Shown in pieces: positions 1 to 64,000 of a DNA stretch of 64,000 bases. Source of the stretch: Limisphaerales bacterium (GTDB taxonomy: Bacteria > Verrucomicrobiota > Verrucomicrobiia > Limisphaerales > UBA1100); assembly GCA_014382585.1 (NCBI GenBank), contig JACNJL010000037.1, positions 1-64,000 on the forward strand, written 5' to 3'. The notes below the pieces were generated by a model. The model worked only from the letters and a program-made list of their open reading frames with translations, did no database searches and was not told the DNA's origin. A program made the position numbers and the translations under genes. Within the stretch, counting starts at the first letter, position 1, and the number at the start of each line of letters is the position of its first letter.

Positions 1-132
1 ACGGTTTACGTTGGATCTAAGGACAAAAAACTCTATGCCATCAAGACCGACAGCAAAGGTCTCGCCAAAAGCCCGTGGCCCATGCGTGGGCAGAATGCTC
101 AGCACAACGGTCGCGCATCCACGAAGGAATAA
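1..132 (+). CDS. C-terminal end of a PQQ-like beta-propeller protein (partial)
   Basis: Frame 1 is open from the window edge to a TAA at 130-132 and encodes 43 residues beginning TVYVGSKDKKLYAIKTDS. 'VYVGSKDKKLYAI' is the strand pattern of a PQQ_2/quinoprotein propeller blade, and the tail 'SPWPMRGQNAQHNGR' is the usual ending of exported PQQ-like proteins in Planctomycetota and Verrucomicrobiota. The start lies outside the window. Such proteins are exported and often sit beside PSD1 or sulfatase genes. The fragment is short, so only the fold can be assigned. Confidence 0.75.
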   Translation, partial: TVYVGSKDKKLYAIKTDSKGLAKSPWPMRGQNAQHNGRASTKE

Positions 133-193
133 AACCCAATTAACGCGCGGCACCTCGGCCTTGCCGCTCGCCGTGGCTGGCCACAGTGACGAG

Positions 194-240
194 GTAGGGC
201 GGTTTCTCCGAAACCGCCTCGGCGCGCTCGGAGAGCATGC
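194..240. repeat. Two-hairpin palindromic element, family 2, copy A
   Basis: GTAGGGC leads into a 9-bp hairpin (arms 198-206 and 210-218, loop TCC), followed by GGCGCGCTCGGAGAGC. The reverse complement of this core matches the element at 9223-9265, so the two copies lie in opposite orientation. It fills most of the gap between the convergent propeller tail and the DUF1501 gene and could also end transcription, although there is no T-run. Confidence 0.6.
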
Positions 241-251
241 CCTCCCTTGGC

Positions 252-1736
252 TTATGCCAGAATCTCGCGAACGACTTTCCCGTGCACATCGGTCAGGCGA
301 TAATCGCGACCGGCGTGGTGGTAGGTGAGGCGTTCGTGGTCGAGGCCCATGAGGTGCAACAGCGTGGCCTGCAAATCATGAATGTGCACGGGGCGATCGG
401 CGATGTGGAAACCGAGTTCGTCGGTGGCGCCCAAGGTCACGCCGCCGCGGACACCGCCGCCGGCGAGCCATAGACTGAAGGCCTGCGGATGATGATCGCG
501 GCCTTGCGAACGGTTGAGGGTGGGATTGCTCTCGACCATCGGCGTGCGGCCGAATTCGCCACCCCAAATGACTAGCGTGTCGTCGAGCAAACCGCGTTGC
601 TTGAGATCCTGCACGAGCGCGGCGCTGGCTTGATCGGTGGCGCGGGTGTTGTTGGTAATGTTGCCAGCAACGTTGGAGTGGGCGTCCCAGCCGGAGTGAT
701 AAATATTCACGCACCGCACGCCGCGCTCGATCATGCGCCGCGCCAGCAGACAGGCGCGGGCGAAAGAGGGTTTGGCGGGATCGGCACCATAGAGTTTGAG
801 GGTCTCGGGGCGTTCGCTTTTCAGGTCCATCAACTCGGGCGCGCTGGCCTGCAGGCGGTAGGCCATTTCATAACTCTCAATGCGAGTGGCGATCTCGGGA
901 TCATTTTCGATTTCCAATCGACGCCGATTGAGCGCGCCAATGAGATCGAGTGAATCGCGCTGAAGCTCGGCATCCACCCCGGCTGGCCGGCTGACGTTGA
1001 GGATGGGATCGCCGGAATTGCGGAAGCGCACGCCGGCGTGTTTGCCGGGCATAAACCCGGCCGACCACAGGGCCGAGCCGCCGCTGATGCCGCCGCCGGT
1101 GGAGAGCACGACAAACGCGGGGAGATTGTCCGTCTCCGCGCCGAGCCCGTAGCTGAGCCACGAGCCGAGACACGGCCGGCCGGGCTGGGCGAAGCCGGTG
1201 TTCAGGAAAATCTGGCCGGGCGCATGGTTGAATTGATCGGTATGCATCGACCGAATGATGGCGATGTCGTCCACAACCTTGGCGAGGTGCGGCAGTTTAT
1301 CGGACAACTCCGCGCCGGATTGGCCATGGCGCGCGAAGGGAAAGCGCGGCCCAAGCACGGCGGCATCGCGCTGAATAAAGGCATAACGTTGATCACCGAT
1401 GACCGAGGGCGGCAGCGGTTTGCCCTCCAGCGCCTTGAGCTGGGGTTTGTTGTCGAAAAGCTCCAGCTGGCTCGGCGCGCCGGCTTGAAAGAGATGGATG
1501 ACCCGCTTGGCTTTCGGGGCAAAATGCGTGCCCGCCGGTTTGCCAAAGGTATTGGATAGCAACCCCGCCAACGCCAGCTTGCCCACACCATACCCGCACT
1601 CCCGAAAAAAGTGCCGGCGGGTTGGGTTGGCCGCGGACTCGGGCACGGCTGCGGACTCGCAGGCTCGTCCCTCCATTTTAATTGCGCCGATGGAGGGACG
1701 AGCCTGCGAGTCCGTTGGTTTATATTCAGAATTCAT
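252..1736 (-). CDS. DUF1501 family protein (sulfatase-fold, Tat-exported)
   Basis: DUF1501 proteins are exported, alkaline-phosphatase/sulfatase-fold proteins of unknown reaction that accompany PSD1 cytochromes. A twin-arginine region (RRHFFRECGYG, about residues 40-50) and hydrophobic stretch are followed by the family pattern: FAPKAKRVIHLFQAGAPSQLELFDNKP, MHTDQFNHAPGQIFLNTG, WGGEFGRTPM and a C-terminal 'LTDVHGKVV'. The N-terminus is odd. The first ~35 residues (TDSQARPS...KMEGRACES) are a translated REP palindrome left by the RAYT insertion upstream. The ATG at 1736 overlaps the RAYT stop (TGATGA) and has GAGG 7 nt before it. An ATG inside the REP arm (1676) is the alternative. The pre-insertion start codon cannot be seen. 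It ends the operon metallopeptidase-PSD1-RAYT-DUF1501. Confidence 0.9.
   Translation of the reverse strand: MNSEYKPTDSQARPSIGAIKMEGRACESAAVPESAANPTRRHFFRECGYGVGKLALAGLLSNTFGKPAGTHFAPKAKRVIHLFQAGAPSQLELFDNKPQLKALEGKPLPPSVIGDQRYAFIQRDAAVLGPRFPFARHGQSGAELSDKLPHLAKVVDDIAIIRSMHTDQFNHAPGQIFLNTGFAQPGRPCLGSWLSYGLGAETDNLPAFVVLSTGGGISGGSALWSAGFMPGKHAGVRFRNSGDPILNVSRPAGVDAELQRDSLDLIGALNRRRLEIENDPEIATRIESYEMAYRLQASAPELMDLKSERPETLKLYGADPAKPSFARACLLARRMIERGVRCVNIYHSGWDAHSNVAGNITNNTRATDQASAALVQDLKQRGLLDDTLVIWGGEFGRTPMVESNPTLNRSQGRDHHPQAFSLWLAGGGVRGGVTLGATDELGFHIADRPVHIHDLQATLLHLMGLDHERLTYHHAGRDYRLTDVHGKVVREILA
1653..1713. repeat. REP palindrome (family 1), left of RAYT
   Basis: Perfect 23-bp inverted repeat with arms 1653-1675 and 1691-1713 (GGACTCGCAGG...CCTCCA and its complement) and a 15-nt loop. 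The same palindrome stands on the other side of the RAYT gene at 2240-2300, and related copies occur at 6475-6533 and 42586-42657. The extended flanks (CGGCACGGCTGCGGACTCG on one side, CCGTTGGTTT on the other) are also shared with the 2240 copy. Confidence 0.9.
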
Positions 1737-2320
1737 CACGCTGCCTCATGCCATCTCAAGACATTCAACTCCCCTTGATAGGCCCATGGTTCACTCTCTT
1801 CAACCAAGCCCGCCCGCACTGGGTTGTTTAACACATATTGCCACTTCGCAGAATAGCTCTGTCCCATCCGCAATTGCCGGTCAAAAAAATCCTTTTGCCA
1901 GATTGGTTTTTGACTGGCGACCGGCCATTGCCGCGTGGCCTTGCCTCGCCACTTAAAAACCCAATCGCGCAATGCCGAAACTGGATGGGTGGCTGGGGCA
2001 CAAAACAAATGCAGATGATCCGGCATCAGCACATACCGGCCGACCAACCATGCCTCAGAATCTTTCCAACAGCTGACCAGCAATTTGTGGATTTCATTTT
2101 GAGCCAGCAACATCCTTCGATCCTTAACGCAGACGGTTAGGAAGATGATCACCGATTGGTTGGGACGACGGGTTGTTGCATGATGCGGGAGCGTTTTGCG
2201 TTTGGGGTGGGGTTCGGGCACGGCCGCGGACTCGGCTGCGGACTCGCAGGCTCGTCCCTCCATTTTAATTGCGTCCATGGAGGGACGAGCCTGCGAGTCC
2301 GTTGGTTTTGTTTTATTCAT
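1736..2320 (-). CDS. REP-associated tyrosine transposase (RAYT, Y1_Tnp/IS200-like)
   Basis: RAYTs are single-domain HUH/Y1 nucleases thought to cut and move REP palindromes. The conserved core runs from about residue 41 (RKTLPHHATT) to the end. It has the HUH motif in VLMPDHLHLFCAP, then WQKDFFDRQLRMGQSYSAKWQYVLNNPVRAGLV, which carries the candidate catalytic Tyr and the family ending. The first ~30 residues (TDSQARPSMDAIKMEGRACES) are a translated REP. The gene lies between two REP palindromes, starts 6 nt after the PSD1 stop and ends overlapping the DUF1501 start. It therefore interrupts a normally contiguous PSD1-DUF1501 pair while keeping the operon translatable. It looks intact. Confidence 0.88.
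   Translation of the reverse strand: MNKTKPTDSQARPSMDAIKMEGRACESAAESAAVPEPHPKRKTLPHHATTRRPNQSVIIFLTVCVKDRRMLLAQNEIHKLLVSCWKDSEAWLVGRYVLMPDHLHLFCAPATHPVSALRDWVFKWRGKATRQWPVASQKPIWQKDFFDRQLRMGQSYSAKWQYVLNNPVRAGLVEESEPWAYQGELNVLRWHEAA
2240..2300. repeat. REP palindrome (family 1), right of RAYT
   Basis: Perfect 24-bp inverted repeat with arms 2240-2263 and 2277-2300 and a 13-nt loop (TTTAATTGCGTCC). The loop is close to that of the 1653-1713 copy (TTTTAATTGCGCCGA), which shows that the two flanking REPs are recent relatives. The palindrome lies inside the reading frame of the RAYT N-terminus. Confidence 0.9.
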
Positions 2321-2325
2321 TCCAG

Positions 2326-5196
2326 CTAATTGCGGGTAATAAATTCATGGGTGTTCAGGAGCACATGGGCGAGGGAGGCCCAGGCGGCGATGGTTTCCGC
2401 TGGGGAGGGCGGCTGGGGGCCGGCGATTTGCGCGGCCATTTTTTTATCGGCGGTGAATCGCCTTTTTTGTTTGGCGACATAGTCGCGCATGATTTTCATC
2501 TCACGCGCATCGGGCGGGCGGGTGAGGACGCGTTGAAACAAAGCGCGCATCACGGCCGGCTCAGCGCCTTTTTCCTGCGCGGCCCATTGGCCGAGGGTGC
2601 GGCTGGCTTCGTTGATGAAATTGTTGTTCAGCATCAACAACGCCTGCAGGGGCGTGTTCGACGCTTCGCGGCGGGCGACGCAGGCTTCGTGGCTGGGAGC
2701 GTCGAAGGTGTCGTGCATGGCGTAGGGCATGGAGCGTTTGCGATGGGTGTAGAGACTGCGCCGATAACGATCCGGGCCGGTGCTGGTGCGCCAACCGCCG
2801 CCGCCATAGATGCCTTCGCCGATGCTCTTGGTCTGCGGCGGAAACACGCTGGGACCGCCGAGCTTGGGATGCAGCAGGCCACTCACGCGCAGCACCGAAT
2901 CGCGGATTTGCTCGGCGGACAAGCGAAAGCTCGGGCTGGTTTGCTGGCGGTAGGTGGCGCTGGTGACGAGGCGGCGCAGGAGTTTTTTGCGGGACCAATC
3001 CTGACGCATGAACTCCAACGCCAGCCAGTCGAGCAGCTCGGGCTGCGTGGGGGCGGCGCCGGTGTAGCCGAAATCCTCCAGCGTGGGCACGATGCCTTCG
3101 CCAAAGAGCGCGGCCCAGTAGCGGTTGACCACCACGCGTGCGGTGAGCGGGTTGCGCGGATCCACCAGCCAACGCGCGAGCCCTAGCCGGTTGCGCGGTT
3201 GCCCCTCAGCCAGCGGCGGCAGGAACGGCAGCACTTCAGGCCGGACCAGTTCGCGCGGAGAAAGGAATTCGCCACGATGATGCCGATGCGTGAGGCGGGT
3301 GTGCAGCAGGGGCCGTTCCTGCATCACCAGGGTGGTGGCGGGTTTGGGAAACTTTTTGCGCAACGCCTCGATCGGCTTGCGCGCCGTGGCCAAATCGTTC
3401 GAGCTTTCGAGATACCAAAACTTCAGTAACGCCCGGCTCTGGCCGCCCACCGTCTCGGCCGGGCGCGCCAGCAGGGTTTCAAACTCCGCCGGCATATCCT
3501 TTGCCTTCGCCGGCCGCTTGCTGGTGGTCACTGCGATACGGAATCGTCCGAGGCTTGCGGAGTAGTGACGGCTGAAATCCATTTTGATTTTCAGCGATTT
3601 CGCCGTGAGCGGCGCCTTCAACTGCCACACCGCCTGACTCGTCTTGCCCTCGCGTCCGCTCACCGACCAGCCGGTTTGCAAATCGCCATCCAACGCCGCC
3701 ATGGCGCTCGGCTTGCCGCGGCCGATCCATTGTTTGGCGTAATTTTCCGTGCCGTGATGCAGCCCCACCGTTTGGCCATCGGCGGTGACCTGCAATTCGC
3801 TCAGGAAAAAATCGCCCTTCGGCCCTTCATAATACGCGCGGCCCGGGCCCTGTTTCGGCAGGCGATCATCGGGCAACGCCTCCAGTCGCAGCGCGGTGAT
3901 GCCCGCGGGCAAATTGCGAAACTCCAGTTCATAGGTGTCGTGTTTGGAGGCATCGCCCTGCACGAAAATGCGGCCGGCATCATCCAGCTCCATCCAACTC
4001 CGGCTGGCCGTCCCGTCGAAGGGCTTCAACGTCCGCCACTCAATCGCCTCGGCACGGCCGGCCGCGAGCCAAGCCTCGAATTTCTTTTCGTCCACCGGCA
4101 TCTTGGCCATCGCCTCGGCCATCTGCTGATGCAGGCGTTCCTCCTCGGCGGTCTGCGCGGGCGTGGGTACGGGCAGCTCGGGTTCGGCGGTGTTGTTCAT
4201 GAACGCCATCATCTCGTAGTACGATCGATGCGGCACGGGATCGAACTTGTGCGTGTGACATTGCGCGCACCCGAGCGTGAGGCCCAGCCACGTGGTCGCT
4301 GTGGTGTTCACTCGATCGACCATTGCATGAAAACGAAACTCGAGCGGATCAATGCCGCCCTCTTCATTGACCATCGTGTTGCGATGAAAGCCGGTGGCCA
4401 CGCGTTGGGCGCGGGTGGCCTTCGGCAACATGTCTCCGGCCAGCTGTTCGATGGTGAATTGATCAAACGGCAAATCGTTATTGATCGCCTGAATCACCCA
4501 ATCGCGCCACGGCCAGATGGAGCGGGGGCGATCCTTTTCGTAGCCGTTGGTATCCGCGTAACGCGCGAGATCCAACCACGGCTGCGCCCAGCGTTCGCCA
4601 AAATGCGGGCTGGCCAGCAGCCGATCCACCAGCCGCTCATACGCGCCCGGTTTTTGATCTGCCACAAACGCCTGCACCTCCGCCGAGGTGGGCGGTAACC
4701 CAATGAGATCCAGCGACACGCGCCGGATCAACCGATATCGATCCGCCTCGGTCGACGGTTTTTGTCCCGCCGCTTCCAGTCGCGCCAATGTAAACCGATC
4801 CAACTCGTCCCGCACCCAGCCCGCCTGTTTTACCTTGGGCAAAGCCGGTCGTTTCGGCGCGATGAACGCCCAATGCTCCGTATACACCGCCCCGCCCTGC
4901 ACCCAATCGCGCAGCACTTTTTTCTGGGCCGCACTCAAGGGCTTCTTTGCCGCCACCGGCGGCATCACCTCATCGGGATCCGCATGATCAATCCGCTCCA
5001 GCACCTGCTGCAACAGCTCTGCCTCGGGCCGTTCATCCAGACGCAGCTTGGCCTTGCGCGTGTTTTCATCCGGCCCATGGCATTTGAAACAATGCTTCGC
5101 CAAAATCGGCCGCACCTCCCGCTGAAAATCCGCCGCGTGCACCGCGCCGGAAACCAGCACGCAGGTCAATTCAACCCACTGACGGATGCTATTCAC
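2326..5196 (-). CDS. PSD1/PSCyt-type cytochrome (PSCyt1-DUF1549-DUF1553)
   Basis: About 956 residues. A signal peptide (WVELTCVLVSGAVHA, cleavage before ADF) is followed by a PSCyt1 heme-binding CFKCH (about residues 36-40, HCFKCHGPDE), the DUF1549 region (RRVSLDLIGLPPT; WLDLARYADTNGYEKD) and C-terminal DUF1553 (LTARVVVNRYWAALFGEGIV; APSHEACVARREASNTPLQALLMLNN). These secreted planctomycete-type c-cytochromes have no established reaction and are nearly always encoded with a DUF1501 protein. The GTG start at 5196 is chosen because it overlaps the TAG of the upstream metallopeptidase (TAGTG) and places the signal peptide first. An in-frame start at 5292 would lie inside that gene. Confidence 0.93.
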   Translation of the reverse strand: MNSIRQWVELTCVLVSGAVHAADFQREVRPILAKHCFKCHGPDENTRKAKLRLDERPEAELLQQVLERIDHADPDEVMPPVAAKKPLSAAQKKVLRDWVQGGAVYTEHWAFIAPKRPALPKVKQAGWVRDELDRFTLARLEAAGQKPSTEADRYRLIRRVSLDLIGLPPTSAEVQAFVADQKPGAYERLVDRLLASPHFGERWAQPWLDLARYADTNGYEKDRPRSIWPWRDWVIQAINNDLPFDQFTIEQLAGDMLPKATRAQRVATGFHRNTMVNEEGGIDPLEFRFHAMVDRVNTTATTWLGLTLGCAQCHTHKFDPVPHRSYYEMMAFMNNTAEPELPVPTPAQTAEEERLHQQMAEAMAKMPVDEKKFEAWLAAGRAEAIEWRTLKPFDGTASRSWMELDDAGRIFVQGDASKHDTYELEFRNLPAGITALRLEALPDDRLPKQGPGRAYYEGPKGDFFLSELQVTADGQTVGLHHGTENYAKQWIGRGKPSAMAALDGDLQTGWSVSGREGKTSQAVWQLKAPLTAKSLKIKMDFSRHYSASLGRFRIAVTTSKRPAKAKDMPAEFETLLARPAETVGGQSRALLKFWYLESSNDLATARKPIEALRKKFPKPATTLVMQERPLLHTRLTHRHHRGEFLSPRELVRPEVLPFLPPLAEGQPRNRLGLARWLVDPRNPLTARVVVNRYWAALFGEGIVPTLEDFGYTGAAPTQPELLDWLALEFMRQDWSRKKLLRRLVTSATYRQQTSPSFRLSAEQIRDSVLRVSGLLHPKLGGPSVFPPQTKSIGEGIYGGGGWRTSTGPDRYRRSLYTHRKRSMPYAMHDTFDAPSHEACVARREASNTPLQALLMLNNNFINEASRTLGQWAAQEKGAEPAVMRALFQRVLTRPPDAREMKIMRDYVAKQKRRFTADKKMAAQIAGPQPPSPAETIAAWASLAHVLLNTHEFITRN

Positions 5197-6398
5197 TATT
5201 GTTTGGCGGGTTTGTAGATCAGTTTGCCGGGAGACTTGGCCGCCACAAAGTAGTGCAATACGGCGTTGGTTTTGTCGTCTACGAGTCGCCAAACGTGGCC
5301 TGCGTAGGTTTGTTGCTGAGTATGATCGGTGGGGCGCATCTCGGCTCCAAACGAACGGGGATTGCCGTTGAAATCAATCCACTCCAGACGGATGGATCGT
5401 TTGCTGGCATTGGATATATAAATGCGCGTGCGATCGGGTGTGCGTGGCGAACGCCAATTTTCTGACTTGGGCGAAATGAGTTGCAGCGTCAGGGCGTTGT
5501 CCGGCGCAAGGGATTCCAGCCCGGATTCGAATCGCTTGTACCACGCTTTTGATGGGGCACTCCACGTGAAGGTGGGCGCCTTTCTGGCATCGTAGCCCTT
5601 GAGGTGCGTCGACGCGGGCTTGCGATCTGCCGGGCGTTGATAGCGCCATTTGCCATCGCCAAATACTTCCTTCACGAGCTTGGCGAGGCGTGGATCGTAT
5701 TGTTTCAGCTCAGCGCGCGTGTTCACGTGGTTGTGGTCGAAATCATTTTCCCGGTTGGTGCCGAACCATGATTGCACGCCCTCGGCCCAGTACTCGTAAT
5801 GGTTGCGGCCGGCATATTTCCCTTTCCAGAGCTGCTGCTTCACGGCGGCCTTATAAGTTGCCTCGAGCCGGTCATCAAAGGTGGGATCGGTTTCCGAGAG
5901 GCCCATCTGGTGGATGGCGTGGGCAAGTTCATGGATAAGAATATTTTCCGTTGAGTAGGGATCTTTCGGGTAGAGCAATAGATTTTCCTCGCCACAGCTT
6001 ACAGCCGGCCGTTCAGGCGTGGCGCCCAAGCCACGCGCGCGCTTGTTCCAATAGAGCCGTGGCTGCAGGTTGCTATGCTCGGGAATCTGCGTGGTGTATT
6101 CGTGATGGGCCATGATGGCAAAACGCACCTTGTTCTTGGCCATCGCTTTCAGGATATCATCGCGCGGGCCAACCATTTGCCGGATGAGATACGCCGCCTC
6201 CAACAGTGCGTAGTCAGAAACATTTTTGGAGGACACAATCGAGAACCCGCCCACGTCCAAGTGCTTTTGGTAAAACGCATCCAGCTTGAGTGCCGCCCGC
6301 ACTTTGACTGGGGGCGCGGTGACCTTTGATGGGGGTGCTGCTGCTAACAGCAATGCGGCAAACACGGAGGTGCAAACAAACAATCGTTGAAACAGCAT
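5196..6398 (-). CDS. Exported zinc-metallopeptidase-like protein (HELAH)
   Basis: 400 residues with a signal peptide (MLFQRLFVCTSVFAALLLAAA). HELAHAIH at residues 156-163 is the HExxH zinc site, and WAEGVQSWF places a candidate third ligand/gluzincin Glu at 206, about 46 residues later. 'DVGGFSIVSSKNVSDYALLEAAYLI' and 'WNKRARGLGATPERPAVSCGEENLL' are extended conserved-looking blocks. No established peptidase family name is assigned. The substrate is unknown, and a lectin-like or cell-wall-associated role is equally possible. It is the first gene of the operon with the PSD1 cytochrome (one-base overlap) and DUF1501. A REP palindrome lies directly upstream. Confidence 0.75.
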   Translation of the reverse strand: MLFQRLFVCTSVFAALLLAAAPPSKVTAPPVKVRAALKLDAFYQKHLDVGGFSIVSSKNVSDYALLEAAYLIRQMVGPRDDILKAMAKNKVRFAIMAHHEYTTQIPEHSNLQPRLYWNKRARGLGATPERPAVSCGEENLLLYPKDPYSTENILIHELAHAIHQMGLSETDPTFDDRLEATYKAAVKQQLWKGKYAGRNHYEYWAEGVQSWFGTNRENDFDHNHVNTRAELKQYDPRLAKLVKEVFGDGKWRYQRPADRKPASTHLKGYDARKAPTFTWSAPSKAWYKRFESGLESLAPDNALTLQLISPKSENWRSPRTPDRTRIYISNASKRSIRLEWIDFNGNPRSFGAEMRPTDHTQQQTYAGHVWRLVDDKTNAVLHYFVAAKSPGKLIYKPAKQ

Positions 6399-6474
6399 AT
6401 CGCCTGATAAACTGCCGCACCGCTACTGACAAGCCGAAACGTGTTTTGTGATGTGTGAATCGGCAATGGGTTTT

Positions 6475-6533
6475 GGAGGGACGAGCTTGCAAGTTCGTTT
6501 GGATCGCCCAAGGACTCGCAAGCTCGTCCCTCC
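6475..6533. repeat. REP palindrome (family 1), diverged copy
   Basis: Arms 6475-6496 and 6512-6533 are complementary except for two positions. Sequence GGAGGGACGAGCTTGCAAG against GGACTCGCAAGCTCGTCCC shows the same REP core as the RAYT-flanking copies with A for G in the middle (GCAAGCTCG for GCAGGCTCG). It lies between the start of the metallopeptidase operon and the end of the DUF1801 gene. Confidence 0.85.
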
Positions 6534-6542
6534 ATCATATGC

Positions 6543-6965
6543 TCACTTCACCGTTTCGGCCCCGGCAATTTCTGGGTTCTTGTAGGCCGTCTTAATCAGC
6601 TTTTTCAACGTGGGCAGGTGGGCGTCCTCGAGCTGGTTCAGGTAGAGGCAGGATTTGCCGATTTTGTGTTTGCCCAGTTTGGCGAGTAGCGCGGTTTGCT
6701 TTTCGAGCACGCAATGCAGATAGAGCGTCAGGTTTTGTTTGCGCGGCGAGAAGCCCACCGGGAACCACTCCCCCTCACTCGTCTTGCCGCGATACCGGAA
6801 GCTCCCGAACCCGACGATGGTCTTCCCCCACATCGCCGCCGGCTCGCCTGTCAATTTTTGCATTAAGGCCAGCACCGCCAAACAATCCGCCCGCCGTTGC
6901 TCGTCTGTGATGCTTGCCAGAAACGCATCCACTTTTGCGTCATTCTTTTGTGTTATTAGTGCCAT
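6543..6965 (-). CDS. DUF1801 (YdhG-like) domain protein
   Basis: 140 residues. MALITQKNDAKVDAFLASITDEQRRADCLAVLALMQKLTGEPAAMW-GKTIVGFGSFRYR is the DUF1801 signature, with the typical later blocks WFPVGFSPRKQNLTLYL and GKSCLYLNQLEDAHLPTLKKLI. It is a small cytoplasmic protein of unknown biochemistry, found in many bacteria as a single gene. The ATG at 6965 is preferred over an upstream TTG at 6971. No operon partner is visible, and a REP follows the stop. Confidence 0.88.
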   Translation of the reverse strand: MALITQKNDAKVDAFLASITDEQRRADCLAVLALMQKLTGEPAAMWGKTIVGFGSFRYRGKTSEGEWFPVGFSPRKQNLTLYLHCVLEKQTALLAKLGKHKIGKSCLYLNQLEDAHLPTLKKLIKTAYKNPEIAGAETVK

Positions 6966-7121
6966 GCGCAAAGCTCACCACAGAAACTGGTTTTTCGCCA
7001 ACCAGAAAAGGCATTTCAAATAATCAGATAGCCTTCAATTCAACCATGAATAGGCGCTTGTCTTGCGCGTCTATTGGTACAGGGTTTTTTCCACTAACCC
7101 GCCCCATCAACCTAAATAGTT

Positions 7122-7709
7122 ATGAAGAAAATTATTGTCTCGCTTGCTCTCACCTTCGCGGTGGCGCTGGTCGCCAACGCGGAATCACCCAAGGCTAAAG
7201 TTAAAACGCTCAAGGTGGGCGATGCCGCACCGGTTTTTAAAATCAAGGACACCAACGGTAAGCAAATTGACCTTGCGCAACTGACGGTCAAGGGGCCGGT
7301 GCTGGTGCGGTTGACCTGCGGCTGCCTCGGGTGCGACCGCGAGCTGCCGTATTTCCAGGCCTTGCACAAGGCGTATCAGAAGGAGGGCATCCGGCTGGTC
7401 GCCGTTTTTGCCGAGCCGGATGAGAAATTTGCCAAGTACGCGAAGAGCAAGCAGTTTAAGATGCAGTACGCGCTGGATCCAAAGCGGAAGAGTTGGAATA
7501 TCTTTGGCACCAAAACGATGCCGAGCAATTTCCTCATTGGCAAAGGCGGCAAAGTCATCGCTATCAGCAAAGGCTGCGATCCCAGCGGCCTCATCGCGCG
7601 CAATCTCGGCAACCAGACCGCCACGCTGTTGAACACCGCGCAGGTGGACATCAAAACGCAGGTGGACAAAAACAAGAAGCCGACGCAGAAATCACAGCCG
7701 AAGAAATAG
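7122..7709 (+). CDS. Exported thioredoxin-fold redoxin (AhpC/TSA-like)
   Basis: 195 residues. Signal peptide MKKIIVSLALTFAVALVANA, then a redoxin domain ([24 protein letters not shown]) with the redox site in VRLTCGCLGCDRELPYF, a CxCxxC-like cluster in place of a plain CxxC. 'MPSNFLIGKGGKVIAISKGCDP' is the strand after the cis-proline region. The tail is Lys-rich. It should act in the periplasm as a thiol oxidoreductase or peroxidase; the substrate is unknown. It is monocistronic, with a strong terminator just downstream. It is the cysteine-containing counterpart to the selenoprotein redoxins further along. Confidence 0.82.
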   Translation: MKKIIVSLALTFAVALVANAESPKAKVKTLKVGDAAPVFKIKDTNGKQIDLAQLTVKGPVLVRLTCGCLGCDRELPYFQALHKAYQKEGIRLVAVFAEPDEKFAKYAKSKQFKMQYALDPKRKSWNIFGTKTMPSNFLIGKGGKVIAISKGCDPSGLIARNLGNQTATLLNTAQVDIKTQVDKNKKPTQKSQPKK

Positions 7710-7723
7710 ATTATTAGTTACTC

Positions 7724-7752
7724 AAAGCGCAGGGGTTACCCTGCGCTTTTTT
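7724..7752 (+). terminator. Rho-independent terminator after the redoxin gene
   Basis: Stem arms 7724-7734 (AAAGCGCAGGG) and 7739-7749 with loop GTTA, followed by TTT. It lies 14 nt after the redoxin stop. An in-frame ATG at 7753 upstream of the next gene falls right after it, which argues for the later start at 7792 for that gene. Confidence 0.88.
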
Positions 7753-7791
7753 ATGGCTGGCACCGTCCGGCTGCTGGACTATAATTCCCCC

Positions 7792-9213
7792 ATGCATCAT
7801 TGCGGGCAGTTTACAAATTCATCGCTCACGCGGCGCGCCATGTTGGCGCGTTGTGCGAATGGGTTTGGCGGGGTGGCACTGGCGTCGTTGCTAGCCGATG
7901 AGGCACAGGCGAATGCCAGCAACCCGCTCGCGCCCAAGCCGCCGCACTTTGCGCCCAAGGCGAAGAGCGTGATTTTTCTCTACATGGATGGCGGGCCGTC
8001 GAGCGTGGACACCTTCGACCCCAAGCCGAGGCTCACGAAAGAAAACGGCAAGCCTTTCGGGCTCAAGATGGAGGCCACTCAGTTCAACAGCCGCGGCAAG
8101 ACCCTCGGCAGTCCGTGGAAGTTTAAAAACTACGGCCAGGCCGGCATCCCCATCAGCGATCTTTTCCCGTACGTGGCCAAGCAAGCGGACAAGTTGTGCG
8201 TGATCCGCTCGATGACCTCCGCCTTTTCCGAGCACACCACCGCCAATTATTTTTTGCACACCGGCTTCGGCCAAGTCGGCCGACCGAGCATGGGGTCGTG
8301 GTTTAATTACGGCCTCGGCACGGTGAACCAAAATTTGCCGGGTTTCGTTGTGCTCAATGGCGGACTCATTCCGCCCGGCGGGCTCGGTTGTTTTTCCAAT
8401 GGCTTTTTGCCCGCTGCATATCAGGGCAGCATTTTCAAATACGGCGCCAAGCCGCTGGCCAATATCGTCCGCACCGAGCGTACGCAGGAGCTGCAGCAAA
8501 ACAAACTGAACCTGCTTCGCACACTCGACGCCGGCGTGGTGGGCCGGCTCGGAAAGCTGGACCAAATCGAATCGGCCATCGCCAACCACGAACTGGCCTT
8601 TCGAATGCAAAGCGCCGTGCCGGAGTTGACGGGTCTCAAAGGCGAAACCGACGCTACTCAAAAACTGTACGGCCTCGATGCCAGTTTCAAAAACACCGCC
8701 ACCTTTGGCCGCAACTGCCTCATCGCGCGGCGGCTTGTCGAGCGCGGCGTGCGGTTCATTCAACTCACCTGCCCCGGCGGCAATGGCGATCGCTGGGATC
8801 AACACGGCGGCCTCAAGGCCGGCCACGAAAAAAATGCCAAGTCCGTCGATCAAGGCATCGGCGCGCTGTTGCAGGATCTCGATAGCCGCGGTTTGCTCGA
8901 CAGCACGCTCGTCGTTTGGATGGGTGAATTCGGCCGCACCCCCTTCGCCCAAGGCAACAACGGACGCGATCACAACCCCTTCGGCTTCAGCCTGTGGATG
9001 GCCGGCGGCGGCGTGAAAGGCGGCATGACTTACGGCGCCACTGACGAGTACGGCTACAAAGCCATCGACAAGAAGCTCGAAATCCATGACCTCCACGCCA
9101 CGATGTTGCACTTGCTCGGCATGAATCACAAAAAACTCACCCTCAGATTCAGCAGCCGCGACATGCGCCTCACTGATGTGCACGGCGAGGTGATCAACGA
9201 CATTTTGGTTTAA
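7792..9213 (+). CDS. DUF1501 family protein
   Basis: 473 residues from the ATG at 7792 (MHHCGQFTNSSLTRRAMLARC). The Tat-type RRAMLARCANGFGG region precedes a hydrophobic stretch. Family blocks are present in order: HFAPKAKSVIFLYMDGGPSSVDTFDPKP, FSEHTTANYFLHTG, VVWMGEFGRTPF, GRDHNPFGFSLWMAGGGVKGG and a terminal RLTDVHGEV. It is not beside a PSD1 gene, unlike most of its relatives, and is the only rightward DUF1501 here. Function unknown beyond export and sulfatase-like fold. Confidence 0.92.
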   Translation: MHHCGQFTNSSLTRRAMLARCANGFGGVALASLLADEAQANASNPLAPKPPHFAPKAKSVIFLYMDGGPSSVDTFDPKPRLTKENGKPFGLKMEATQFNSRGKTLGSPWKFKNYGQAGIPISDLFPYVAKQADKLCVIRSMTSAFSEHTTANYFLHTGFGQVGRPSMGSWFNYGLGTVNQNLPGFVVLNGGLIPPGGLGCFSNGFLPAAYQGSIFKYGAKPLANIVRTERTQELQQNKLNLLRTLDAGVVGRLGKLDQIESAIANHELAFRMQSAVPELTGLKGETDATQKLYGLDASFKNTATFGRNCLIARRLVERGVRFIQLTCPGGNGDRWDQHGGLKAGHEKNAKSVDQGIGALLQDLDSRGLLDSTLVVWMGEFGRTPFAQGNNGRDHNPFGFSLWMAGGGVKGGMTYGATDEYGYKAIDKKLEIHDLHATMLHLLGMNHKKLTLRFSSRDMRLTDVHGEVINDILV

Positions 9214-9222
9214 GGGTTCAAA

Positions 9223-9265
9223 GGTAGGGCGAGCTCTCCGAGCGCGCCAAGGCGGTTTCGGAGGA
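9223..9265. repeat. Two-hairpin palindromic element, family 2, copy B
   Basis: GTAGGGCGAGCTCTCCGAGC followed by GCGCCAAGGCGGTTTCGGAGGAA. The core is the reverse complement of the element at 194-240. The first half folds as GGC-GAGCTC-TCC-GAGCGC-GCC (about 9228-9248) with one mismatch. It lies between the convergent DUF1501 and serine hydrolase genes. Confidence 0.6.
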
Positions 9266-9280
9266 ATCGACCCAACCCTC

Positions 9281-10396
9281 TCAACGCGAAGGCTCCGGTG
9301 GCCACACGACCGAAAGCAACCGACCCGTGACTTTGCCGAGGTTGGCGTGCTCGGAATTGCTCATCACCACCACAGCCATTTTTTGCGCGGGCCAGAGGGC
9401 CATATGCGTGCGCGTTTTTTCTTGCGCGCCGCTGTGACCCACGAGGAGCACGCCTTGGCCGTCGGCTTTCCACGAACGCACCTCAGCCTCGTGATATTTC
9501 TTGAAACTGAACCCGAGGCCGTAGCCGGTGAGTTGGTCGTTGTTGGTTTTTTGTTGGGTCCACATTTTGGCGCGCGTGGCGGGCTTCACCAACTTTCCAT
9601 TCAGCAATCCCTCGGCGAACTTCGCGAGGTCGCCGATGTTTGAGATGAAGCCGCCGCCGCCAAGCTTCCAGCTCACGTCGGTGTCGGTGGACACCGCCAC
9701 TTTGCCATCGTGCTTGCGATAGCCAACGGCACGGTTTGGGGTTTTCTTCCACTGATAATCCGGCTGCAGCGTGGTCATTCCCAGCGGTTTCGCAATGCGG
9801 TCGCGCACTTGATTCGCAAATTTTTGTTTCCCTGCGCGCTCCACCGCCGCGCTAAGCAGGATGAATCCGTGCGTCGTGTACGCATACTTTTCCCCCGGCG
9901 CATTGACCACTGGCGAATGCTTAAATGTATCCAGCGCCAACAACACATTTTCAAATGGATGGGCCTGTTTGTACTCGCGCACCGTCACCACCACCGGCCC
10001 GTTTGAGTAATGCACAATGCCCCCCTGATGACAGAGCAAATGCCGCACCGAAATGGGCGCGGGCTTGGCGGGAAACTCCGGCACATACCGTCGCACGTCC
10101 GCTTTCAAATCCAGTTTCCCATTTTCCCAAAGCTGCATCGCCGTCACGCCCGTGAGGCTCTTGGAAATGGACGCCCAGCGAAACAGCGTTTGCTGCGTCA
10201 CCGGCGTTTGCTTCTCGCGATTCGCCCAGCCGTAGCCATTCAGATATTCAACGCGCCCGTTTTGAATCACCCCCACCGCGAGCCCCACCAATTTCTGCTG
10301 CTTCATCTCATTCCGCATCGCGGTATCCACCGCCTCCGGCAAGGTGGCGGCGGAAACGTGAAGTAGGCAAAGGAAAAATGTGGCGACTGATTTCAT
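9281..10396 (-). CDS. Exported serine hydrolase, class C beta-lactamase/D-aminopeptidase fold
   Basis: 371 residues. Signal peptide (MKSVATFFLCLLHVSAA) then a Beta-lactamase (PF00144) domain. The SxxK nucleophile motif is SISK (S76, K79), the YxN-equivalent Tyr is in KYAYTTHGF, and GHSGAQEKT stands where KTG/HxG is found in this family. 'GLAVGVIQNGRVEYLNGYGWANRE' and 'LFRWASISKSLTGVTAMQLWENGKLDL' are typical. Members hydrolyse D-Ala peptides, esters or beta-lactams, and sequence alone does not decide. It overlaps the epimerase gene by 4 nt, so it belongs to the DgcN-DgcA operon. That favours a role in releasing or handling D-amino acids. Confidence 0.87.
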   Translation of the reverse strand: MKSVATFFLCLLHVSAATLPEAVDTAMRNEMKQQKLVGLAVGVIQNGRVEYLNGYGWANREKQTPVTQQTLFRWASISKSLTGVTAMQLWENGKLDLKADVRRYVPEFPAKPAPISVRHLLCHQGGIVHYSNGPVVVTVREYKQAHPFENVLLALDTFKHSPVVNAPGEKYAYTTHGFILLSAAVERAGKQKFANQVRDRIAKPLGMTTLQPDYQWKKTPNRAVGYRKHDGKVAVSTDTDVSWKLGGGGFISNIGDLAKFAEGLLNGKLVKPATRAKMWTQQKTNNDQLTGYGLGFSFKKYHEAEVRSWKADGQGVLLVGHSGAQEKTRTHMALWPAQKMAVVVMSNSEHANLGKVTGRLLSVVWPPEPSR

Positions 10397-11430
10397 GTGG
10401 CGGACAACAGTTTCTGTATCCCCAATCCCGGCACGTCGAGCAATTTTACGAGACCCTGTTCAACTCGGACACCCTCGGCGGCGTCTTGGGCGAGGAGCAC
10501 GGCGCCGTCGAGGTCGGCGTAGTTGAGCAGTGGGGCGAGCTGGGCGGCGGCGGAGATGCCGACCGAGCTTTCGGTCATGCAGCCGATCATCACTTTGAGG
10601 CCGAGGTCGCGGGCGGTGGTGATCATGCGGCGCGCGGGGGTGAGGCCGCCGCATTTGCAGAGCTTGATATTGATGCCGTGGAAATGGTCGACGCAGCGCG
10701 GCACGTCGGCTTCAGCCGCACAGCTTTCATCGGCGATGAGTGGCAGGGCGGATTCGCGGAAGAGTTGGGCTTGGGCTTTGTGCGCTTCGGACCCATCGGG
10801 TTCGAGCGGTTGCTCGATGAACTCCACGCCTTGCCGCGCCATTTCGCCGGAGAGCGCGGCGGCTTCGTTGGGAGCCCAAGCGCAATTGGCGTCCACGCGG
10901 AAGATGGCCTCGGTGTGTTCGCGGAGGGCGGTGATGATTTCCAGATCGCGCGGGGTGCCGAGCTTGATTTTGTAAATTGGCCAACCGGGCATTTCCGCGA
11001 GCTTGGCAATCATCACGTCAACCTCGTCAATGCCGATGGTGAAGGAGGATTTCACCGCATCGTTTGGGTCGAGCCCCCACAGCTGATGCACGGGCGCGTT
11101 TTCCAGTCGCCCCCAAAGGTCGTGTGCGGCGCAGTCCAGCGCAGCGAGCACGAATGGGGCGTCGGCGAGGTGCTCGTCGGCGCAGAGATTCCAGAATGTT
11201 TCCGTGTCGTAGAATGTGTGGTCGGCGAGCACGGGTTCCATGGCGGTGAAGCGTTTTTTCATATCGGCCATGGCGGCGTCGTAATAGGCGTTCACCGTCG
11301 CCTCGCCGTAGCCGCTCACGCCGTCCTGTTGCAGCTCGATGATGATCGTGCCCTGAGCCGTGATGGTGCCGCGCGAAATAGTGAACGGATGCGTGAGCGG
11401 GAGATTGTATTCGTGCAGGCGAATTTTCAT
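10393..11430 (-). CDS. dgcA: Enolase-superfamily dipeptide epimerase / N-acetyl-D-glutamate racemase-like (DgcA)
   Basis: 345 residues of the mandelate-racemase/muconate-lactonizing subgroup that includes L-Ala-D/L-Glu epimerase. All acid-base and metal residues are in place: K154-I-K156 (YKIKLG), D180 (VDANCAW), E206 (FIEQPLEP), D234 (LIADES) and K256 (NIKLCKCGG). Next to a DUF1611 protein this fold is known as DgcA, which racemises N-acetyl-D-glutamate after DgcN has acetylated D-Glu. A murein-peptide Ala-Glu epimerase is the alternative. It is separated by 1 nt from the DUF1611 gene and overlaps the serine hydrolase. Cytoplasmic. Confidence 0.82.
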   Translation of the reverse strand: MKIRLHEYNLPLTHPFTISRGTITAQGTIIIELQQDGVSGYGEATVNAYYDAAMADMKKRFTAMEPVLADHTFYDTETFWNLCADEHLADAPFVLAALDCAAHDLWGRLENAPVHQLWGLDPNDAVKSSFTIGIDEVDVMIAKLAEMPGWPIYKIKLGTPRDLEIITALREHTEAIFRVDANCAWAPNEAAALSGEMARQGVEFIEQPLEPDGSEAHKAQAQLFRESALPLIADESCAAEADVPRCVDHFHGINIKLCKCGGLTPARRMITTARDLGLKVMIGCMTESSVGISAAAQLAPLLNYADLDGAVLLAQDAAEGVRVEQGLVKLLDVPGLGIQKLLSAT

Positions 11431-11431
11431 T

Positions 11432-12460
11432 TCAATCCTCCAGCATCCCGCGCGCGGCGTTCACCAACGGTTCCGCGCCTTCGCGGAAGACATCGGTGGC
11501 GGGGAGATTCCATTCGGCCTCGATGCGGGATTTCTCTTTTTGATAGGAGGAGGAGTCGACGTTTCGGCTGTTGATGGCCACCCCGATGAATTCGCAAGGG
11601 TGGGCAGCATTGGCCATGGCGTGGACGAGATCGCGCTGGGATTCCATATCGGGCAAGGCGATGTGGTCGACGCCTTTGACGTTTTTGCGGCCCATTTCGT
11701 AGCAGTAAATGAGTGCGTGCGGCAGGCAGCCGTGTAACAGACCCAACGTAACAGCCGAGTAACACGGATGAGTGAGGCTGCCTTGGCCCTCGATGACGAG
11801 CACGCGATGGTGCTGGTGCGCGAGGATTTGTTTCTCGACCGCGCCGCTGATGAAATCGGCAACGACCGCATCGACCGGGCAGCCGTCGCCTTCGACGAGC
11901 ATTCCGGTTTGGCCGGTGGCGATGAACTTGGCGTCCACACCCGCGGCGCTCAAGCCGCGCGCCAGCTCGATGGAGACGACCATTTTGCCGAGGCTGCAAT
12001 CGTGGCCGACGGTGTGGATGCGGAGGCAATCGTCGGAAATATTATTGCGTTGGGCGACGTCGCGTTCGTCGTTGGCGCGAAGGTCGCGCAGGGTGGCGCC
12101 GCTGGTTTTTGCGGCGGCCACAAACTCGGCGTCGTCATTCAAGAAATCGTGCAAGCCGGATTCCACATCCATCCCGCGCGCGATAGCGGCGAGCACCAGC
12201 GCGCGCATTGGCGCGGGCAGTCCGCCGCCGGTGGGGGCAATGCCGATGAGCAGCACATTGGCCTCGGGCACGGTCTCGAGGGAATTGACGATGGGCAAAT
12301 CGCCGCCCACCTCAAGCAGGGCTTGCGCGGGTTGCGGCGGCACGGTGGTGTCGAGTACACCCACCACTTCATCGCGCCGATAGCGAATGACGCTGCATGC
12401 GGTCTTGGCCGAGTTCGGGTTGCTGAGGCCCTCGGTGAGGATGAGAATTTTTCGTTCCAC
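11432..12460 (-). CDS. dgcN: DUF1611 protein, DgcN-like (D-glutamate N-acetyltransferase family)
   Basis: About 342 residues from a GTG at 12460 (VERKILILTEGLSNPNSAKTACSVIRYR), a length normal for DUF1611. The N-terminal Rossmann-like part contains DEVVGVLDTT and LLIGIAPTGGGLP. The C-terminal P-loop-like part contains VGHDCSLGKMVVSIELARGL, VVADFISGAVE and VIEGQGSLTHP. DgcN members have been reported to N-acetylate D-glutamate before racemisation by the adjacent enolase-superfamily enzyme, and that neighbour is present here. The frame is open upstream to 12676, but this would run across the divergent esterase gene, so the later start is chosen. No clear Shine-Dalgarno site. Confidence 0.78.
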   Translation of the reverse strand: MERKILILTEGLSNPNSAKTACSVIRYRRDEVVGVLDTTVPPQPAQALLEVGGDLPIVNSLETVPEANVLLIGIAPTGGGLPAPMRALVLAAIARGMDVESGLHDFLNDDAEFVAAAKTSGATLRDLRANDERDVAQRNNISDDCLRIHTVGHDCSLGKMVVSIELARGLSAAGVDAKFIATGQTGMLVEGDGCPVDAVVADFISGAVEKQILAHQHHRVLVIEGQGSLTHPCYSAVTLGLLHGCLPHALIYCYEMGRKNVKGVDHIALPDMESQRDLVHAMANAAHPCEFIGVAINSRNVDSSSYQKEKSRIEAEWNLPATDVFREGAEPLVNAARGMLED

Positions 12461-12563
12461 GCCGCGCGGATGGTAGCAGAGCACTTCCGGCGGCAAAGCA
12501 AAATGGCGTTTTCGCTTGCGGGCGGGCGCGGGTTCGGTAGCCTTGAGGCACACCATGAATTCC

Positions 12564-13697
12564 ATGAAACATTTTCTCTTGCTCACGCTTGCTTTTGTCC
12601 TGAATTTTTCTGCGTTGGCGGAAAAGAAACTGGTGAAGGTTTTCATCTTGGCCGGACAATCGAATATGGAGGGCAAGGGCGGGATTGATCCGTTGTTGAA
12701 CCATCAAATCAAGGCGCCGGAGACGAAGGCGTTTTTTGCGCATCTGCACAAGGAGGGGAAGTACATCGAGCGCGATGATGTTTGGATTAATTATTTGAAC
12801 CGACGCGGCAAGTTGACGGTGGGTTACGGCTCGCCGGGCAAGATCGGGCCGGAGCTGGAGTTTGGCCACGTGGTAGGCGATCACTATGAGGAGCCGGTGT
12901 TGATCATCAAAACCGCGTGGGGCGGCAAGAGCATTGGGCGTGATTTCCGGCCGCCGAGTTCGGGGCTGCAGTCGAAGGAAAAGATTGCGGAGTTCATCGA
13001 GAATATGTGCAAGCGTGATTTTAATAATCAGATTCGCAACGAATGGAACAAGGCGAAAAAGGATAACCCGAAAATCACGCGCAAGGAAATTGAGGCCAAG
13101 AGCAGCGCCTCACTCGACGCCATTCGCAAAGCCAGGGCCGGTGAGTATCGCAAACAAGTGGAGGAAAGCTACGGCCATTATTATCGGCTGATGATGGAGG
13201 AGATAGCGGTGACGTTGAATGAGTTCAAACAACGCTTTCCGGATTACGACGGACGCGGCTATGAGCTGGCCGGTTTCGTGTGGTTCCAAGGATGGAACGA
13301 TATGTACAACGGATTTCAGGATGAGTACGCGGCGAACATGGCGAACTTCATCCGCGACGTGCGCAAGGATTTGAAGTCGCCAAAGCTCCCCTTTGTTATC
13401 GGCCTCATGGGCCAAAATGGATTCAAAGAGGCGCAAGGAAATATGGCCCTCGTGAAGGCGGCGCAGTTGTCGATGAACGACATCGCCGAATTCAAAGGCA
13501 ATGTGAAAGCCATCCCGACGGATGTTTACTGGGACAAAAAAGCGGATGCGGCCTATCCAACGTGGCGCAACAACTTCGAAGCTTGGAAAAAAATCGGTTC
13601 CGACCGGCCTTATCATTATCTCGGCAGCACCATCACCTTTTCCAAAATCGGCCGCGCCTTTGGCGAAACGATGCTGGAGTTGCGCAACGGCAAATAG
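12564..13697 (+). CDS. Exported SGNH-like carbohydrate esterase (sialate O-acetylesterase family)
   Basis: 377 residues from MKHFLLLTLAFVLNFSALA (signal peptide); an ATG 9 nt upstream (12555) is the alternative. FILAGQSNMEGKG is block I of the SASA/CE6-type esterases with nucleophile Ser. HIGPELEFGHVV-like 'KIGPELEFGHVVGD', 'LIIKTAWGGKS' and 'GFVWFQGWNDMYNG' are the other conserved blocks. It removes acetyl groups from polysaccharide, outside the cytoplasm. A ~100-residue helical insert (about 140-220, Lys/Glu rich) separates the blocks. Its last codons (AAC GGC AAA TAG) form the first unit of the downstream tandem repeat. A paralogue is at 22778-23740. Confidence 0.88.
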   Translation: MKHFLLLTLAFVLNFSALAEKKLVKVFILAGQSNMEGKGGIDPLLNHQIKAPETKAFFAHLHKEGKYIERDDVWINYLNRRGKLTVGYGSPGKIGPELEFGHVVGDHYEEPVLIIKTAWGGKSIGRDFRPPSSGLQSKEKIAEFIENMCKRDFNNQIRNEWNKAKKDNPKITRKEIEAKSSASLDAIRKARAGEYRKQVEESYGHYYRLMMEEIAVTLNEFKQRFPDYDGRGYELAGFVWFQGWNDMYNGFQDEYAANMANFIRDVRKDLKSPKLPFVIGLMGQNGFKEAQGNMALVKAAQLSMNDIAEFKGNVKAIPTDVYWDKKADAAYPTWRNNFEAWKKIGSDRPYHYLGSTITFSKIGRAFGETMLELRNGK

Positions 13698-13802
13698 GAA
13701 CGGCAAATAGGAACGGCAAATAGGAACGGCAAATAGGAACGGCAAATAGGAACGGCAAATAGGAACGGCAAATAGGAACGGCAAATAGGAACGGCAAATA
13801 GG
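13686..13802. repeat. 13-bp tandem repeat, nine copies
   Basis: Unit AACGGCAAATAGG repeats perfectly nine times from 13686 to 13802. A decayed tenth unit (AATGGCGAACAAC, 13803-13815) contains the start codon of the next gene. Copy 1 encodes the last residues and stop of the upstream esterase (N-G-K-stop). Each copy holds an AGGAA that resembles a ribosome-binding core. The unit length is not a multiple of 3. No spacers, so not a CRISPR. Confidence 0.97.
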
Positions 13803-13803
13803 A

Positions 13804-14793
13804 ATGGCGAACAACAAAAGAAAGCCATTGGTCGCGGTGCTCGATTGGAAAACCGCGCCGGCCAGCAGCAGTGGAGTGGATATCGAGGCCAAGGTGCTTG
13901 GCAATATCTCGCGCACGAAATATTTCCTCATTAATTCCGAAAACGATTTCACGGCGGAAATTCTTAATGCAGAAGTATTGGTGGTTTGGCAAAACACGCG
14001 TATCACCGAGCGAACCTTGTCGCGGTTAAAAAACTGCCGCGCACTTATTCGCAACGGTGTGGGGTTTGATTCGGTGGATATTGACGCTGCGGCGCGCGTC
14101 GGCATTCCCGTTTGCAACGTGCCCGATTACGGCACCGAGGAGGTGGCCGATCACGCCATTGCGCTGGCCTTGGCGCAGGTGCGGCAGCTCTTTCCGCTTA
14201 ACCGCGAAGCATTATCGCTCGGCTGGACGCTGCACGTGAAACACAAACTGCGCCGGTTAAGCTCGCTCACCCTCGGCATCGTGGGGCTGGGCCGCATTGG
14301 TACGGCGAGTGCACTGCGTGCGAAGGCGCTTGGCTTCCGCGTGGTATTTTATGATCCGTATCTGCCCAGCGGTGTGCACAAGGCGGTGGGCATTGAGCGC
14401 GTGGATGCTTTGACCCAACTGCTGAAGCAATCGGATGTGGTGTCGCTGCATTGTCCGCTAAATGACGAGACGCAATATCTCATTGCGGAAAAGGAATTGG
14501 CCCTGATGAAGCCGACGGCGTATCTCGTAAACACCGCGCGCGGGGGGGTGGTGAACAAGAAAGCGGTGCTTGCCGCGTTGCGAAAAGGCGTGATCGCCGG
14601 CGCGGGGCTGGATGTGATTGAGGACGAGCCACTCAAAACCAAAGCCGAAGCGCGCACGCCCAATCTCATCGCCACTTGTCACGCGGCGTTTTGCAGCGTG
14701 GAGGGCATGATTGAAATGCGCACCACTTCCGCCCGCATCGCCAAGCAAGCGGTGCTGGGCCAGCCGCTGGACAACGTGGTGAACGGGCTTTAA
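13804..14793 (+). CDS. D-isomer-specific 2-hydroxyacid dehydrogenase (CtBP-like)
   Basis: 329 residues. The Rossmann NAD-binding motif is GIVGLGRIGTASA (about residues 160-172) with VVFYDPYLP following. The catalytic triad of the family is visible: Arg in VNTARGGVV, Glu in DVIEDEP and His in ATCHAAFCS. 'NVPDYGTEEVADHAIALAL' is the signature block before the NAD domain. It reduces or oxidises a 2-keto/2-hydroxy acid with NAD(H); substrate unknown. The ATG at 13804 sits directly at the end of the 13-bp tandem repeat, so its translation signals lie inside that repeat. Its stop overlaps by 4 nt the convergent sulfatase. Confidence 0.9.
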   Translation: MANNKRKPLVAVLDWKTAPASSSGVDIEAKVLGNISRTKYFLINSENDFTAEILNAEVLVVWQNTRITERTLSRLKNCRALIRNGVGFDSVDIDAAARVGIPVCNVPDYGTEEVADHAIALALAQVRQLFPLNREALSLGWTLHVKHKLRRLSSLTLGIVGLGRIGTASALRAKALGFRVVFYDPYLPSGVHKAVGIERVDALTQLLKQSDVVSLHCPLNDETQYLIAEKELALMKPTAYLVNTARGGVVNKKAVLAALRKGVIAGAGLDVIEDEPLKTKAEARTPNLIATCHAAFCSVEGMIEMRTTSARIAKQAVLGQPLDNVVNGL

Positions 14794-16400
14794 TTGTTCG
14801 TGGCGGTGCCGGGGCGGACTTTGTCCTGCCACTCTTTGGGCTTTTCCGAAATATCGCTGTCGTCCTCGTAATGTTTTTGCAGGCCGCGCAGTTTCTTTTT
14901 TAAATCTGCGGCGAGCTTGCCGGTGCCTTTTTTGCCGTAGAGATTTTGCAGCTCATCGGGATCGCTTTGCAGGTCGTAGAGTTCCCATTCATTTCCAAAC
15001 TGATAAAAGTGCATCAGCTTGTAACGCTCGGTGCGGATGCCGTAGTGGCGGGGGATCATATGCACGCTGGGGTATTCGTAGTAGTGATAGTAAATGCTGT
15101 TGCGCCAGTTTTTTGGATCTTGCCCGCGGAGCAATGGGACGAGCGAAGCGCCCTGCATATCGGCGGGGATTTTTGCGCCGGCGATGTCGAGAAAGGTTTC
15201 GGCGTAGTCGAGGTTTTGGATGAGATGCGTGTCGCGCGCGCCCGGCTTGGTGACGCCCGGCCAATTCACGATGAAGGGCATCATCAGCGATTCCTCGTAC
15301 ATCCAGCGCTTATCGTACCAGCCGTGGTCGCCGATGTAAAAACCCTGATCGGAAGAATAAATGACAATGGTGTTATCGGCGAGGCCCAGGTCTTTGAGCG
15401 TGGCGCGCAGCCGGCCGACGCTTTCATCGACGCCCTTCACGCAACGCAAATAATTTTTCGCATAGCGCTGAAACTTCCATCGTACGAGTGCCTTGCCGGT
15501 GAGGTTGGCTTTGTGGAACGCGGCGTCCTTGGGCGCGTAGGCAGCCCGCCATTGTTTCAACTGCGCGGGCGTCATGCGTTTCATGTTGCGCCACGCGGAA
15601 CGGTCCTGACTTTTTTGCGATGGCGGCTGGTCATAATCCGGCGTGAGATCGACAAAGAGGTCGTAGTTCAAATCCATATGCCGATCGATTTCCAGTTCCT
15701 GATGGCGCGCGGGCGGGGCGTTGTCTTTCCATTGGTCGAAGAGCGTGGCCGGCTCAGGAATCTCGATGTCATCATAAAGATGCAAATGGCGCATCGCGGG
15801 CATCCAATTGCGATGCGGCGCCTTGTGCTGCACCATCATCATGAAGGGTTGGTTATCCTTACGCTGTTTGGTAAGCCATTCCACTGCAAGATCCGTCACC
15901 ACATCCGTGCAATAGCCGTCAATGCGCCGCCGGCCATTGGGAAAAATCATATCCGGATTATAATAGAGACCCTGCCCCGGCAGCACCGCCCAATCATCAA
16001 ACCCCTGCGGTTGGCCCTTGAGATGGCTCTTGCCGTAGATAGCCGTTTGATAGCCGGCCGTTTGCAATAGTTTTGGGAAAATCTGTTGCTTCCAGTCGAA
16101 GCTATTGCCGTTATTCATGAAACCGTTTTTGTGGCTGTGTTTGCCGGTCATGATCACCGCTCGGCTCGGGCCACAAATGGAGTTTGAGCAAAAACTTTTC
16201 TCAAACAGCATACCCCCTTTCGCCAGCCGATCAATTTCCGGCGTTGGGTTCACCGATTTCAACCAGCCATTGTACGCGCCGATGGCGTGCGGCGCGTGGT
16301 CATCAGAAAAAATGAACAAAATATTGGGCCGCTGATCTTTGGCGTGGGCCAAAGCCGCTGCGAATACAAAAGCGATGAGAATGGGAACAGATTTTTTCAT
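14790..16400 (-). CDS. Sulfatase (arylsulfatase/choline-sulfatase-like), exported
   Basis: 536 residues from MKKSVPILIAFVFAAALAHA (signal peptide). The metal-site Asp pair is in NILFIFSDDHAPHA. The formylglycine site is C76 in CSNSICGPSRAVIMTG, followed by GKHSHKNGF. Later blocks are YGKSHLKGQPQGFDDW, VIYSSDQGFYIGDHGWYDKRWMYEES and a C-terminal DUF4976-like end (WELYDLQSDPDELQNLYGK). It should hydrolyse a sulfate ester of a polysaccharide or sulfated small molecule in the periplasm. A start at 16451 is possible but would precede the signal peptide by 17 residues. Confidence 0.93.
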   Translation of the reverse strand: MKKSVPILIAFVFAAALAHAKDQRPNILFIFSDDHAPHAIGAYNGWLKSVNPTPEIDRLAKGGMLFEKSFCSNSICGPSRAVIMTGKHSHKNGFMNNGNSFDWKQQIFPKLLQTAGYQTAIYGKSHLKGQPQGFDDWAVLPGQGLYYNPDMIFPNGRRRIDGYCTDVVTDLAVEWLTKQRKDNQPFMMMVQHKAPHRNWMPAMRHLHLYDDIEIPEPATLFDQWKDNAPPARHQELEIDRHMDLNYDLFVDLTPDYDQPPSQKSQDRSAWRNMKRMTPAQLKQWRAAYAPKDAAFHKANLTGKALVRWKFQRYAKNYLRCVKGVDESVGRLRATLKDLGLADNTIVIYSSDQGFYIGDHGWYDKRWMYEESLMMPFIVNWPGVTKPGARDTHLIQNLDYAETFLDIAGAKIPADMQGASLVPLLRGQDPKNWRNSIYYHYYEYPSVHMIPRHYGIRTERYKLMHFYQFGNEWELYDLQSDPDELQNLYGKKGTGKLAADLKKKLRGLQKHYEDDSDISEKPKEWQDKVRPGTATNN

Positions 16401-16453
16401 AGCATACAAAAAAGTGAAACCCGAATGTACCGGCGTTGTTCGGAAAGTCAAAC

Positions 16454-18190
16454 TCAGGCACGCGATCGTTTGCCGTTGAGCATGGTGCCGATGAATGTGT
16501 AGCGGACGACGAATTCATAAATCACCAATAGCGGTAGGGTGGTGAGGGCGCAGGCGATGAGGAATTTCAGAATGCTCGGCAGCGCCCACGGGCTGATCCA
16601 CGCCTGCACCAGCATGATCACCGGCAGGTGCGCGATGTACAGCCAGTAGGACGAATCGGAGATGTACCGGATGAATTTGTTTTCACCGGAGAAAAATTTG
16701 CGGAAGAAACCGATAAAGCCGAAGATCATCAGCCACGTATAAGCCACCGTGCAGGCGGCTAGCAGCGCGCCGTTGTTTCTGCTGCGCACGAGGCACAGTC
16801 CCGCGAGCAGCAAGGGTACCGCGAGCGCAAAACTCAGCGGCCATCGTTGGCCCACTTTGTTTTCAAATGAGTCGCGTCCAAAACACATTGCACCGAAGCC
16901 GAAGAAAATCGCGTAATAAATCAGCAAAGGCGGCCACGGCAAAAAACCCACCGCGGTGGTTGGCCCAAAGTCTCCGGGCATCATCAGTTGCGGCACAAAG
17001 GTGACCGGCAACAGCCATAGCCAACGCCACGGCGAGGTGATCCATCCATCGGACAACGCCTTCCACTTAAGTTTGCCGAGCAGCCACGTGATCAAAAGGA
17101 AACCTGCCACCAACCACGCGAGATAATAAAGGAACCACAAATGATGAAACACCGGCGCGAAAAAGATAAGCATCATCAGTGGTCCGCCAAGCGCGCCCTT
17201 GAGATTGCCGCCTTCGGATTGTTGGCCGCCCGCCTCGGTGAGCATTTTGGCGATGACCGGTCGGGTGGCTTTGACGCGTTCCAAGTCCAAGTTCAATTGA
17301 AACAGGCCGTCAACAAATTTGTAAATGCCTTCCACTTCCCCCCATTTCCCACTGACATTCGAAAGCGCGGTGTCGCCTTTTTTATTTTTTGCGTTCACCT
17401 CCGCGCCATTTTTCAGCAGCAGCGCCACAAAATCTGTGTGGCAGAAAAAAGCAGCCAAGTGCAGCGCGGTATCGCCTTCCTTATTTTTCGCATTCACCAG
17501 CGCGCCGCCTTCCACCAGCAGCCGTGCCGCCTCGGTGTTGCCGTACAGCGCAGCCACGATCAGCGGTGTGCTGCCGCCGGTGGGCTCGCGCGTTTCCAAA
17601 TCCGTGCCACCCGCAATGTGCCGTTTGAGTGCCCCCGCATACTGCGGATCCAATGCGGTAAAAATATCCACGTCCGCAGTTTCGCCGGGATTCTCCAGTC
17701 TGGATTCTGCTTGCATCGCCGCCACTTCTTTTTTCTTTGCATCACCGTACATCCCGGCGGGAATGATGGCGCCCCAAACCAGCGGCAGAGCAATTGCGAG
17801 CGGCAGCAGAATCCGTTTGGCGCGATGTTTGGCCAGTGATTTCAAACCGCGATTGCGCCACAGCATTGCGGTAAAAAAGCCACTCACCAAAAAAAACAAT
17901 TGCATTCGAAAGCCATGCACCGCGTGCAGAACAAACTCATACGGGCTGTAAGTCGGCGGCGCGTCGAGCCCCGCAGCCTCAAGCGGCGTAGCCAGCGCGG
18001 CGGGCACTTCCACCACCGGCTGCTGCAAATCCTGTGCCGGCCAGATGGGCACGGGAAAAAACGAAAGCACCCCGTGCAGCACAATGCCAAGCAACATCGC
18101 GAATGCACGCAGGGCATCCAGGTCGTGGAAGCGTTTCTTTTCCAACACCGGCAAAGGTGATGTGGACTCAATGACAGGAGGTTGCTCCAA
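16454..18190 (-). CDS. Membrane acyltransferase-3 family protein with inserted ankyrin domain
   Basis: 578 residues. The N-terminal half matches acyltransferase 3/OpgC-like enzymes: LDALRAFAMLLGIVLHGVLSFF (TM1, 24-45), FRMQLFFLVSGFFTAMLW (TM2, 94-111), ILLPLAIALPLVWGAIIPAG (TM3, 127-146), then from about 340 FHHLWFLYYLAWLVAGF and six or more further membrane segments. Between TM3 and TM4, residues ~173-320 are a soluble ankyrin module (GGSTPLIVAALYGNTEAARLL; DTALHLAAFFCHTDFVALLL). The charge distribution (KHRAKR before TM3) puts this insert in the periplasm. The same module, including its non-ankyrin tail, forms the neighbouring lipoprotein. It probably transfers an acyl group to a surface glycan. 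Confidence 0.85.
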   Translation of the reverse strand: MEQPPVIESTSPLPVLEKKRFHDLDALRAFAMLLGIVLHGVLSFFPVPIWPAQDLQQPVVEVPAALATPLEAAGLDAPPTYSPYEFVLHAVHGFRMQLFFLVSGFFTAMLWRNRGLKSLAKHRAKRILLPLAIALPLVWGAIIPAGMYGDAKKKEVAAMQAESRLENPGETADVDIFTALDPQYAGALKRHIAGGTDLETREPTGGSTPLIVAALYGNTEAARLLVEGGALVNAKNKEGDTALHLAAFFCHTDFVALLLKNGAEVNAKNKKGDTALSNVSGKWGEVEGIYKFVDGLFQLNLDLERVKATRPVIAKMLTEAGGQQSEGGNLKGALGGPLMMLIFFAPVFHHLWFLYYLAWLVAGFLLITWLLGKLKWKALSDGWITSPWRWLWLLPVTFVPQLMMPGDFGPTTAVGFLPWPPLLIYYAIFFGFGAMCFGRDSFENKVGQRWPLSFALAVPLLLAGLCLVRSRNNGALLAACTVAYTWLMIFGFIGFFRKFFSGENKFIRYISDSSYWLYIAHLPVIMLVQAWISPWALPSILKFLIACALTTLPLLVIYEFVVRYTFIGTMLNGKRSRA

Positions 18191-18204
18191 AAAGTTTCCC
18201 AGTG

Positions 18205-18747
18205 CTAACTCAGCATCTCGGCGATTTTGGGCCGGGTTTGCTGGATTCGATTATAATCCAACGGAATCCCAGCCGGTTTAAAAAGGATTCCGTTTAATAA
18301 ATCATAGATAGGCTTGACCTGATCCCAAGGTGCCAGCGCTCCATCGAGTGCGGTTGCACCTGTGTTGGATTTGATTGCTTTATCCGCGCCCGCCTTTAGG
18401 AGTGCCTTCACGATCTCGGGGTGACACAGGAATGCGGCCGTATGCAACGCGGTATTGCCATCTTTATTTTGGAGGTTCAAGTCCGCCTTGGCTTCAATAA
18501 GCATCTTGGCAGCTTCCGCTTGCCCCAAGCCAGCGGCCGCCATCAGTGGGGTGGTTTTTTGGCCATCCGTCGAACGCTGATTCAGGTCGGTGCCGGCTGC
18601 GATATGTTGCTTAAGTGCCTCAAGATTCCCTTCACCTGCTGCCTTGAAGACATCCACATTGGGTGGGGCTGGTTTCGCGGTTTCTTCTTTATTGCCGCAG
18701 CCAATTAGCAGCGCGGCAATCAGTGGGGTTATGAGTAGTTGATTCAT
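18205..18747 (-). CDS. Ankyrin-repeat lipoprotein, paralogue of the acyltransferase insert
   Basis: 180 residues from MNQLLITPLIAALLIGC, a lipoprotein signal with LIGC lipobox (Cys17). Ankyrin repeats follow: DVFKAAGEGNLEALKQHI, KTTPLMAAAGLGQAEAAKMLI, GNTALHTAAFLCHPEIVKALL. The C-terminal block (WDQVKPIYDLLNG... RIQQTRPKIAEML) matches the acyltransferase insert (WGEVEGIYKFVDG... RVKATRPVIAKML), so the two arose by duplication. It lies 14 nt upstream of the acyltransferase start and is co-oriented, so co-expression and a periplasmic partnership are likely. No enzymatic motif. Confidence 0.85.
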   Translation of the reverse strand: MNQLLITPLIAALLIGCGNKEETAKPAPPNVDVFKAAGEGNLEALKQHIAAGTDLNQRSTDGQKTTPLMAAAGLGQAEAAKMLIEAKADLNLQNKDGNTALHTAAFLCHPEIVKALLKAGADKAIKSNTGATALDGALAPWDQVKPIYDLLNGILFKPAGIPLDYNRIQQTRPKIAEMLS

Positions 18748-18821
18748 TTGTTTCAATTCAGTCCATCTTGTCACTTTTACTACGCGTGTCTGGCGGACTT
18801 TGTTACCATTTTTCTCGAAGT

Positions 18822-20108
18822 TTATTTGCTGCCGCCCCGAATAACCCCTTGCTGTGCCGCTTCGAGTCCGGCGTCCATTTTGTTGAGGACACTGTTGAGT
18901 TGTGGATGATCAAATTCGTCACGGAAATTTTCAATCAACCGGCGGCGGTTGGCAATGTTTTGTGCGGGTGCCTCGTTGATGCCCTGCATCAGCGCGCTGA
19001 GCGGCAGTTTTATCGCTCCCCAATTTAACGCTCCGCTTTCTTCCTGCTGGGCCATCCCTTCCCGCATGGTTTGCATCAGCAACACATCCGCCTTCGGATC
19101 CGCGCCAATGTGACGGAGGATCGCATCGCGAATGGCGTACCGGTCAAGGTCGTCGGTAAGCCGATCATCGTTCATCACGGTATGAAAAATTGGCAACGCA
19201 TCCGTTCCCAAAACCTGCCGCAGATAACGCAGCACATCGCCATCGAGCCGGCCGTCAGCGGTGATGAGCAGTGTCTTGGCGGTGTCCACAAAAACGAGGT
19301 CCTTGTATTTCACGAGGATGGCGTAGAGAAAACCTTTTGCGCGGCGATCCACCGCCATCGAGTCGGCCGTGATGGGCGGCAGCTCCGTGAGCAAGCGCCG
19401 TGTGGCCTCGAGAATTTTGTCCACGTACAGGTCACGCGCGATTTCTTGCAGGGCGGTTTCGAGATAGGCCACCTCCACACCGCGTCGGGTGTTTTCCAAA
19501 ATCTTTAGCAGCAACTGCTCCGCCTGTTCCGAGCCGATGGCCGCCACCACCTCCAGCAACCCCAATCGCAGTGTGGCCGGAAATTCATCGTTTGGTTTCG
19601 GAAACGGCCGGAAATAATTCCAGGCTGATGCGGCAAGTTTCTTACCCTCTTTGCCGTTGCTTTTGTCTCCGGCAGTTTTCTTTTCTTTGGCCGCTTGCGC
19701 TTTGGGGGGGTCCAGCGATCCTAATTCCAAATCTACATTCCGCTCCAAAAAATTTGCTATCCCCGGCAGCGCCGCATCCCCCCGGTCGACCAGCGATTCC
19801 AGAAAATACACCGCCCGCCGTTTCACCCGTGTGTCGCCCGGCTTCAACTCCTGCAACCGCGCCAGAATTTCTTGCACTGTGGCCACTGTGGGTTCCTGGG
19901 CTTCATGGCCATCCACGGTAACAATCACCGCCGCCCGCGCTTTCGCCGCATTCAACTCACCGCGCATCCCGGCTTTGGTCTCCTCATTGGTGCGTACCAA
20001 ATCTGAAGCTGCCTCATCCCGGGCTGAGGAATGTCCCGTCGAAACCATCCAGAACGTGGCTCCCGAGGTCAACCCCGCCGTCACCAAAATTAGAATCATA
20101 TTTTTCAT
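18822..20108 (-). CDS. Exported/anchored alpha-helical repeat protein, unknown function
   Basis: 428 residues. One N-terminal hydrophobic segment (MILILVTAGLTSGATFWMV) acts as signal or anchor. The rest is predicted helical with HEAT-like periodicity (RLGLLEVVAAIGSEQAEQLLLKIL; RYAIRDAILRHIGADPKADVLL). A low-complexity Lys/Ala/Gly-rich linker (AKEKKTAGDKSNGKEGKK, about 145-165) divides it. No known family recognised. It ends about 75 nt upstream of the ankyrin lipoprotein on the same strand and may be transcribed with it. Confidence 0.7.
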   Translation of the reverse strand: MKNMILILVTAGLTSGATFWMVSTGHSSARDEAASDLVRTNEETKAGMRGELNAAKARAAVIVTVDGHEAQEPTVATVQEILARLQELKPGDTRVKRRAVYFLESLVDRGDAALPGIANFLERNVDLELGSLDPPKAQAAKEKKTAGDKSNGKEGKKLAASAWNYFRPFPKPNDEFPATLRLGLLEVVAAIGSEQAEQLLLKILENTRRGVEVAYLETALQEIARDLYVDKILEATRRLLTELPPITADSMAVDRRAKGFLYAILVKYKDLVFVDTAKTLLITADGRLDGDVLRYLRQVLGTDALPIFHTVMNDDRLTDDLDRYAIRDAILRHIGADPKADVLLMQTMREGMAQQEESGALNWGAIKLPLSALMQGINEAPAQNIANRRRLIENFRDEFDHPQLNSVLNKMDAGLEAAQQGVIRGGSK

Positions 20109-20221
20109 AACAGGATGATGGTGAAACTCTGGCTCAAGGCCAATTTCAAATCAATACGCCAAAAAGGCAAAGTGGTTACATTCACTGAAATAAAATAGTC
20201 GAATGTTTTATTGATAAAAAA

Positions 20222-21634
20222 CTACCCGTGAATGACCACCATTTTGGTTTCGGTCATTTCCTCGATGGCGTACTTGGGGCCTTCCTTGCCGAGGCCGCTG
20301 TCTTTGAGCCCTCCGTAGGGCATGAGGTCGGCGCGCCACATGGGGCCCCAGTTGATGTGCAGGTTGCCGCTCTCCACCTCGCGGGCGAAACGCAGGGCGG
20401 CGTCGAGGTTTTCGGTGAAGATGCCGGCGCTGAGGCCGTAGGGGGTATCGTTGGCCAGCGCAATGGCTTCGTCAATGTTCGCTGCGCGTGTGACGCCGAC
20501 AGCGGGACCAAAGAGTTCGTCGCAGCTCAGGCGCATGTCGGGGCTGACATCGGCAAGCAGCGCGGGCTGGACGACTGCGCCGTCGCGTTCGCCGCCGCAG
20601 AGGAGGCGCGCGCCGTTGGTGGCGGCTGCGCCAATCCACTCTGCCACGCGCACGGCGTCACCTTCGCGCACGAGCGGCCCGACGTTGGTGCCTTCGGCCA
20701 ACTGATCGCCCGCGGTGAGGCCAGCGACGCGCGGCTGCAGTTCGTCGAGCAGATTATCGTGAATGCCCGGCGTGGCGATGACGCGTTGGCAGGAGATGCA
20801 AACTTGTCCGGCATTGGCAAAGCCGGTGGCGACGGTGGCGGCGGCAACCTTCTCGAGGTCGGCGTCGTCGAGCACAATGAGCGGGCTGTTGGAGCCGAGC
20901 TCCATGGTTACACGCTTCAGCCCGGCGGCGGCGCAGATGGCCTTGCCCACCTCGGCACTACCGGTGAAGCTGATTTTGCGAATGCGATCCTCCGCGCAGA
21001 TTGCCGCGCCAATGGAACTTCCCAGGCCGGTGAGGCAGGCGATCGCTTCTGGAGGCAGGCCAGCCTCGAGCAGAATCTCCACTAGCTTCAAGGCCGAGAG
21101 CGGGGTGTCGGTGGCGGGCTTAATGAGGACGGCGTTGCCTGCGGCAATGGCGGGGCCAATCTTGTGCGCCACGAGGTTGAGCGGAAAGTTGAAGGGCGTG
21201 ATGGCCGCGACGATACCCACGGGAACACGTAATGTGAATCCGAGCTTGCCTGCACCACCGGGCGCGGCATCGAGCGGCAGCACCTCGCCGGTGATGCGCC
21301 GGGCTTCGTCGGCCGAAAGGTCAATCGTCTCCGCCGCGCGCGTGACCTCGAGTTTTCCCTCGGCCAGAATCTTGCCTTCCTCGGTCGATAAAAGTGTGCC
21401 GATTTCATCTTCGCGCGCGCGCAGGAGTAGTGCCGCCTTGCGCAAAATGTCGCAACGCTCCAGCGCTGGCATTGCCCGCATGATCTTCGCGCCCTCGACG
21501 AGGCCGTCGACGGCAGCGGTCACATCCGCTGGCGTCGCCGCCGGCACGGTATCGAAGGCTTCGCCGTTGAACGGATTGACCACGTCGATCCGCGAGTCGC
21601 GCTCGGCCCATTTGCTTTTTAAAAACATTTTCAT
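20222..21634 (-). CDS. NAD(P)-dependent aldehyde dehydrogenase
   Basis: 470 residues, full-length ALDH. Catalytic Cys279 lies in GQVCISCQR and the general base Glu245 in VTMELGSNSP. TPFNFPLN (146-153) and the cofactor loop FTGSAEVG (223-230) are present, and the C-terminal block is HINWGPMWRADLMPYGGLKDSG. The overall sequence is nearest to lactaldehyde/non-phosphorylating GAPDH/sulfoacetaldehyde-type dehydrogenases, which does not fix the substrate. Cytoplasmic. It stands alone, preceded by a hairpin that may end transcription of the upstream esterase. Confidence 0.93.
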   Translation of the reverse strand: MKMFLKSKWAERDSRIDVVNPFNGEAFDTVPAATPADVTAAVDGLVEGAKIMRAMPALERCDILRKAALLLRAREDEIGTLLSTEEGKILAEGKLEVTRAAETIDLSADEARRITGEVLPLDAAPGGAGKLGFTLRVPVGIVAAITPFNFPLNLVAHKIGPAIAAGNAVLIKPATDTPLSALKLVEILLEAGLPPEAIACLTGLGSSIGAAICAEDRIRKISFTGSAEVGKAICAAAGLKRVTMELGSNSPLIVLDDADLEKVAAATVATGFANAGQVCISCQRVIATPGIHDNLLDELQPRVAGLTAGDQLAEGTNVGPLVREGDAVRVAEWIGAAATNGARLLCGGERDGAVVQPALLADVSPDMRLSCDELFGPAVGVTRAANIDEAIALANDTPYGLSAGIFTENLDAALRFAREVESGNLHINWGPMWRADLMPYGGLKDSGLGKEGPKYAIEEMTETKMVVIHG

Positions 21635-21646
21635 AAATCAAAACGG

Positions 21647-21674
21647 CGGACTCGCTGCGAGTCCGTTTTATTTT
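21647..21674. terminator. Hairpin with flanking T/A runs between esterase and ALDH genes
   Basis: CGGACTCG (21647-21654) and CGAGTCCG (21658-21665) with loop CTG, followed on the + strand by TTTTATTTT and on the - strand by CCGTTTTGATTT. It could act as a terminator for the leftward esterase. The stem GCGGACTCGC also matches the outer end of the family-1 REP arm, so it may be a REP remnant used as a terminator. Confidence 0.55.
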
Positions 21675-21686
21675 CACTAATCACTC

Positions 21687-22736
21687 TCACTTCCCGGTGA
21701 GTTTTTTCACCAGAAAATCATTCACGCCACGGTACGCCTTGATGGGCGGGCCACCTTTGTATTGCACGTGGCACTCGATGCCGAGCTGGTCCATCGCTTC
21801 CTTGAGCTCGATGCCGAGGCGCGGGTGGTGCACCCACTGGTTTGGATTGGTTTTTTCGGTGACTGGCGAATCAGCCGAGCCGTAGGTTTGGTAGCAGGGC
21901 GGGTCGTCGCGCGTGAGGTAGGTGATGGGGGAATTGATGCGGGCGCGTTCGGTGAGTTGCGGCGTCCACTCAATGTCCCCTTCGCCGCGCAGGCCGAAGA
22001 TTGCACGCATGGCGGGATGCGGGATGAGATTTTTCACGCCAAACCATTTGCGAAAAGTCACGGGGCTGAGGGTTGGTTGGCCTCCGCTGGGGGCGAGGGC
22101 GATGAGGCGGGTGGATTCTCGTTTAACGGGATCAGCGTTGTCCGGATCGGCAAGGTCATTGTGGAAGCCGAGCCACATGAGGATGCACGCGCCGGCCGAG
22201 CCGCCGGTGGCGGCGAAGCGGGTTTTGTCGAGGTTGTACTTTTTTGCGTGATGCCGCAGGAATTGCAGCGCGCGGCCCGAGTCGTGCATCGCACCGGGCA
22301 GCGGATTGTTGCCACCCTCGGTGAAACGATAGTTGATGGCTGCCACCGAGATGCCCGCGGCGTGCATGCGCTTGATGAGGTTCACCTGCCGGTGGTAGCT
22401 GCTCTTGTCGCCTGCGCGAAAGCCGCCGCCGTGGATGCAAATGAGTAGCGGTGTGGGGCGGTCGTTCCTCACGAGCCAAAGGTCGAGCTTGTGCCGTGCG
22501 TGTGTGCCGTAGGCGATGTCGGCATTCGTGGGCTTGAGCACGGGGCGGTTGGCCTCGCGGTTGCTCCGAAGTTTCTGAAATGCCTTTGCCTCAGTGTGCG
22601 TGAGGATGCCGTCCTGATTGGCATCGGCGGCGGGGTAACGCTTGAGGATGCGCTGGAGATTTTCATTGGACTTGGAGGTGGGCTCGGCGGCACCGCAAAG
22701 CACAGCCGTAAATAATAAACAGAGAATGCGGTTCAT
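21687..22736 (-). CDS. Exported alpha/beta-hydrolase (esterase) with EF-hand
   Basis: 349 residues from MNRILCLLFTAVLCGAAEP (signal peptide). An EF-hand-like calcium loop, DANQDGILTHTE (about 37-48), precedes the hydrolase domain. The oxyanion motif is HGGG (ICIHGGGFRAGDKSS) and the nucleophile elbow is GGSAGA (FAATGGSAGACILMW). Such HGGG-type carboxylesterases in polysaccharide loci often remove acetyl or feruloyl groups from glycans. The upstream frame to 22853 lacks a signal peptide, so the ATG at 22736 is chosen. Its start is 42 nt from the stop of the carbohydrate esterase on the same strand. Confidence 0.9.
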   Translation of the reverse strand: MNRILCLLFTAVLCGAAEPTSKSNENLQRILKRYPAADANQDGILTHTEAKAFQKLRSNREANRPVLKPTNADIAYGTHARHKLDLWLVRNDRPTPLLICIHGGGFRAGDKSSYHRQVNLIKRMHAAGISVAAINYRFTEGGNNPLPGAMHDSGRALQFLRHHAKKYNLDKTRFAATGGSAGACILMWLGFHNDLADPDNADPVKRESTRLIALAPSGGQPTLSPVTFRKWFGVKNLIPHPAMRAIFGLRGEGDIEWTPQLTERARINSPITYLTRDDPPCYQTYGSADSPVTEKTNPNQWVHHPRLGIELKEAMDQLGIECHVQYKGGPPIKAYRGVNDFLVKKLTGK

Positions 22737-22777
22737 GGGGTAAGTCTGCCTGAAAATCGCCGTGCGGCAAATGGAAA

Positions 22778-23740
22778 TCAGCGGCGCAAGTCGATCATTG
22801 CCTTGCCCAGCGCGTCGCCAATTAAAAAATAACTCTCCGCATTGCCGAACCAATGATGCCCGTGGCCGACGTTGGGCGATTGTTCCTTGGGCCGCGCGAA
22901 GGCGGTGGTGGGGACAAACAATACATTGCCGCGAAAATCCCTCCGTTCCGCCGCCGCCTTTTGCGCGGCGCGAATGGCGAGCATGTTGGCGCTTCCCTGC
23001 GGGCCGCCGTTGCCCAGCTCGCCGATGATGACGGGCAGCTTGGGCACCTTAAACTCCGTGCGAACGTCCTTGATGAGGTGCACAAGATTGGTTTCGTAGT
23101 CCGCAAGAGCCTCCTTGTTGAACATATCGTTCCAGCCTTGAAACCAAATGAAGCCGGCGATCTCCAGTTCCTTGCCGGCCAGCGCGGGGAACTCCGTCGC
23201 GGCATTTGCCAAGCCCTCGCGTACCTCGGCCAGCATCTTTTGATAAAATTCACCCGTCTCGCCGCCGGCGCTGGGCGGGCGAAAATCCTTGTGTAAACTC
23301 TTGCCGCCCCACGCGGTTTTAATGAGCAACACCGGCGTCTCAATCGCGTCGCCAAGCCGATGGCCAATTTGAAGTTCCGGCCCGATATGATGCCGGCTGT
23401 TTTGCGAACCGTAGCCGGTGAAGCCAATCGTCAACCCACCGGCCATCACGCCGCTCCGGTTTCGGAAGCGCACGAAGACATCATCGCGCACGGTCCAAGT
23501 GCCGTTGGCGTCCTTGAGATGAGCGTAGCGGGTTTTGTTCTCCGGCGTGGTCATGACGTTTTTCAAAATGCCCTTGCCGCCGTTGTAGTTGCGCGGGTGG
23601 TCGAGGTCCACCACACCCTGTCCTTCCATGTTGGATTGGCCGGCCAGGATGAACACCTGCACGGCATCGGATGACGTTTGACAACCGGTGATGATGAATG
23701 CAGCCAGCAATAGCGCGAGAGGCATGAAAGGGATTCGCAT
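22778..23740 (-). CDS. SGNH-like carbohydrate esterase (sialate O-acetylesterase family), lipoprotein
   Basis: 320 residues from MRIPFMPLALLLAAFIITGC with lipobox ITGC. FILAGQSNMEGQGVVD is the nucleophile block, followed by GPELQIGHRLGD, LLIKTAWGGKS, GFIWFQGWNDMFN and a C-terminal GHHWFGNAESYFLIGDALG. It shares domain order with the esterase at 12564-13697 but has no long helical insert and is anchored to a membrane. It probably de-acetylates polysaccharide. It is followed by the HGGG esterase, so two esterases are encoded in tandem. Confidence 0.9.
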   Translation of the reverse strand: MRIPFMPLALLLAAFIITGCQTSSDAVQVFILAGQSNMEGQGVVDLDHPRNYNGGKGILKNVMTTPENKTRYAHLKDANGTWTVRDDVFVRFRNRSGVMAGGLTIGFTGYGSQNSRHHIGPELQIGHRLGDAIETPVLLIKTAWGGKSLHKDFRPPSAGGETGEFYQKMLAEVREGLANAATEFPALAGKELEIAGFIWFQGWNDMFNKEALADYETNLVHLIKDVRTEFKVPKLPVIIGELGNGGPQGSANMLAIRAAQKAAAERRDFRGNVLFVPTTAFARPKEQSPNVGHGHHWFGNAESYFLIGDALGKAMIDLRR

Positions 23741-23806
23741 ACCGGAACCTAACCGCAGAGCGGCCGAGGGCACAGGGAAAAAATCGCCGAGCCCTTTCTA
23801 AGCCAA

Positions 23807-25183
23807 TCAGCCGACCAACTCGCGGATGGGCTTGATGCCGCTGTCCACGAGGTAATGCGGACGACCCTGAGAATCGGTGACGGTGGCGGTGGCGGTGTTG
23901 ATGCCGAGGCAATTATAGAGCGTCGCAAACACTTCCTGAAATTTCACCGGTCGATCGTTGGGCTCGTTGCCGTGTTTGTCGGTGGAGCCGATGACTTGGC
24001 CGTGGTTCATACCGCCGCCAGCCATAAAGACGAAGTTGGCGCGCGGCCAATGGTCGCGACTGTTGTTTTTGTTGATCTTCGGCGTGCGGCCAAACTCGCC
24101 CCACATCACGACGGCCACGTCCTTGTTGAGGCCGCGTTCCTTGAGGTCGGTGAGCAGCGCGGAGAGGCCCTGGTCCAGCAGTGGCATTTCCTGGCGCGAG
24201 CGCGGGAAGTTCATGCCGTCGCCGCCGTGCCAGTCCCAGCGGCTGTAGTTCAGCGACACCACGCGCGCCCCGGCCTCCACAAGACGGCGGGCGATGAGAA
24301 AGTTGCGAATCATCCTCGGCGCACCATCGCGTTGGTACTTGGAATCATTCACGCCGTACCGCTCGGCGATGCGCGGGTCTTCCTTGGAAACATCCAGCGC
24401 GTCCATGAGACCGCTGTTGGACAGGATGCCGAGGGCCTGCGCGTTATAAGCGTCGAGGTCGGACTGTTGGCCGGTCGCATCGGCGGTGGCGCGGAACTTG
24501 TCAATGGCACCGCGCAGCCGGTTGCGGTCGTTCAAGCGGTCGAGGCTGATCCCCTCCAGCGCGAGGCTTTGCGCCTTGGCGTTTGGATTTTTCTGCACCA
24601 GCTGCATCGGCGAATGGGCCGCGCCGGTGAAGCCGCCGTTGCCGGCTTGGCCCCACGTGCGGTTGCCGGTGGGGTACATCAGCGAAAGATTCGCCGGCAC
24701 GCCCGCCTGCGAGCCTTGCAACTTGCTCACCCACGAACCCCAGCTCGGCCAGCCGCCTTGCGGCGCATTGCGCTTCTCGCTTTGGCGCCGACCGGTCATG
24801 CACTGGAAACAATCGTGCGCACCATCGGAATCGGCCAGTGAACGGATGATGGAATACTGGTCGGCCATCTTCGCGAGGCGCGGAAACATTTCACAAATCT
24901 CCACGCCGGGCACGTTGGTTTTAATCGGCCGGAACTCGCCGCGGATTTCCTTGCCCGCCTCGGGCTTGAGGTCGAAGAAATCCAGATGCGACGGACCGCC
25001 GGGAAGGTAAATATTAATCACCGCCTTGTGCGAGCGGCCGGTTTTTTGCGCCGCCTCCACCTCGAGCAGTTGCCCCAGCGAAAGCCCGCCCGCGGCCATG
25101 CCGCCGACCTTCAAAAAATCGCGCCGCGAAAACCCATCGCAATGGGCTTGGCCGCCATCAGAGTTGCCAAAAAGATCAACCAT
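23807..25183 (-). CDS. DUF1501 family protein (Tat-exported)
   Basis: 458 residues. A canonical Tat motif SRRDFLKVGGMAAGGLSLGQLL (19-40) is followed by KAVINIYLPGGPSHLDFFDLKP, SDGAHDCFQCMTGRRQ, VMWGEFGRTPKINKNNSRDHWPRANFVFMAGGG and a terminal DSGIKPIREL. This belongs to the 'planctomycete' DUF1501 branch. It lies 47 nt downstream of the giant PQQ/LamG gene on the same strand and upstream of the esterase pair. Enzymatic role unknown. Confidence 0.93.
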   Translation of the reverse strand: MVDLFGNSDGGQAHCDGFSRRDFLKVGGMAAGGLSLGQLLEVEAAQKTGRSHKAVINIYLPGGPSHLDFFDLKPEAGKEIRGEFRPIKTNVPGVEICEMFPRLAKMADQYSIIRSLADSDGAHDCFQCMTGRRQSEKRNAPQGGWPSWGSWVSKLQGSQAGVPANLSLMYPTGNRTWGQAGNGGFTGAAHSPMQLVQKNPNAKAQSLALEGISLDRLNDRNRLRGAIDKFRATADATGQQSDLDAYNAQALGILSNSGLMDALDVSKEDPRIAERYGVNDSKYQRDGAPRMIRNFLIARRLVEAGARVVSLNYSRWDWHGGDGMNFPRSRQEMPLLDQGLSALLTDLKERGLNKDVAVVMWGEFGRTPKINKNNSRDHWPRANFVFMAGGGMNHGQVIGSTDKHGNEPNDRPVKFQEVFATLYNCLGINTATATVTDSQGRPHYLVDSGIKPIRELVG

Positions 25184-25230
25184 AACAATTCGTAAACTAT
25201 GCGATTTTAAGACGCATAGCGAGGGTGAAT

Positions 25231-28200
25231 TTATTCACCCAAGCAGATGACTTCACCGGTTTGTGTGGTGTAAAATAATTTCCCATTTGCCACGGCGAGG
25301 CTGTCCCACACGGGGAGGGCGGGGAGTTTGTGGGTGGCTTGGGTGGCGCCGGTTTTTACGTTGATGACGAGCAAAATGGCGCCTTGTTTGCCTTGGAGAG
25401 CGGCGGCTTGGGCGGTGAGAATTTTCTGCACCTTGGGATCGCCCTTGGTGAGTTTTACAAAACTTTCCTCTTCGTCCACGAGGTCCGGCGGGCCGATGAC
25501 ATAAAGCGTGTCGCCGGCTTTGGCCATTGCGCGGACGAGGATGGGGAGGTCCGTCGTCCAATCGTACGGCACGCTTGCGCTGCCGGCGGCGGCCCCGGCG
25601 GTGGCTTTGAATTGCATCGCGAGGCCGCTGGCTTCGTCACGTCCCAAAACGGAGCGGGCACCAATCAACTGGCCGTGATGGTTTTTGCCGGAGGCGTCGG
25701 TGGCTTTGCCTTTTTCAAAATCGCAGGCGAGCATCAACGCGGGATCATTGGCGGGGGCTTTGTCGGCGTGGAGCGCGGCGACTTCGTCATCGCTCAGGGC
25801 GCGATGATAAATTCGCACGGTGTCGATAGTGCCGCTGAAGGTGTTCGGACTGCGATAGGCGCCCACGGGGCTGCCGTCGTCAGAGCCGATCTCGAGGCCT
25901 TGTAACGGCGTGCTGGCTATGAGACCGGTGGCTTTGCTGTGGCCGGCGGGTTGGCCGTTGATGTAAATATGCATTTGTTTGTTGGCATCGAGCACGCCGG
26001 TGACGTGCACCCATCGCCCGCCAAACTTGCCGCGGGCGGTGACGCTGGCGAGATTGTCTTTTGCGCGAATGAGAAATGCTGGCGTGCCGTTTTGCATCAC
26101 CAATGCGAAACCGTTTTGCGGGCCGCCGCGGGCGAGGATGACTCCGCTGGGGCGCTTGGCATTAACCCACGCGGAAACGGTCAGTGCTTTGCCGGTGGGA
26201 TCCATCGTCCTGGGCACGCCGAAGCTAACCATTGCGGCCTTTGCGGCAGGGCGCTTGGGTTTATTGGCGGCGGGCGGCGGGGCTTTTTGAACGCGATTGG
26301 CAGCGAAGAGTTGATGCTCGAGGACAGTGGTCCACTTGAGGTACTGCGGTTTGCGACCGAAGCCGTAAATTTTTTCCTGATCAAAAACCAGCAAGCGTCC
26401 CGAAGGCGCGAAACGGCCGGCTTGATAATAGCCCGCGTGACCGCCGGCAAAGCTGCGACCGTAAACCCAATAGCTGCGGTGGAACCATGTGTCATCGAGA
26501 AAACCGGTGGGGCAAAACACGTGCGCGGTGTCGCCGCCCTGTTGGCCGCCTTGCCCGGCGAAGTCGCCGGTGTGCGGGCCGAGGCCGATGCGCTGGCCTT
26601 CGCGGTCGAATTTTTGCGACTTCATATAAATGAATTTGTCATCGCTCGAAAGAATGTCCGGCAGGCCAACGGGCATTTGCAAAATCTGAATTCGCTCCTG
26701 CAAATTTTTGTTCTCGCCCGGCTCCTTTTCGTCGAGCACGACCTCGATATTTTTTTTGCCGGTGAAAGCATCGAGCGCAAACCAGCGCATTCCGCCATCG
26801 AGAAAATTGGAACGACCGGCCACGAAATAAATTTGGTCATCGCGAATGAGCACACTGCCGTGCACGGGCCAGACGCTTTCGAGCTGTTCGTAAGCCATCA
26901 GTCGGCGGTCCTCCGGCGCGGCACGGAACCGCCACGCCAACGCGCCATCGCGTGCGCGCAGGCAATACACCCAGCCATCGGCGCTGCCAAAATAGGCGCG
27001 CCCGTCGCGAATGCTCGGCGGCGAATCCACGCGCCCGCCCGCGGTGAAGCGCCACAGCTCCTTGCCGGAGGTTGCGTTCAGCGCGACGACTTCGTGGGCG
27101 TCCACGCGGGCGACGAAGAGTTTGTTTTCGGCAATCGTGACGGCGCTGAGTTTGCCTTCCAATTGTGTGGCCCAATTTTGGGCAAGTTTTTCGCCGACAC
27201 TATTTTTTGAAAACCCGCTGCGCAGATTGTCGTGCCGGTAAGTGGGCCAATCGCTTTCGCCAATGCCGCCGGTGTCGGTGGCCTGCCCGAAGGCGGGGCC
27301 GCGCTCGAGGCGGTTGGATTCGATGACCTTGCCCAGCGCGCGGGATGGCGAGGCGGAGGCCAGCGCGTTGAAGCCAAACAGTTTGGCCTCCGGATAACAC
27401 GCGCAGTTGTGCGGCGGGGCGTAGGTCAATCCATTGGCGGGCATCACGCCGTAGAGACAGCCGCCGCGGACCCAGTGATTGATGTCCCAGTTTTTGGTGT
27501 CGGGATCGATGAACTCGATGCCGGTGCGCGAGGGCATCAGGAAATTATCTGTGGCCTTGGCGATGTAACAGCGGTGATGGAACCAGTAGGTATCCACGTT
27601 GGGCGGAATCTCGACCCTCACTTTGCCGGTGCGCAGATCGCGTCCGGTGAAGATGCCGCTGTCGCGGCCACTGGTGGTTGGCGCACTCCAAACCATCCCG
27701 CGCATCACCAGCAAATCCTCCGGGGACTGGTAACCGCCGCGAGCGTGCGGCGCCTCCCAAAGTTGCTCGCCGGTTTTGGCGTCAATGGCTTTCATCGTGC
27801 GATCGCCGCCGGCGTAGAGCACCACGCCGTCGTGGCTCACCAGCTTGGGGCCGAAATTAAACCGCACCACTTCTGGCAAAAACGACTTGCCCGCGTTCCA
27901 CGCCACATCACCCGAGGAACGATTGAGCGCCACTACTTTTTCGCCGTCGTGAAAAAACACGCGATGTTCATCGGCCGTCATCGTCAATGGCGCGACTTTG
28001 CTGTTGTGCCCCCAAATGCGTTTGCCGGTCACCGAATCGTACGCCTTTACCTCGCGCTTTTTTTTGTTCCACGCGAAGTCGCGCCGCACGCGCGCCTGAT
28101 CGCCGGTATTATGAAACGGCAAAAACGAATTGAGTTCCCATTCCTCTGTGCTTTCCAAAACAAAAACCTGTCCGCCCTCGACGATGACCTCCTCCGCGCC

Positions 28201-29085
28201 TTTGCTGCCGGGCAGTTCGTGGATGAGTTCGCCGGTGGCGGCATCGAGCACGCTCACCGGTTCATCGACGCCGAGCGTGATGTACACGCGATCCTTCACC
28301 GCAACCAACCGCCGCGCCAATTGCGTGGGCCCGCTCTTCAACGGCCACAAATGGCTGTGCCATTTTTTCATCGGCTTCTTCCAAAGAATCACGCCGTTAA
28401 ACGCATCGCGCGCCACCAACGTCCAGCGTGCGGGCAATTGGATGGACACGCGTGAGCCTTCGTCCATCACATAAAATACCCGCCCGCCCGTGGAAACCAA
28501 CGCGCTCATACTCGCCATCCGATCGTGATGCCGGCTCCAACGCGGACTGCCCAGCCACTGCAAATGCCGCGGTGGCCCGACTTGTTTATCGTGCGCCACC
28601 GCGTTGCCACCGGCGTCGTGGAGATAGTGCGTCCATTCGTCAATGTCCTCCGGGCGCGGCTTGGTTGTCGCCTTCCATTCGCCGCCGTTCTTAATATAGG
28701 CAACTCCTTCCGGCGCGAGCACGCGCAACACCTCCGCCATCGGCACGGGGCCCAGATTTTCTGCCACCAACAGGTTTACCATATTGTCAATGTACGGCAA
28801 CGAATTGCCAGCGAGGCGGTCAATTGAAATCGCGCCGTACACGTCCGCCGCCCTCACCGCGGCGCGGGCCTTGGCAACATTAGCCGGATTGGCATCAAGG
28901 CCGTGCACTTGAAATCGAGAATTGGGCCGGAGCGTTAAAGTGAGTTTGCCATCACCACAACCGAGGTGGACGACGAAGCCGCCTTTGAGGTTGAGCGATT
29001 GGGGGATGCTTGGCGCGGCGTGCGTTGTGGAAATCAAAATGAATCCGGCCAACATCAATCCGGCAAGAATTCGAATAGGTTGCAT
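25231..29085 (-). CDS. Giant exported fusion: methyltransferase fold - PQQ-like propeller - LamG
   Basis: 1284 residues from MQPIRILAGLMLAGFILIST (signal peptide). Residues ~38-160 have the SAM-methyltransferase fold (VVHLGCGDGKLTLTL; VHGLDANPANVAKARA; VLRVLAPEGVAYI). Then come PQQ-like blades (DAFNGVILWKKP, DAATGELIHELPG, DSVTGKRIWGHNS, DAKTGEQLWEAPH, NATSGKELWRFTA). A LamG/concanavalin domain follows at about 955-1125 (HVTGVLDANKQMHIYINGQPAG; TIDTVRIYHRALSDDEVAAL), with another propeller strand set at the end. A SAM-dependent domain outside the cytoplasm is unexpected, so that domain may be non-catalytic. Co-directional with the DUF1501 gene 47 nt downstream. Confidence 0.85.
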   Translation of the reverse strand: MQPIRILAGLMLAGFILISTTHAAPSIPQSLNLKGGFVVHLGCGDGKLTLTLRPNSRFQVHGLDANPANVAKARAAVRAADVYGAISIDRLAGNSLPYIDNMVNLLVAENLGPVPMAEVLRVLAPEGVAYIKNGGEWKATTKPRPEDIDEWTHYLHDAGGNAVAHDKQVGPPRHLQWLGSPRWSRHHDRMASMSALVSTGGRVFYVMDEGSRVSIQLPARWTLVARDAFNGVILWKKPMKKWHSHLWPLKSGPTQLARRLVAVKDRVYITLGVDEPVSVLDAATGELIHELPGSKGAEEVIVEGGQVFVLESTEEWELNSFLPFHNTGDQARVRRDFAWNKKKREVKAYDSVTGKRIWGHNSKVAPLTMTADEHRVFFHDGEKVVALNRSSGDVAWNAGKSFLPEVVRFNFGPKLVSHDGVVLYAGGDRTMKAIDAKTGEQLWEAPHARGGYQSPEDLLVMRGMVWSAPTTSGRDSGIFTGRDLRTGKVRVEIPPNVDTYWFHHRCYIAKATDNFLMPSRTGIEFIDPDTKNWDINHWVRGGCLYGVMPANGLTYAPPHNCACYPEAKLFGFNALASASPSRALGKVIESNRLERGPAFGQATDTGGIGESDWPTYRHDNLRSGFSKNSVGEKLAQNWATQLEGKLSAVTIAENKLFVARVDAHEVVALNATSGKELWRFTAGGRVDSPPSIRDGRAYFGSADGWVYCLRARDGALAWRFRAAPEDRRLMAYEQLESVWPVHGSVLIRDDQIYFVAGRSNFLDGGMRWFALDAFTGKKNIEVVLDEKEPGENKNLQERIQILQMPVGLPDILSSDDKFIYMKSQKFDREGQRIGLGPHTGDFAGQGGQQGGDTAHVFCPTGFLDDTWFHRSYWVYGRSFAGGHAGYYQAGRFAPSGRLLVFDQEKIYGFGRKPQYLKWTTVLEHQLFAANRVQKAPPPAANKPKRPAAKAAMVSFGVPRTMDPTGKALTVSAWVNAKRPSGVILARGGPQNGFALVMQNGTPAFLIRAKDNLASVTARGKFGGRWVHVTGVLDANKQMHIYINGQPAGHSKATGLIASTPLQGLEIGSDDGSPVGAYRSPNTFSGTIDTVRIYHRALSDDEVAALHADKAPANDPALMLACDFEKGKATDASGKNHHGQLIGARSVLGRDEASGLAMQFKATAGAAAGSASVPYDWTTDLPILVRAMAKAGDTLYVIGPPDLVDEEESFVKLTKGDPKVQKILTAQAAALQGKQGAILLVINVKTGATQATHKLPALPVWDSLAVANGKLFYTTQTGEVICLGE

Positions 29086-29164
29086 CTGGTGATTATGCCG
29101 CGCGCGCAGGAAGACACAAGCCTTGCTTGCCAGCGCCGCCGCCAACGCCGATGCTGCGCCGCCG

Positions 29165-30082
29165 ATGATAGCTTATGATCGCCAAAGGCTCGGCCTGGAT
29201 TACGACCGGTTTCCCGGAGGCATCTTTAATCCATCGCTCGCGCAACACGCCGATGCCGTCTGGGGCATCGCCCGCTGCGAACCGCATGATCAAGCTGCGC
29301 GCAACGCCGACAAGTCGTTAAATTTTTTGCCGATCCAAGCCGTGCTTTTTCGGTTGGACGATTCGCTTGCCGTGGTCGAGGCACATTACGATGTGCGCTT
29401 TGAAAATTTCCCAAACCTCCCGTGGCGCACGGAAGATTACCGATTGTTCGTTTTTCAAAATCAACTTTACTGCACCCACATCCTTTGGGTGCAAGGCTAC
29501 AACATTGGAATGGCCCTCTCACGCGTTGATGTAGCTGCACGCACAATCTCGTTGATTCGCCCCATCACAATTGAGGGATTCGAAATCCAAGGCATTGAAA
29601 AAAACTGGGTGATGATTCCCCGCGCGGACTCGCTCTATTGCCTTTACAGTTTTTACCCCGAAACCACGCTGGCGAGTTTGGCCGATCTTGAAACCGCCTG
29701 TTTTCGATTGGTCAATAAAACAAAACTCCAACCTCCGGCCAACGGCCTCGCCGATAAAATGATTTCCCTCAGCACCGTCCCCCAACGCATCGGCGAGGCA
29801 CGGTATTTATTAGTGCACCAAAAGGACGACCAAATGATTTATCGCGATTTTCTGGTGCGTCTCAATTCCGAAACCCTCGCGCCCGAAGCGATCAGCCAAA
29901 CCCCCGTCATCACCGGCGGCGACTGCGAAGGCTTTTGGCGCGGCTATCTTACAGTGTATTCGCTGCTCGTGCAGGGCAACCGCGCCGTGGTCAGCTACGG
30001 CGAAGGCGACCGCTTCGCTGGCATCGCCACCGCGGCGTTGGAGGATTTGTTGTTGGTCCCGATGCTGCCCTTGCACCGATAG
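29165..30082 (+). CDS. Cytoplasmic beta-propeller-like protein, possible glycoside-hydrolase fold
   Basis: 305 residues from MIAYDRQRLGLDYDRFPGG. No signal peptide. The pattern FNPSLAQHADAVWGIARCE, YRLFVFQNQLYCTHI and ENFPNLPWRTEDYRLF, with regularly spaced acidic/aromatic strands, resembles five-bladed GH43/GH130-type propellers, but no catalytic signature can be assigned with confidence. It diverges from the giant fusion gene, with about 80 nt between the two starts, and is followed after 96 nt by the selenocysteine peroxiredoxin. An in-frame ATG at 29123 is too close to the divergent start to be preferred. Confidence 0.6.
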   Translation: MIAYDRQRLGLDYDRFPGGIFNPSLAQHADAVWGIARCEPHDQAARNADKSLNFLPIQAVLFRLDDSLAVVEAHYDVRFENFPNLPWRTEDYRLFVFQNQLYCTHILWVQGYNIGMALSRVDVAARTISLIRPITIEGFEIQGIEKNWVMIPRADSLYCLYSFYPETTLASLADLETACFRLVNKTKLQPPANGLADKMISLSTVPQRIGEARYLLVHQKDDQMIYRDFLVRLNSETLAPEAISQTPVITGGDCEGFWRGYLTVYSLLVQGNRAVVSYGEGDRFAGIATAALEDLLLVPMLPLHR

Positions 30083-30178
30083 GGATGTGCTGAAATCCGC
30101 GCTTGTTTTTTGAACATTGGAAACCTACCCTCCGTCAATTGAACACGCCGTTGAAATCACTGGCGAACAAACGTTAAC

Positions 30179-30706
30179 ATGAAAAAAACACTCATCATCA
30201 TGGCTGGATTTCTCACCACCCTTCTTGGCGCGGCGGATCTCAAGGTCGGCGATGCCGCCCCGGATTTCGCACTCCAAGGCAGTGACGGTAAAACCTACAA
30301 GCTCTCCGATTACAAAGGCAAACAGGCGGTGGTGATCGCTTGGTTTCCCAAGGCATTTACCGGTGGCTGAACGGCCCAATGCAAGTCGTTCCGTGCGAAC
30401 GGCAATGAACTGAAGAAGTTTGATGCGGCCTACTTCACCGCCAGCTGCGATCCCGCCGATGGTAAAAAGGGCAACATCAATTTCGCTAAATCGCTGGAGC
30501 TGGATTATCCCATCCTGAGCGATCCCACCAAAACCACCGCCAAAGCCTACGGCGTGGTGACGGCCGCGCGGCCATTCCCACATCGGTGGACGTTTTACAT
30601 CGGCAAGGACGGCAAGATCCTGAAGATCGATAAAAAAGTAAAAGCCGGCCAGGACGGCGCCAATGCCGCCAAGACACTCAAGGCTTTGGGCATCGGTGCG
30701 AAGTAA
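30179..30706 (+). CDS. Selenocysteine-containing exported peroxiredoxin (TGA at codon 64)
   Basis: 175 residues when TGA at 30368-30370 is read as Sec. Signal peptide [18 protein letters not shown], then an AhpC/TSA redoxin ([28 protein letters not shown]). The active-site stretch reads FPKAFTGG-U64-TAQC68-KS, where family members have GGCTxxCKS, so TGA replaces the peroxidatic Cys exactly. The frame stays open after the TGA for 111 codons with full peroxiredoxin similarity ([50 protein letters not shown]). A SECIS-like hairpin follows at 30385-30403. A nonsense mutation is the alternative, and the hairpin and the second such gene in the window speak against it. Confidence 0.88.
30385..30403 (+). 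promoter_or_regulatory. Candidate bacterial SECIS element for the peroxiredoxin
   Basis: Arms 30385-30391 (GTCGTTC) and 30397-30403 (GAACGGC) form 7 pairs, one of them G-U, with the 5-nt loop CGTGC. The loop begins 21 nt after the TGA and has G as its second base. Both agree with the known bacterial SECIS consensus (loop 16-37 nt downstream, G in the first two loop positions). The element lies within the coding sequence, as bacterial SECIS must. Confidence 0.72.
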
Positions 30707-30727
30707 ATTGAATCATCAATTTAACGG

Positions 30728-30758
30728 AAAAGGCCCGCCATTCAGCGGGCCTTTTTTT
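30728..30758 (+). terminator. Rho-independent terminator after Sec-peroxiredoxin
   Basis: Arms 30728-30738 (AAAAGGCCCGC) and 30745-30755 with loop CATTCA, followed by a T-run to 30758. It stands 22 nt after the TAA and marks the true end of the transcript beyond the internal TGA, supporting a full-length gene. Confidence 0.93.
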
Positions 30759-30783
30759 GTGTTACCCGGAAAAATGAGGGCCA

Positions 30784-32100
30784 TTAAATCGTCCAGCCTT
30801 CGCGGTAATCGCGGCGGATGTATTTGGCGGCTTCGGGAGCGTTGGTGGCTTTTAAATGATTCGCGTCCCATTGCAATGTTTTGCCGACGCGGTAGGCCAC
30901 GCTGCCGAGCAGGTTATGCTCGATGAGGCTGCCGGAGTATTCAAAATTGCAAGTGGTGGGTGCGCCGGTTTTGGCAGCGTGAATCCATTCCTGATGATGG
31001 CCCAGCGATTTGGTAATCCACGGCTTGGGCGCTTTGTGGTCGGCAAATTTTTCTTTCGGCAGCAGAATCCGTTTGCCGTAATCGGCGAGCAACATTCCTT
31101 TGTCGCCGACGAATAAAATGCCGTTAAACCATTTGCCCAAGTCCATACCGGTGTTGATGGTCGGCCGGTCGCGTTTGCTGCGGCCGCCGTGGTACCACAC
31201 GACTTTGACTGGGGCGCGATGCGGCCCTTTGCCTTTACGGGCGGCGTGTTCCCACGTGACGCGCATCCACGGCGGGCACGCGACGGGGTCGGCATCGGGC
31301 CCGTGCGCTTCGCAGGTGAGTGGCGTTTTGAGATCCAGCGCCCACCATGGGAGATCGATGAGGTGGCTGCCCATATCGCCGAGCACGCCGTTGCCGTAAT
31401 CCCAGCGGCGGTTCCAGTTGAGGTTGCCGCCTTTCCAGTAACCTTGATTGTGATCGCGATCGGGCGCGGGCCCCTGCCATTCGTCCCAGTGAAACCAATC
31501 GGGCGGCGACTGGCGTTCGAGCACGGGCGCGCCGATGGGATTGATGGTGCGGCTGCACCACACATGCGCCTCGCTGACATTGCCGATAGCGCCGCTCTGC
31601 ACCAGCTCGACGACGCGCCGATAATTATCGGTGGCGTGAATTTGCGTCCCCATTTGCGTGGCCACACCCGTCTTGGCGTAGGTCTCACGCATCACGCGCG
31701 CCTCGTGCACGCTGTGGGCGAGCGGTTTTTCGCAGTAAACGTGCTTGCCCGCGCGCATCGCAGCCACGGCGGCCAGCGCGTGGCAATGGTCGGCGGTGCT
31801 GACGGTGACCGCATCGATGGATTTGTCCTCCAACAATTTCCGCCAATCAAAATACGCCTTGGCCTTCGGATGTTTTTTTTGCGCTGCGGCGAGCGTTTGG
31901 CCGTTTACATCGCAGAGCGCCACGATGTTTTCCGAGGCCACACCGCGCATATTCGCCGAGCCGCGTCCGCCTGAACCAATGATGCCGATGTTCAGTTTTT
32001 CGTTCGGCTTATCCTTAGCCGCGCCAAGCAAAAGATTGGGTGCGGCGGAGCCCACAAAGCCGGCGCCGATAGTGGTCTTGAGAAAGGTTCTGCGTTTCAT
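30784..32100 (-). CDS. Tat-exported Gfo/Idh/MocA oxidoreductase
   Basis: 438 residues. Tat signal MKRRTFLKTTIGAGFVGSAAPNLLLGA. Rossmann motif NIGIIGSGGRGSANM and the family block KHVYCEKPLAHSVHEARVM with the catalytic Lys of EKP. The C-terminal dehydrogenase half has WDYGNGVLGDMGSHLIDLPWWAL and DWFHWDEWQGPAPDRDHNQGYW, typical of exported planctomycete/verrucomicrobial members thought to act on carbohydrate derivatives with tightly bound NAD(P). Substrate unknown. It is convergent with the Sec-peroxiredoxin and separated from it by the terminator. Confidence 0.93.
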   Translation of the reverse strand: MKRRTFLKTTIGAGFVGSAAPNLLLGAAKDKPNEKLNIGIIGSGGRGSANMRGVASENIVALCDVNGQTLAAAQKKHPKAKAYFDWRKLLEDKSIDAVTVSTADHCHALAAVAAMRAGKHVYCEKPLAHSVHEARVMRETYAKTGVATQMGTQIHATDNYRRVVELVQSGAIGNVSEAHVWCSRTINPIGAPVLERQSPPDWFHWDEWQGPAPDRDHNQGYWKGGNLNWNRRWDYGNGVLGDMGSHLIDLPWWALDLKTPLTCEAHGPDADPVACPPWMRVTWEHAARKGKGPHRAPVKVVWYHGGRSKRDRPTINTGMDLGKWFNGILFVGDKGMLLADYGKRILLPKEKFADHKAPKPWITKSLGHHQEWIHAAKTGAPTTCNFEYSGSLIEHNLLGSVAYRVGKTLQWDANHLKATNAPEAAKYIRRDYREGWTI

Positions 32101-32278
32101 AGTTTATTGAGTGTGTCAGGGAGAATTGTGCCGCCACACGGCAATAGCATCAAGGGCCAAAGTGCTTGATGGGGACGCGCTACCGCGTGTCCAGACCGAC
32201 GCACCATCTTGTCTTTTGGCGGTGGCTGCCTTGGCCAAACCAACGCGGGGCTTGACAGGTGTGTGAGTACGCGAGTTG

Positions 32279-33052
32279 ATGTTTCCACGCAATTTGATGA
32301 ATCAAGGCACATCTAATTCTGAATATCCAAATTCCGGCGAAGACTTGAAAGGAGATTCACAGGACCAATTTGAATCAAATTACACCGACCCGGTCAGTCC
32401 TGAGGAGGTCAGTTCTTCGCTAGAAACCAATCAGCAGGTAGACAAGAAGCGCGATGAATTGAATATCAGTACCGACCCAACGATGCTCGATGGGTTGAAG
32501 GCTTCCGACGAATGCTTACGCAATCAAGCAAGCCACGAGTTTAATCTACGATACCGAGAATACATCGCATTCGCGGCCCGCAAGTCGGGCCTAAACGATC
32601 AGCAGGCGCTGGACATCGTCAACACCGTGCTGGAAAAAGTCTTCCGGAAAATCACCCAGTACACCAAACATAAGGGTCGGTTCCGCAACTGGCTATGGAC
32701 GGTAACCAAGAGCACAGCGATTGACGTCCTTAGAAAAAAAATACCCGTTGAAACCGAGTTGGAAACGGGTGGGGTTTCTTCGGTCGAAGAATTTGAGGAA
32801 TGGTGGAGGCGTGAGGAAATTCGGTATCTCACCAAAACTACGCTGAAGAGAATGCGTGATGTGCATGGGATAAAAACGAAGCGGCTCAACATTTTTCTTG
32901 AATACGCTGGGCGGGGCAGGAGAGCGAAGGACGTGGCGAAGGAATTTCAAGTTGCAGAAAACGCAGTGCGCCTTACCAAGCATGAGTTGATGCCGATTTT
33001 TGAAAAGATGGTAAAGATCGTACATTACGAGGAAGCGGGCGGGGGTGCGTAA
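32279..33052 (+). CDS. ECF-type RNA polymerase sigma factor
   Basis: About 257 residues; the first ~80 (Ser/Glu/Asp-rich) are an extension outside the sigma fold, and an ATG at 32297 is an equally good start. Sigma region 2 is in EFNLRYREYIAFAARKSGLNDQQALDIVNTVLEKVFRKI and FRNWLWTVTKSTAIDVLRKK. The region-4-like helix-turn-helix is RRAKDVAKEFQVAENAVRLTKHELM. It resembles the ECF group found in large numbers in Planctomycetota and Verrucomicrobiota, with no anti-sigma gene beside it. A TTGACA at 32252-32257 lies upstream, but its -10 partner is weak. GC is lower than in the neighbouring genes. The phosphatase and vWA genes follow in the same direction. Confidence 0.85.
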   Translation: MFPRNLMNQGTSNSEYPNSGEDLKGDSQDQFESNYTDPVSPEEVSSSLETNQQVDKKRDELNISTDPTMLDGLKASDECLRNQASHEFNLRYREYIAFAARKSGLNDQQALDIVNTVLEKVFRKITQYTKHKGRFRNWLWTVTKSTAIDVLRKKIPVETELETGGVSSVEEFEEWWRREEIRYLTKTTLKRMRDVHGIKTKRLNIFLEYAGRGRRAKDVAKEFQVAENAVRLTKHELMPIFEKMVKIVHYEEAGGGA

Positions 33053-33166
33053 TTTTTTGGCCGCCAACCTCCCAGCCTCCCTGTTTTTAAGGTCTCTTCG
33101 GTTGTGCTGAAATTTTTTTGAATTTCACCAAATGTTTTGGGTTTGGATCCCCGTTTATGATGGCAT

Positions 33167-33697
33167 ATGAGCGAAGTTATAAATGAATCCAAAACCACAA
33201 GCCCCCTCCTGGTTCGAAACGTGAACGAAGCTCGGCAGTTGCACGGGGAATTCGACGCGGTCATCAGCGTGGTCAGCAACCCGGGCAGTCTGAAGTTTGC
33301 GCATCCCAATCATCATCGGGAATTTTTTGATGACATCTGTGAGGACTTCCATTGGGGGCGGGAACCGCGCCGGGAACAGGTGGAACGGATTCTTGAATTC
33401 GTCCGCAAACAACCTGAGGGCACGCGTTTTCTCGTCCACTGCCAAGCGGGCATTTCTCGCAGCACCGCCACAGCGCTGGGGGTGTTGGCGGCGCTGGGCT
33501 GGGACGAGAATGAGGTGGTAGCTCGGCTTGCCGCCGATCATCCCGAGGGTCGTCCGTTTTGGCCGAACCGGCTGATTCTCCAACACTTTGACATAGTGTT
33601 GAAAACCGGGCTTGGCGCCGCGGCCAACCAGTTTTTGGCCGGGCAACCAGACCGACTGCTAGGGCGGCTGGCAGTTAGTGAGCGGAGGTCCGTGTGA
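33167..33697 (+). CDS. Dual-specificity/tyrosine phosphatase family protein
   Basis: 176 residues, cytoplasmic. The Cys-based phosphatase loop is HCQAGISRS (C92 nucleophile, R98), with LVHC preceded by LEFVRKQPEGTRF. A candidate general acid is in the FFDDICEDFHWG loop. 'GVLAALGWDENEVVARLAADHPEGRPFWPN' follows the P-loop as in small DSPs. It presumably removes phosphate from protein Tyr/Ser/Thr or a small substrate. It is in line with the ECF sigma gene and a vWA gene, which suggests a signalling cluster. TGA stop overlaps ATG of a 38-codon reading frame. Confidence 0.85.
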   Translation: MSEVINESKTTSPLLVRNVNEARQLHGEFDAVISVVSNPGSLKFAHPNHHREFFDDICEDFHWGREPRREQVERILEFVRKQPEGTRFLVHCQAGISRSTATALGVLAALGWDENEVVARLAADHPEGRPFWPNRLILQHFDIVLKTGLGAAANQFLAGQPDRLLGRLAVSERRSV

Positions 33698-33813
33698 TGA
33701 AGTTTTGCGAACCGATCCTCGCCGCCGAGCCGGGAGATCTGTGTTGGGCTTATTGCGTCGGCGCAATCCTGGGCCTAATCTGGCGGATTGTCAGAAATTA
33801 CTACAATTTTTAA
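33697..33813 (+). CDS. Possible 38-residue membrane peptide
   Basis: The ATG at 33697 shares one base with the phosphatase stop (TGATG), a common coupling arrangement. The peptide MKFCEPILAAEPGDLCWAY continues with VGAILGLIWRIV (hydrophobic) and ends NYYNF. It fills most of the 136-nt gap before the vWA gene. No homology is recognised, so it may be a chance frame. Confidence 0.35.
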   Translation: MKFCEPILAAEPGDLCWAYCVGAILGLIWRIVRNYYNF

Positions 33814-33833
33814 CCCAAAACAAAAGGAACAAC

Positions 33834-34505
33834 ATGAAAAACAACAAGACACACATCACCGTTCTCCTGGACCGCTCCGGATCGATGGAGGAAATCCGCG
33901 AGGAAACCATTGACGGATTCAACTCCTTCCTTGCGCAGCAACAGCAGCAACCCGGCAAGGCCGCGCTGACGCTCGTGCAGTTCGATGACGTCGATCCATT
34001 TGACATCATACACCGGTCCGCGCCCATCGGGAAGGTCCCCAAGTTGAATCGGGAAACCTACGTGCCCCGCTCCGGAACACCACTACTGGACGCCATCGGG
34101 TACGGCATCCGTAGTTTGGAAAAGTCCCTCGCCCGCAAGCCGGAATCTCACCGGCCCGGCAAAGTCATTATGGTCATCATCACTGACGGCCAGGAAAACT
34201 CCAGTCGTCGTTATACCAAACAAAAGGTGGCGCGAATGATTGAGGAAAAGCAGGGAGAAGGCTGGCAATTCGCCTTCCAGAGCTCGGACATGGCATCCAT
34301 CAACGACGCGATGGATTATGGAATCAATCGCCACTCGACACTGTCCTTCGACAAGACTCGCGCAGGAACGGCCATGGCGTGGAACTCCATTTCCTCGGCC
34401 ATCTCCAGCTATCGACAAGGGGGGCGCGAGGAGGTTTCCTTTCGCGATGAGCCTGTGGATTCACCCAGCTCAGCCTCCGACTGGAATTCGCTGCACAAAA
34501 ATTAA
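33834..34505 (+). CDS. von Willebrand factor A (vWA) domain protein
   Basis: 223 residues from MKNNKTHITVLLDRSGSM, preceded by an AAAGGAACAAC ribosome-binding site. The MIDAS metal motif is DRSGS (13-17), with the supporting Thr in PRSGTPLLDAI and Asp in IITDGQENSS. It is a single vWA domain without a signal peptide, so cytoplasmic, and would bind a protein ligand through a divalent metal. The C-terminal tail (REEVSFRDEPVDSPSSASDWNSLHKN) is unstructured and Ser/Asp rich. Last of the rightward sigma-phosphatase-vWA group. Confidence 0.88.
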   Translation: MKNNKTHITVLLDRSGSMEEIREETIDGFNSFLAQQQQQPGKAALTLVQFDDVDPFDIIHRSAPIGKVPKLNRETYVPRSGTPLLDAIGYGIRSLEKSLARKPESHRPGKVIMVIITDGQENSSRRYTKQKVARMIEEKQGEGWQFAFQSSDMASINDAMDYGINRHSTLSFDKTRAGTAMAWNSISSAISSYRQGGREEVSFRDEPVDSPSSASDWNSLHKN

Positions 34506-34529
34506 CCGGATCCAACAGGTCGCGGTGCG

Positions 34530-36119
34530 TCAGTTTCTCTCCGGCGCACTGCGGCCGGTGCGTTTGAATTCTTCGAGCTGGGTTTTGAGTGTCTGGGCGC
34601 GCTCGGTTTCTTTGAGGTACAAATTGGTCGTCTCGCCCGGATCGGTTTTGAGGTTGTACAATTGTCCCGGCGCGCCGGGCGCGTTCTCGGGCAGGGCAAA
34701 CTGTTTCATGCCCCATTCGCCGCTGCGGTGGTAGTTGTTGCCGCCGGAGCCCTGATGATCGAGATACTTCCAATCGCCATGGCGGATGGCCAGCGCAAGG
34801 CTGATGGTTTGGTGCAAGGTGTATTCACGCACCGGCTCGCGGCCACCGAACAGTGCGGGGAGTAGATTAAAACTATCCTCACCGGCATTGTTGGGCAGCT
34901 TGAATTCCGTGATCGCAGCGGCGGTGGCCAGAAGGTCGGTCAGGCAAATGGTTTGATCTGCCGTGTGGCCGGCGGGGATGCGGCCGGGCCAGCGGGCAAT
35001 GAATGGTACGCGATGGCCACCTTCCCATTGATCGCGCTTCACACCGCGCCACGGACGAGCCCCATCGTGTTGGTGATCGCGTCGCATGGCGATGGTGGTG
35101 GGCACCTCGGGGCCGTTGTCGCTGGAGAAAATAACGAGCGTATTCTTGGCGAGACCATGCTGCTCCAGCGTCTTCATCAGTTCGCCGACAATGTGGTCCA
35201 TTTCAAAAATGAAATCGCCATGCGGCCCAGTCTTTGTCTTGCCCTTGAACGCGTCGCCAGGAAAGGACGGTAGATGCACGGCCTGCATGGAGTGAAAGAG
35301 AAAGAACGGTTTGTCGGGGGATTCCTTGGCGTGTTGCGCGAGGAATTCCTGACTCTTCTTAAGGAACACCAGGTCGACCTCTTCCAGATCGAAATCCGGC
35401 GCGATCATTCCAGGGCGGTTGTCGCGTGAGTACGGATGCTTGGGCAGCGGCCCGCGATCCACAATGCGCGTGGGTGGTACGGGAATTTTATCGCCATCAA
35501 TATAGGCGTACAGCCAATCGGTCGTCGGACACGAGGCCGTTCCAAAAAACCGTTCGAAGCCGTGATCCAGCGGCCCGCCTTTGATTGGGCGCGCGTAGTC
35601 CATCCGCTGCACAGCGGCCAATCCGTTCTGGTGGATGGGCTTGCCCTCCTTATCAAAGGCCGTGAGGCCCACGTGCCATTTGCCAAACATGGCCGTGGCG
35701 TAGCCCTGTTGTTTCAACAAACTGGCCAGCGTCATCCGGCCGGGATTGATTAGGCACGGCCCGCCCACGCCGGTAAACACTCCGCGATAATTCAGCCGAA
35801 ACGCCATGCGGCCGGTGAGCACGCTGTAGCGCGTGGGCGTGCAAACTGTCGAGGGACTGTGCGCGTCGGTAAACCGAATGCCCTCCTTCGCCAACCGATC
35901 CAGATGCGGCGTGGGCACCTTGGAGTGCGCGTTATAACAGCCGACATCGCCGTAGCCCAAGTCGTCGGCAAGGATGAACAGGATGTTGGGTTTGTCGGCG
36001 GCGAAACCCAATTCACCACAGAGAACACAGAGGAACACAGAGAGAAAAATTGGAAAGCGGCGTGCTGGGACAGCTTGCCCCACCTCTGTGCGCTCTGTGT
36101 CTCTGTGGTGAAAAATCAC
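34530..36119 (-). CDS. Sulfatase (arylsulfatase A-like), repeat-derived N-terminus
   Basis: Up to 529 residues. Mature part begins DKPNILFILADDLGYGDVGCYN (metal Asp pair). Formylglycine site is the Cys of STVCTPTRYSVLTGR. Further blocks: GKWHVGLTAFDKEGKP, FSSDNGPEVPTTIAMRRDHQHDGARPWRGVKRDQWEGGHRVPFIARWPG, TDLLATAAAITEFKLP. The signal peptide core FLSVFLCVLCG and the residues before it are encoded by an intergenic inverted repeat (36012-36112). The start is uncertain: 36119 (GTG, overlapping the upstream stop by 4 nt) or a GTG near residue 13. It is the last gene in the leftward string. Confidence 0.92.
   Translation of the reverse strand: MIFHHRDTERTEVGQAVPARRFPIFLSVFLCVLCGELGFAADKPNILFILADDLGYGDVGCYNAHSKVPTPHLDRLAKEGIRFTDAHSPSTVCTPTRYSVLTGRMAFRLNYRGVFTGVGGPCLINPGRMTLASLLKQQGYATAMFGKWHVGLTAFDKEGKPIHQNGLAAVQRMDYARPIKGGPLDHGFERFFGTASCPTTDWLYAYIDGDKIPVPPTRIVDRGPLPKHPYSRDNRPGMIAPDFDLEEVDLVFLKKSQEFLAQHAKESPDKPFFLFHSMQAVHLPSFPGDAFKGKTKTGPHGDFIFEMDHIVGELMKTLEQHGLAKNTLVIFSSDNGPEVPTTIAMRRDHQHDGARPWRGVKRDQWEGGHRVPFIARWPGRIPAGHTADQTICLTDLLATAAAITEFKLPNNAGEDSFNLLPALFGGREPVREYTLHQTISLALAIRHGDWKYLDHQGSGGNNYHRSGEWGMKQFALPENAPGAPGQLYNLKTDPGETTNLYLKETERAQTLKTQLEEFKRTGRSAPERN
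36012..36112. repeat. Inverted 'CACAGAG' repeat overlapping a sulfatase start
   Basis: TTCACCACAGAGAACACAGAG starts near 36014, and its partner CACCTCTGTGCGCTCTGTGT...GTGGTGAA ends at 36112, giving approximately complementary arms about 30 nt long with a ~40-nt centre. The same kind of sequence recurs at 48371-48403 and in decayed form at 46036-46070, each time inside the 5' end of a sulfatase gene. Confidence 0.75.
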
Positions 36120-36925
36120 TTCAATATTTTCTCCAACCCATCAAGATTTTCCCGCAAGGCAATCTCTGCATCCGTATCACTGCGATGATCGAGAATGCCA
36201 ATGGGCCCCGTGTAGCCGGACTTGCGGATGGTGGCGATCATCGCCACCTCATGCTTGCCGCGACCAAGCTGGAGAATCTTCGGCTGCGCGCCATCGTTCA
36301 TGCCGTTGAGGTTCAGGCAATGGAGATACGGTTTCATTTGGTGCAGCGACTTTTCCCAGTCGGCAATGTGGCCGTGGCCATGGTGGAGGTTATAAACGAT
36401 GCCCACATGTTTTGCATCGTGATGTTTACGCAAATATTGGCACACCGCCGCGAGATTGGCCGGTTCACCGCTCCAGCCGCCGTGATTGTACAGCCCGAGT
36501 TTGCTGCCCATTTTTTTTGTGCGCGCCACGAGCGGCAAAAGTTGTTTCGCCGCTGCCGCGACTTTTGCCTCCTGCGAACTGCCTTTAGGCGAAGGGAACA
36601 TCGACCAGATTTGCGGTGAGATTTTGTGCTTCTCGAACAGCTGGAACGCTTTTTCGTGAACAGCCCAGAACGCGAAGAATTCCAGACCGTGTTTTTTGTA
36701 CTGCAGAATCTCCTCCTCAAATTCCGGTACATGCTTCGCCCGCCAATCATACGCCACCCGCTTGAGTCCCAGCCGCTGCAACATCGCCGCGCGCTCGGCC
36801 GGCCCGCGCTGCTTGGCGTCGAAGGGGACGATGCACCACGCGACTAGTTTGTCTTTGGCGAAATTGTCCGCCGCATTTCCCCCGACACACAGGCCGGCCA
36901 GTAGAACGAAAAGGATTCTATTCAT
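36116..36925 (-). CDS. Exported sugar phosphate isomerase/epimerase-like TIM barrel
   Basis: 269 residues. Signal peptide MNRILFVLLAGLCVGGNA. AP_endonuc_2/xylose-isomerase-like TIM barrel: LVAWCIVPFDAKQRGPAERAAMLQRLGLKRVAYDWRAKHV, then a metal-binding set that includes LYNHGGWSGEPANLA, HHGHGHI and GILDHRSDTDAEIAL near the end. Exported members are frequent in Planctomycetota and Verrucomicrobiota and lack proven substrates. It overlaps aminopeptidase P and the sulfatase by 4 nt each, so it is translationally coupled to both. Confidence 0.85.
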   Translation of the reverse strand: MNRILFVLLAGLCVGGNAADNFAKDKLVAWCIVPFDAKQRGPAERAAMLQRLGLKRVAYDWRAKHVPEFEEEILQYKKHGLEFFAFWAVHEKAFQLFEKHKISPQIWSMFPSPKGSSQEAKVAAAAKQLLPLVARTKKMGSKLGLYNHGGWSGEPANLAAVCQYLRKHHDAKHVGIVYNLHHGHGHIADWEKSLHQMKPYLHCLNLNGMNDGAQPKILQLGRGKHEVAMIATIRKSGYTGPIGILDHRSDTDAEIALRENLDGLEKILK

Positions 36926-38208
36926 CGGTTCATGATGGCCTCGATTTCGTCTGCTTCGATCGGCACTTTGTCCATCAGGTTCACGGGGCCGTCCTCGGTG
37001 ACGACGATGTCGTCTTCCAAACGCACGCCGAATCCTTCGTCCGGCAGATAAATGCCCGGCTCCACGGTGAGCACGGTGCCCGGTTGAAATGGTACATTTA
37101 GATTTCCCACATCGTGCACATCTAAGCCCAACGGATGGCCGAGGCCGTGCATAAAATATTTGCGGCAGGCCGGGTTTTCCGGGTCCTGTTTCTTCACCTG
37201 TGCCGGCTTAAGCAGGCCGAGCTTGAGCAGTTCCTCATTGGTGTGCGCCTGCGCTTCCTTTTGCCAATCCTTTTGCAACTTGCCGACGGTGGCTCCCGCG
37301 ATGCTCGCCCGCAGCACATTGAGCACGGCGTTGTACACCTTCTTTTGCCGGCGCGTAAATTTGCCGCTCACGGGAATGGTGCGCGTGAGGTCGGCGTTGT
37401 AATTGGCGTAGCTGGAGGCCACGTCCATCAACAGCAGTTGCCCTTTTTTGCAGACCTGATCGTTTTGCAAATAATGCAGCACGCAGTTGTTTTTGCCTGC
37501 GGCGACAATCGGGGTGTAGGCAAACTTGCCGCGGCGCTTGATGAATTCCCGTGCCAGCTCGGCCTCCACTTCATATTCGGCCACGCCCGGCTTCACAAAC
37601 CGCAGCGTGCGGCGAAAGCCTTTGGCCGTGATGTCCACCGCCTCCTTCAGCAGCTCGATCTCCAAATCCGTTTTCACCACGCGCAGTTCATGCAGCAACG
37701 GCGCCAACCGCCGGTAGGTGTGCAGCGGAAAATCTGCCTGACACTGCTTGATGAAGCGCACGTCACGCGTCTCCATCTCCACGTGTGCACGCTTGTACTC
37801 GTTGCTGTTCAGGTACGCGCTCTCCGCCTCGCACATTAGCGACCGGAAAATCACCGGGAACTCCGAAAGCCATTGCACATTCTTGATGCCCGAGATCTTG
37901 CGCGCATCCGGCTTGCTGTGTTTGTAGCCCTCCCAAATCTGCAGATGCTCATTCGGCTCGCGCACAAACAAGATCTCACGCTGCTTCTCATCCGCCGCAT
38001 CCGGAAAGAGCACCAAAATACTTTCCTCCTGCTCAATGCCGCTCAGGAAAAACAGATCGGCATTCGGCTGCATCGGCAACGTGCCATCGGCATTGGTCGG
38101 CAGCACATCATTGGCATTCACCACCGCCAACGCCTTTGGGGCCATCTGCGCCGCCAAGCGTTTGCGGTTCTCAGAAAAAAGTTTCGATTGAATCGGTTTA
38201 TGTCGCAT
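36922..38208 (-). CDS. pepP: Xaa-Pro aminopeptidase (aminopeptidase P, M24B)
   Basis: 428 residues; M24 'pita-bread' metallopeptidase with the N-terminal creatinase-like domain (ADLFFLSGIEQEESILVLFP). The metal ligands are all present: Asp in LLLMDVASSY, Asp in NADLTRTIPVSG, His in FMHGLGHPLGLDVHD, Glu in TVEPGIYLP, Glu in RLEDDIVV. It removes N-terminal residues before proline in the cytoplasm (no signal peptide). An ATG at 38208 (MRHKPIQSKLFSENRKRLA) fits the family start better than the one at 38223. Overlaps the TIM-barrel gene; the UxxU redoxin lies 67 nt upstream. Confidence 0.95.
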   Translation of the reverse strand: MRHKPIQSKLFSENRKRLAAQMAPKALAVVNANDVLPTNADGTLPMQPNADLFFLSGIEQEESILVLFPDAADEKQREILFVREPNEHLQIWEGYKHSKPDARKISGIKNVQWLSEFPVIFRSLMCEAESAYLNSNEYKRAHVEMETRDVRFIKQCQADFPLHTYRRLAPLLHELRVVKTDLEIELLKEAVDITAKGFRRTLRFVKPGVAEYEVEAELAREFIKRRGKFAYTPIVAAGKNNCVLHYLQNDQVCKKGQLLLMDVASSYANYNADLTRTIPVSGKFTRRQKKVYNAVLNVLRASIAGATVGKLQKDWQKEAQAHTNEELLKLGLLKPAQVKKQDPENPACRKYFMHGLGHPLGLDVHDVGNLNVPFQPGTVLTVEPGIYLPDEGFGVRLEDDIVVTEDGPVNLMDKVPIEADEIEAIMNR

Positions 38209-38275
38209 GGGAATTGGAGGCAACAGAGTGCGCGAAAGGGTCCGTCACGGCAATCTTTTCAGCGCGACCGCATTG

Positions 38276-39493
38276 TCAGGGCCGGATTTTTTCCGCGGTG
38301 CGAATCAATTTTTCCAAGGCCAGATCGATGGTTTTTTCGCCGGGGTGCCCCACCCACTTGTGGCGGATCACACCTTGATGATCGATAACGTAAAAGGTCG
38401 GCGTAGCGGGGTGATTCCATTGGCGGACAATCTCCCCTGAATCGGCGAAGGACCGCCAATTGAGTTTTTCCTTCACCATCACGGCCTTCAGCGTTTTGGG
38501 TTCGTGCCGAAACACATCCACGCCGAGCAGCGCGAAGGGTTTGCCTTTCAGTTGGTTCACGAGCGACCGCTCGTGGGGCCAATGGGCCCGTCACGTGAGT
38601 CAGTATTCCATCCAGAAATACAGCAGCACGACTTTCCCGCGATACTCACTTAGCTTGAAGGCGCGGCCATCCTGATCCTTGCCCTTGATGTCTGGCGCCA
38701 CTTTTCCCACGGACAAATGACGGATGCCTCGCAGTTCCATCTGAGCCTGAGCGGCCACCGTGCCGCCGCGCGGGGTTTTCACGTCGGCAAATTTCGTGGC
38801 CTGTTCAAACAGCGTCTCAATCTGCTTGGCCAATCCGTTCCGATGGCGCTGTTTCAATTGCGGAAGATAGTTTTCGCCAAACACCTTGTTGCTGAACTCG
38901 ACCATTCCCGGCCGATCCGCGGCCAGCTGCACTGCACGAAGCCGGTCATTCAGAAAACGCGCCAACGCCAGACACGCCAGCCCTTGTATTTCGGGGTGGG
39001 CATTGTCACGCAGGACGGCGCGCAGGAATTTTTCGAATTCCAACCGGTATCCATACCGCATCCGGTCGATGACCGGGCCCAGCTGATCGCTGTGCAGGTG
39101 ATCACGTAACAGCAGGGTCACCACCTTGCTGGGCGAATTATCCGTGATCCCCACGGGGATGGTGGCATGATTCATTTCCCACGCAATCTGCGACGCCGAG
39201 TCGGTTGAGCCGATGGCTTGAATCGCCTGCCGAATGGCCTTCAGGGCAATCGGATCTTGCGGATGCTTTTCCGCCAAGGCCAAAAACCGCGCCGGGAATT
39301 TCCCCAACCGCTCCACATGCAATCGACGTTGCTCATCGGTTTTCGCCGTACGAATGCCGCCGCTCGCCGGACCGTATTCTTTGAACAACGCGGCGTATTG
39401 CGCGGCCGGCGTGCCCGTGCTGGCTGGGCCACCGTGCGCGGTCATCGTAAGGGCGAGAATGATCCCCCCGATTATTCCAAAAACAAACTTCAT
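38276..39493 (-). CDS. Exported redoxin with two selenocysteines (UxxU), helical-repeat N-terminal domain
   Basis: 405 residues if both in-frame TGA codons (38600-38602 and 38591-38593) are read as Sec. Signal peptide MKFVFGIIGGIILALTMTAHG; a ~200-residue helical domain; then a TlpA/AhpC-TSA domain (VGKVAPDIKGKDQDGRAFKLSEYRGKVVLLYFW). The active site is MEY-U298-L-T-U301-RAHWPHERS, where cysteine relatives have WCGPCRAMYPHERSLV. Similarity continues in frame (LKGKPFALLGVDV, WNHPATPTFYVIDHQGVIRHKWVGH). A hairpin with loop GGTC follows the second TGA. Two nonsense mutations falling exactly on both redox Cys codons is very unlikely. Start at 39493 chosen for the signal peptide; an in-frame start at 39535 also exists. 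Confidence 0.88.
38552..38584 (-). promoter_or_regulatory. Candidate SECIS hairpin with GGUC loop for the UxxU redoxin
   Basis: On the minus strand CACGAGC (38575-38569) pairs perfectly with GCTCGTG (38564-38558) around the tetraloop GGTC (38568-38565). Below it TTGG and CCAA form a further 4-bp lower stem across a small internal loop. The GGUC loop is that of the E. coli fdhF SECIS. The apical loop begins 22 nt after the second TGA and 31 nt after the first, so one element is in range of both (consensus 16-37 nt). Confidence 0.82.
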
Positions 39494-39556
39494 GCGACGG
39501 TCTTCATTATTCCCATGATCGGGGCACTCGAGCAACGGTTTTCAACATCCAACTCG

Positions 39557-39988
39557 TCACCGATCCGGCGTCTCGTAATCATGCCGCTCGCGCGGGTCGT
39601 CGGAGAGGTACTGCACAAACTCCCAGTCGTTGCCGTCCGGGTCCATGAAATAAACGCGCACGCGGTGCGGATGACGGTTTGGCACGGTCGAATCTTCGTA
39701 GCCCGCCGCCTGCATTCGCGCGCGCAACGCCTCCGCGTCGGCCACTTCAAAGGCCAAATGATTTACCCCCGGCTTGCCGGTGTACGGCTCCCAAGGCTCG
39801 GCCGGTTCCACCGTGGATTGGTTGAGTGCCAGATACGTTTCGTCTGTGCCCACATGCACCCACCGCGTGCCATCCGGATCGCGCCCATCATATCGAATGC
39901 CGAACTCCGGAAACGCCGTCTGCACAAACGCCAAGGTCGCGTCGAGGTCGCGCACCAACAGATTCGCGTGTTCCAGCCGGGGATTCAT
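39557..39988 (-). CDS. VOC/glyoxalase-family protein
   Basis: 143 residues from MNPRLEHANLLVRDLDATLAFVQ. Vicinal-oxygen-chelate fold with two beta-alpha-beta-beta-beta halves: HANLLVRDLDATLAF at the start, and GVNHLAFEVADAEALRARM plus YFMDPDGNDWEFVQYL in the second half. Candidate metal ligands are His (VNHLAF) and Glu (DWEFVQ). It may be a glyoxalase, dioxygenase or antibiotic-binding protein; not decided. The start overlaps the HigA stop by 4 nt, which is unusual for a TA pair. Confidence 0.88.
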   Translation of the reverse strand: MNPRLEHANLLVRDLDATLAFVQTAFPEFGIRYDGRDPDGTRWVHVGTDETYLALNQSTVEPAEPWEPYTGKPGVNHLAFEVADAEALRARMQAAGYEDSTVPNRHPHRVRVYFMDPDGNDWEFVQYLSDDPRERHDYETPDR

Positions 39989-40305
39989 GAGGCCGCCACC
40001 AGTGTCTTGTTGCGTTTGCCTTTGCCTGAAAAGGTCACTTGCAATTCCACATCCAATGCCTCCGCCACTTTGCGCAGCATGCTGAGTGAATGCCCTTCGT
40101 ACGCGGGCGATTCCAGCCGACTGATTTGTTGTTGCGACGTGTTCAGGCGTTCGGCCAGTTCCTTTTGAGACAAGCCCGCTTGGCGGCGCAGTTCGGCCAG
40201 TTGCAGCGCCACATCCCACGCCGCACCCGCCTGCTCAAAGCGCTCGGCAAATTTCGCATCCGTCATTTGCCGTTCCAAGTATCGGTCAAAATTTGTTTTC
40301 TTCAT
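39985..40305 (-). CDS. higA: HigA-type antitoxin (XRE HTH)
   Basis: 106 residues from MKKTNFDRYLERQM. Central HTH_XRE domain: LQLAELRRQAGLSQKELAERLNTSQQQISRLE, followed by LSMLRKVAEALDVELQVTF. The Type II antitoxin would bind HigB and the operon's operator. It follows the toxin (toxin-first order as in higBA) with 4-nt overlap (ATGA). The start at 40326 would lie further inside higB, and the shorter form is chosen. Confidence 0.9.
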   Translation of the reverse strand: MKKTNFDRYLERQMTDAKFAERFEQAGAAWDVALQLAELRRQAGLSQKELAERLNTSQQQISRLESPAYEGHSLSMLRKVAEALDVELQVTFSGKGKRNKTLVAAS

Positions 40306-40655
40306 GTCCCATTCCTTTCCTGCCAATCCACCATCCGCAAATGGGCTGTGCGCAACTCGCGTGCCGGAATTTTCCGGCCCTTATTACGCACTCCATGCAC
40401 CGCCACGATCCGCCGCCCTTTCATAAAAAACCAAAACACGCGCGTGTTCAGTTTCCCAACGTGCCGCAGCTCAAACAACCCGTCACTCAACGCCTTGCTT
40501 AAGGGCGGCCGATGGTTTTTCCGATCACGCAGCTTGGCCAAACCGGCCAGAACCGCCGCATGATCTCCGGGATCCGTTCGCGCCAGTTCTTCGAGAAACG
40601 CCTCCACTGGGCTTTTCCCGTCGATTGTCTCGTAAAACTCTACGCTGAAAACCAT
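40302..40655 (-). CDS. higB: HigB-type mRNA interferase toxin (RelE superfamily)
   Basis: 117 residues. VEFYETIDGKSPVEAFLEEL, LAKLRDRKNHRPPLSKALSDGLFELRHVGKLNTRVFWFFMKGRRIVAVHGVRNKGRKIP is the phage-Gp49/HigB-like pattern. Basic residues (R, K, H) in the C-terminal half would cleave ribosome-bound mRNA. Complete and apparently functional. It sits within a metabolic gene string downstream of the dehydrogenase pair (33 nt). Confidence 0.9.
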   Translation of the reverse strand: MVFSVEFYETIDGKSPVEAFLEELARTDPGDHAAVLAGLAKLRDRKNHRPPLSKALSDGLFELRHVGKLNTRVFWFFMKGRRIVAVHGVRNKGRKIPARELRTAHLRMVDWQERNGT

Positions 40656-40687
40656 GTCACAGCAACATCAATTTTGATGTTAACCCA

Positions 40688-41668
40688 TTAACCAAACGTT
40701 TCCAAATATTGCCCGATGAGTTCCTGCAGAGGCGGCGGTTTGGGTAGGCCGAGGGCGGCGGCGCGTGTGCCGTCGACGGCGGTGGGCCAGGTGTCGACGA
40801 TGGCTTGGATGCGCGGATCAAAGGCGTCCTCAATCGGCCCGAGCGTCAGACCGCGTTCAGCAGCCACCTCGGCCAGAACGGTTTCGGCCAGCTCCGGCGT
40901 CACCTGATGCGCGGGTAGACAGTAGCCGCGGTCTTCGCCCAGTTGTTCGGGAGGCATTTCGTGCAGCGCGATGAAGCTCTCCACCACGGTGCGAAATCCG
41001 GTCATCGGATGCGGCTGCTGCCGATGCACCGGCAGCGCGCAGGGTTCGCCCTTGAGCGGTTCGCGAAACATGCCACTCGCCCAGCCGGACGCCGCCGCGT
41101 TGGGGCGACCGGGGCGGATGATCACCGTTGGCAGGCGCACAGCGCGCCCGTCAAGATGTCCTTTGCGCACATGATCATTGAGCAGCAACTCACAGATCGC
41201 CTTGGTCATGCCATAGGTGGTGCGCGGGGTGTGCTTGGTGAGATCGCCCACCGGCGTGGGCATGCCTTCGCCGCCAAAACTCGCCACGCTACTGGCAAAC
41301 ACCACGCGCGGCTGGCCGGCCGCGGCACGGGCCGCCTCAAAAATATGCCGACCGCCATCGAGATTCACCCGCAGCGCATCATCGTAGCGCTCTTCGCATT
41401 CGCCGCTCACCATCGAGGCGAGGTGGAAAATGGAAAAACTCGCCGCGTCCCCGATGGCTTCCTCAATCACCGCGCGCTCGGCCACATCGCCTTCCATCCG
41501 CCGCACCGGCGCGGCGGTCGGGCCGCCGCCAAAATGCGCGTCCAATAGCACCAGTTCCTCGATTGGTTCTGCGCTACCGGAGGCCCCGATCAATTCCCCG
41601 CGCGCCAATAACGCCTCGGCCAATTGCGATCCCAAAAATCCGCCGCCGCCGGTAATGATAATTTTCAT
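40688..41668 (-). CDS. NAD-dependent epimerase/dehydratase, D-erythronate dehydrogenase-like
   Basis: 326 residues, extended SDR. NAD motif ITGGGGFLGSQLAEAL; catalytic Tyr-Lys in TTYGMTKAICELLL; VFASSVASFGG precedes it. The blocks MVSGECEERYDDALRVNLDG and VIIRPGRPNAAASGWASGMFREPLKGEPCALPV are those of the DenD (D-erythronate dehydrogenase) group. Typical DenD neighbours (tetronate kinase, aldolase) are not nearby, so the substrate may be another hydroxy acid. Start overlaps the upstream HIBADH stop by 4 nt. Confidence 0.85.
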   Translation of the reverse strand: MKIIITGGGGFLGSQLAEALLARGELIGASGSAEPIEELVLLDAHFGGGPTAAPVRRMEGDVAERAVIEEAIGDAASFSIFHLASMVSGECEERYDDALRVNLDGGRHIFEAARAAAGQPRVVFASSVASFGGEGMPTPVGDLTKHTPRTTYGMTKAICELLLNDHVRKGHLDGRAVRLPTVIIRPGRPNAAASGWASGMFREPLKGEPCALPVHRQQPHPMTGFRTVVESFIALHEMPPEQLGEDRGYCLPAHQVTPELAETVLAEVAAERGLTLGPIEDAFDPRIQAIVDTWPTAVDGTRAAALGLPKPPPLQELIGQYLETFG

Positions 41669-42567
41669 GCGCCCTCCTGTTCTTCCAACCCATTGATTGC
41701 CTCAAGATGCGTGAGCAAGCCGCTGTGATCCATGTCGCCTTTGCCGCTCGCCACCATCGCGGTGAACAGCTCGTTGGTGAGGCGCGTGATCGGCAGGTCC
41801 AACCCCAGCCGTTCGGCCGCCGCGAGGGCGTTCTTAAGATCCTTCACCTGAAACTTGGCCGGACCACCCGGCTCAAACTGGCGCAGCACCATGCGTTGCC
41901 CGTGCTCGCTAAGAATCCGGCTGGAGGCAAACCCGCCCTGCAAGGCCTCACGCACCTGCGCCCGATCCGCGCCGCCGCCACCGGCCAAGATAAACGCCTC
42001 ACTCACCGCGCCAATCGTGATGGCCACGATCACCTGATTCGCCAGCTTGGAAAGCTGCCCGCACCCATTCGGGCCCACGTGCGTTCCGCGACCCATCGCG
42101 GCAAAGACCGGCTCCATCGCCGCAAACGTCTCCGCCGCGCCCCCGGCCATGATGGCTAGTTCACCGGCCGTGGCGCCCTTGGTGCCGCCGCTCACCGGCG
42201 CATCGAGATACGCCACCCCGCGTGCCAAGTGCCGCTCGGCATGATCCATCGCCTCGTCCGCGCCAATCGAGCTCATGTCAATCCGCGTCGCCCCTTCAGC
42301 GATGGCCTCGGCCACGCCTTGATCGAACATCACCTCCGCCACAGCCGGGCCATCGGACAACATGGTGATCACCACGTCCGCGCCCGCCACGGCTTCCGAC
42401 GGCGTACCGGCCACGGTCGCGCCATCGGGCTGCAGGGCCTCGGCCTTGGCGGCAGACCGGTTCCAAACGGTCAGGTCAAAACCGGCCGCCATCAGGCACC
42501 GGCACATCGGCGCGCCCATCAGGCCCGTCCCGAGAAATGCAATTTTGGGTGAGGATAATTCTGTCAT
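41665..42567 (-). CDS. 3-hydroxyisobutyrate dehydrogenase-family oxidoreductase
   Basis: 300 residues of the beta-hydroxyacid dehydrogenase family. NAD(P) motif KIAFLGTGLMGAPM; substrate-binding block DAPVSGGTKGATAGELAIMAGG; catalytic Lys in GQLSKLANQVIVAITI. Possible substrates: tartronate semialdehyde/glycerate, L-threonate (LtnD) or 3-hydroxyisobutyrate. Coupled to the DenD-like gene, so the two likely oxidise successive or alternative four-carbon sugar acids. A REP palindrome lies just upstream. Confidence 0.9.
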   Translation of the reverse strand: MTELSSPKIAFLGTGLMGAPMCRCLMAAGFDLTVWNRSAAKAEALQPDGATVAGTPSEAVAGADVVITMLSDGPAVAEVMFDQGVAEAIAEGATRIDMSSIGADEAMDHAERHLARGVAYLDAPVSGGTKGATAGELAIMAGGAAETFAAMEPVFAAMGRGTHVGPNGCGQLSKLANQVIVAITIGAVSEAFILAGGGGADRAQVREALQGGFASSRILSEHGQRMVLRQFEPGGPAKFQVKDLKNALAAAERLGLDLPITRLTNELFTAMVASGKGDMDHSGLLTHLEAINGLEEQEGA

Positions 42568-42585
42568 TTTAAATTTTCAATCAAC

Positions 42586-42657
42586 GGACTCGCAGGCTCG
42601 TCCCTCCACCAGTGCGGCCAACTTGACAAGCCCATGGAGGGACGAGCCTGCGAGTCT
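42586..42657. repeat. REP palindrome (family 1), long-loop copy
   Basis: Arms 42586-42608 and 42635-42657 match the RAYT-flanking REP arms, with one mismatch at the outer end (TCT for TCC). The loop is 26 nt and unrelated in sequence to that of the other copies (ACTTGACAAGCCCA inside). It is 40 kb from the RAYT gene, between the HIBADH and the winged-helix gene. Confidence 0.9.
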
Positions 42658-42674
42658 GGGCCTTTCAATTCGAG

Positions 42675-43775
42675 TCATTTTTTAAATTGGATTTTGTACG
42701 TGGAAAAGTCTGGTTCCACGAAGTGAAGTAAACGCTCTCCCTCCTGTTTTAACTCCGCCTTGACCTTCGCGGGCAGCGGAGCAAACGGCTCCATCACAAG
42801 CGTCGCGGTCTTGCGCGCGCGTTCCACTTTCCACATGCCGGCCACGCGGCCATTTACCAAATAGGTGGCGCGCACGAGAAGGTTTTTGCTGACGAGCGCC
42901 GGCCGAAAGGCGTCATCCACAATGCGCGTGCGATCGGCATGAGACAGGATGAGATTGTCGAAGTCCGGAATGAACCGCACCGGCGCAGGCGTCTCCGCCG
43001 CCGGCCGCGGTGCACGCGGCAAATCAAACAGCTCCTGTCCTTTCTCGTTCCGAAACACTTTCAGCTTCGGCCGTAATGTCTCGAAGACCTCGCGCAAACC
43101 GGTACAGCCGGACCATGTCTGCGCATCGGCCGGCGTGGCGGGCCCGAAGGCGGCCAGATATTTTTTGACCAGCGCCACGCGATCCTCCGTCATCGGCACC
43201 GGCTTGCCCAGCCAGCGCTCGGCCACCAGCCATTCGGGCACATTCGTATAGCCCCACGGCGCGTCGGTGGGCACCTGCACTTTGGGCACATTCAACCGCA
43301 CCGCCACGGCGGCAATCCGCGGATGCGCCTTGGGGAATTTGGCTTCGAGATGCGCCACCAATTCGCTGAAAGAGCGTGGTGCGTTTGCGTAAAAAGCGTG
43401 ACCGGTTTTCAGAATCGCTTCCAGCGGCGCACCGCCCAGCGCCTTGGTTTTGCTCGGCGGAATGCACGCGGCCAGCATGGGATGTAAGGTGCCGCGCAGG
43501 GCGCAGTAATCGCGCGTGGTCATCAGGTGCACGGTGGCGCGCATCAGGGTAGCGCGCACCACGGATTTGCGTTTGAGAAGTTTGATGAGATCGGTGCGCG
43601 AGAACTGTTCCAGCCGCGTCCACAATCCGACGAACGGCGGACGCGCCTGTTGCGCCTGCATGCCGGCTAATCGCTCAATGGCTTTGAGCGGCGACACAGT
43701 CTCGCGCGCCAACAACATCTGCCGCGCCAACAATGCGCGGTTCAGATCGTCACGCGTGAGAAGTTGAGTGCTCAC
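42675..43775 (-). CDS. Winged-helix HTH_42 protein, AlkZ/YcaQ-like DNA glycosylase family
   Basis: 366 residues. PF06224-type fold: LERLAGMQAQQARPPFVGLWTRL-like block with Q40-A-Q42, the QxQ motif of AlkZ-type glycosylases that excise alkylated or crosslinked bases. Other family blocks: VVRATLMRATVHLMTTRDYCALR, FIPDFDNLILSHADRTRIVDDAFRPAL, ATYLVNGRVAGMWKVER. Cytoplasmic. Whether it has glycosylase activity is not shown by sequence alone. It is placed 1 nt after the LysR gene and is likely co-transcribed. Confidence 0.82.
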   Translation of the reverse strand: MSTQLLTRDDLNRALLARQMLLARETVSPLKAIERLAGMQAQQARPPFVGLWTRLEQFSRTDLIKLLKRKSVVRATLMRATVHLMTTRDYCALRGTLHPMLAACIPPSKTKALGGAPLEAILKTGHAFYANAPRSFSELVAHLEAKFPKAHPRIAAVAVRLNVPKVQVPTDAPWGYTNVPEWLVAERWLGKPVPMTEDRVALVKKYLAAFGPATPADAQTWSGCTGLREVFETLRPKLKVFRNEKGQELFDLPRAPRPAAETPAPVRFIPDFDNLILSHADRTRIVDDAFRPALVSKNLLVRATYLVNGRVAGMWKVERARKTATLVMEPFAPLPAKVKAELKQEGERLLHFVEPDFSTYKIQFKK

Positions 43776-43776
43776 C

Positions 43777-44646
43777 TTACAGGTCGCCGGCGCGATGCTT
43801 GAGCAGGCTCACAATGCGCTGGGCCAGCGGGCTCTGTTGACCGCGCCACAGAGCGCCAATGCTGACGGCCGGAAATCCCTCGAGCGGCAACACGCGCACG
43901 CCCTTGGGCGCCTTGGCGCCGGGCATGGCAAGACTGAGGCCGATGCCGAAACCGTTGGCCACATAGGTTTCGATGAGGTCGATGGAGTTCAACTCAATGC
44001 CAATCGGCCAATCGATTTTGCGCCGGGCGAGTTCCTGCTGAAACGCGCGGCTGATGCCCTCGATGGCGGGCAGGCTGATGAGTGTTTGCGCGATGCGATC
44101 CTGGCCGAGGATGTCGTCGACGGACTTGATCTTCATCTTGGTCGGCACCTGCAGCACCATTTGCAGCTCGAGCAGTTTCTCGGACTTCAATTCGGAGGGC
44201 GGCTTGGAGCCGAGCACGGTGACGCCGAGATCCACCTCCGACGCCAGTAGCCATTGCTCGATCTCCGGCTGGATGCCCACGCGTAGGCTGGGATGGAGTC
44301 CGGGAAATTCCCCGCGCGCGGCGTTGAGAATATCCGGCAGATGATCGCGGAAAATGGTGCTGGAAGCCGCGATGCGAATGGACTGCGCCACGCCGCCGCG
44401 AATCTTGTCGCTCATTTCCTCCAAGCCCTCGAAGAAGGGCTTCACAAAGTCGTATAGCTCTTTGCCCGCCGGCGTCAGCTCAAACGGCCGCCGCTGAAAC
44501 AGCGCGATGCCGAGATCATTTTCCAGCTGGATCACCTGCGCGCTGACTGCCGGTTGCTGGATGCCATACGGCATATTGCGCACAGCACCGGAGATGCCTT
44601 TGTGCTTGGCGACATAGTAAAACAGCTCGAGATGGTGGATGTTCAT
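43777..44646 (-). CDS. LysR-family transcriptional regulator
   Basis: 289 residues. N-terminal winged [64 protein letters not shown]. The C-terminal periplasmic-binding-protein-like domain ([35 protein letters not shown]) binds an effector. The HTH has a Gly-Ile-Gln-Gln-Pro-Ala-Val-Ser recognition segment. Its start overlaps the sulfatase stop (44643), so it is expressed with the sulfatase and may not regulate a divergent target as LysR proteins usually do. Confidence 0.93.
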
Positions 44647-46094
44647 TTTGAATTTGGAGCCGGCGCCTTGTAGGCCGGATTGGGCACGGGCATTTTGGCC
44701 TTCATGGTTTTCTGCCAGGCCTGCAGCTTGGCGCGGAGTTCGGCAGTCTTGTTCGGTTCACGCGCGGCGAGGTTCTTCTGTTCGCCGATGTCGTCGGCCA
44801 AGTTGTAGAGCTCGACCTTGTCGTGGTGATAAAACTCGATGAGCTTCCAGTCGCCGTCACGGATGGAGGCGCCGGGTTTCCAGGAGGACCCGTGGTAATG
44901 CGGGTAATGCCAGTAGAGCGTGCGGCGGCCGGCGTCGTTGCCCCGAAGCTGGCTCAGGAGGCTCTGGCCGTCGGCGTGCAGCTTGGGTTGCGCGGGTAAC
45001 CCGGCAAGATCGAGCATGGTGGGAAAGAAATCCATGCTGACCATCGGCTTGTGCGACACACTACCGGCTTTGGTGACACCCGGGGCGCGAATGATGGTGG
45101 GCTCGCGAACCCCGCCTTCGTATAGCCAGCCTTTGCTCGCGCGCAACGGCAGATTGCAGCCGGGGCCGATTCGCTTGCCGCCGCGCGTACTGAGGCCGCC
45201 GTTGTCGCTGAAGAAAATGACTACGGTATTTTGGTCGAGCTTCAGTTCCTTCAATTTGCCAAGCAACGTGCCGACACTGTCATCCACCGCCGCGACCATC
45301 GAGGCCAAGGCAGCGTTGTCCTGCCGCATCCGCGTGGAGCCCTCATGCTCTGGCTGCGTGGGTGTCTCGCCTTGAAACATTTTTTCAGCCTTGGCGTTGT
45401 AATGCGCGATACGTTTTTTGTACGGCTGAATGGGCGTGTGAATGTTGTAGTAAGACAGGTACAGAAGGAACGGCTTGCGCGCATCGCGTTGCTCGAGGAA
45501 TTTGACCGACTCTTCCGTGAGGCGTTCGGTGAGGTATTCGCCGGGCTTGTTGGCCTTGAGCGCGGGATTGGTCCACGGCGCGTAGTACCCGCCCGGAGGC
45601 GAACCACGGTGGTGGCCGCCGATGTTGATGTCGAACCCCTGATCCTCGGGCCAATGGCCTTCACTGCCGAGATGCCATTTGCCGGCAAAGAAAGTTTGGT
45701 AACCGTGCGTCTTCAGCTGTTCGGCGATGGTCACCTCCCGATGCGCGAGATTATCGCGGTCACTCGGATGCAACAGCTTGTTGGTGGCTTGATTGCTCTG
45801 GCCGGGAATCCAGTCGGTGATGTCCACCCGCACCGGATGCCGCCCGGTCATGATGCTCGCGCGCGTGGGGCTGCACACCGGACAGGCCGCATAGCCCTGC
45901 GTAAATCGCATGCCACTGGCCGCCAACCGGTCAATGTGTGGAGTCTCATGAAACCGACTCCCGTTCACCCCGATATCCGCCCAGCCCATATCATCCACGA
46001 GCAAGAACAGAAAGTTGGTTTGCTTGGCAGCCGTAGCGGAAATGGAACTACAGAGGATACAAAGAAAAACCGAAACACGAACGAGGGTTTGCAC
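44643..46094 (-). CDS. Sulfatase (arylsulfatase)
   Basis: 483 residues. Signal peptide [23 protein letters not shown], then [19 protein letters not shown] with the metal Asp pair. Formylglycine Cys in [17 protein letters not shown]; histidine block [77 protein letters not shown]. The latter blocks are typical of GlcNAc-6-/heparan-type or iduronate-like sulfatases in glycan-degrading bacteria. The signal peptide looks like a decayed copy of the repeat-derived one in the sulfatase at 46853-48421. Confidence 0.93.
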
Positions 46095-46132
46095 GGGGGC
46101 ACCCTACCCGCTCCCTTGCCCGCTGGCAACGA

Positions 46133-46846
46133 CTACCGATAACGAGCCGTGAGCGCTTTGGCCAGGGCCTCGTAGCCTTTGACTTTGAGGCGGGCGACCT
46201 GGGCCTGATCGCTTTCTTCGCGATTGAGTCGGGCGCTGGTGGCGGTGTCATCGTACGCCTCGGGGATGACAAATTCCCAGGTGCCGGTGGCCACATCGAT
46301 CACGGCTGCCTTGAGCCGGATGCGGATTTTTTGTTTTTCATCCGGCACCATCCGGCCCACGACCGGCACCCACGAAATGATCTTGGTGCCGTGCTCTTCG
46401 CGTCCGCTCTCCAACACGCCCCAGTATACAATCAACGTCTTCGCGCCCGCTTTGGCTGCGGCCAGGCGCAGTGATTTATCGAGCGGCTGCTTGGGACCTG
46501 GCGGCTGCTCCCGATAACGCCGGTCTGTTGTCGGCACGCCACTAAGCGGCACCACGGAGTACAGAGGCTCCAGCGCCTTAAGCATGGGATCATCCGGGAA
46601 CTGCGCGCCACTTTGCACGACCACCACGCGATCGCCGCGCCGCAACGTCACCTTCGCTTCCGCCTCCAACGCCGCGGCAATATCGGCCTCCGTGATCTGT
46701 TCATCGGCCGCCACACCCAGCACTTCGAGTTCGCTCAACTCGCCGCGGTACATCCATGAGCCGTGGTAGTCGCTATTGGAAATCGATCGCGTCTGGCAGC
46801 CAATGGTGCAGGCGGCCACGCATAGGATGAGGAGCAGTGGTTTCAT
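46133..46846 (-). CDS. Lipoprotein of unknown function
   Basis: 237 residues. Lipobox signal MKPLLLILCVAACTIGC (Cys17). Body starts WMYRGELSELEVLGVAADEQITEADIAAALEAEAKVTLRRGDRVVVVQSGAQ and later has LIVYWGVLESGREEHGTKIISWVPVVGRMVPDEKQKIRIRLKAAVIDVATGTWE, a beta-rich domain with conserved aromatic/basic residues. Similar lipoproteins are common in Verrucomicrobiota, but no function is known to me. It lies 6 nt after the sulfatase (46853) stop in the same operon. Confidence 0.75.
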   Translation of the reverse strand: MKPLLLILCVAACTIGCQTRSISNSDYHGSWMYRGELSELEVLGVAADEQITEADIAAALEAEAKVTLRRGDRVVVVQSGAQFPDDPMLKALEPLYSVVPLSGVPTTDRRYREQPPGPKQPLDKSLRLAAAKAGAKTLIVYWGVLESGREEHGTKIISWVPVVGRMVPDEKQKIRIRLKAAVIDVATGTWEFVIPEAYDDTATSARLNREESDQAQVARLKVKGYEALAKALTARYR

Positions 46847-46852
46847 GATACG

Positions 46853-48421
46853 CTAGTCCAGTTTCTCTTTTTCGTAATCACTGGGCAACACCCAGCCGGT
46901 ACGGATCTTTTCGCCGCGTTGATATTTTTCGTAGAATTGATCCCACATATCAAAGGCAAACCCGTATTTCTCAAACACATCACCCCGGCCGAACATCCGC
47001 GGGTCCCCCTGTTTTTTAAGCTCGGCAAAGAGTTGTTTTTTCAACGACGCCTTGAGCGCGGCCTGCGGCTTGGAGTCCGCCAGATCCTTCACGCAATCGC
47101 GATCGGTCTTCACGTTAAACAATTCTTCCGCCGGACGTTTACCAAAGTTAAGCTGCCAATATTTGTAGTTCCCTTCACGGCGTTGGTTGAGCAACAGCGT
47201 TTTGATCGGACTGGCGTCGGTGTTCAGATAACCGGTCTCCGGATTGCCCACAGGCCAGCGGTTGGGCTCGAAGTTGTGCAGGTACAGATGATCACCCTTG
47301 CGGATGCCGCGGATGGGGTAGCCTTGATTGTTCGGTCGACCGACATCGTGGCGTTCCTTGCCCAGCACCACGTGATCGCGCGAGGCAATCACTTGACCGG
47401 ATTTCGGCGAAGCAAAAATATCAAACAAACTCCGGCCGCTCATCGGCTGCATGAGAGGCGCGATCTTGTTCACGCCGGCCGCCTGCAAAAAGGTCGGCGC
47501 CAGATCGGTGAAGTTGACAAAATCAACCACCGTGCGATTGCGGCCCTGAATGCCTTTCGGCCAACGGATGGCGAGCGGGATGTGGTTCGAGTAATCATAC
47601 GCCTGCCCTTTGCAACGCGGAAACGGCATGCCGTGATCGCTGGTGGCGACGATCAGCGTGTTGTCCAGTTGGCCGGCCTTCTCGAGCGCGGCGAGGATGC
47701 GGCCGAGGTGCCGATCGTAGTGCTCCACCTCAATGGCGTAATCGAGCATGTCGCCGCGCGTCTCGGCGTTGTCCGGCCAAAACGCGGGCACGTGATCGAT
47801 GTCCGAAAGCTTCTTGCCCATGCGCAGTCCCACGCCTTTCTCGTAAGCGCGATGCGGCTCGTGCGTGCCGAACCAAAAACACCACGGCTTGCCCTTGGCC
47901 GCGGTCTTTAGAAACTCCTCGAAGTTGCCCGCGTAATCGCGATTGCTCATCGCCTTGGCCGGCGGTTTGGCAAATCGCTTGTTGATGGGCGTGCCGGTGA
48001 TCAACCGCCGTTTGCCATTTACATCATTGGCAATGCCGGGCCCCCAACCCTTGCCCGTGCAAGCCGTCGTGTAGCCATTGGCCGCCAGCACCTCCACGAA
48101 GCTGCCAAACTTGGCCGGGAACACATTCATATGATTGGCCGCCTCTTCCAACTGCCACGAGTAACGCCCCGTAAGAATGGTCGCCCGGGACGGCGCGCAC
48201 TTGGCGTTGGGCGTGTACGCGCGCGTAAACAAAATGCCCTCCCGCGCCACGCGATCAAACGCCGGCGTCTTCACCCATTGGGAGCCGTACGCGCTGGCAT
48301 CGCCAAACCCCCAGTCATCGGCAATGGCAAAGAGGATATTGGGGCGCTCTGCAGCTTGGGTATTCGTGGAACCACAGAGGACACAGAGGAACACCGAGAG
48401 AAAATAAAACGCGGATCGCAT
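46853..48421 (-). CDS. Sulfatase (N-sulfoglucosamine sulfohydrolase-like)
   Basis: 522 residues. Signal peptide MRSAFYFLSVFLCVLCGSTNTQAA, encoded by the 'CACAGAGGACACAGAGG'-type repeat (48371-48403). Mature start ERPNILFAIADDWGFGDASAYG; formylglycine Cys in NAKCAPSRATILTGRYSWQLEEAANHMNVFP; TSDHGMPFPRCKGQAYDYSNHIPLAIRWP. The 'SWQLEEAANH' and 'GKGWGPGIANDVNGK' blocks favour the SGSH/heparan N-sulfatase group. Exported. First of a leftward operon with the lipoprotein, second sulfatase, LysR and AlkZ-like genes. Confidence 0.93.
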   Translation of the reverse strand: MRSAFYFLSVFLCVLCGSTNTQAAERPNILFAIADDWGFGDASAYGSQWVKTPAFDRVAREGILFTRAYTPNAKCAPSRATILTGRYSWQLEEAANHMNVFPAKFGSFVEVLAANGYTTACTGKGWGPGIANDVNGKRRLITGTPINKRFAKPPAKAMSNRDYAGNFEEFLKTAAKGKPWCFWFGTHEPHRAYEKGVGLRMGKKLSDIDHVPAFWPDNAETRGDMLDYAIEVEHYDRHLGRILAALEKAGQLDNTLIVATSDHGMPFPRCKGQAYDYSNHIPLAIRWPKGIQGRNRTVVDFVNFTDLAPTFLQAAGVNKIAPLMQPMSGRSLFDIFASPKSGQVIASRDHVVLGKERHDVGRPNNQGYPIRGIRKGDHLYLHNFEPNRWPVGNPETGYLNTDASPIKTLLLNQRREGNYKYWQLNFGKRPAEELFNVKTDRDCVKDLADSKPQAALKASLKKQLFAELKKQGDPRMFGRGDVFEKYGFAFDMWDQFYEKYQRGEKIRTGWVLPSDYEKEKLD

Positions 48422-48507
48422 GCGCTGGTGATACGGTAATTCGGCGGGTTTGCCAACGCCCTTTCGATCTCACGCAGAGACGCGGTGGCGCGGAGGTTTT
48501 TAGTAAG

Positions 48508-48590
48508 GGACGAGGGGGAACTCGTCCCTCCCGGGGGGGGGCAAGTTCCACCTTGCCCCATTTCATTTTCTCCGCGGCTCCACGGGCGAA
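48508..48590. repeat. Hairpin element (family 3), left copy flanking cytochrome c peroxidase
   Basis: Core GGGACGAG-GGGGAA-CTCGTCCC (8-bp hairpin) near 48507-48528, then GGGGCAAG-TTCCAC-CTTGCCCC (8-bp hairpin, 48538-48559), then CTCCGCGGCTCC. A direct copy of the same ~80 bp lies at 49677-49750. The CTCGTCCCTCC core resembles the family-1 REP. Confidence 0.75.
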
Positions 48591-48602
48591 TTTGAATAAA
48601 AC

Positions 48603-49607
48603 CTATTTCCCCGGAAATGCTTTGGGGGGCGCAGCGATGTTTTTCGGCAGCTTGCCAGTGAGCGAGCGCAGGAAGGCGACGATGTCCGCGCGATCTTCCT
48701 TGGACAAGTCCTTGCCTAACTGATGCGCGGCCATGCGCTGCACGGCGTCCTCCAGCTTGTCCGACGAACCATCATGGAAGTACGGGCCGGTCTTGGCGAT
48801 GTTCCGCAGGCTCGGCACTTTGAAAAACATTTTGTCGGCCTTCTTTTTGGTCAGATCAAATCGGCCCTGATCTTTTTGGTTGGGCCACGGCTTCTGCACG
48901 CCGAGCTTTTGGTAGGCATTGCCGCCGAGCAAATTGCCCGTGTGACAGGCCACACAACCGATCGATACAAACTTCTTCAGCCCGCGCAATTCCGGCTCTT
49001 TCAACGCCTTGGCCTGACCGGCCAGTAATTGATCGAACCGCCCGGGCGTCACAAAGAGGCGCTCGTAGGCGCCGATCGCGTTGCCGACGTTGTCGTAGGT
49101 GATGGCCGGTTTGCTTTTGGGAAACGCCTTTTGAAACAGCGCTTCGTAGCCATCGATCTTGCCGAGCTTGGCCACTACGGCCTCAGCCGAAGGCATCGCC
49201 ATTTCGCCGCCGGCCAGGATCGGCCCCTTCGCCTGCTCCTCCACCGTCGGCGCGCGGCCATCCCAAAACTGCGCGAGGTGCATGAAGGCATTGAAGCTCG
49301 TGGGCGAATTTCGACCCGTGCGATGGTTATCAAAGCCCAGCGAAAATTTCTCGCCATCCACGCCAAAGCCCGTCGTGCTGTGGCAGGAATTGCAGGAGAT
49401 GGAATTATCCCGGCTCAACCGGTTCTCATGATACAACGTGCGGCCCAGCTCCACCTGCGCACGCGCCACCGCATCTTTCGGCAGCTTGGCTGCCGTCAGA
49501 GGTTTACCAAACACCGGCAACAACGCCTTCACAGCGTCATCCGCCACCGCGGCCAACGGGGCGCTGCCAAGCAACACGGGAATCATCAGGGAACGAATGA
49601 TCTTCAT
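48603..49607 (-). CDS. Di-heme cytochrome c peroxidase (MauG/CcpA family)
   Basis: 334 residues from MKIIRSLMIPVLLGSAPLAAVA (signal peptide); the in-frame ATG at 49673 is too early. Two heme motifs: CNSCH (N-terminal, ISCNSCHSTTGFG) and CVACH (IGCVACHTGNLLGG). RNSPTSFNAFMHLAQFWDGRA and VPSLRNIAKTGPYFHDGSSDKLEDAV are the CCP blocks. Reduces H2O2 or works as an oxidase in the periplasm. Flanked by two directly repeated elements (48508 and 49677). Confidence 0.92.
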   Translation of the reverse strand: MKIIRSLMIPVLLGSAPLAAVADDAVKALLPVFGKPLTAAKLPKDAVARAQVELGRTLYHENRLSRDNSISCNSCHSTTGFGVDGEKFSLGFDNHRTGRNSPTSFNAFMHLAQFWDGRAPTVEEQAKGPILAGGEMAMPSAEAVVAKLGKIDGYEALFQKAFPKSKPAITYDNVGNAIGAYERLFVTPGRFDQLLAGQAKALKEPELRGLKKFVSIGCVACHTGNLLGGNAYQKLGVQKPWPNQKDQGRFDLTKKKADKMFFKVPSLRNIAKTGPYFHDGSSDKLEDAVQRMAAHQLGKDLSKEDRADIVAFLRSLTGKLPKNIAAPPKAFPGK

Positions 49608-49676
49608 CGCCGCGAAGGGTAGATGAGCGGCCAAAAAATGCAACCTCATGCGGTGCCGCTGGCATGAATACAAGGA

Positions 49677-49750
49677 CGAGGGGGAACTCGTCCCTCCCCG
49701 AGAGGTGCAAGTTCCACCTTGACCCCATCTTCTCCGCGTCTCCGTGGGCG
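49677..49750. repeat. Hairpin element (family 3), right copy
   Basis: GGACGAG-GGGGAA-CTCGTCC repeats the 48507 hairpin, followed by CCGAGAGGTGCAAGTTCCACCTTGACCCC and CTTCTCCGCGTCTCCGTGGGCG. Same orientation as the left copy, so the CCP gene lies between direct repeats. It also covers part of the divergent intergenic region before the permease. Confidence 0.75.
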
Positions 49751-49805
49751 CCTAAAGAGAAACCTTGGCCTCTGGGCCTCTTAACGGTTCAATCCCGCAC
49801 CACAT

Positions 49806-51047
49806 ATGGCCGCCGAACCTCAACTTCAACGCGTGATTGGCCTGCCGGGCGCGGTGTTGCTGGGGCTGGGCTCGATCATCGGCACGGGCGTGTTTGTGAG
49901 CCTCGGTATCGGCGCGGGCATGGCTGGGGCTGCCGTGCTGCCGGCCATTGCACTGGCCGGTCTGGTGGCCATGTGCAACGGCCTCAGCAGCGCGCAACTG
50001 GCCGCCAATCATCCGGTCAGCGGCGGCACCTATGAATACGGCCATCGTTGGCTGAATCCATCGCTGGGTTTTGTGGCCGGCTGGATGTTTCTCAGCGCCA
50101 AATCCGCCTCCGCCGCCACCGCCGCGCTGGGCTTTGCCCTGTACCTCGCGCCGGATCATCAAATGGCCGTGGCGCTGGGAACCGTGGCGCTCACCACTGG
50201 CGTCACCCTCACCGGCATGCAACGCAGCAACACGGTGAACGCCCTCATCGTGGGCGCCGTGCTGCTGGCCTTGTTCGCCTTCGTGGCCCTGGGCGCGCCG
50301 GCCATTCGCGCGCATCCTGAGCGCTGGCAAACCGCGCTGCAGCTCGATCAATTGGATCAACTCCTGCCCGCCGCCGCCCTGATGTTTGTGGCGTTCACCG
50401 GTTACGGCCGCATTGCGACCTTGGGCGAGGAAGTCACCGAGCCGCGCCGCACCATTCCCCGCGCGGTCATCACGACACTGGCCCTCAGCATGCTGCTCTA
50501 CATCGGGGTCGCCTGGGTGAGCTTGGCCAATGCCGGAAATGAATTTGTTTCCCTCGCAAACATCGCCGAATCCATTGCCGGCTCCGCGCTCGGCAAGGTG
50601 ATGCTCGTGGCAGCGGCCATCGCGATGGTGAGTGTACTGCTCAATCTCGTGCTCGGCCTTTCGCGCGTGGTGCTGGCGATGGGGCGGCGTGGGGATTTGC
50701 CCAAGGCGACCGCCCACATCCACGACACGTCCCGTGTGCCCACCGTGGCCACGGCAGTTGTGGGCGGGCTGATCGCGGCGCTGGTTTGCCTCGGCGACCT
50801 GAAACTTACCTGGACCTTCAGCGCCTTCACCGTGCTGGTGTACTACGCCCTCACCAACCTCTGCGCCCTGCGCCTGAAACCGGAGGAACGCCTGTACCCC
50901 ACTTGGACTGCCTACGCCGGCCTCATCGGCTGCGGATCGCTGGCGTTCTTCGTGAATTGGAAAGTGATGCTCGCAGGGCTGGCCCTAACCGCGATTGGGC
51001 TGATTTGGAAAATGCTCTTCAACCGCGCTCCCTCGATTGATCGGTAG
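49806..51047 (+). CDS. APC-family amino acid permease
   Basis: 413 residues, about 12 hydrophobic segments. Family motif at TM1: VIGLPGAVLLGLGSIIGTGVFVSLG, then SSAQLAANHPVSGGTYEYGHRWLNPSLGFVAGWMFLSAKSASAA (TM3 block), GYGRIATLGEEVTEPRRTIPRAVITTL (TM6/7 loop). Transports an amino acid or related cation in exchange or by symport; substrate not deducible. It has no signal peptide, as usual for the family. The stop (51047) is 37 nt before the next gene's ATG. Confidence 0.93.
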   Translation: MAAEPQLQRVIGLPGAVLLGLGSIIGTGVFVSLGIGAGMAGAAVLPAIALAGLVAMCNGLSSAQLAANHPVSGGTYEYGHRWLNPSLGFVAGWMFLSAKSASAATAALGFALYLAPDHQMAVALGTVALTTGVTLTGMQRSNTVNALIVGAVLLALFAFVALGAPAIRAHPERWQTALQLDQLDQLLPAAALMFVAFTGYGRIATLGEEVTEPRRTIPRAVITTLALSMLLYIGVAWVSLANAGNEFVSLANIAESIAGSALGKVMLVAAAIAMVSVLLNLVLGLSRVVLAMGRRGDLPKATAHIHDTSRVPTVATAVVGGLIAALVCLGDLKLTWTFSAFTVLVYYALTNLCALRLKPEERLYPTWTAYAGLIGCGSLAFFVNWKVMLAGLALTAIGLIWKMLFNRAPSIDR

Positions 51048-51084
51048 GCATGGTGTCGATATTCAATTGCAAATTTCTCCATCT

Positions 51085-51753
51085 ATGAAACCACGTGTCA
51101 AACTGGCTGAGTCAACCTTTACAGGGGAAACATTATCTCTCGTCGAGCACGATGGCTCGTATTCGATCTCTCTGGATGGCAAGGAGTTGATGCATTCTCG
51201 GGCCAACGAATCTGAGCTCCTACTCGGCAGCTTGGGTGTCGCTCGATTGAACGATGAGGCGGGCGAGCGGGTCTTGATCGGGGGACTTGGGCTTGGGTAT
51301 ACCCTCAAGAGCGTCCTGGATTCGGTCGGGAATAAACCGATCGTTGAGGTAGCCGAAATGATCCCGGAAGTCATCGAGTGGAATCGAACCTACTTGAAAA
51401 ACCTAAACGGTTCGCTGCTCGACCATTCACAGGTGGAGATTCGAAGAATGGATGTGGGCCGTCTGATTCAGGAGGCCAAGCCCAATACCTATGACGCCAT
51501 TTTGCTGGACGTTGATAATGGGCCCAATGCCATGGTGAGTGAGACTAATGCATCTCTCTACTCCAAAAACGGAATCCGATCCATCTGTAGGGCATTGAAG
51601 AATAGTGGGCGACTGATCGTGTGGTCGGCTGGGCCGGACCACGGATTTGAGAAGCGTTTGGAGCGAACCGGACTACGGGTAGAAGCCGTCCGCGCCAAAG
51701 CCCACGCAGGCGCCAAAAGCCATTCTCATTTTCTCTTTGTGGCTGACTGTTAG
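51085..51753 (+). CDS. Spermidine synthase-like methyltransferase-fold protein
   Basis: 222 residues from MKPRVKLAESTFTGETLSLVEHDG. Nucleotide-binding loop in VLIGGLGLGYTLKSVLDSVG, acidic ligand in IVEVAEMIPEVIEWN, then YDAILLDVDNGPNAMVSE. The first half of the fold is like spermidine synthase (polyamine aminopropyltransferase) but is short and lacks the usual catalytic DxxD pair in the expected form. Probable function is uncertain. It follows the APC permease closely and may be co-transcribed. Confidence 0.75.
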   Translation: MKPRVKLAESTFTGETLSLVEHDGSYSISLDGKELMHSRANESELLLGSLGVARLNDEAGERVLIGGLGLGYTLKSVLDSVGNKPIVEVAEMIPEVIEWNRTYLKNLNGSLLDHSQVEIRRMDVGRLIQEAKPNTYDAILLDVDNGPNAMVSETNASLYSKNGIRSICRALKNSGRLIVWSAGPDHGFEKRLERTGLRVEAVRAKAHAGAKSHSHFLFVADC

Positions 51754-51807
51754 CCCTTAAGCATCACGACAAACGTAATCGTGAGGAATCGCTGCTCCTT
51801 AATTCCA

Positions 51808-53211
51808 CTACGCCAGCAGCGACTTCAACCTACCTGAGCTGTCGGCGAAACGGTCTTGTTTCAGGCCGAAGGCCTGCATTTGAGTGAGCCAGAGATTGGC
51901 GAGCGGCAGGCCTTGCTTGGGGTTCACGTAGTTGCCGTTCACCTTGGCGACGGGGCCGGTGGTCTCGGAAAGGTTGAGGTGCGCGCCGGTCTTGAGGCGG
52001 CCGCCGGCGCTGCCGGCCACAATGATGGGCAACGCGCTGTACTGGTGCGTGGCACCGTCGCCCAGACCGGAGCCGTAGGTGAAGAGCGTGTTGTCCAGCA
52101 GCGAGGTGCCATTGGCTTCCTCGATGGCATCCATCTTTTCCAGCAGATAGGCAAACTGCTGCATATGGAACTGGTCCACCCGTTCCAGGTCCTTGATGAA
52201 CTTGTGCTGGTTGTGCGACATCTGGTGGTGGCTGCGCGGTTTGTCGAACAGGCTCTCGTACAGATACGGCGTGTCCCAGCGTTCGGGGCCGACCATGAAA
52301 CTGGCTACATTGGTGAGGCCGGTTTGCAGCGCCACCACCATCAGATCACCCATCAGGCGGATGTATTCGCCACGCGGCAAATGCGCATCGACCGGCTCAT
52401 CGAGCTGCACTTTCTGCAACTCGGATTTCATGCGCTCCAGCCGGTCCACCTGCACCTCGATGGTGCGGATGGACTCGAAATATTCATTGAACTTCTGCTG
52501 GTCCGCATAGCCGAGCGCGCGCTTGAGCGAGCGCGCATCCTCCAGCACGAGGTCGGTGATGTTGCGGTAGGCCTGCAGTTCGCGTGTCCCGAATAGACGG
52601 CGATACGCCTTGCGTGGATCGCGCATACTCGGGGCCACGTGCTCGGTGTCGTACCAGGAAATGTTGTCGAACTGGATCGACTCGCGGTTGTCCTTGTGGC
52701 TGTTGCTGCTGAATTCCAGCGTGCGGAACGGCGTGTGTTGACCCAGCTTTTCAGCGAGCACATGATCCAGCGTGCGCGCCTGCGGATAGGGCGAGCGCTT
52801 GACGCTGAAGGGCGCCGCGCTGGTCAGGAAGCAGGAGGCACATTGCGCGTGCACATCGGTGCCCGGCTGAAAATCGCGGTCCAGCCCGGTGATCAGTGTG
52901 ACCTTGTTCTTCATCTTAGCCAACGGCTTCAGCGTGGCCGTCAGTTGCAGCGGATGCGTGCCCACCTTCAGGTTCGCAGTCTTGAAGGACTCCTGTTTAT
53001 TGCCGCCAAACTTGGGGACAATCTGCTCCGCTTCCCCCGGGAAAAACGAACGCCGCACCACGCCGATGGGCACATAAAAAAATGCCGCGCGTTGATCGGG
53101 TTGTTGGGCCGACTGCTGCCCCGCCGCCGTCCCGAGGCTCTCCAGCCACGGCAGGGCCAGAGCGGTCCCGCCCAGCCCCTGCAAAAATGCGCGTCGCGAC
53201 GTGTGCTTCAT
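51808..53211 (-). CDS. DUF1552 family protein (Tat-exported)
   Basis: 467 residues. Tat signal TSRRAFLQGLGGTALALPWLESLG, then RAAFFYVPIGVVRRSFFPGEA and the blocks HAQCASCFLTSAAPF, FDNISWYDTEHVAPSMRDPRKAYRRLFG, SHHQMSHNQ, TLFTYGSGLGDGATHQYSALPIIVAG. DUF1552 has a sulfatase/alkaline-phosphatase-like fold like DUF1501, and reaction unknown. It is the last gene of a leftward operon with DUF1592, LamG-PSD1 and DUF1501, spaced 63 nt after DUF1501. Confidence 0.92.
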   Translation of the reverse strand: MKHTSRRAFLQGLGGTALALPWLESLGTAAGQQSAQQPDQRAAFFYVPIGVVRRSFFPGEAEQIVPKFGGNKQESFKTANLKVGTHPLQLTATLKPLAKMKNKVTLITGLDRDFQPGTDVHAQCASCFLTSAAPFSVKRSPYPQARTLDHVLAEKLGQHTPFRTLEFSSNSHKDNRESIQFDNISWYDTEHVAPSMRDPRKAYRRLFGTRELQAYRNITDLVLEDARSLKRALGYADQQKFNEYFESIRTIEVQVDRLERMKSELQKVQLDEPVDAHLPRGEYIRLMGDLMVVALQTGLTNVASFMVGPERWDTPYLYESLFDKPRSHHQMSHNQHKFIKDLERVDQFHMQQFAYLLEKMDAIEEANGTSLLDNTLFTYGSGLGDGATHQYSALPIIVAGSAGGRLKTGAHLNLSETTGPVAKVNGNYVNPKQGLPLANLWLTQMQAFGLKQDRFADSSGRLKSLLA

Positions 53212-53274
53212 TGGCGATTTATTTATCAGAATCCAACAGCTTGGCCGAGGCTGTTTTTGCCAGCGGCCAATTCG

Positions 53275-54543
53275 TTACTCAAACAGCGCGGCCACCGGTT
53301 TTCCGAAATCGGTGATGGGGACGGGGCGGGAGCTGTCGAAGAGTTCCTTGTGAGGGTGCACGCCGAGGGCGGCGTGAATGGTGGCGTGAAAATCGGGAAT
53401 GGAGACGGGGGCCTCGATGATTTTCTTGCTCAGTTCATCGGTCACGCCATAGGCACCGCGGTGTTTCAGACCGCCACCGGCCAGCAACAGACTGAAACAG
53501 GTGCCCTGATGTCCGCGGCCGCCGCGGCCGTCGTAAGTAGCGGGACGGCCGAACTCGGTGCCAACGGCGATCAGCGTCTTGTCCAGCATCCGCTTGGCTT
53601 CCAGATCGGCAATGAGCGTGGACAGGGCGTGGTCGAGTTCCTTGATGAGCAGATGCTGGTTTTGCTGGCCTTCGTTGTGGGTGTCCCAGCCCGTGCCGTT
53701 GATGAAATTCAGATTGTGCGACACCTCGATAAAGCGCACACCGGCCTGCACGAGCCGCCGGGCCAGAAGACAGCGCTGGCCGAATTCGCCGCCATAGCGG
53801 TTGCGCAGCTCGGCGGATTCGTCCTTGAGTTGAAAGTGCCGCATGAAACCGGGGCCGGCCAAGCGGAGGGCCTCGTCCTGCGCCGCGCGATATTGGGCAA
53901 GAACGGAGCCGGCGGGGATGCGGTCGGTGAGCGGCTCAAGCAGGCGCTTGCGGCGTTCGACCCGGCTGGGCGTGACGTCCGTGGGGCGCGAGAAGCCGGC
54001 GGGACCACTTTCGGTATCGACGAGATAAACGTAGCCCGCCTTGGCGCCGAGATAACCGGGACCGCGGCTCACGTTGGGATACCCAATGAGCATGTAAGGC
54101 GGCACCTTGGGATCGGCGGCGCCGAGCACGTGACTGGTGATGGAGCCAATCGAAGGATAGGTAATGCTGCCGCTAATGGGCCGGCCGGTGTGCACGAAAT
54201 TGGTGGCGAAGGCGTGTTCGTCAACCAGCTTGTGGTTGATGGTACGCATCACGGTCAGGCGATCGGCGAGCTGGGCGGTTTGCGACAGGTGTTCGCAGAA
54301 CTGCACGCCGGGGACGGCAGAGTCGATGGCGGCGTATTCGGCGCCGGCGACCTTCGGCGAGGCCTTGGAATCCCCCCGCCGTTTGGGATCGAAGGTATCG
54401 ATCTGTGACATGCCGCCGCCGAGCCAAATAAAAATAACATGCTCAGCCTTGCCCTGGGGCATGGAAGCAATGGGGGCGGCCGACAAGGCTGTCGCGCCCG
54501 TCATGGCGAGGCCGGTTGTTTGGAGAAAGTGGCGGCGGTTCAT
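53275..54543 (-). CDS. DUF1501 family protein
   Basis: 422 residues from MNRRHFLQTTGLAMTGATALS (Tat signal). Family blocks: AEHVIFIWLGGGMSQIDTFDPKR, DEHAFATNFVHTGRPISGSI, IAVGTEFGRPATYDGRGGRGHQGTCFSLLLAGGGLKHRG, PVPITDFGKPVAALFE. The ATG at 54543 overlaps the upstream PSD1 stop by 4 nt, so it is translationally coupled, the arrangement that the RAYT insertion disturbed in the first PSD1-DUF1501 pair. Upstream in-frame ATGs fall inside the PSD1 gene. Confidence 0.93.
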   Translation of the reverse strand: MNRRHFLQTTGLAMTGATALSAAPIASMPQGKAEHVIFIWLGGGMSQIDTFDPKRRGDSKASPKVAGAEYAAIDSAVPGVQFCEHLSQTAQLADRLTVMRTINHKLVDEHAFATNFVHTGRPISGSITYPSIGSITSHVLGAADPKVPPYMLIGYPNVSRGPGYLGAKAGYVYLVDTESGPAGFSRPTDVTPSRVERRKRLLEPLTDRIPAGSVLAQYRAAQDEALRLAGPGFMRHFQLKDESAELRNRYGGEFGQRCLLARRLVQAGVRFIEVSHNLNFINGTGWDTHNEGQQNQHLLIKELDHALSTLIADLEAKRMLDKTLIAVGTEFGRPATYDGRGGRGHQGTCFSLLLAGGGLKHRGAYGVTDELSKKIIEAPVSIPDFHATIHAALGVHPHKELFDSSRPVPITDFGKPVAALFE

Positions 54544-57500
54544 GGCGTGTACATCCATTCGGGTGAGTTCAACAAGGCCCAGAGAGCGTCTTCCATTCGC
54601 ACGCGCCAGTCGGCGGTCAATGCATTCGTCGGCGGATCGCCTCGGCGGGCCGCTTGCTCTTTTTCGAGCGCGAGGGCATTGGCCGGACCATCCACATGAT
54701 TCGACCAAGTGACGTAGCGTTCCGGTTCGCGTTTGCCGGGCTTGGGCGACACTCGCTCCGCCTTGGGGATGACGCGCGTATCATAGCCGGCCGTGAGCAG
54801 TTTAGTGAAACGCGCTTTTTCCGCCGCGTTGGGTTTGCGCGTCAGCAGGCGCAGAAAGAGGCGGTCGACAAGCTGCTCGACGCTCTGCCTCTCCAAGGCC
54901 AGTTGGGTCATGCCGTGGCGGTCGCTGAGGCGCGTAAGCCAAGTACCCATCACGCCATTGGCGAAAATCGCGGGTTGCAGAATGTTCGGCTCCGTTTCAC
55001 GGAGACTGACCGGATCCTGCCGGGCACCGCGCCAGCCGAAGGTTTCCAGCACGCTGGTGACGGCGGTGATACGCGGCAGCCCGAGGCTGGGCCGGTCGCG
55101 TTCATTGGAGGTCGAGGCCAGCATCCAGGATCGACGAGGTTTGCCGAGGTTTAGCGCGATGGCGACGTTGCGAACGCTGTCGAGATCGAGGTTCACCGGT
55201 TCGAGATCGAACGGCGTGCCCGTGGCGTGGAAAACGGAATCGACGATTTGCTCGGCCTGCAATCGGCGCGGCGCGGGAGACACGAAGAGCGGGCTGGTCT
55301 CGGCGAGGACGGGATCGGTGGCGCGTTGGTAGGCGTGCGAGTTGAGGATCAGCCGCGAGATGGCGTTCACGTCGTAGCCGGATTCCACGAAGCGATGGCC
55401 GAGCCAGCGGAGCAACTCCGGATGGGACGGGCCGGACTTTTCCCAATCCGAAATCTCCGGCACCAAGCCGCGGCCCATGAGGCGTTGCCAGATGCGGTTG
55501 ACCATCACCTGAGCGAAGCGCTCGTTTTGCGGCGCGGTAATCAAGGTGGCGAGCCGGTCGCGCGTGTTCTTTGGATCCTCGGCCAACTGATCCGCGACCG
55601 TTTCCTCGGCAAACCGCGCGAACGGCCAGGCGGGCTGGATGATTGCATTCGGTTTGAGGCTCACTTGAATCAAGGGCTTGCGCCCGCCCTGATGCAGGCG
55701 GTCGGTCGGCACACTGCTGGTAATGGGCAATTTGACCGACTCCCGTTTCAGCAAGGCCGCAAGTTGCAGGAGATCCTTCTGCTTGGAGACATGGGCGGGG
55801 GCGTCGTGACAGCGCGCGCATTTCATTTCCACGCCCAAAAACGCCGAACTCACAATGATGCCCTTGGCCGCCATCGGCAGGTCGTTCTGAGTCGCGGTGG
55901 CAAACCCGGCGGGACCACCGAAGCGTTCGCTCCCCTCCATTCGGATCAGCTCAGTGACGAAGAGGTCGGCCGGTTTGTTGTCGAGTAACGATTCGTAGAG
56001 CCACCAGCGAAACGGGCCGGTGTTGTTGAGCGTCGGATTGATCAGGTTCGGATTCTCGGCCAACGCATCGAGCCAGTAGCCCATCCAATGATCGGCCCGA
56101 CGAGGATCATCGAGCAGGCGGTTGATGGCCTTGGCGCGGCGCGTTTCGGGGGTGTCGGCCAGAAACGCTTTCACCTCCGTCTCGGTCGGCGTAAGACCGA
56201 TCGTGTCGAGGCTGGCCCGGCGCAGAAAGGTCAGGTCATCCGCCAACGGGTTCGGGCGGAAATTCGCCACATCGAACTGCGGCCAAGGCGCGCCGGATTG
56301 AATCCAGCGCTTCAGGATTTCAACTTCCGCCGGCTTCAGCGGCTCCCCTTTCGGCGGCATGATTTCGTCCTCGTCCGTGGCCGTGATGCGATGCATCAAG
56401 GCGCTCTCCGTCGGCTTGCCTCGCACGATGGCGGGCCCATCGGATTTGCCGCCCGCGAGCAAGGACTGGAGGTCATCCATCCGAAGACCGCCCTTGGCCT
56501 TGCCGCCTTGATGGCAGTCGTAGCAATGCTGCTCCAGAATCGGCCGCACCTCCTTGAAATAGTCCACCCCGGAATCGCCGCCTTGCTTCGCTACGCCCGC
56601 GGCCGTGGCAATGCGGGCGCCGATGAAGTGGTCAATCGGGTTGTTCGCGGGAAACCCAGCGGGCAATTCGGGAACGGAAACAGGCTTCACGCCAGCCAGC
56701 CAAGTCTTGGCCGCCTGACGGCGTTTGGTCCAGTAACCCGCATGTTCCGCGCGGAGGTCGGCGCGGGCCTTGGTATTCACGCGGGCAAGCCACTGGCGAC
56801 GTTCGGCCTCGTAAGCCGCCCAGCCTGCGTCCGTGTAAGAAACGCGGCGTTCGCCCGGGCTGAGGAGCGACCAGTGTTCGCTTCCCGCCAATGAAACGGC
56901 CACGACGGTTTCGCCTAACTCGGGCCGGTGCTTGTTCTTGCCGGTCATCCCGCCCAGCAGCGTCTCCAAAATAACCAAGTGCTCGCCGCCCTTGGTCTCG
57001 AACGTAGCCCAAGCATCCCGATTGCCCGGCGGCGCGAAACGAAAATCAGGGCCGAGGTCCAGGTACTTGTCCTGCGCCGAGAGCAGGCCGTGCCCTGCCG
57101 GATCGCCGGGGCGTTGGCTGGTTTCGAGAAGTTTTTTTCCATCAACCATCAACCGCGCCTTGCCGCGGCCGCGCAACAGCAACCGATGTTTCCCCGCCGG
57201 CAAACGCACCAACGCCGAGGCTCGCACCAGCGACGGATTCGCGCGCTCCCCGCGCACGCCCGTGGCAACGTATTTGTGCGGTAGTTCGAACAGGCCGAAG
57301 ACAGGGGCTTCGAACGATTCGGTCACCTGCGGCGCTTCCGGCCAGGCATTGGATTGGGCAACGCCATTCTCGCTGACCTGCACCAGCACCTTGCCCGCCG
57401 GCAACATCGCCCGCGTGACCGGCGGGGGCGGCGGGACGTAACGGTAGCGGCCCGCGATTTCTTTCGGCTTGAGCACGCCACGATAAATTATCAAGTCATC

Positions 57501-58223
57501 CACCCAACCGTGAAACGAACTGCCCCCGGCGCGGGTGTAGCCGGTGCCGATCACCAGATCCGCCGCATCCTGAACCGGCGGCAAGTCGGTGTCTCCGCCC
57601 ATGTCCCAGACACCGGCCACCGGTTGGCCATCGATAAATGCCCGCAGACTTCCGCGGCGGCCGAACGTGTATTGCAGGGCAACATGATGCCAGCCGCTCG
57701 CCGGCACCACCGACTTGCTCCACCAACGATGCCATTCCGGCTTGCCCGTGTCGGGCTGGCGGGTGGTAAAGAGCAGGCCCAATTGCCCGCCCCCAGCGGT
57801 GCCTTGAAAGCGGATGGAATAATTCTGGTTATGCTCGCCGAGTTTCTCGTGCTTGGGCGAACGGCCTTTGCCGAACAGGTAGGCGATGTTGCCCTTGGCG
57901 ATGGAGCGAAATTTCACCCAAGCCTCGAACGCGAACGTCTCGCCCGCGCCGAACCGCACGTTGGCGTCGCCGCCGCGCGCCTTGTCCGGCACCACCATCC
58001 AACCTTCCTGCCCGGTGAAAGCCATAGCCCGGTTGTCCGCCTTGAAGCCCGGATACCGCGGCGGCCGCGGCCCCGCTTCCGGTTGGCCGGTTTTCCCCTG
58101 CCAAACTCCCGGCTCATCGCCTCCCTCAAAACTCCACTTGAGCACGGGCACAGCCCCATGGCCGACATCAGTCAGGGCAAAGACAAACAGCAATGCGGCG
58201 GGCAATTTGAAGAGTCGTCTCAT
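54540..58223 (-). CDS. LamG-PSCyt1-DUF1549-DUF1553 cytochrome (PSD1 type)
   Basis: 1227 residues from MRRLFKLPAALLFVFALTDVGHG (signal peptide). A LamG/concanavalin domain covers about 25-260 (GAGETFAFEAWVKFRS; HHVALQYTFGRRGSLRAFIDGQPVAG; VDDLIIYRGVLKPKEI). A PPPPP linker and a jelly-roll-like middle follow. PSCyt1 heme site HCYDCHQGGKAKGG, then DUF1549 (FLRRASLDTIGLTPTETEVKAFL) and DUF1553 (VMVNRIWQRLMGRGLVPEISDWEKSGPSHPELL). Exported. The LamG domain suggests carbohydrate binding joined to an electron-transfer module. It follows the DUF1592 gene and overlaps DUF1501. Confidence 0.93.
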   Translation of the reverse strand: MRRLFKLPAALLFVFALTDVGHGAVPVLKWSFEGGDEPGVWQGKTGQPEAGPRPPRYPGFKADNRAMAFTGQEGWMVVPDKARGGDANVRFGAGETFAFEAWVKFRSIAKGNIAYLFGKGRSPKHEKLGEHNQNYSIRFQGTAGGGQLGLLFTTRQPDTGKPEWHRWWSKSVVPASGWHHVALQYTFGRRGSLRAFIDGQPVAGVWDMGGDTDLPPVQDAADLVIGTGYTRAGGSSFHGWVDDLIIYRGVLKPKEIAGRYRYVPPPPPVTRAMLPAGKVLVQVSENGVAQSNAWPEAPQVTESFEAPVFGLFELPHKYVATGVRGERANPSLVRASALVRLPAGKHRLLLRGRGKARLMVDGKKLLETSQRPGDPAGHGLLSAQDKYLDLGPDFRFAPPGNRDAWATFETKGGEHLVILETLLGGMTGKNKHRPELGETVVAVSLAGSEHWSLLSPGERRVSYTDAGWAAYEAERRQWLARVNTKARADLRAEHAGYWTKRRQAAKTWLAGVKPVSVPELPAGFPANNPIDHFIGARIATAAGVAKQGGDSGVDYFKEVRPILEQHCYDCHQGGKAKGGLRMDDLQSLLAGGKSDGPAIVRGKPTESALMHRITATDEDEIMPPKGEPLKPAEVEILKRWIQSGAPWPQFDVANFRPNPLADDLTFLRRASLDTIGLTPTETEVKAFLADTPETRRAKAINRLLDDPRRADHWMGYWLDALAENPNLINPTLNNTGPFRWWLYESLLDNKPADLFVTELIRMEGSERFGGPAGFATATQNDLPMAAKGIIVSSAFLGVEMKCARCHDAPAHVSKQKDLLQLAALLKRESVKLPITSSVPTDRLHQGGRKPLIQVSLKPNAIIQPAWPFARFAEETVADQLAEDPKNTRDRLATLITAPQNERFAQVMVNRIWQRLMGRGLVPEISDWEKSGPSHPELLRWLGHRFVESGYDVNAISRLILNSHAYQRATDPVLAETSPLFVSPAPRRLQAEQIVDSVFHATGTPFDLEPVNLDLDSVRNVAIALNLGKPRRSWMLASTSNERDRPSLGLPRITAVTSVLETFGWRGARQDPVSLRETEPNILQPAIFANGVMGTWLTRLSDRHGMTQLALERQSVEQLVDRLFLRLLTRKPNAAEKARFTKLLTAGYDTRVIPKAERVSPKPGKREPERYVTWSNHVDGPANALALEKEQAARRGDPPTNALTADWRVRMEDALWALLNSPEWMYTP

Positions 58224-58268
58224 GGGATTGCCAAGGTTGAGTATCTGACGAAAAACGGCCGCTCTCAT

Positions 58269-60326
58269 TCAGTCCCTGCGCTTGGGCGCGGCGGCGGGCC
58301 GATTCACAAACGGCGCGCTTTGCACGACCTCGTGCAGGACGGTTTGCAGGCGGTAGCCATCGGTCACCGTGCGGTCGGTAATGCGGTCGATGGCGGGGGT
58401 GTCCGCCGGCGTGAGCGCGCGGCCAAGGGCGTAGGAAAGCGTGTGCTCGGCAAAGGCCCGAGTGAAGCGGTTCTTCTCGGCCAGAATGGCGTCTTTGAAT
58501 TCCACGATGTTCTTGAATTCATGTTTGCGGAACAGTTTGCCGGAGGCATCGACCTCGCGACCGTTTTCGTAGGTGTTCCGCCAGCGACCGACCGGATCGA
58601 AATTCTCCAGAGCAAAGCCCAGCGGATCGAGCGTGGTGTGGCACGCGGCGCAATCGGCGCGTTCACGATGCACGGCAAACCGTTCGCGCACGGTGAGATT
58701 TTTCTCGGCGGGCTTGGGCTTCTCCAGCGGCGGCACATCGGCCGGAGGCGGTTCGGGGGGCGCATTAAAGATCACGCCGGCCACCCACGCGCCGCGCGTG
58801 ATCGGCTTGGTCTCGTGCGGACCGGAATTCATCGTGAGCACGGCCGCGCTGGTGATCACCCCGCCCTGCCGCCGATCAGTCACCGGCTGGCGTTTGAACT
58901 GCAGGGTTACCGGTCCGCCCAACCGGCCGGACTCCGCATCGCCATACCATTTGCGCAAGCGCCCGGAGCGGTAGCTGTAATCCGAATCAATGAATTCCAG
59001 AATCGACCGGTTCTCGATCAACACGGTTTCGAAGAGCAACAGCGGCTCCATCATCATGTCCATCGTGGTCCGGTAATCGGGTGGGGCATAATAGAAATCC
59101 GGATACAACTGCTTATCCGGCACGGCCGAAATGATCCGGTCCAACTGCAGCCACTGCGCCGGGAAGCTGTCGCAAAACCGCTTGAGTTTCGGGTCAGCCA
59201 ACAGACGGTTCACCTGCGCGCGCAGCACGGCCGGCCGGCTCAAGGAACCGTCGCCCGCCAGCCGCAACAGTTCGTCATCCGGAATGCTGCCCCAAAACAG
59301 GAACGACAAACGCGACGCCAGATCGTAGCCGTCCAGCGGTTCCGCGCCCTTGCTCGTCGCCGGTTGATCGTACAGGTACAGGAAGCGCGGCGAGGTAAGC
59401 ACGGCCGACGACGCCTCTTTCATCGCGTCCGTAAACTCCACGCCCGCATCCAGCTGCGCGTGCACGTGTTTCGTGTAGCGATCCAGCAAGGCCCGCGGTA
59501 CCGGCCGGCGAAAGGCCTTGGTCATGAACGGCTCCAAGCGCGCGCGCACCACCGCCTTGGCATCGCCCGTGGCCGGTGGCAGGAAAAACGTCTGCCAAAT
59601 ACCCACCGTGCGCCCGTCGAAATTCTGGCTCTGCACAATGCGCCGGCTCAGTTTGAAAAAGGCTTCCAACAAAAACGGCGAGAGCGACAGATGATCGCCG
59701 CGGTTGTCGAACCCATGCTCCGCGCGCGGATCCTGCGGGAACGGCCCCACCCCCGCCAGTCGCGGCTCAATGAGGCCCGATTTGCCCAACGGCCGGCTGC
59801 TCACCGTCACCACCTCCGGCATCTTCCGCTCCGGCCCGTTCAGTGCCTTGGCGAAATAGCCCGAGCGATCGCGCATCATTTTTTCCGGCAAGGGAAACAC
59901 CGACACCTTCAGCCCGAGCAAATCCTGCACCGCGTTGTTGTACTGCAGCCGGTTCATCCGGCGGATCGGCGTGGGCGCAAAGCCTTCGGATTTGGCCAAC
60001 GCCGCGCGCAGCAACCCGCGCAATTCGCCCACCACCGCCGCGCGCGCGGCCGGGGCCAACGCCGGCTTCGGTTCCGGCGGCATCTCGCGCGTCTCCAGCA
60101 CCTCGATGAGTGTCTCCAGCCGATCCAGATCCGTCGTCAACGCCGCCAGCGAATCCAACTTCAGCAAATTCAGCTTCCCCTTCACCTTGCCCCCCTTGCC
60201 GTGACACTCCACACAGCGTTGCTGAAACATCGCCAGCGCAGTGTCGCCATCAAACGCGTGGGTGTTCCAAAAGCAACCGGTCATCGACAGGATTACGGTT
60301 GCCAAAATGTTTCGATGGGATTGCAT
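58269..60326 (-). CDS. DUF1587/1592/1588/1585 cytochrome c-like protein (exported)
   Basis: 685 residues from MQSHRNILATVILSMTGCF (signal; possible lipobox MTGC). Heme site RCVECHGKGG near the N-terminus and a second CxxCH, DCAACHTTLDPLGFALENFDPVGRWR, in the DUF1588 part. RRMNRLQYNNAVQDLLGL is DUF1587; SRLSFLFWGSIPDDELL is DUF1592; VTDGYRLQTVLHEVVQSAPFVNR is DUF1585. These multi-domain cytochromes are paired with DUF1552 proteins, as here, in Planctomycetota and Verrucomicrobiota. First gene of the four-gene operon. Confidence 0.93.
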   Translation of the reverse strand: MQSHRNILATVILSMTGCFWNTHAFDGDTALAMFQQRCVECHGKGGKVKGKLNLLKLDSLAALTTDLDRLETLIEVLETREMPPEPKPALAPAARAAVVGELRGLLRAALAKSEGFAPTPIRRMNRLQYNNAVQDLLGLKVSVFPLPEKMMRDRSGYFAKALNGPERKMPEVVTVSSRPLGKSGLIEPRLAGVGPFPQDPRAEHGFDNRGDHLSLSPFLLEAFFKLSRRIVQSQNFDGRTVGIWQTFFLPPATGDAKAVVRARLEPFMTKAFRRPVPRALLDRYTKHVHAQLDAGVEFTDAMKEASSAVLTSPRFLYLYDQPATSKGAEPLDGYDLASRLSFLFWGSIPDDELLRLAGDGSLSRPAVLRAQVNRLLADPKLKRFCDSFPAQWLQLDRIISAVPDKQLYPDFYYAPPDYRTTMDMMMEPLLLFETVLIENRSILEFIDSDYSYRSGRLRKWYGDAESGRLGGPVTLQFKRQPVTDRRQGGVITSAAVLTMNSGPHETKPITRGAWVAGVIFNAPPEPPPADVPPLEKPKPAEKNLTVRERFAVHRERADCAACHTTLDPLGFALENFDPVGRWRNTYENGREVDASGKLFRKHEFKNIVEFKDAILAEKNRFTRAFAEHTLSYALGRALTPADTPAIDRITDRTVTDGYRLQTVLHEVVQSAPFVNRPAAAPKRRD

Positions 60327-60474
60327 GGTTTGCGCGTTTTGGATTCTCAAATTCATTCCACTATTCAAATGAACGATTGGAATCGATGAATTTCATTTCG
60401 CCTGCGCGGGTCGAAATTGTACGTGGGCGATATGAGACTTGTCACGCTTTTGGCCCGCGCGTATCGTTTCATTT

Positions 60475-61608
60475 ATGAACCGTCGCATACAACACTGGCT
60501 CGTTGCGGCACTCCTCTTGGGGAGTGTTGGCGTGAGTTGGGCGTGCACTGTGCCGGTGTTTCGGTTTGCCCTCGAACAATGGCCGCCGGATCAGTTTGAG
60601 GTGGTGTTGTTTCACGAGGGGGCGTTGACCACTGCGCAGGCTGCGTTGCTGGAAAAAATTCAGCCAAAGAAAACCGAAAACACCACAGTCCCGAATATCC
60701 GCATTCATCAGGTGGACCTTAAGGGCCAGCCCGATGCGCGTTGGGTGAGCTGGTGGGAGAAAAATAAACCGGCCGAGGCGACCGGCCCGCGACTGGTGAT
60801 ATTTTATCCGGCCAGCACAATGATAATGACGCCCGTGTGGTCGGGAGAGTTTAAGGCGGATTTAGTGAGCAACGCGCTGCAATCACCCGCACGCAAAAAA
60901 GTGGCCGCGCAACTTGAGGCCGGCGATAGCGCCGTGTGGGTGCTCGTGGAATGCGGCGATCAAGAAAAAGATGCCGCCGCAAAAAAACTTCTGGAAACGC
61001 GCCTCCAAATCATGGCCCAAAAATTGAAACTGCCCGAGGTGAAAGCGCAGGACATTCAATCCGGCTACCTTTCCATCCGGCCGGAAGATTTGAAGCTCAG
61101 TTTTTCAGTCGTCACCCTGCGCGCTGGTGACACCGCTGAAGACGCCTTTCGCGAAACTCTTCTCAACAGCGAGGAAGACCTCAAGGAACTGAGCCATGAA
61201 CCGATGGGCTTCCCCATCTTTGGCCGCGGCCGCGCGTTGCCCGCGCTCGTCGGCAAAGGCATCAACGCCCAAATGATCGACGAAGCCAGCGCCTTCCTCT
61301 CCGGCCCCTGCTCCTGCCAAGTGAAACGCCAAAACCCCGGCTTCGATTTACTGACCTCCGTCGATTGGGATCAACTTTTAGAAAACCAAATCCGCGCCTA
61401 CGACGACCGCGCCCAAGCCAACATTTCCGTGGAAACGCCCCCGCCCAATTCCCCCAACCCGAAACCCGAAGCCGCTGGCGATCCTCAAGATTCCAAAACA
61501 CCCGTTACCCCCTCGCGCCCCTTCCTCGGGTTAATCCCCCTCATCGGCCTCCCCATCCTCATCGCCGGAGGGTTAATCGTCTTCCTCGGCAGACAACCCG
61601 GCGACTAA
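60475..61608 (+). CDS. Exported tail-anchored protein of unknown function
   Basis: 377 residues from MNRRIQHWLVAALLLGSVGVSWA (signal peptide) directly followed by CTVPVFRFALEQWPPDQFEVVLFHEG. A C-terminal Pro-rich linker (SVETPPPNSPNPKPEAAG) precedes one membrane helix (LGLIPLIGLPILIAGGLIVFLG). SGPCSCQVK adds a CSC pair. The block 'ACTVPVFRxALExW' recurs in planctomycete/verrucomicrobial proteins of unknown role. Topology predicts a large external domain held by the C-terminal helix. An in-frame ATG at 60439 gives no signal peptide. It diverges from the DUF1592 operon. Confidence 0.7.
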   Translation: MNRRIQHWLVAALLLGSVGVSWACTVPVFRFALEQWPPDQFEVVLFHEGALTTAQAALLEKIQPKKTENTTVPNIRIHQVDLKGQPDARWVSWWEKNKPAEATGPRLVIFYPASTMIMTPVWSGEFKADLVSNALQSPARKKVAAQLEAGDSAVWVLVECGDQEKDAAAKKLLETRLQIMAQKLKLPEVKAQDIQSGYLSIRPEDLKLSFSVVTLRAGDTAEDAFRETLLNSEEDLKELSHEPMGFPIFGRGRALPALVGKGINAQMIDEASAFLSGPCSCQVKRQNPGFDLLTSVDWDQLLENQIRAYDDRAQANISVETPPPNSPNPKPEAAGDPQDSKTPVTPSRPFLGLIPLIGLPILIAGGLIVFLGRQPGD

Positions 61609-61644
61609 CCTCCAAGAATTCCCCCTTCAAAAATCTTGGCGTCT

Positions 61645-61684
61645 TTGAGGCTCAGCCGTTGAAATTGAGGCTCAGCCGTTGAAA
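61645..61684. repeat. 20-bp direct tandem duplication
   Basis: TTGAGGCTCAGCCGTTGAAA occurs twice without a gap (61645-61664, 61665-61684) between the tail-anchored protein gene and the TA promoter. Function unknown. Confidence 0.95.
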
Positions 61685-61728
61685 TTTTTCCAACAAACCC
61701 AAATATCCGATTTTTCACCAAAAACAAG

Positions 61729-61757
61729 TTGACCAGACTTGGTCTGACCAATATATT
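61729..61757 (+). promoter_or_regulatory. Promoter and palindromic operator of the Phd-VapC operon
   Basis: A -35 box TTGACC (61729-61734), exactly 17 nt of spacer, and a -10 box TATATT (61752-61757). The spacer and -35 form an imperfect palindrome with the core CAGACTTGGTCTG (61734-61746), well placed for repression by the antitoxin. The transcription start expected 6-7 nt downstream falls on the ATG at 61764, so the mRNA may be leaderless. Confidence 0.75.
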
Positions 61758-61763
61758 TTGAAC

Positions 61764-62045
61764 ATGGAAATCACCAACGTGCAGCAGGCAAAGACGCATT
61801 TGTCGCGGCTTCTTGAGGAAGTGCAGGCGGGCAAGGAAGTCGTCATTGGCAAAGCCGGCAAGCCCATCGCCAAGCTCGTGCCCATCGAGCGCGATACCTC
61901 CCCACGTGAGCTCGGGGGTTGGGAAGGCAAGGTGTGGATGGCCGATGATTTTGACACGCTGCCGCCCGAGGTGCTCAAGCAGTTTTACGAGGGCGGTCCC
62001 AATGATCCGCTGAATATCTATTTCAAAAAGCCGCCCACCAAATGA
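61764..62045 (+). CDS. Phd/YefM-type antitoxin
   Basis: 93 residues from MEITNVQQAKTHLSRLLEEVQAGKEVVIGKAGKPIAKLVPIERD, the Phd/YefM N-terminal DNA-binding dimer domain, followed by an acidic toxin-binding tail (WMADDFDTLPPEVLKQFYEG). The upstream TTG at 61758 is also in frame. Antitoxin of the PIN toxin that follows, with a 4-nt overlap. Confidence 0.93.
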   Translation: MEITNVQQAKTHLSRLLEEVQAGKEVVIGKAGKPIAKLVPIERDTSPRELGGWEGKVWMADDFDTLPPEVLKQFYEGGPNDPLNIYFKKPPTK

Positions 62046-62419
62046 ATCTGCTGCTCGACACGCACACGCTCATTTGGTGTTTCACCAACCCCGACGAGTT
62101 GCGGGCAGACACGCGCGAGGCCATTCGCGATGGCGCGAACCAAGTTTACGTCAGCGCCGCCTCCACTCACGAGATGGCCATCAAGTGCGCGCTGGGCAAA
62201 CTCGAAATGCCGCCCAACCTCGACGCGCTCATGCAACGCAGCCGCTTTCAGGAACTCTCCGTGACCATTGCCCAAACCCTAGAGCTCGCCACCCTCCCTC
62301 TCATCCACAACGGCCCCTTCGACCGACTCCTTGCCGCCCAAGCCAAGCACGAAGGCTTTACCCTCGTCACCCGCGACCGCGACTTACTGGAATACCCCAT
62401 CAAGACGATGGTGGCGTAA
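62042..62419 (+). CDS. VapC-type PIN-domain toxin
   Basis: 125 residues. PIN acidic residues: D6 in LLDTHTLIW, Glu in STHEMAIKCALGK, Asp in GPFDRLLAAQAKHEGFTLVTRDRDLLEYP, giving the metal-binding cluster for RNase activity. Starts inside the antitoxin stop (ATGA). Full-length; no sign of inactivation. The following gene is convergent, 12 nt away. Confidence 0.93.
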   Translation: MNLLLDTHTLIWCFTNPDELRADTREAIRDGANQVYVSAASTHEMAIKCALGKLEMPPNLDALMQRSRFQELSVTIAQTLELATLPLIHNGPFDRLLAAQAKHEGFTLVTRDRDLLEYPIKTMVA

Positions 62420-62430
62420 ATAAACTAAGC

Positions 62431-63540
62431 TTAAAGTTCCACCCGTGCGCCGTCTTGTTTGGCAGACTCGAGACAGGCCATCATAACCTGTTGGGTTTGC
62501 AGGGTGATCTCGCCCCACTTGGGATCAGTCTCACCGCTGAGGACAAGGTCGCCGAAGTTTCGGAAGAGATTGGCTTCCTGCGCGGTTGGATGGGCATTGG
62601 CGTGCTCCTTGACGGACACAACGCGGTCGCGCTGTTCCATGTTGAAATCGCACACGTGCTGATTGCTCTCGGTGTTGCTTACGGTGTACTTCGCCTCGGA
62701 GCCAAAGAATGGCACCACGAAATCATCCACCCGCAGTGTGCCGTCCGTGCCGCACACGTGGGCCCATTGCTGATTGGCGGTGATGAAAGAGCAGTAGTAG
62801 CTAGCTGTGACGTCGTTCTCATAGAAGAGTTCGCCGGAAAATTCCACAGGCACCTGATCGGGGCTATCGCCACGCGCGGCACCACGGATCATGCGACCGC
62901 TCACGGCCTTGGGCATGGCGTATTCCATGGTCCATAGATTAAACCGGATGTTGTACCAACCGAGATCGCCCAAGCAACCGAGCGGCTCGAGATCGCTGTG
63001 CATGCGGATGTTGCCGGAGACAAAATCGTCGCCGCCATTAAAGCTGAACGCCGAATGAATGCGGCGCACCTTGCCGATGCTGCCGTCGGTCAATGTCTCG
63101 CGCAGCGCATCCAGCCGTTTGCTATGCATGAACATCACGCCGTCCATGAACTGCACACCGGCATCGTTGCAGGCGGCGAGTTGCGCCTCAGTCTCGGCCA
63201 CATCGATGCCGCAGGGTTTCTCGCACATCACGTGCTTGCCGGCTTGCGCGGCCTTGATCACCCATTCGGACCGCACGCCGGTGGGCAGCGGAATATACAC
63301 GGCGTCAATGTCGTCGCGTGCGAGCAGAGCGTCGTAGCCTTCCACCGCCTCGGCGCCATTGGCTGATGATGGCATCGGAACATGCGCGGAGCATTCATCG
63401 ATCCAAGCCTGCGCCTTAGCTTTATCTCGGCTGGCCACGGCCACAATCTCGCCATTGCCGGACAATGCAACCGATTGCCAGTTTTTCATCCCGATCCAGG
63501 CGGCACTCAGGAAACCCCAACGACATTTTTTCTCGCTCAT
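62431..63540 (-). CDS. Gfo/Idh/MocA oxidoreductase (cytoplasmic)
   Basis: 369 residues without a signal peptide. Rossmann region CRWGFLSAAWIGMKNWQSVALSGNGEIVAVASRDKAKA, EKP motif in KHVMCEKPCGIDVAETEAQL, and DGVMFMHSKRLDALRETL with the C-terminal dehydrogenase fold (LGDLGWYNIRFNLWTMEYAMP). An NAD(P)-dependent sugar or inositol dehydrogenase; substrate unknown. It follows the SDR gene in the same direction. Confidence 0.93.
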   Translation of the reverse strand: MSEKKCRWGFLSAAWIGMKNWQSVALSGNGEIVAVASRDKAKAQAWIDECSAHVPMPSSANGAEAVEGYDALLARDDIDAVYIPLPTGVRSEWVIKAAQAGKHVMCEKPCGIDVAETEAQLAACNDAGVQFMDGVMFMHSKRLDALRETLTDGSIGKVRRIHSAFSFNGGDDFVSGNIRMHSDLEPLGCLGDLGWYNIRFNLWTMEYAMPKAVSGRMIRGAARGDSPDQVPVEFSGELFYENDVTASYYCSFITANQQWAHVCGTDGTLRVDDFVVPFFGSEAKYTVSNTESNQHVCDFNMEQRDRVVSVKEHANAHPTAQEANLFRNFGDLVLSGETDPKWGEITLQTQQVMMACLESAKQDGARVEL

Positions 63541-63599
63541 AATAAAAGTAAATCGGCGGCAACTCTCCCTGTGAGAAGCGGGTTTGGCAAGTGATTTGG

Positions 63600-64000
63600 C
63601 TAGGCATGCATCACTTGGCCGCCGTCGATGTTAATTGTTTGGCCGGTGATATTGTGGGCGTGGGGCGAGGCGAGATAGGCGGCCATGGCGCCAAATTCGG
63701 TTGGTTGCTGCCAGCGACCGAGGGGCGCGATAGTCTTGATCTTGGCCGCGGCCCAGTCCTCGTAGCTCTGGCGCTCGTCCTCGGGCAGTTGCTCCTGGCC
63801 GGCGGCCCAGACCGATTCATTGAGCGGCGTTTTCACCATGCCGGGCGAGAGGCAATTGGCGCGCACGTTGAAAGGCGCCAAATCCTTGGCCATGACTTGC
63901 ATGAAATTGATGACCGCCGCCTTGGTCGCGCTATAGGGCGGATCGGTGGGCGATCCAGTCTGGGCGGCCACCGAGGTGAGAAATAGAAATGTCCCCTCGC
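63600..64000 (-). CDS. Short-chain dehydrogenase/reductase (partial, runs off the window)
   Basis: C-terminal 133 codons are in the window; the N-terminus and NAD motif lie beyond 64000. The reading begins GTFLFLTSVAAQTG and has the catalytic Tyr and Lys in PYSATKAAVINFMQVMAKDL, followed by NVRANCLSPGMVKTPLN and the final NITGQTINIDGG. Classical SDR reducing or oxidising an unknown alcohol with NAD(P)H. Lies 60 nt upstream of the Gfo/Idh gene, likely co-transcribed. Confidence 0.93.
   Translation of the reverse strand, partial: EGTFLFLTSVAAQTGSPTDPPYSATKAAVINFMQVMAKDLAPFNVRANCLSPGMVKTPLNESVWAAGQEQLPEDERQSYEDWAAAKIKTIAPLGRWQQPTEFGAMAAYLASPHAHNITGQTINIDGGQVMHA

What the first reader, a model, noticed from the sequence alone, without database searches (positions are those of the whole stretch)
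16454..18747. Ankyrin module inserted in a membrane acyltransferase and duplicated as a lipoprotein
An acyltransferase-3 protein carries a ~150-residue ankyrin module between TM3 and TM4. The gene upstream encodes a lipoprotein made of the same module. The similarity includes a non-ankyrin tail (W..V..IY...G...R....RP.IA.ML), so it is true duplication and not convergence. Charge distribution places both modules in the periplasm. The insertion splits the acyltransferase membrane core. A plausible use is that the lipoprotein and the acyltransferase insert bind the same partner or each other to control glycan acylation. I am not aware of such a pair being described.
Basis: partly seen in the sequence, partly recalled or inferred. 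Interest (0 to 1): 0.75.

Follow-up and report, generated by a model that had tools for sequence, protein, structure and literature searches.

The report
Acyltransferase with swappable ankyrin module
A bacterial membrane enzyme that probably adds acyl groups to envelope molecules carries a protein-binding ankyrin module outside the membrane; this turns out to be an old, widespread enzyme subfamily whose module recurs in other envelope proteins and has been swapped by recombination, which suggests it sets what the enzyme docks to.

Summary
The gene encodes an AT3 (PF01757, OpgC-like) acyltransferase with an ankyrin module of about 150 residues in the extracytoplasmic TM3-TM4 loop. The gene 14 nt upstream encodes a lipoprotein made of a homologous module (45% identity over 162 aa, tail included).

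The interpretation needs revising. The insert is not a local novelty. All 80 best relatives in a genome-wide scan carry it at the same place, across Verrucomicrobiota, Planctomycetota, Gemmatimonadota, Latescibacterota and others. Nor is the pair a duplication of one gene from the other: the two modules belong to separate old branches (AU p=3e-32 against sisterhood). The same module family, with a near-invariant Arg in an added C-terminal cap helix, also sits in CotH-kinase and cytochrome/beta-propeller proteins.

An upstream same-strand module gene adjoins 18 of 94 AT3-ankyrin genes, against 1 of 100 downstream, so the linkage is real but optional. Within the genus the insert was swapped: two acyltransferases are mostly 83-98% identical on both sides of the module but only 46-60% inside it.

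Most likely mechanism: an exchangeable docking module beside the acyl pore. No partner is shown. I found no paper describing AT3-ankyrin proteins.

The parts
16454..18190 (-). Acyltransferase-3 (OpgC-like) gene, TTG start, 578 aa, with ankyrin module in the TM3-TM4 loop
   Evidence: Pfam PF01757 104 bits plus Ank families; start conserved in same-genus orthologues; AF2 pLDDT 87.7, pTM 0.82
18074..18118 (-). D25-x-x-R28-x10-H39 motif of TM1 (AT3 acyl-CoA pore)
   Evidence: invariant in the 35- and 40-row alignments; motif described in PMC9833829 and PMC12423673
17813..17824 (-). R123-x-x-R126 motif on the cytoplasmic side of TM3
   Evidence: invariant; PMC9833829
17693..17845 (-). Helix 116-166: TM3 running on as a stalk into the ankyrin module
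   Evidence: AF2 DSSP
17234..17689 (-). Ankyrin module inserted in the acyltransferase (residues 168-319)
   Evidence: Pfam, AF2, VIA-align Z about 19 to DARPins over residues 173-326
17225..17365 (-). Module tail: fourth repeat with long second helix plus cap helix, containing near-invariant R310
   Evidence: alignment; Arg at this column in 96% of 130 non-redundant modules
18205..18747 (-). Ankyrin lipoprotein (ATG start; listed ORF runs to GTG 18774)
   Evidence: lipobox LIGC, Pfam, AF2 pLDDT 89
18697..18708 (-). Lipobox LIGC
   Evidence: sequence; C conserved in 90% or more of 18 aligned lipoproteins and relatives
18211..18666 (-). Ankyrin module of the lipoprotein (four repeats plus cap helix)
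   Evidence: module HMM 227 bits; AF2
18822..20108 (-). 428-aa exported-looking protein without Pfam match; conserved neighbour upstream of the lipoprotein in the genus
   Evidence: no Pfam hit; same place in L114 and L117

Best explanation
Shown: the acyltransferase belongs to a broad AT3 subfamily whose TM3-TM4 extracytoplasmic loop carries a specific ankyrin module (four repeats plus cap helix). The module family also stands alone as lipoproteins and is fused to CotH-kinase and cytochrome/beta-propeller proteins, and it has been replaced as a unit inside the acyltransferase. Inferred: the AT3 core brings an acyl group from cytoplasmic acyl-CoA to the periplasmic side through its pore (DxxR-x10-H, RxxR). 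The ankyrin module, held on the long TM3 helix beside the pore mouth, is a docking surface for a protein partner or acceptor carrier, so that acylation is directed or gated. The upstream lipoprotein presents a related surface and would bind the same class of partner, bringing it close or competing for it. Module replacement would retarget the enzyme without touching its catalytic core.
For: AT3 motifs invariant; the insert is at the same site in all 80 best named loci. A core-only query ranks every AT3-ankyrin orthologue above every insert-free AT3 outside the genus. Insert-free tandem paralogues nest inside the ankyrin clade and so probably lost it. Swap: G148 against G125 is mostly 83-98% nt on both sides and 46-60% across residues 181-315; their core clade is rejected in the module tree, p=0.0008; G125 and G150 inserts are 99% nt identical in repeats 1-3 while their N-terminal cores are 84%. 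Linkage 18/94 upstream against 1/100 downstream. A PA14 domain lies in the same loop of related AT3s, as expected for an extracytoplasmic loop. In OafB the TMH3-4 loop initially occludes the acyl pore (PMC9833829). Periplasmic ankyrin proteins that act on enzymes are known: Bdellovibrio self-protection protein (PMC4686830), Tli (PMC10294624), AnkB (cited in PMC10294975).
Against: No binding partner, acceptor or acyl group is known. The lipoprotein is absent next to most AT3-ankyrin genes, and module lipoproteins occur in genomes without a detected AT3-ankyrin gene (for example G119 and G143). The near-invariant Arg and Phe may be purely structural.
Confidence: 0.45

Rival explanations
1. The module is a mechanical lid: it moves over the pore mouth and gates acyl transfer within the enzyme itself, without a protein partner; the lipoprotein is unrelated in function.
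For: The TMH3-4 loop is the pore-occluding loop in OafB (PMC9833829); TM3 continues as one helix into the module; most loci lack a partner gene.
Against: The module is swapped for one of a different branch, it recurs in unrelated enzymes, and a tandem paralogue does without it.
Confidence: 0.2
2. The lipoprotein binds the acyltransferase insert directly, and this complex controls glycan acylation.
For: Genes 14 nt apart; same order in same-genus G146 and G150; upstream linkage recurs in other families and in Planctomycetota.
Against: Four in five AT3-ankyrin genes have no such neighbour; the module also occurs in proteins unconnected with AT3.
Confidence: 0.15
3. The module is a generic shuffled domain of envelope proteins in these phyla, kept for stability or by chance, with no specific role in acylation.
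For: Four contexts intermixed in the module tree: 11 changes where 3 is the minimum.
Against: Kept at one site across the subfamily, near-invariant non-consensus residues, asymmetric upstream linkage.
Confidence: 0.12
4. The lipoprotein arose by recent local duplication of the acyltransferase insert, or the reverse.
For: 45% identity including the tail.
Against: The window lipoprotein module is 64% identical to a lipoprotein of another genus and 85-86% to lipoproteins of its own genus, but 45-46% to its neighbouring insert; sisterhood rejected, p=3e-32.
Confidence: 0.02

Closest known systems
Acyltransferase-3 / TmAT superfamily (PF01757; OafB, OacA, HGSNAT)
   Same: Pfam match over cut-off, DxxR-x10-H and RxxR motifs, long periplasmic TMH3-4 loop
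   Different: An ankyrin module in the TMH3-4 loop; the AT3 review and structure papers read here describe stand-alone and SGNH-fused forms and do not mention ankyrin
OpgC/MdoC glucan succinyltransferases (NF003014)
   Same: Best named family: 93 bits, E=2e-26
   Different: Far below the equivalog cut-off of 338 bits; substrate unknown; no ankyrin module known in that family
AT3-SGNH acyltransferases (OafB, OatA)
   Same: An AT3 core with an added extracytoplasmic domain that may decide acceptor handling
   Different: The added domain is ankyrin in an internal loop, not a C-terminal SGNH catalytic domain with TMH11
Periplasmic ankyrin proteins that act on enzymes (Bdellovibrio self-protection protein, Tli, P. 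aeruginosa AnkB)
   Same: Exported ankyrin proteins acting on an enzyme in the envelope; Tli is a lipoprotein
   Different: Stand-alone proteins in other phyla; a shared cap helix was not tested; none is known to be fused into an acyltransferase
CotH-kinase proteins (PF08757) with the same module
   Same: Carry one or two copies of this module, sometimes just upstream of the AT3-ankyrin gene
   Different: Kinase-like domain instead of a membrane acyltransferase

Membership tests
Acyltransferase-3 (PF01757) | Pfam match above the gathering score | tested here: met
   104.2 bits against cut-off 31
Acyltransferase-3 (PF01757) | DxxR-x10-H in TM1 and RxxR at TM3 | tested here: met
   D25, R28, H39, R123, R126 invariant in 40 sequences
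Acyltransferase-3 (PF01757) | Ten-TMH fold | tested here: inconclusive
   AF2 gives 10-11 membrane-length helices; PDB fold searches were filled by ankyrins, so the membrane fold was not compared
Acyltransferase-3 (PF01757) | Acyl transfer to an extracytoplasmic acceptor | not testable with these tools
   needs biochemistry
OpgC/MdoC equivalog (NF003014) | Score over the curated cut-off | tested here: not met
   93.1 against 338 bits
AT3-SGNH proteins | C-terminal SGNH domain | tested here: not met
   no SGNH-type hit in Pfam; the protein ends 16 residues after the last membrane helix
Ankyrin repeat proteins | Tandem helix-turn-helix repeats matching Ank models | tested here: met
   PF12796 57.8 and 67.1 bits; AF2; VIA-align Z about 19 for the insert
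Bacterial lipoproteins | N-terminal signal with lipobox | tested here: met
   MNQLLITPLIAALLIGC, cysteine conserved in the family
Bacterial lipoproteins | Lipidation in vivo | not testable with these tools
   needs experiment
AT3-ankyrin subfamily defined here | Module in the TM3-TM4 loop with cap-helix Arg | tested here: met
   80 of 80 best loci have the insert at the same place; Arg in 94% of 78 non-redundant AT3 inserts

The most novel reading that the evidence does not exclude
The loop module is an exchangeable specificity cassette: recombination with related envelope ankyrin modules retargets a transmembrane acyltransferase to new partners or acceptors, while linked lipoproteins and CotH-kinase proteins carrying sister modules assemble on, or compete for, the same target. 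This would be a modular docking code in the envelope of Verrucomicrobiota and Planctomycetota.
Probability: 0.25. Interest if true: 0.75.

Novelty: new variant of a known kind. Interest (0 to 1): 0.55.

Why it matters
How AT3 enzymes choose and reach their acceptor is open; the 2022 AT3 review asks whether AT3-only proteins need a partner protein (PMC9558356). A large AT3 subfamily with a protein-binding module in the very loop that occludes the pore in OafB, natural insert-free tandem paralogues, and natural module swaps between close relatives make that question directly testable. It also defines an exported ankyrin module shared by acyltransferases, CotH kinases and cytochrome proteins in phyla whose envelopes are poorly understood.

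Tried and rejected
Local duplication: rejected by tree and AU test. One origin of all nine same-genus AT3 inserts: the AU test alone did not reject it (p=0.08); the swap rests on the core-clade test and on the sliding identity. A fold search of the whole acyltransferase model returned only ankyrin/DARPin chains, so the membrane fold was not compared. A PDB sequence search with the lipoprotein profile gave only generic ankyrins, with the tail outside the aligned range. Literature searches for AT3 plus ankyrin, and for CotH plus ankyrin in these phyla, found nothing relevant. Coordinates of the models were not available, so contacts between module and pore could not be measured.

Full report
WHAT IS THERE. 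On the minus strand, window:16454-18190 encodes 578 aa with a split Acyl_transf_3 match (104 bits) around ankyrin repeats, and window:18205-18774 encodes an ankyrin lipoprotein. Its likely start is the ATG at 18747, which gives MNQLLITPLIAALLIGC. The stop and the next start are 14 nt apart. BLASTP aligns the two modules over 162 aa at 45% identity, E=1e-36, tail included.

STRUCTURE AND TOPOLOGY. AlphaFold2 with an alignment of relatives gives pLDDT 87.7 and pTM 0.82 for the acyltransferase and 89.0 and 0.79 for the lipoprotein. The module occupies residues 168-319, between TM3, which runs on as one helix from 116 to 166, and TM4 at about 330. The 'non-ankyrin tail' is the fourth repeat, with a long second helix, followed by one extra cap helix (174-188 in the lipoprotein). 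Loop charges put the loop before TM2 and the module outside, and the loop before TM3 and the C-terminus inside. In related AT3s of the same family the same loop also holds a PA14 domain, which fits an extracytoplasmic place. The AT3 motifs D25xxR28x10H39 and R123xxR126 are invariant. They match those described for OafB, in which the TMH3-4 loop initially occludes the pore (PMC9833829).

THE INSERT IS OLD AND WIDESPREAD. In 146 genomes of the order the full query finds many AT3-ankyrin proteins. In a scan of 84,980 species genomes all 80 best loci carry the module at the same site, in Verrucomicrobiota, Planctomycetota, Gemmatimonadota, Latescibacterota, Acidobacteriota, Armatimonadota and Poribacteria; the single hits labelled Chloroflexota and Legionellales are MAG labels only. 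That ranking favours insert-bearing proteins, so a core-only query was run as a control in the order. Every insert-free AT3 outside the genus scored at most 138 bits, below the best segment of each AT3-ankyrin orthologue. In the core tree the insert-free copies that sit in tandem downstream of the AT3-ankyrin gene in G125, G148 and G150 (and in G152 and G157) nest inside the ankyrin clade, so they probably lost the module.

A MODULE FAMILY WITH SEVERAL HOSTS. The same module, tail included, is found in lipoproteins, doubled or tripled in longer proteins, fused to CotH kinase domains, and at the C-terminus of beta-propeller/di-haem cytochrome proteins. In 130 non-redundant modules the cap-helix Arg (R310 here, R181 in the lipoprotein) is present in 96% and a Phe in the third repeat (F248, F115) in 86%. 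Neither is an ankyrin consensus residue, from my own knowledge of that consensus. In the module tree the four contexts are intermixed (11 changes where 3 is the minimum).

NOT A LOCAL DUPLICATION. The window lipoprotein module is closest to lipoproteins of its own genus (85-86%) and of other genera (64%), and only 45-46% identical to its neighbouring insert. Holding the two window modules together is rejected (p-AU 3e-32).

MODULE SWAP. Among same-genus acyltransferases, G148 and G125 are mostly 83-98% identical (nt) up to the module, 46-60% across residues 181-315, and 86-96% again from 316 on (some N-terminal windows are lower, 63-81%). G148's insert is instead 74% identical (aa, repeats 1-3) to the window's. 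G125 and G150 inserts are 99% nt identical in repeats 1-3 while their N-terminal cores are 84%. The core clade of six is rejected in the module tree (p-AU 0.0008). The milder claim that all nine same-genus inserts form one clade was not rejected by AU alone (p 0.08). I take this as recombination that replaced the module as a unit; the G125/G150 type lies in the lipoprotein branch.

LINKAGE. Among 104 non-redundant AT3-ankyrin genes, 18 of 94 with enough flank have a same-strand module gene within 150 bp upstream, against 1 of 100 downstream. The upstream partner is a lipoprotein, a CotH protein or a multi-module protein, in several Verrucomicrobiota families and in Planctomycetota. The 18 are not all independent. 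The pair is thus a recurrent but optional operon, not a fixed two-component system.

MECHANISM. Shown: anatomy, family, linkage, swap. Inferred: AT3 catalysis across the membrane, docking by the module, and a shared class of partner for lipoprotein and insert. Precedents for exported ankyrin proteins acting on enzymes exist. The substrate is unknown; OpgC is the nearest named family but the equivalog cut-off is not met.

NOVELTY. AT3 reviews and structure papers read here do not mention ankyrin, and full-text searches found no description; the library lacks most subscription journals. I rate it a new variant of a known kind.

Noticed in passing
window 13686-13808: 9.5 almost perfect copies of a 13-bp tandem repeat (AACGGCAAATAGG) at the junction between a 393-aa gene and a D-2-hydroxyacid dehydrogenase gene.
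   Followed up: no
window 18822-20108 (-): 428-aa exported-looking protein with no Pfam match, kept directly upstream of the lipoprotein in two same-genus genomes (L114:4347-5654, L117:4532-5875); elsewhere a DUF1501 gene lies upstream of the module genes.
   Followed up: partly
L122:321-2552 and L121:6823-9030: AT3 proteins of a sister genus whose TM3-TM4 loop holds an ankyrin module and a PA14 domain, preceded by genes with two or three modules.
   Followed up: partly
L051:1301-2149: Ankyrin repeats fused to a YbjQ heavy-metal-binding domain near an AT3-ankyrin gene; 283-aa ankyrin genes at a similar place in L153 and L162 look alike.
   Followed up: no
L057:780-4106 and relatives: About 1,100-aa proteins with a YncE-like beta-propeller, a weak di-haem peroxidase match and this ankyrin module at the C-terminus.
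   Followed up: partly
L199, L200, L209 (Planctomycetota): A two-module ankyrin gene directly abuts the AT3-ankyrin gene upstream, suggesting translational coupling.
   Followed up: no
window 61645-61686: Two copies of a 20-bp direct repeat.
   Followed up: no
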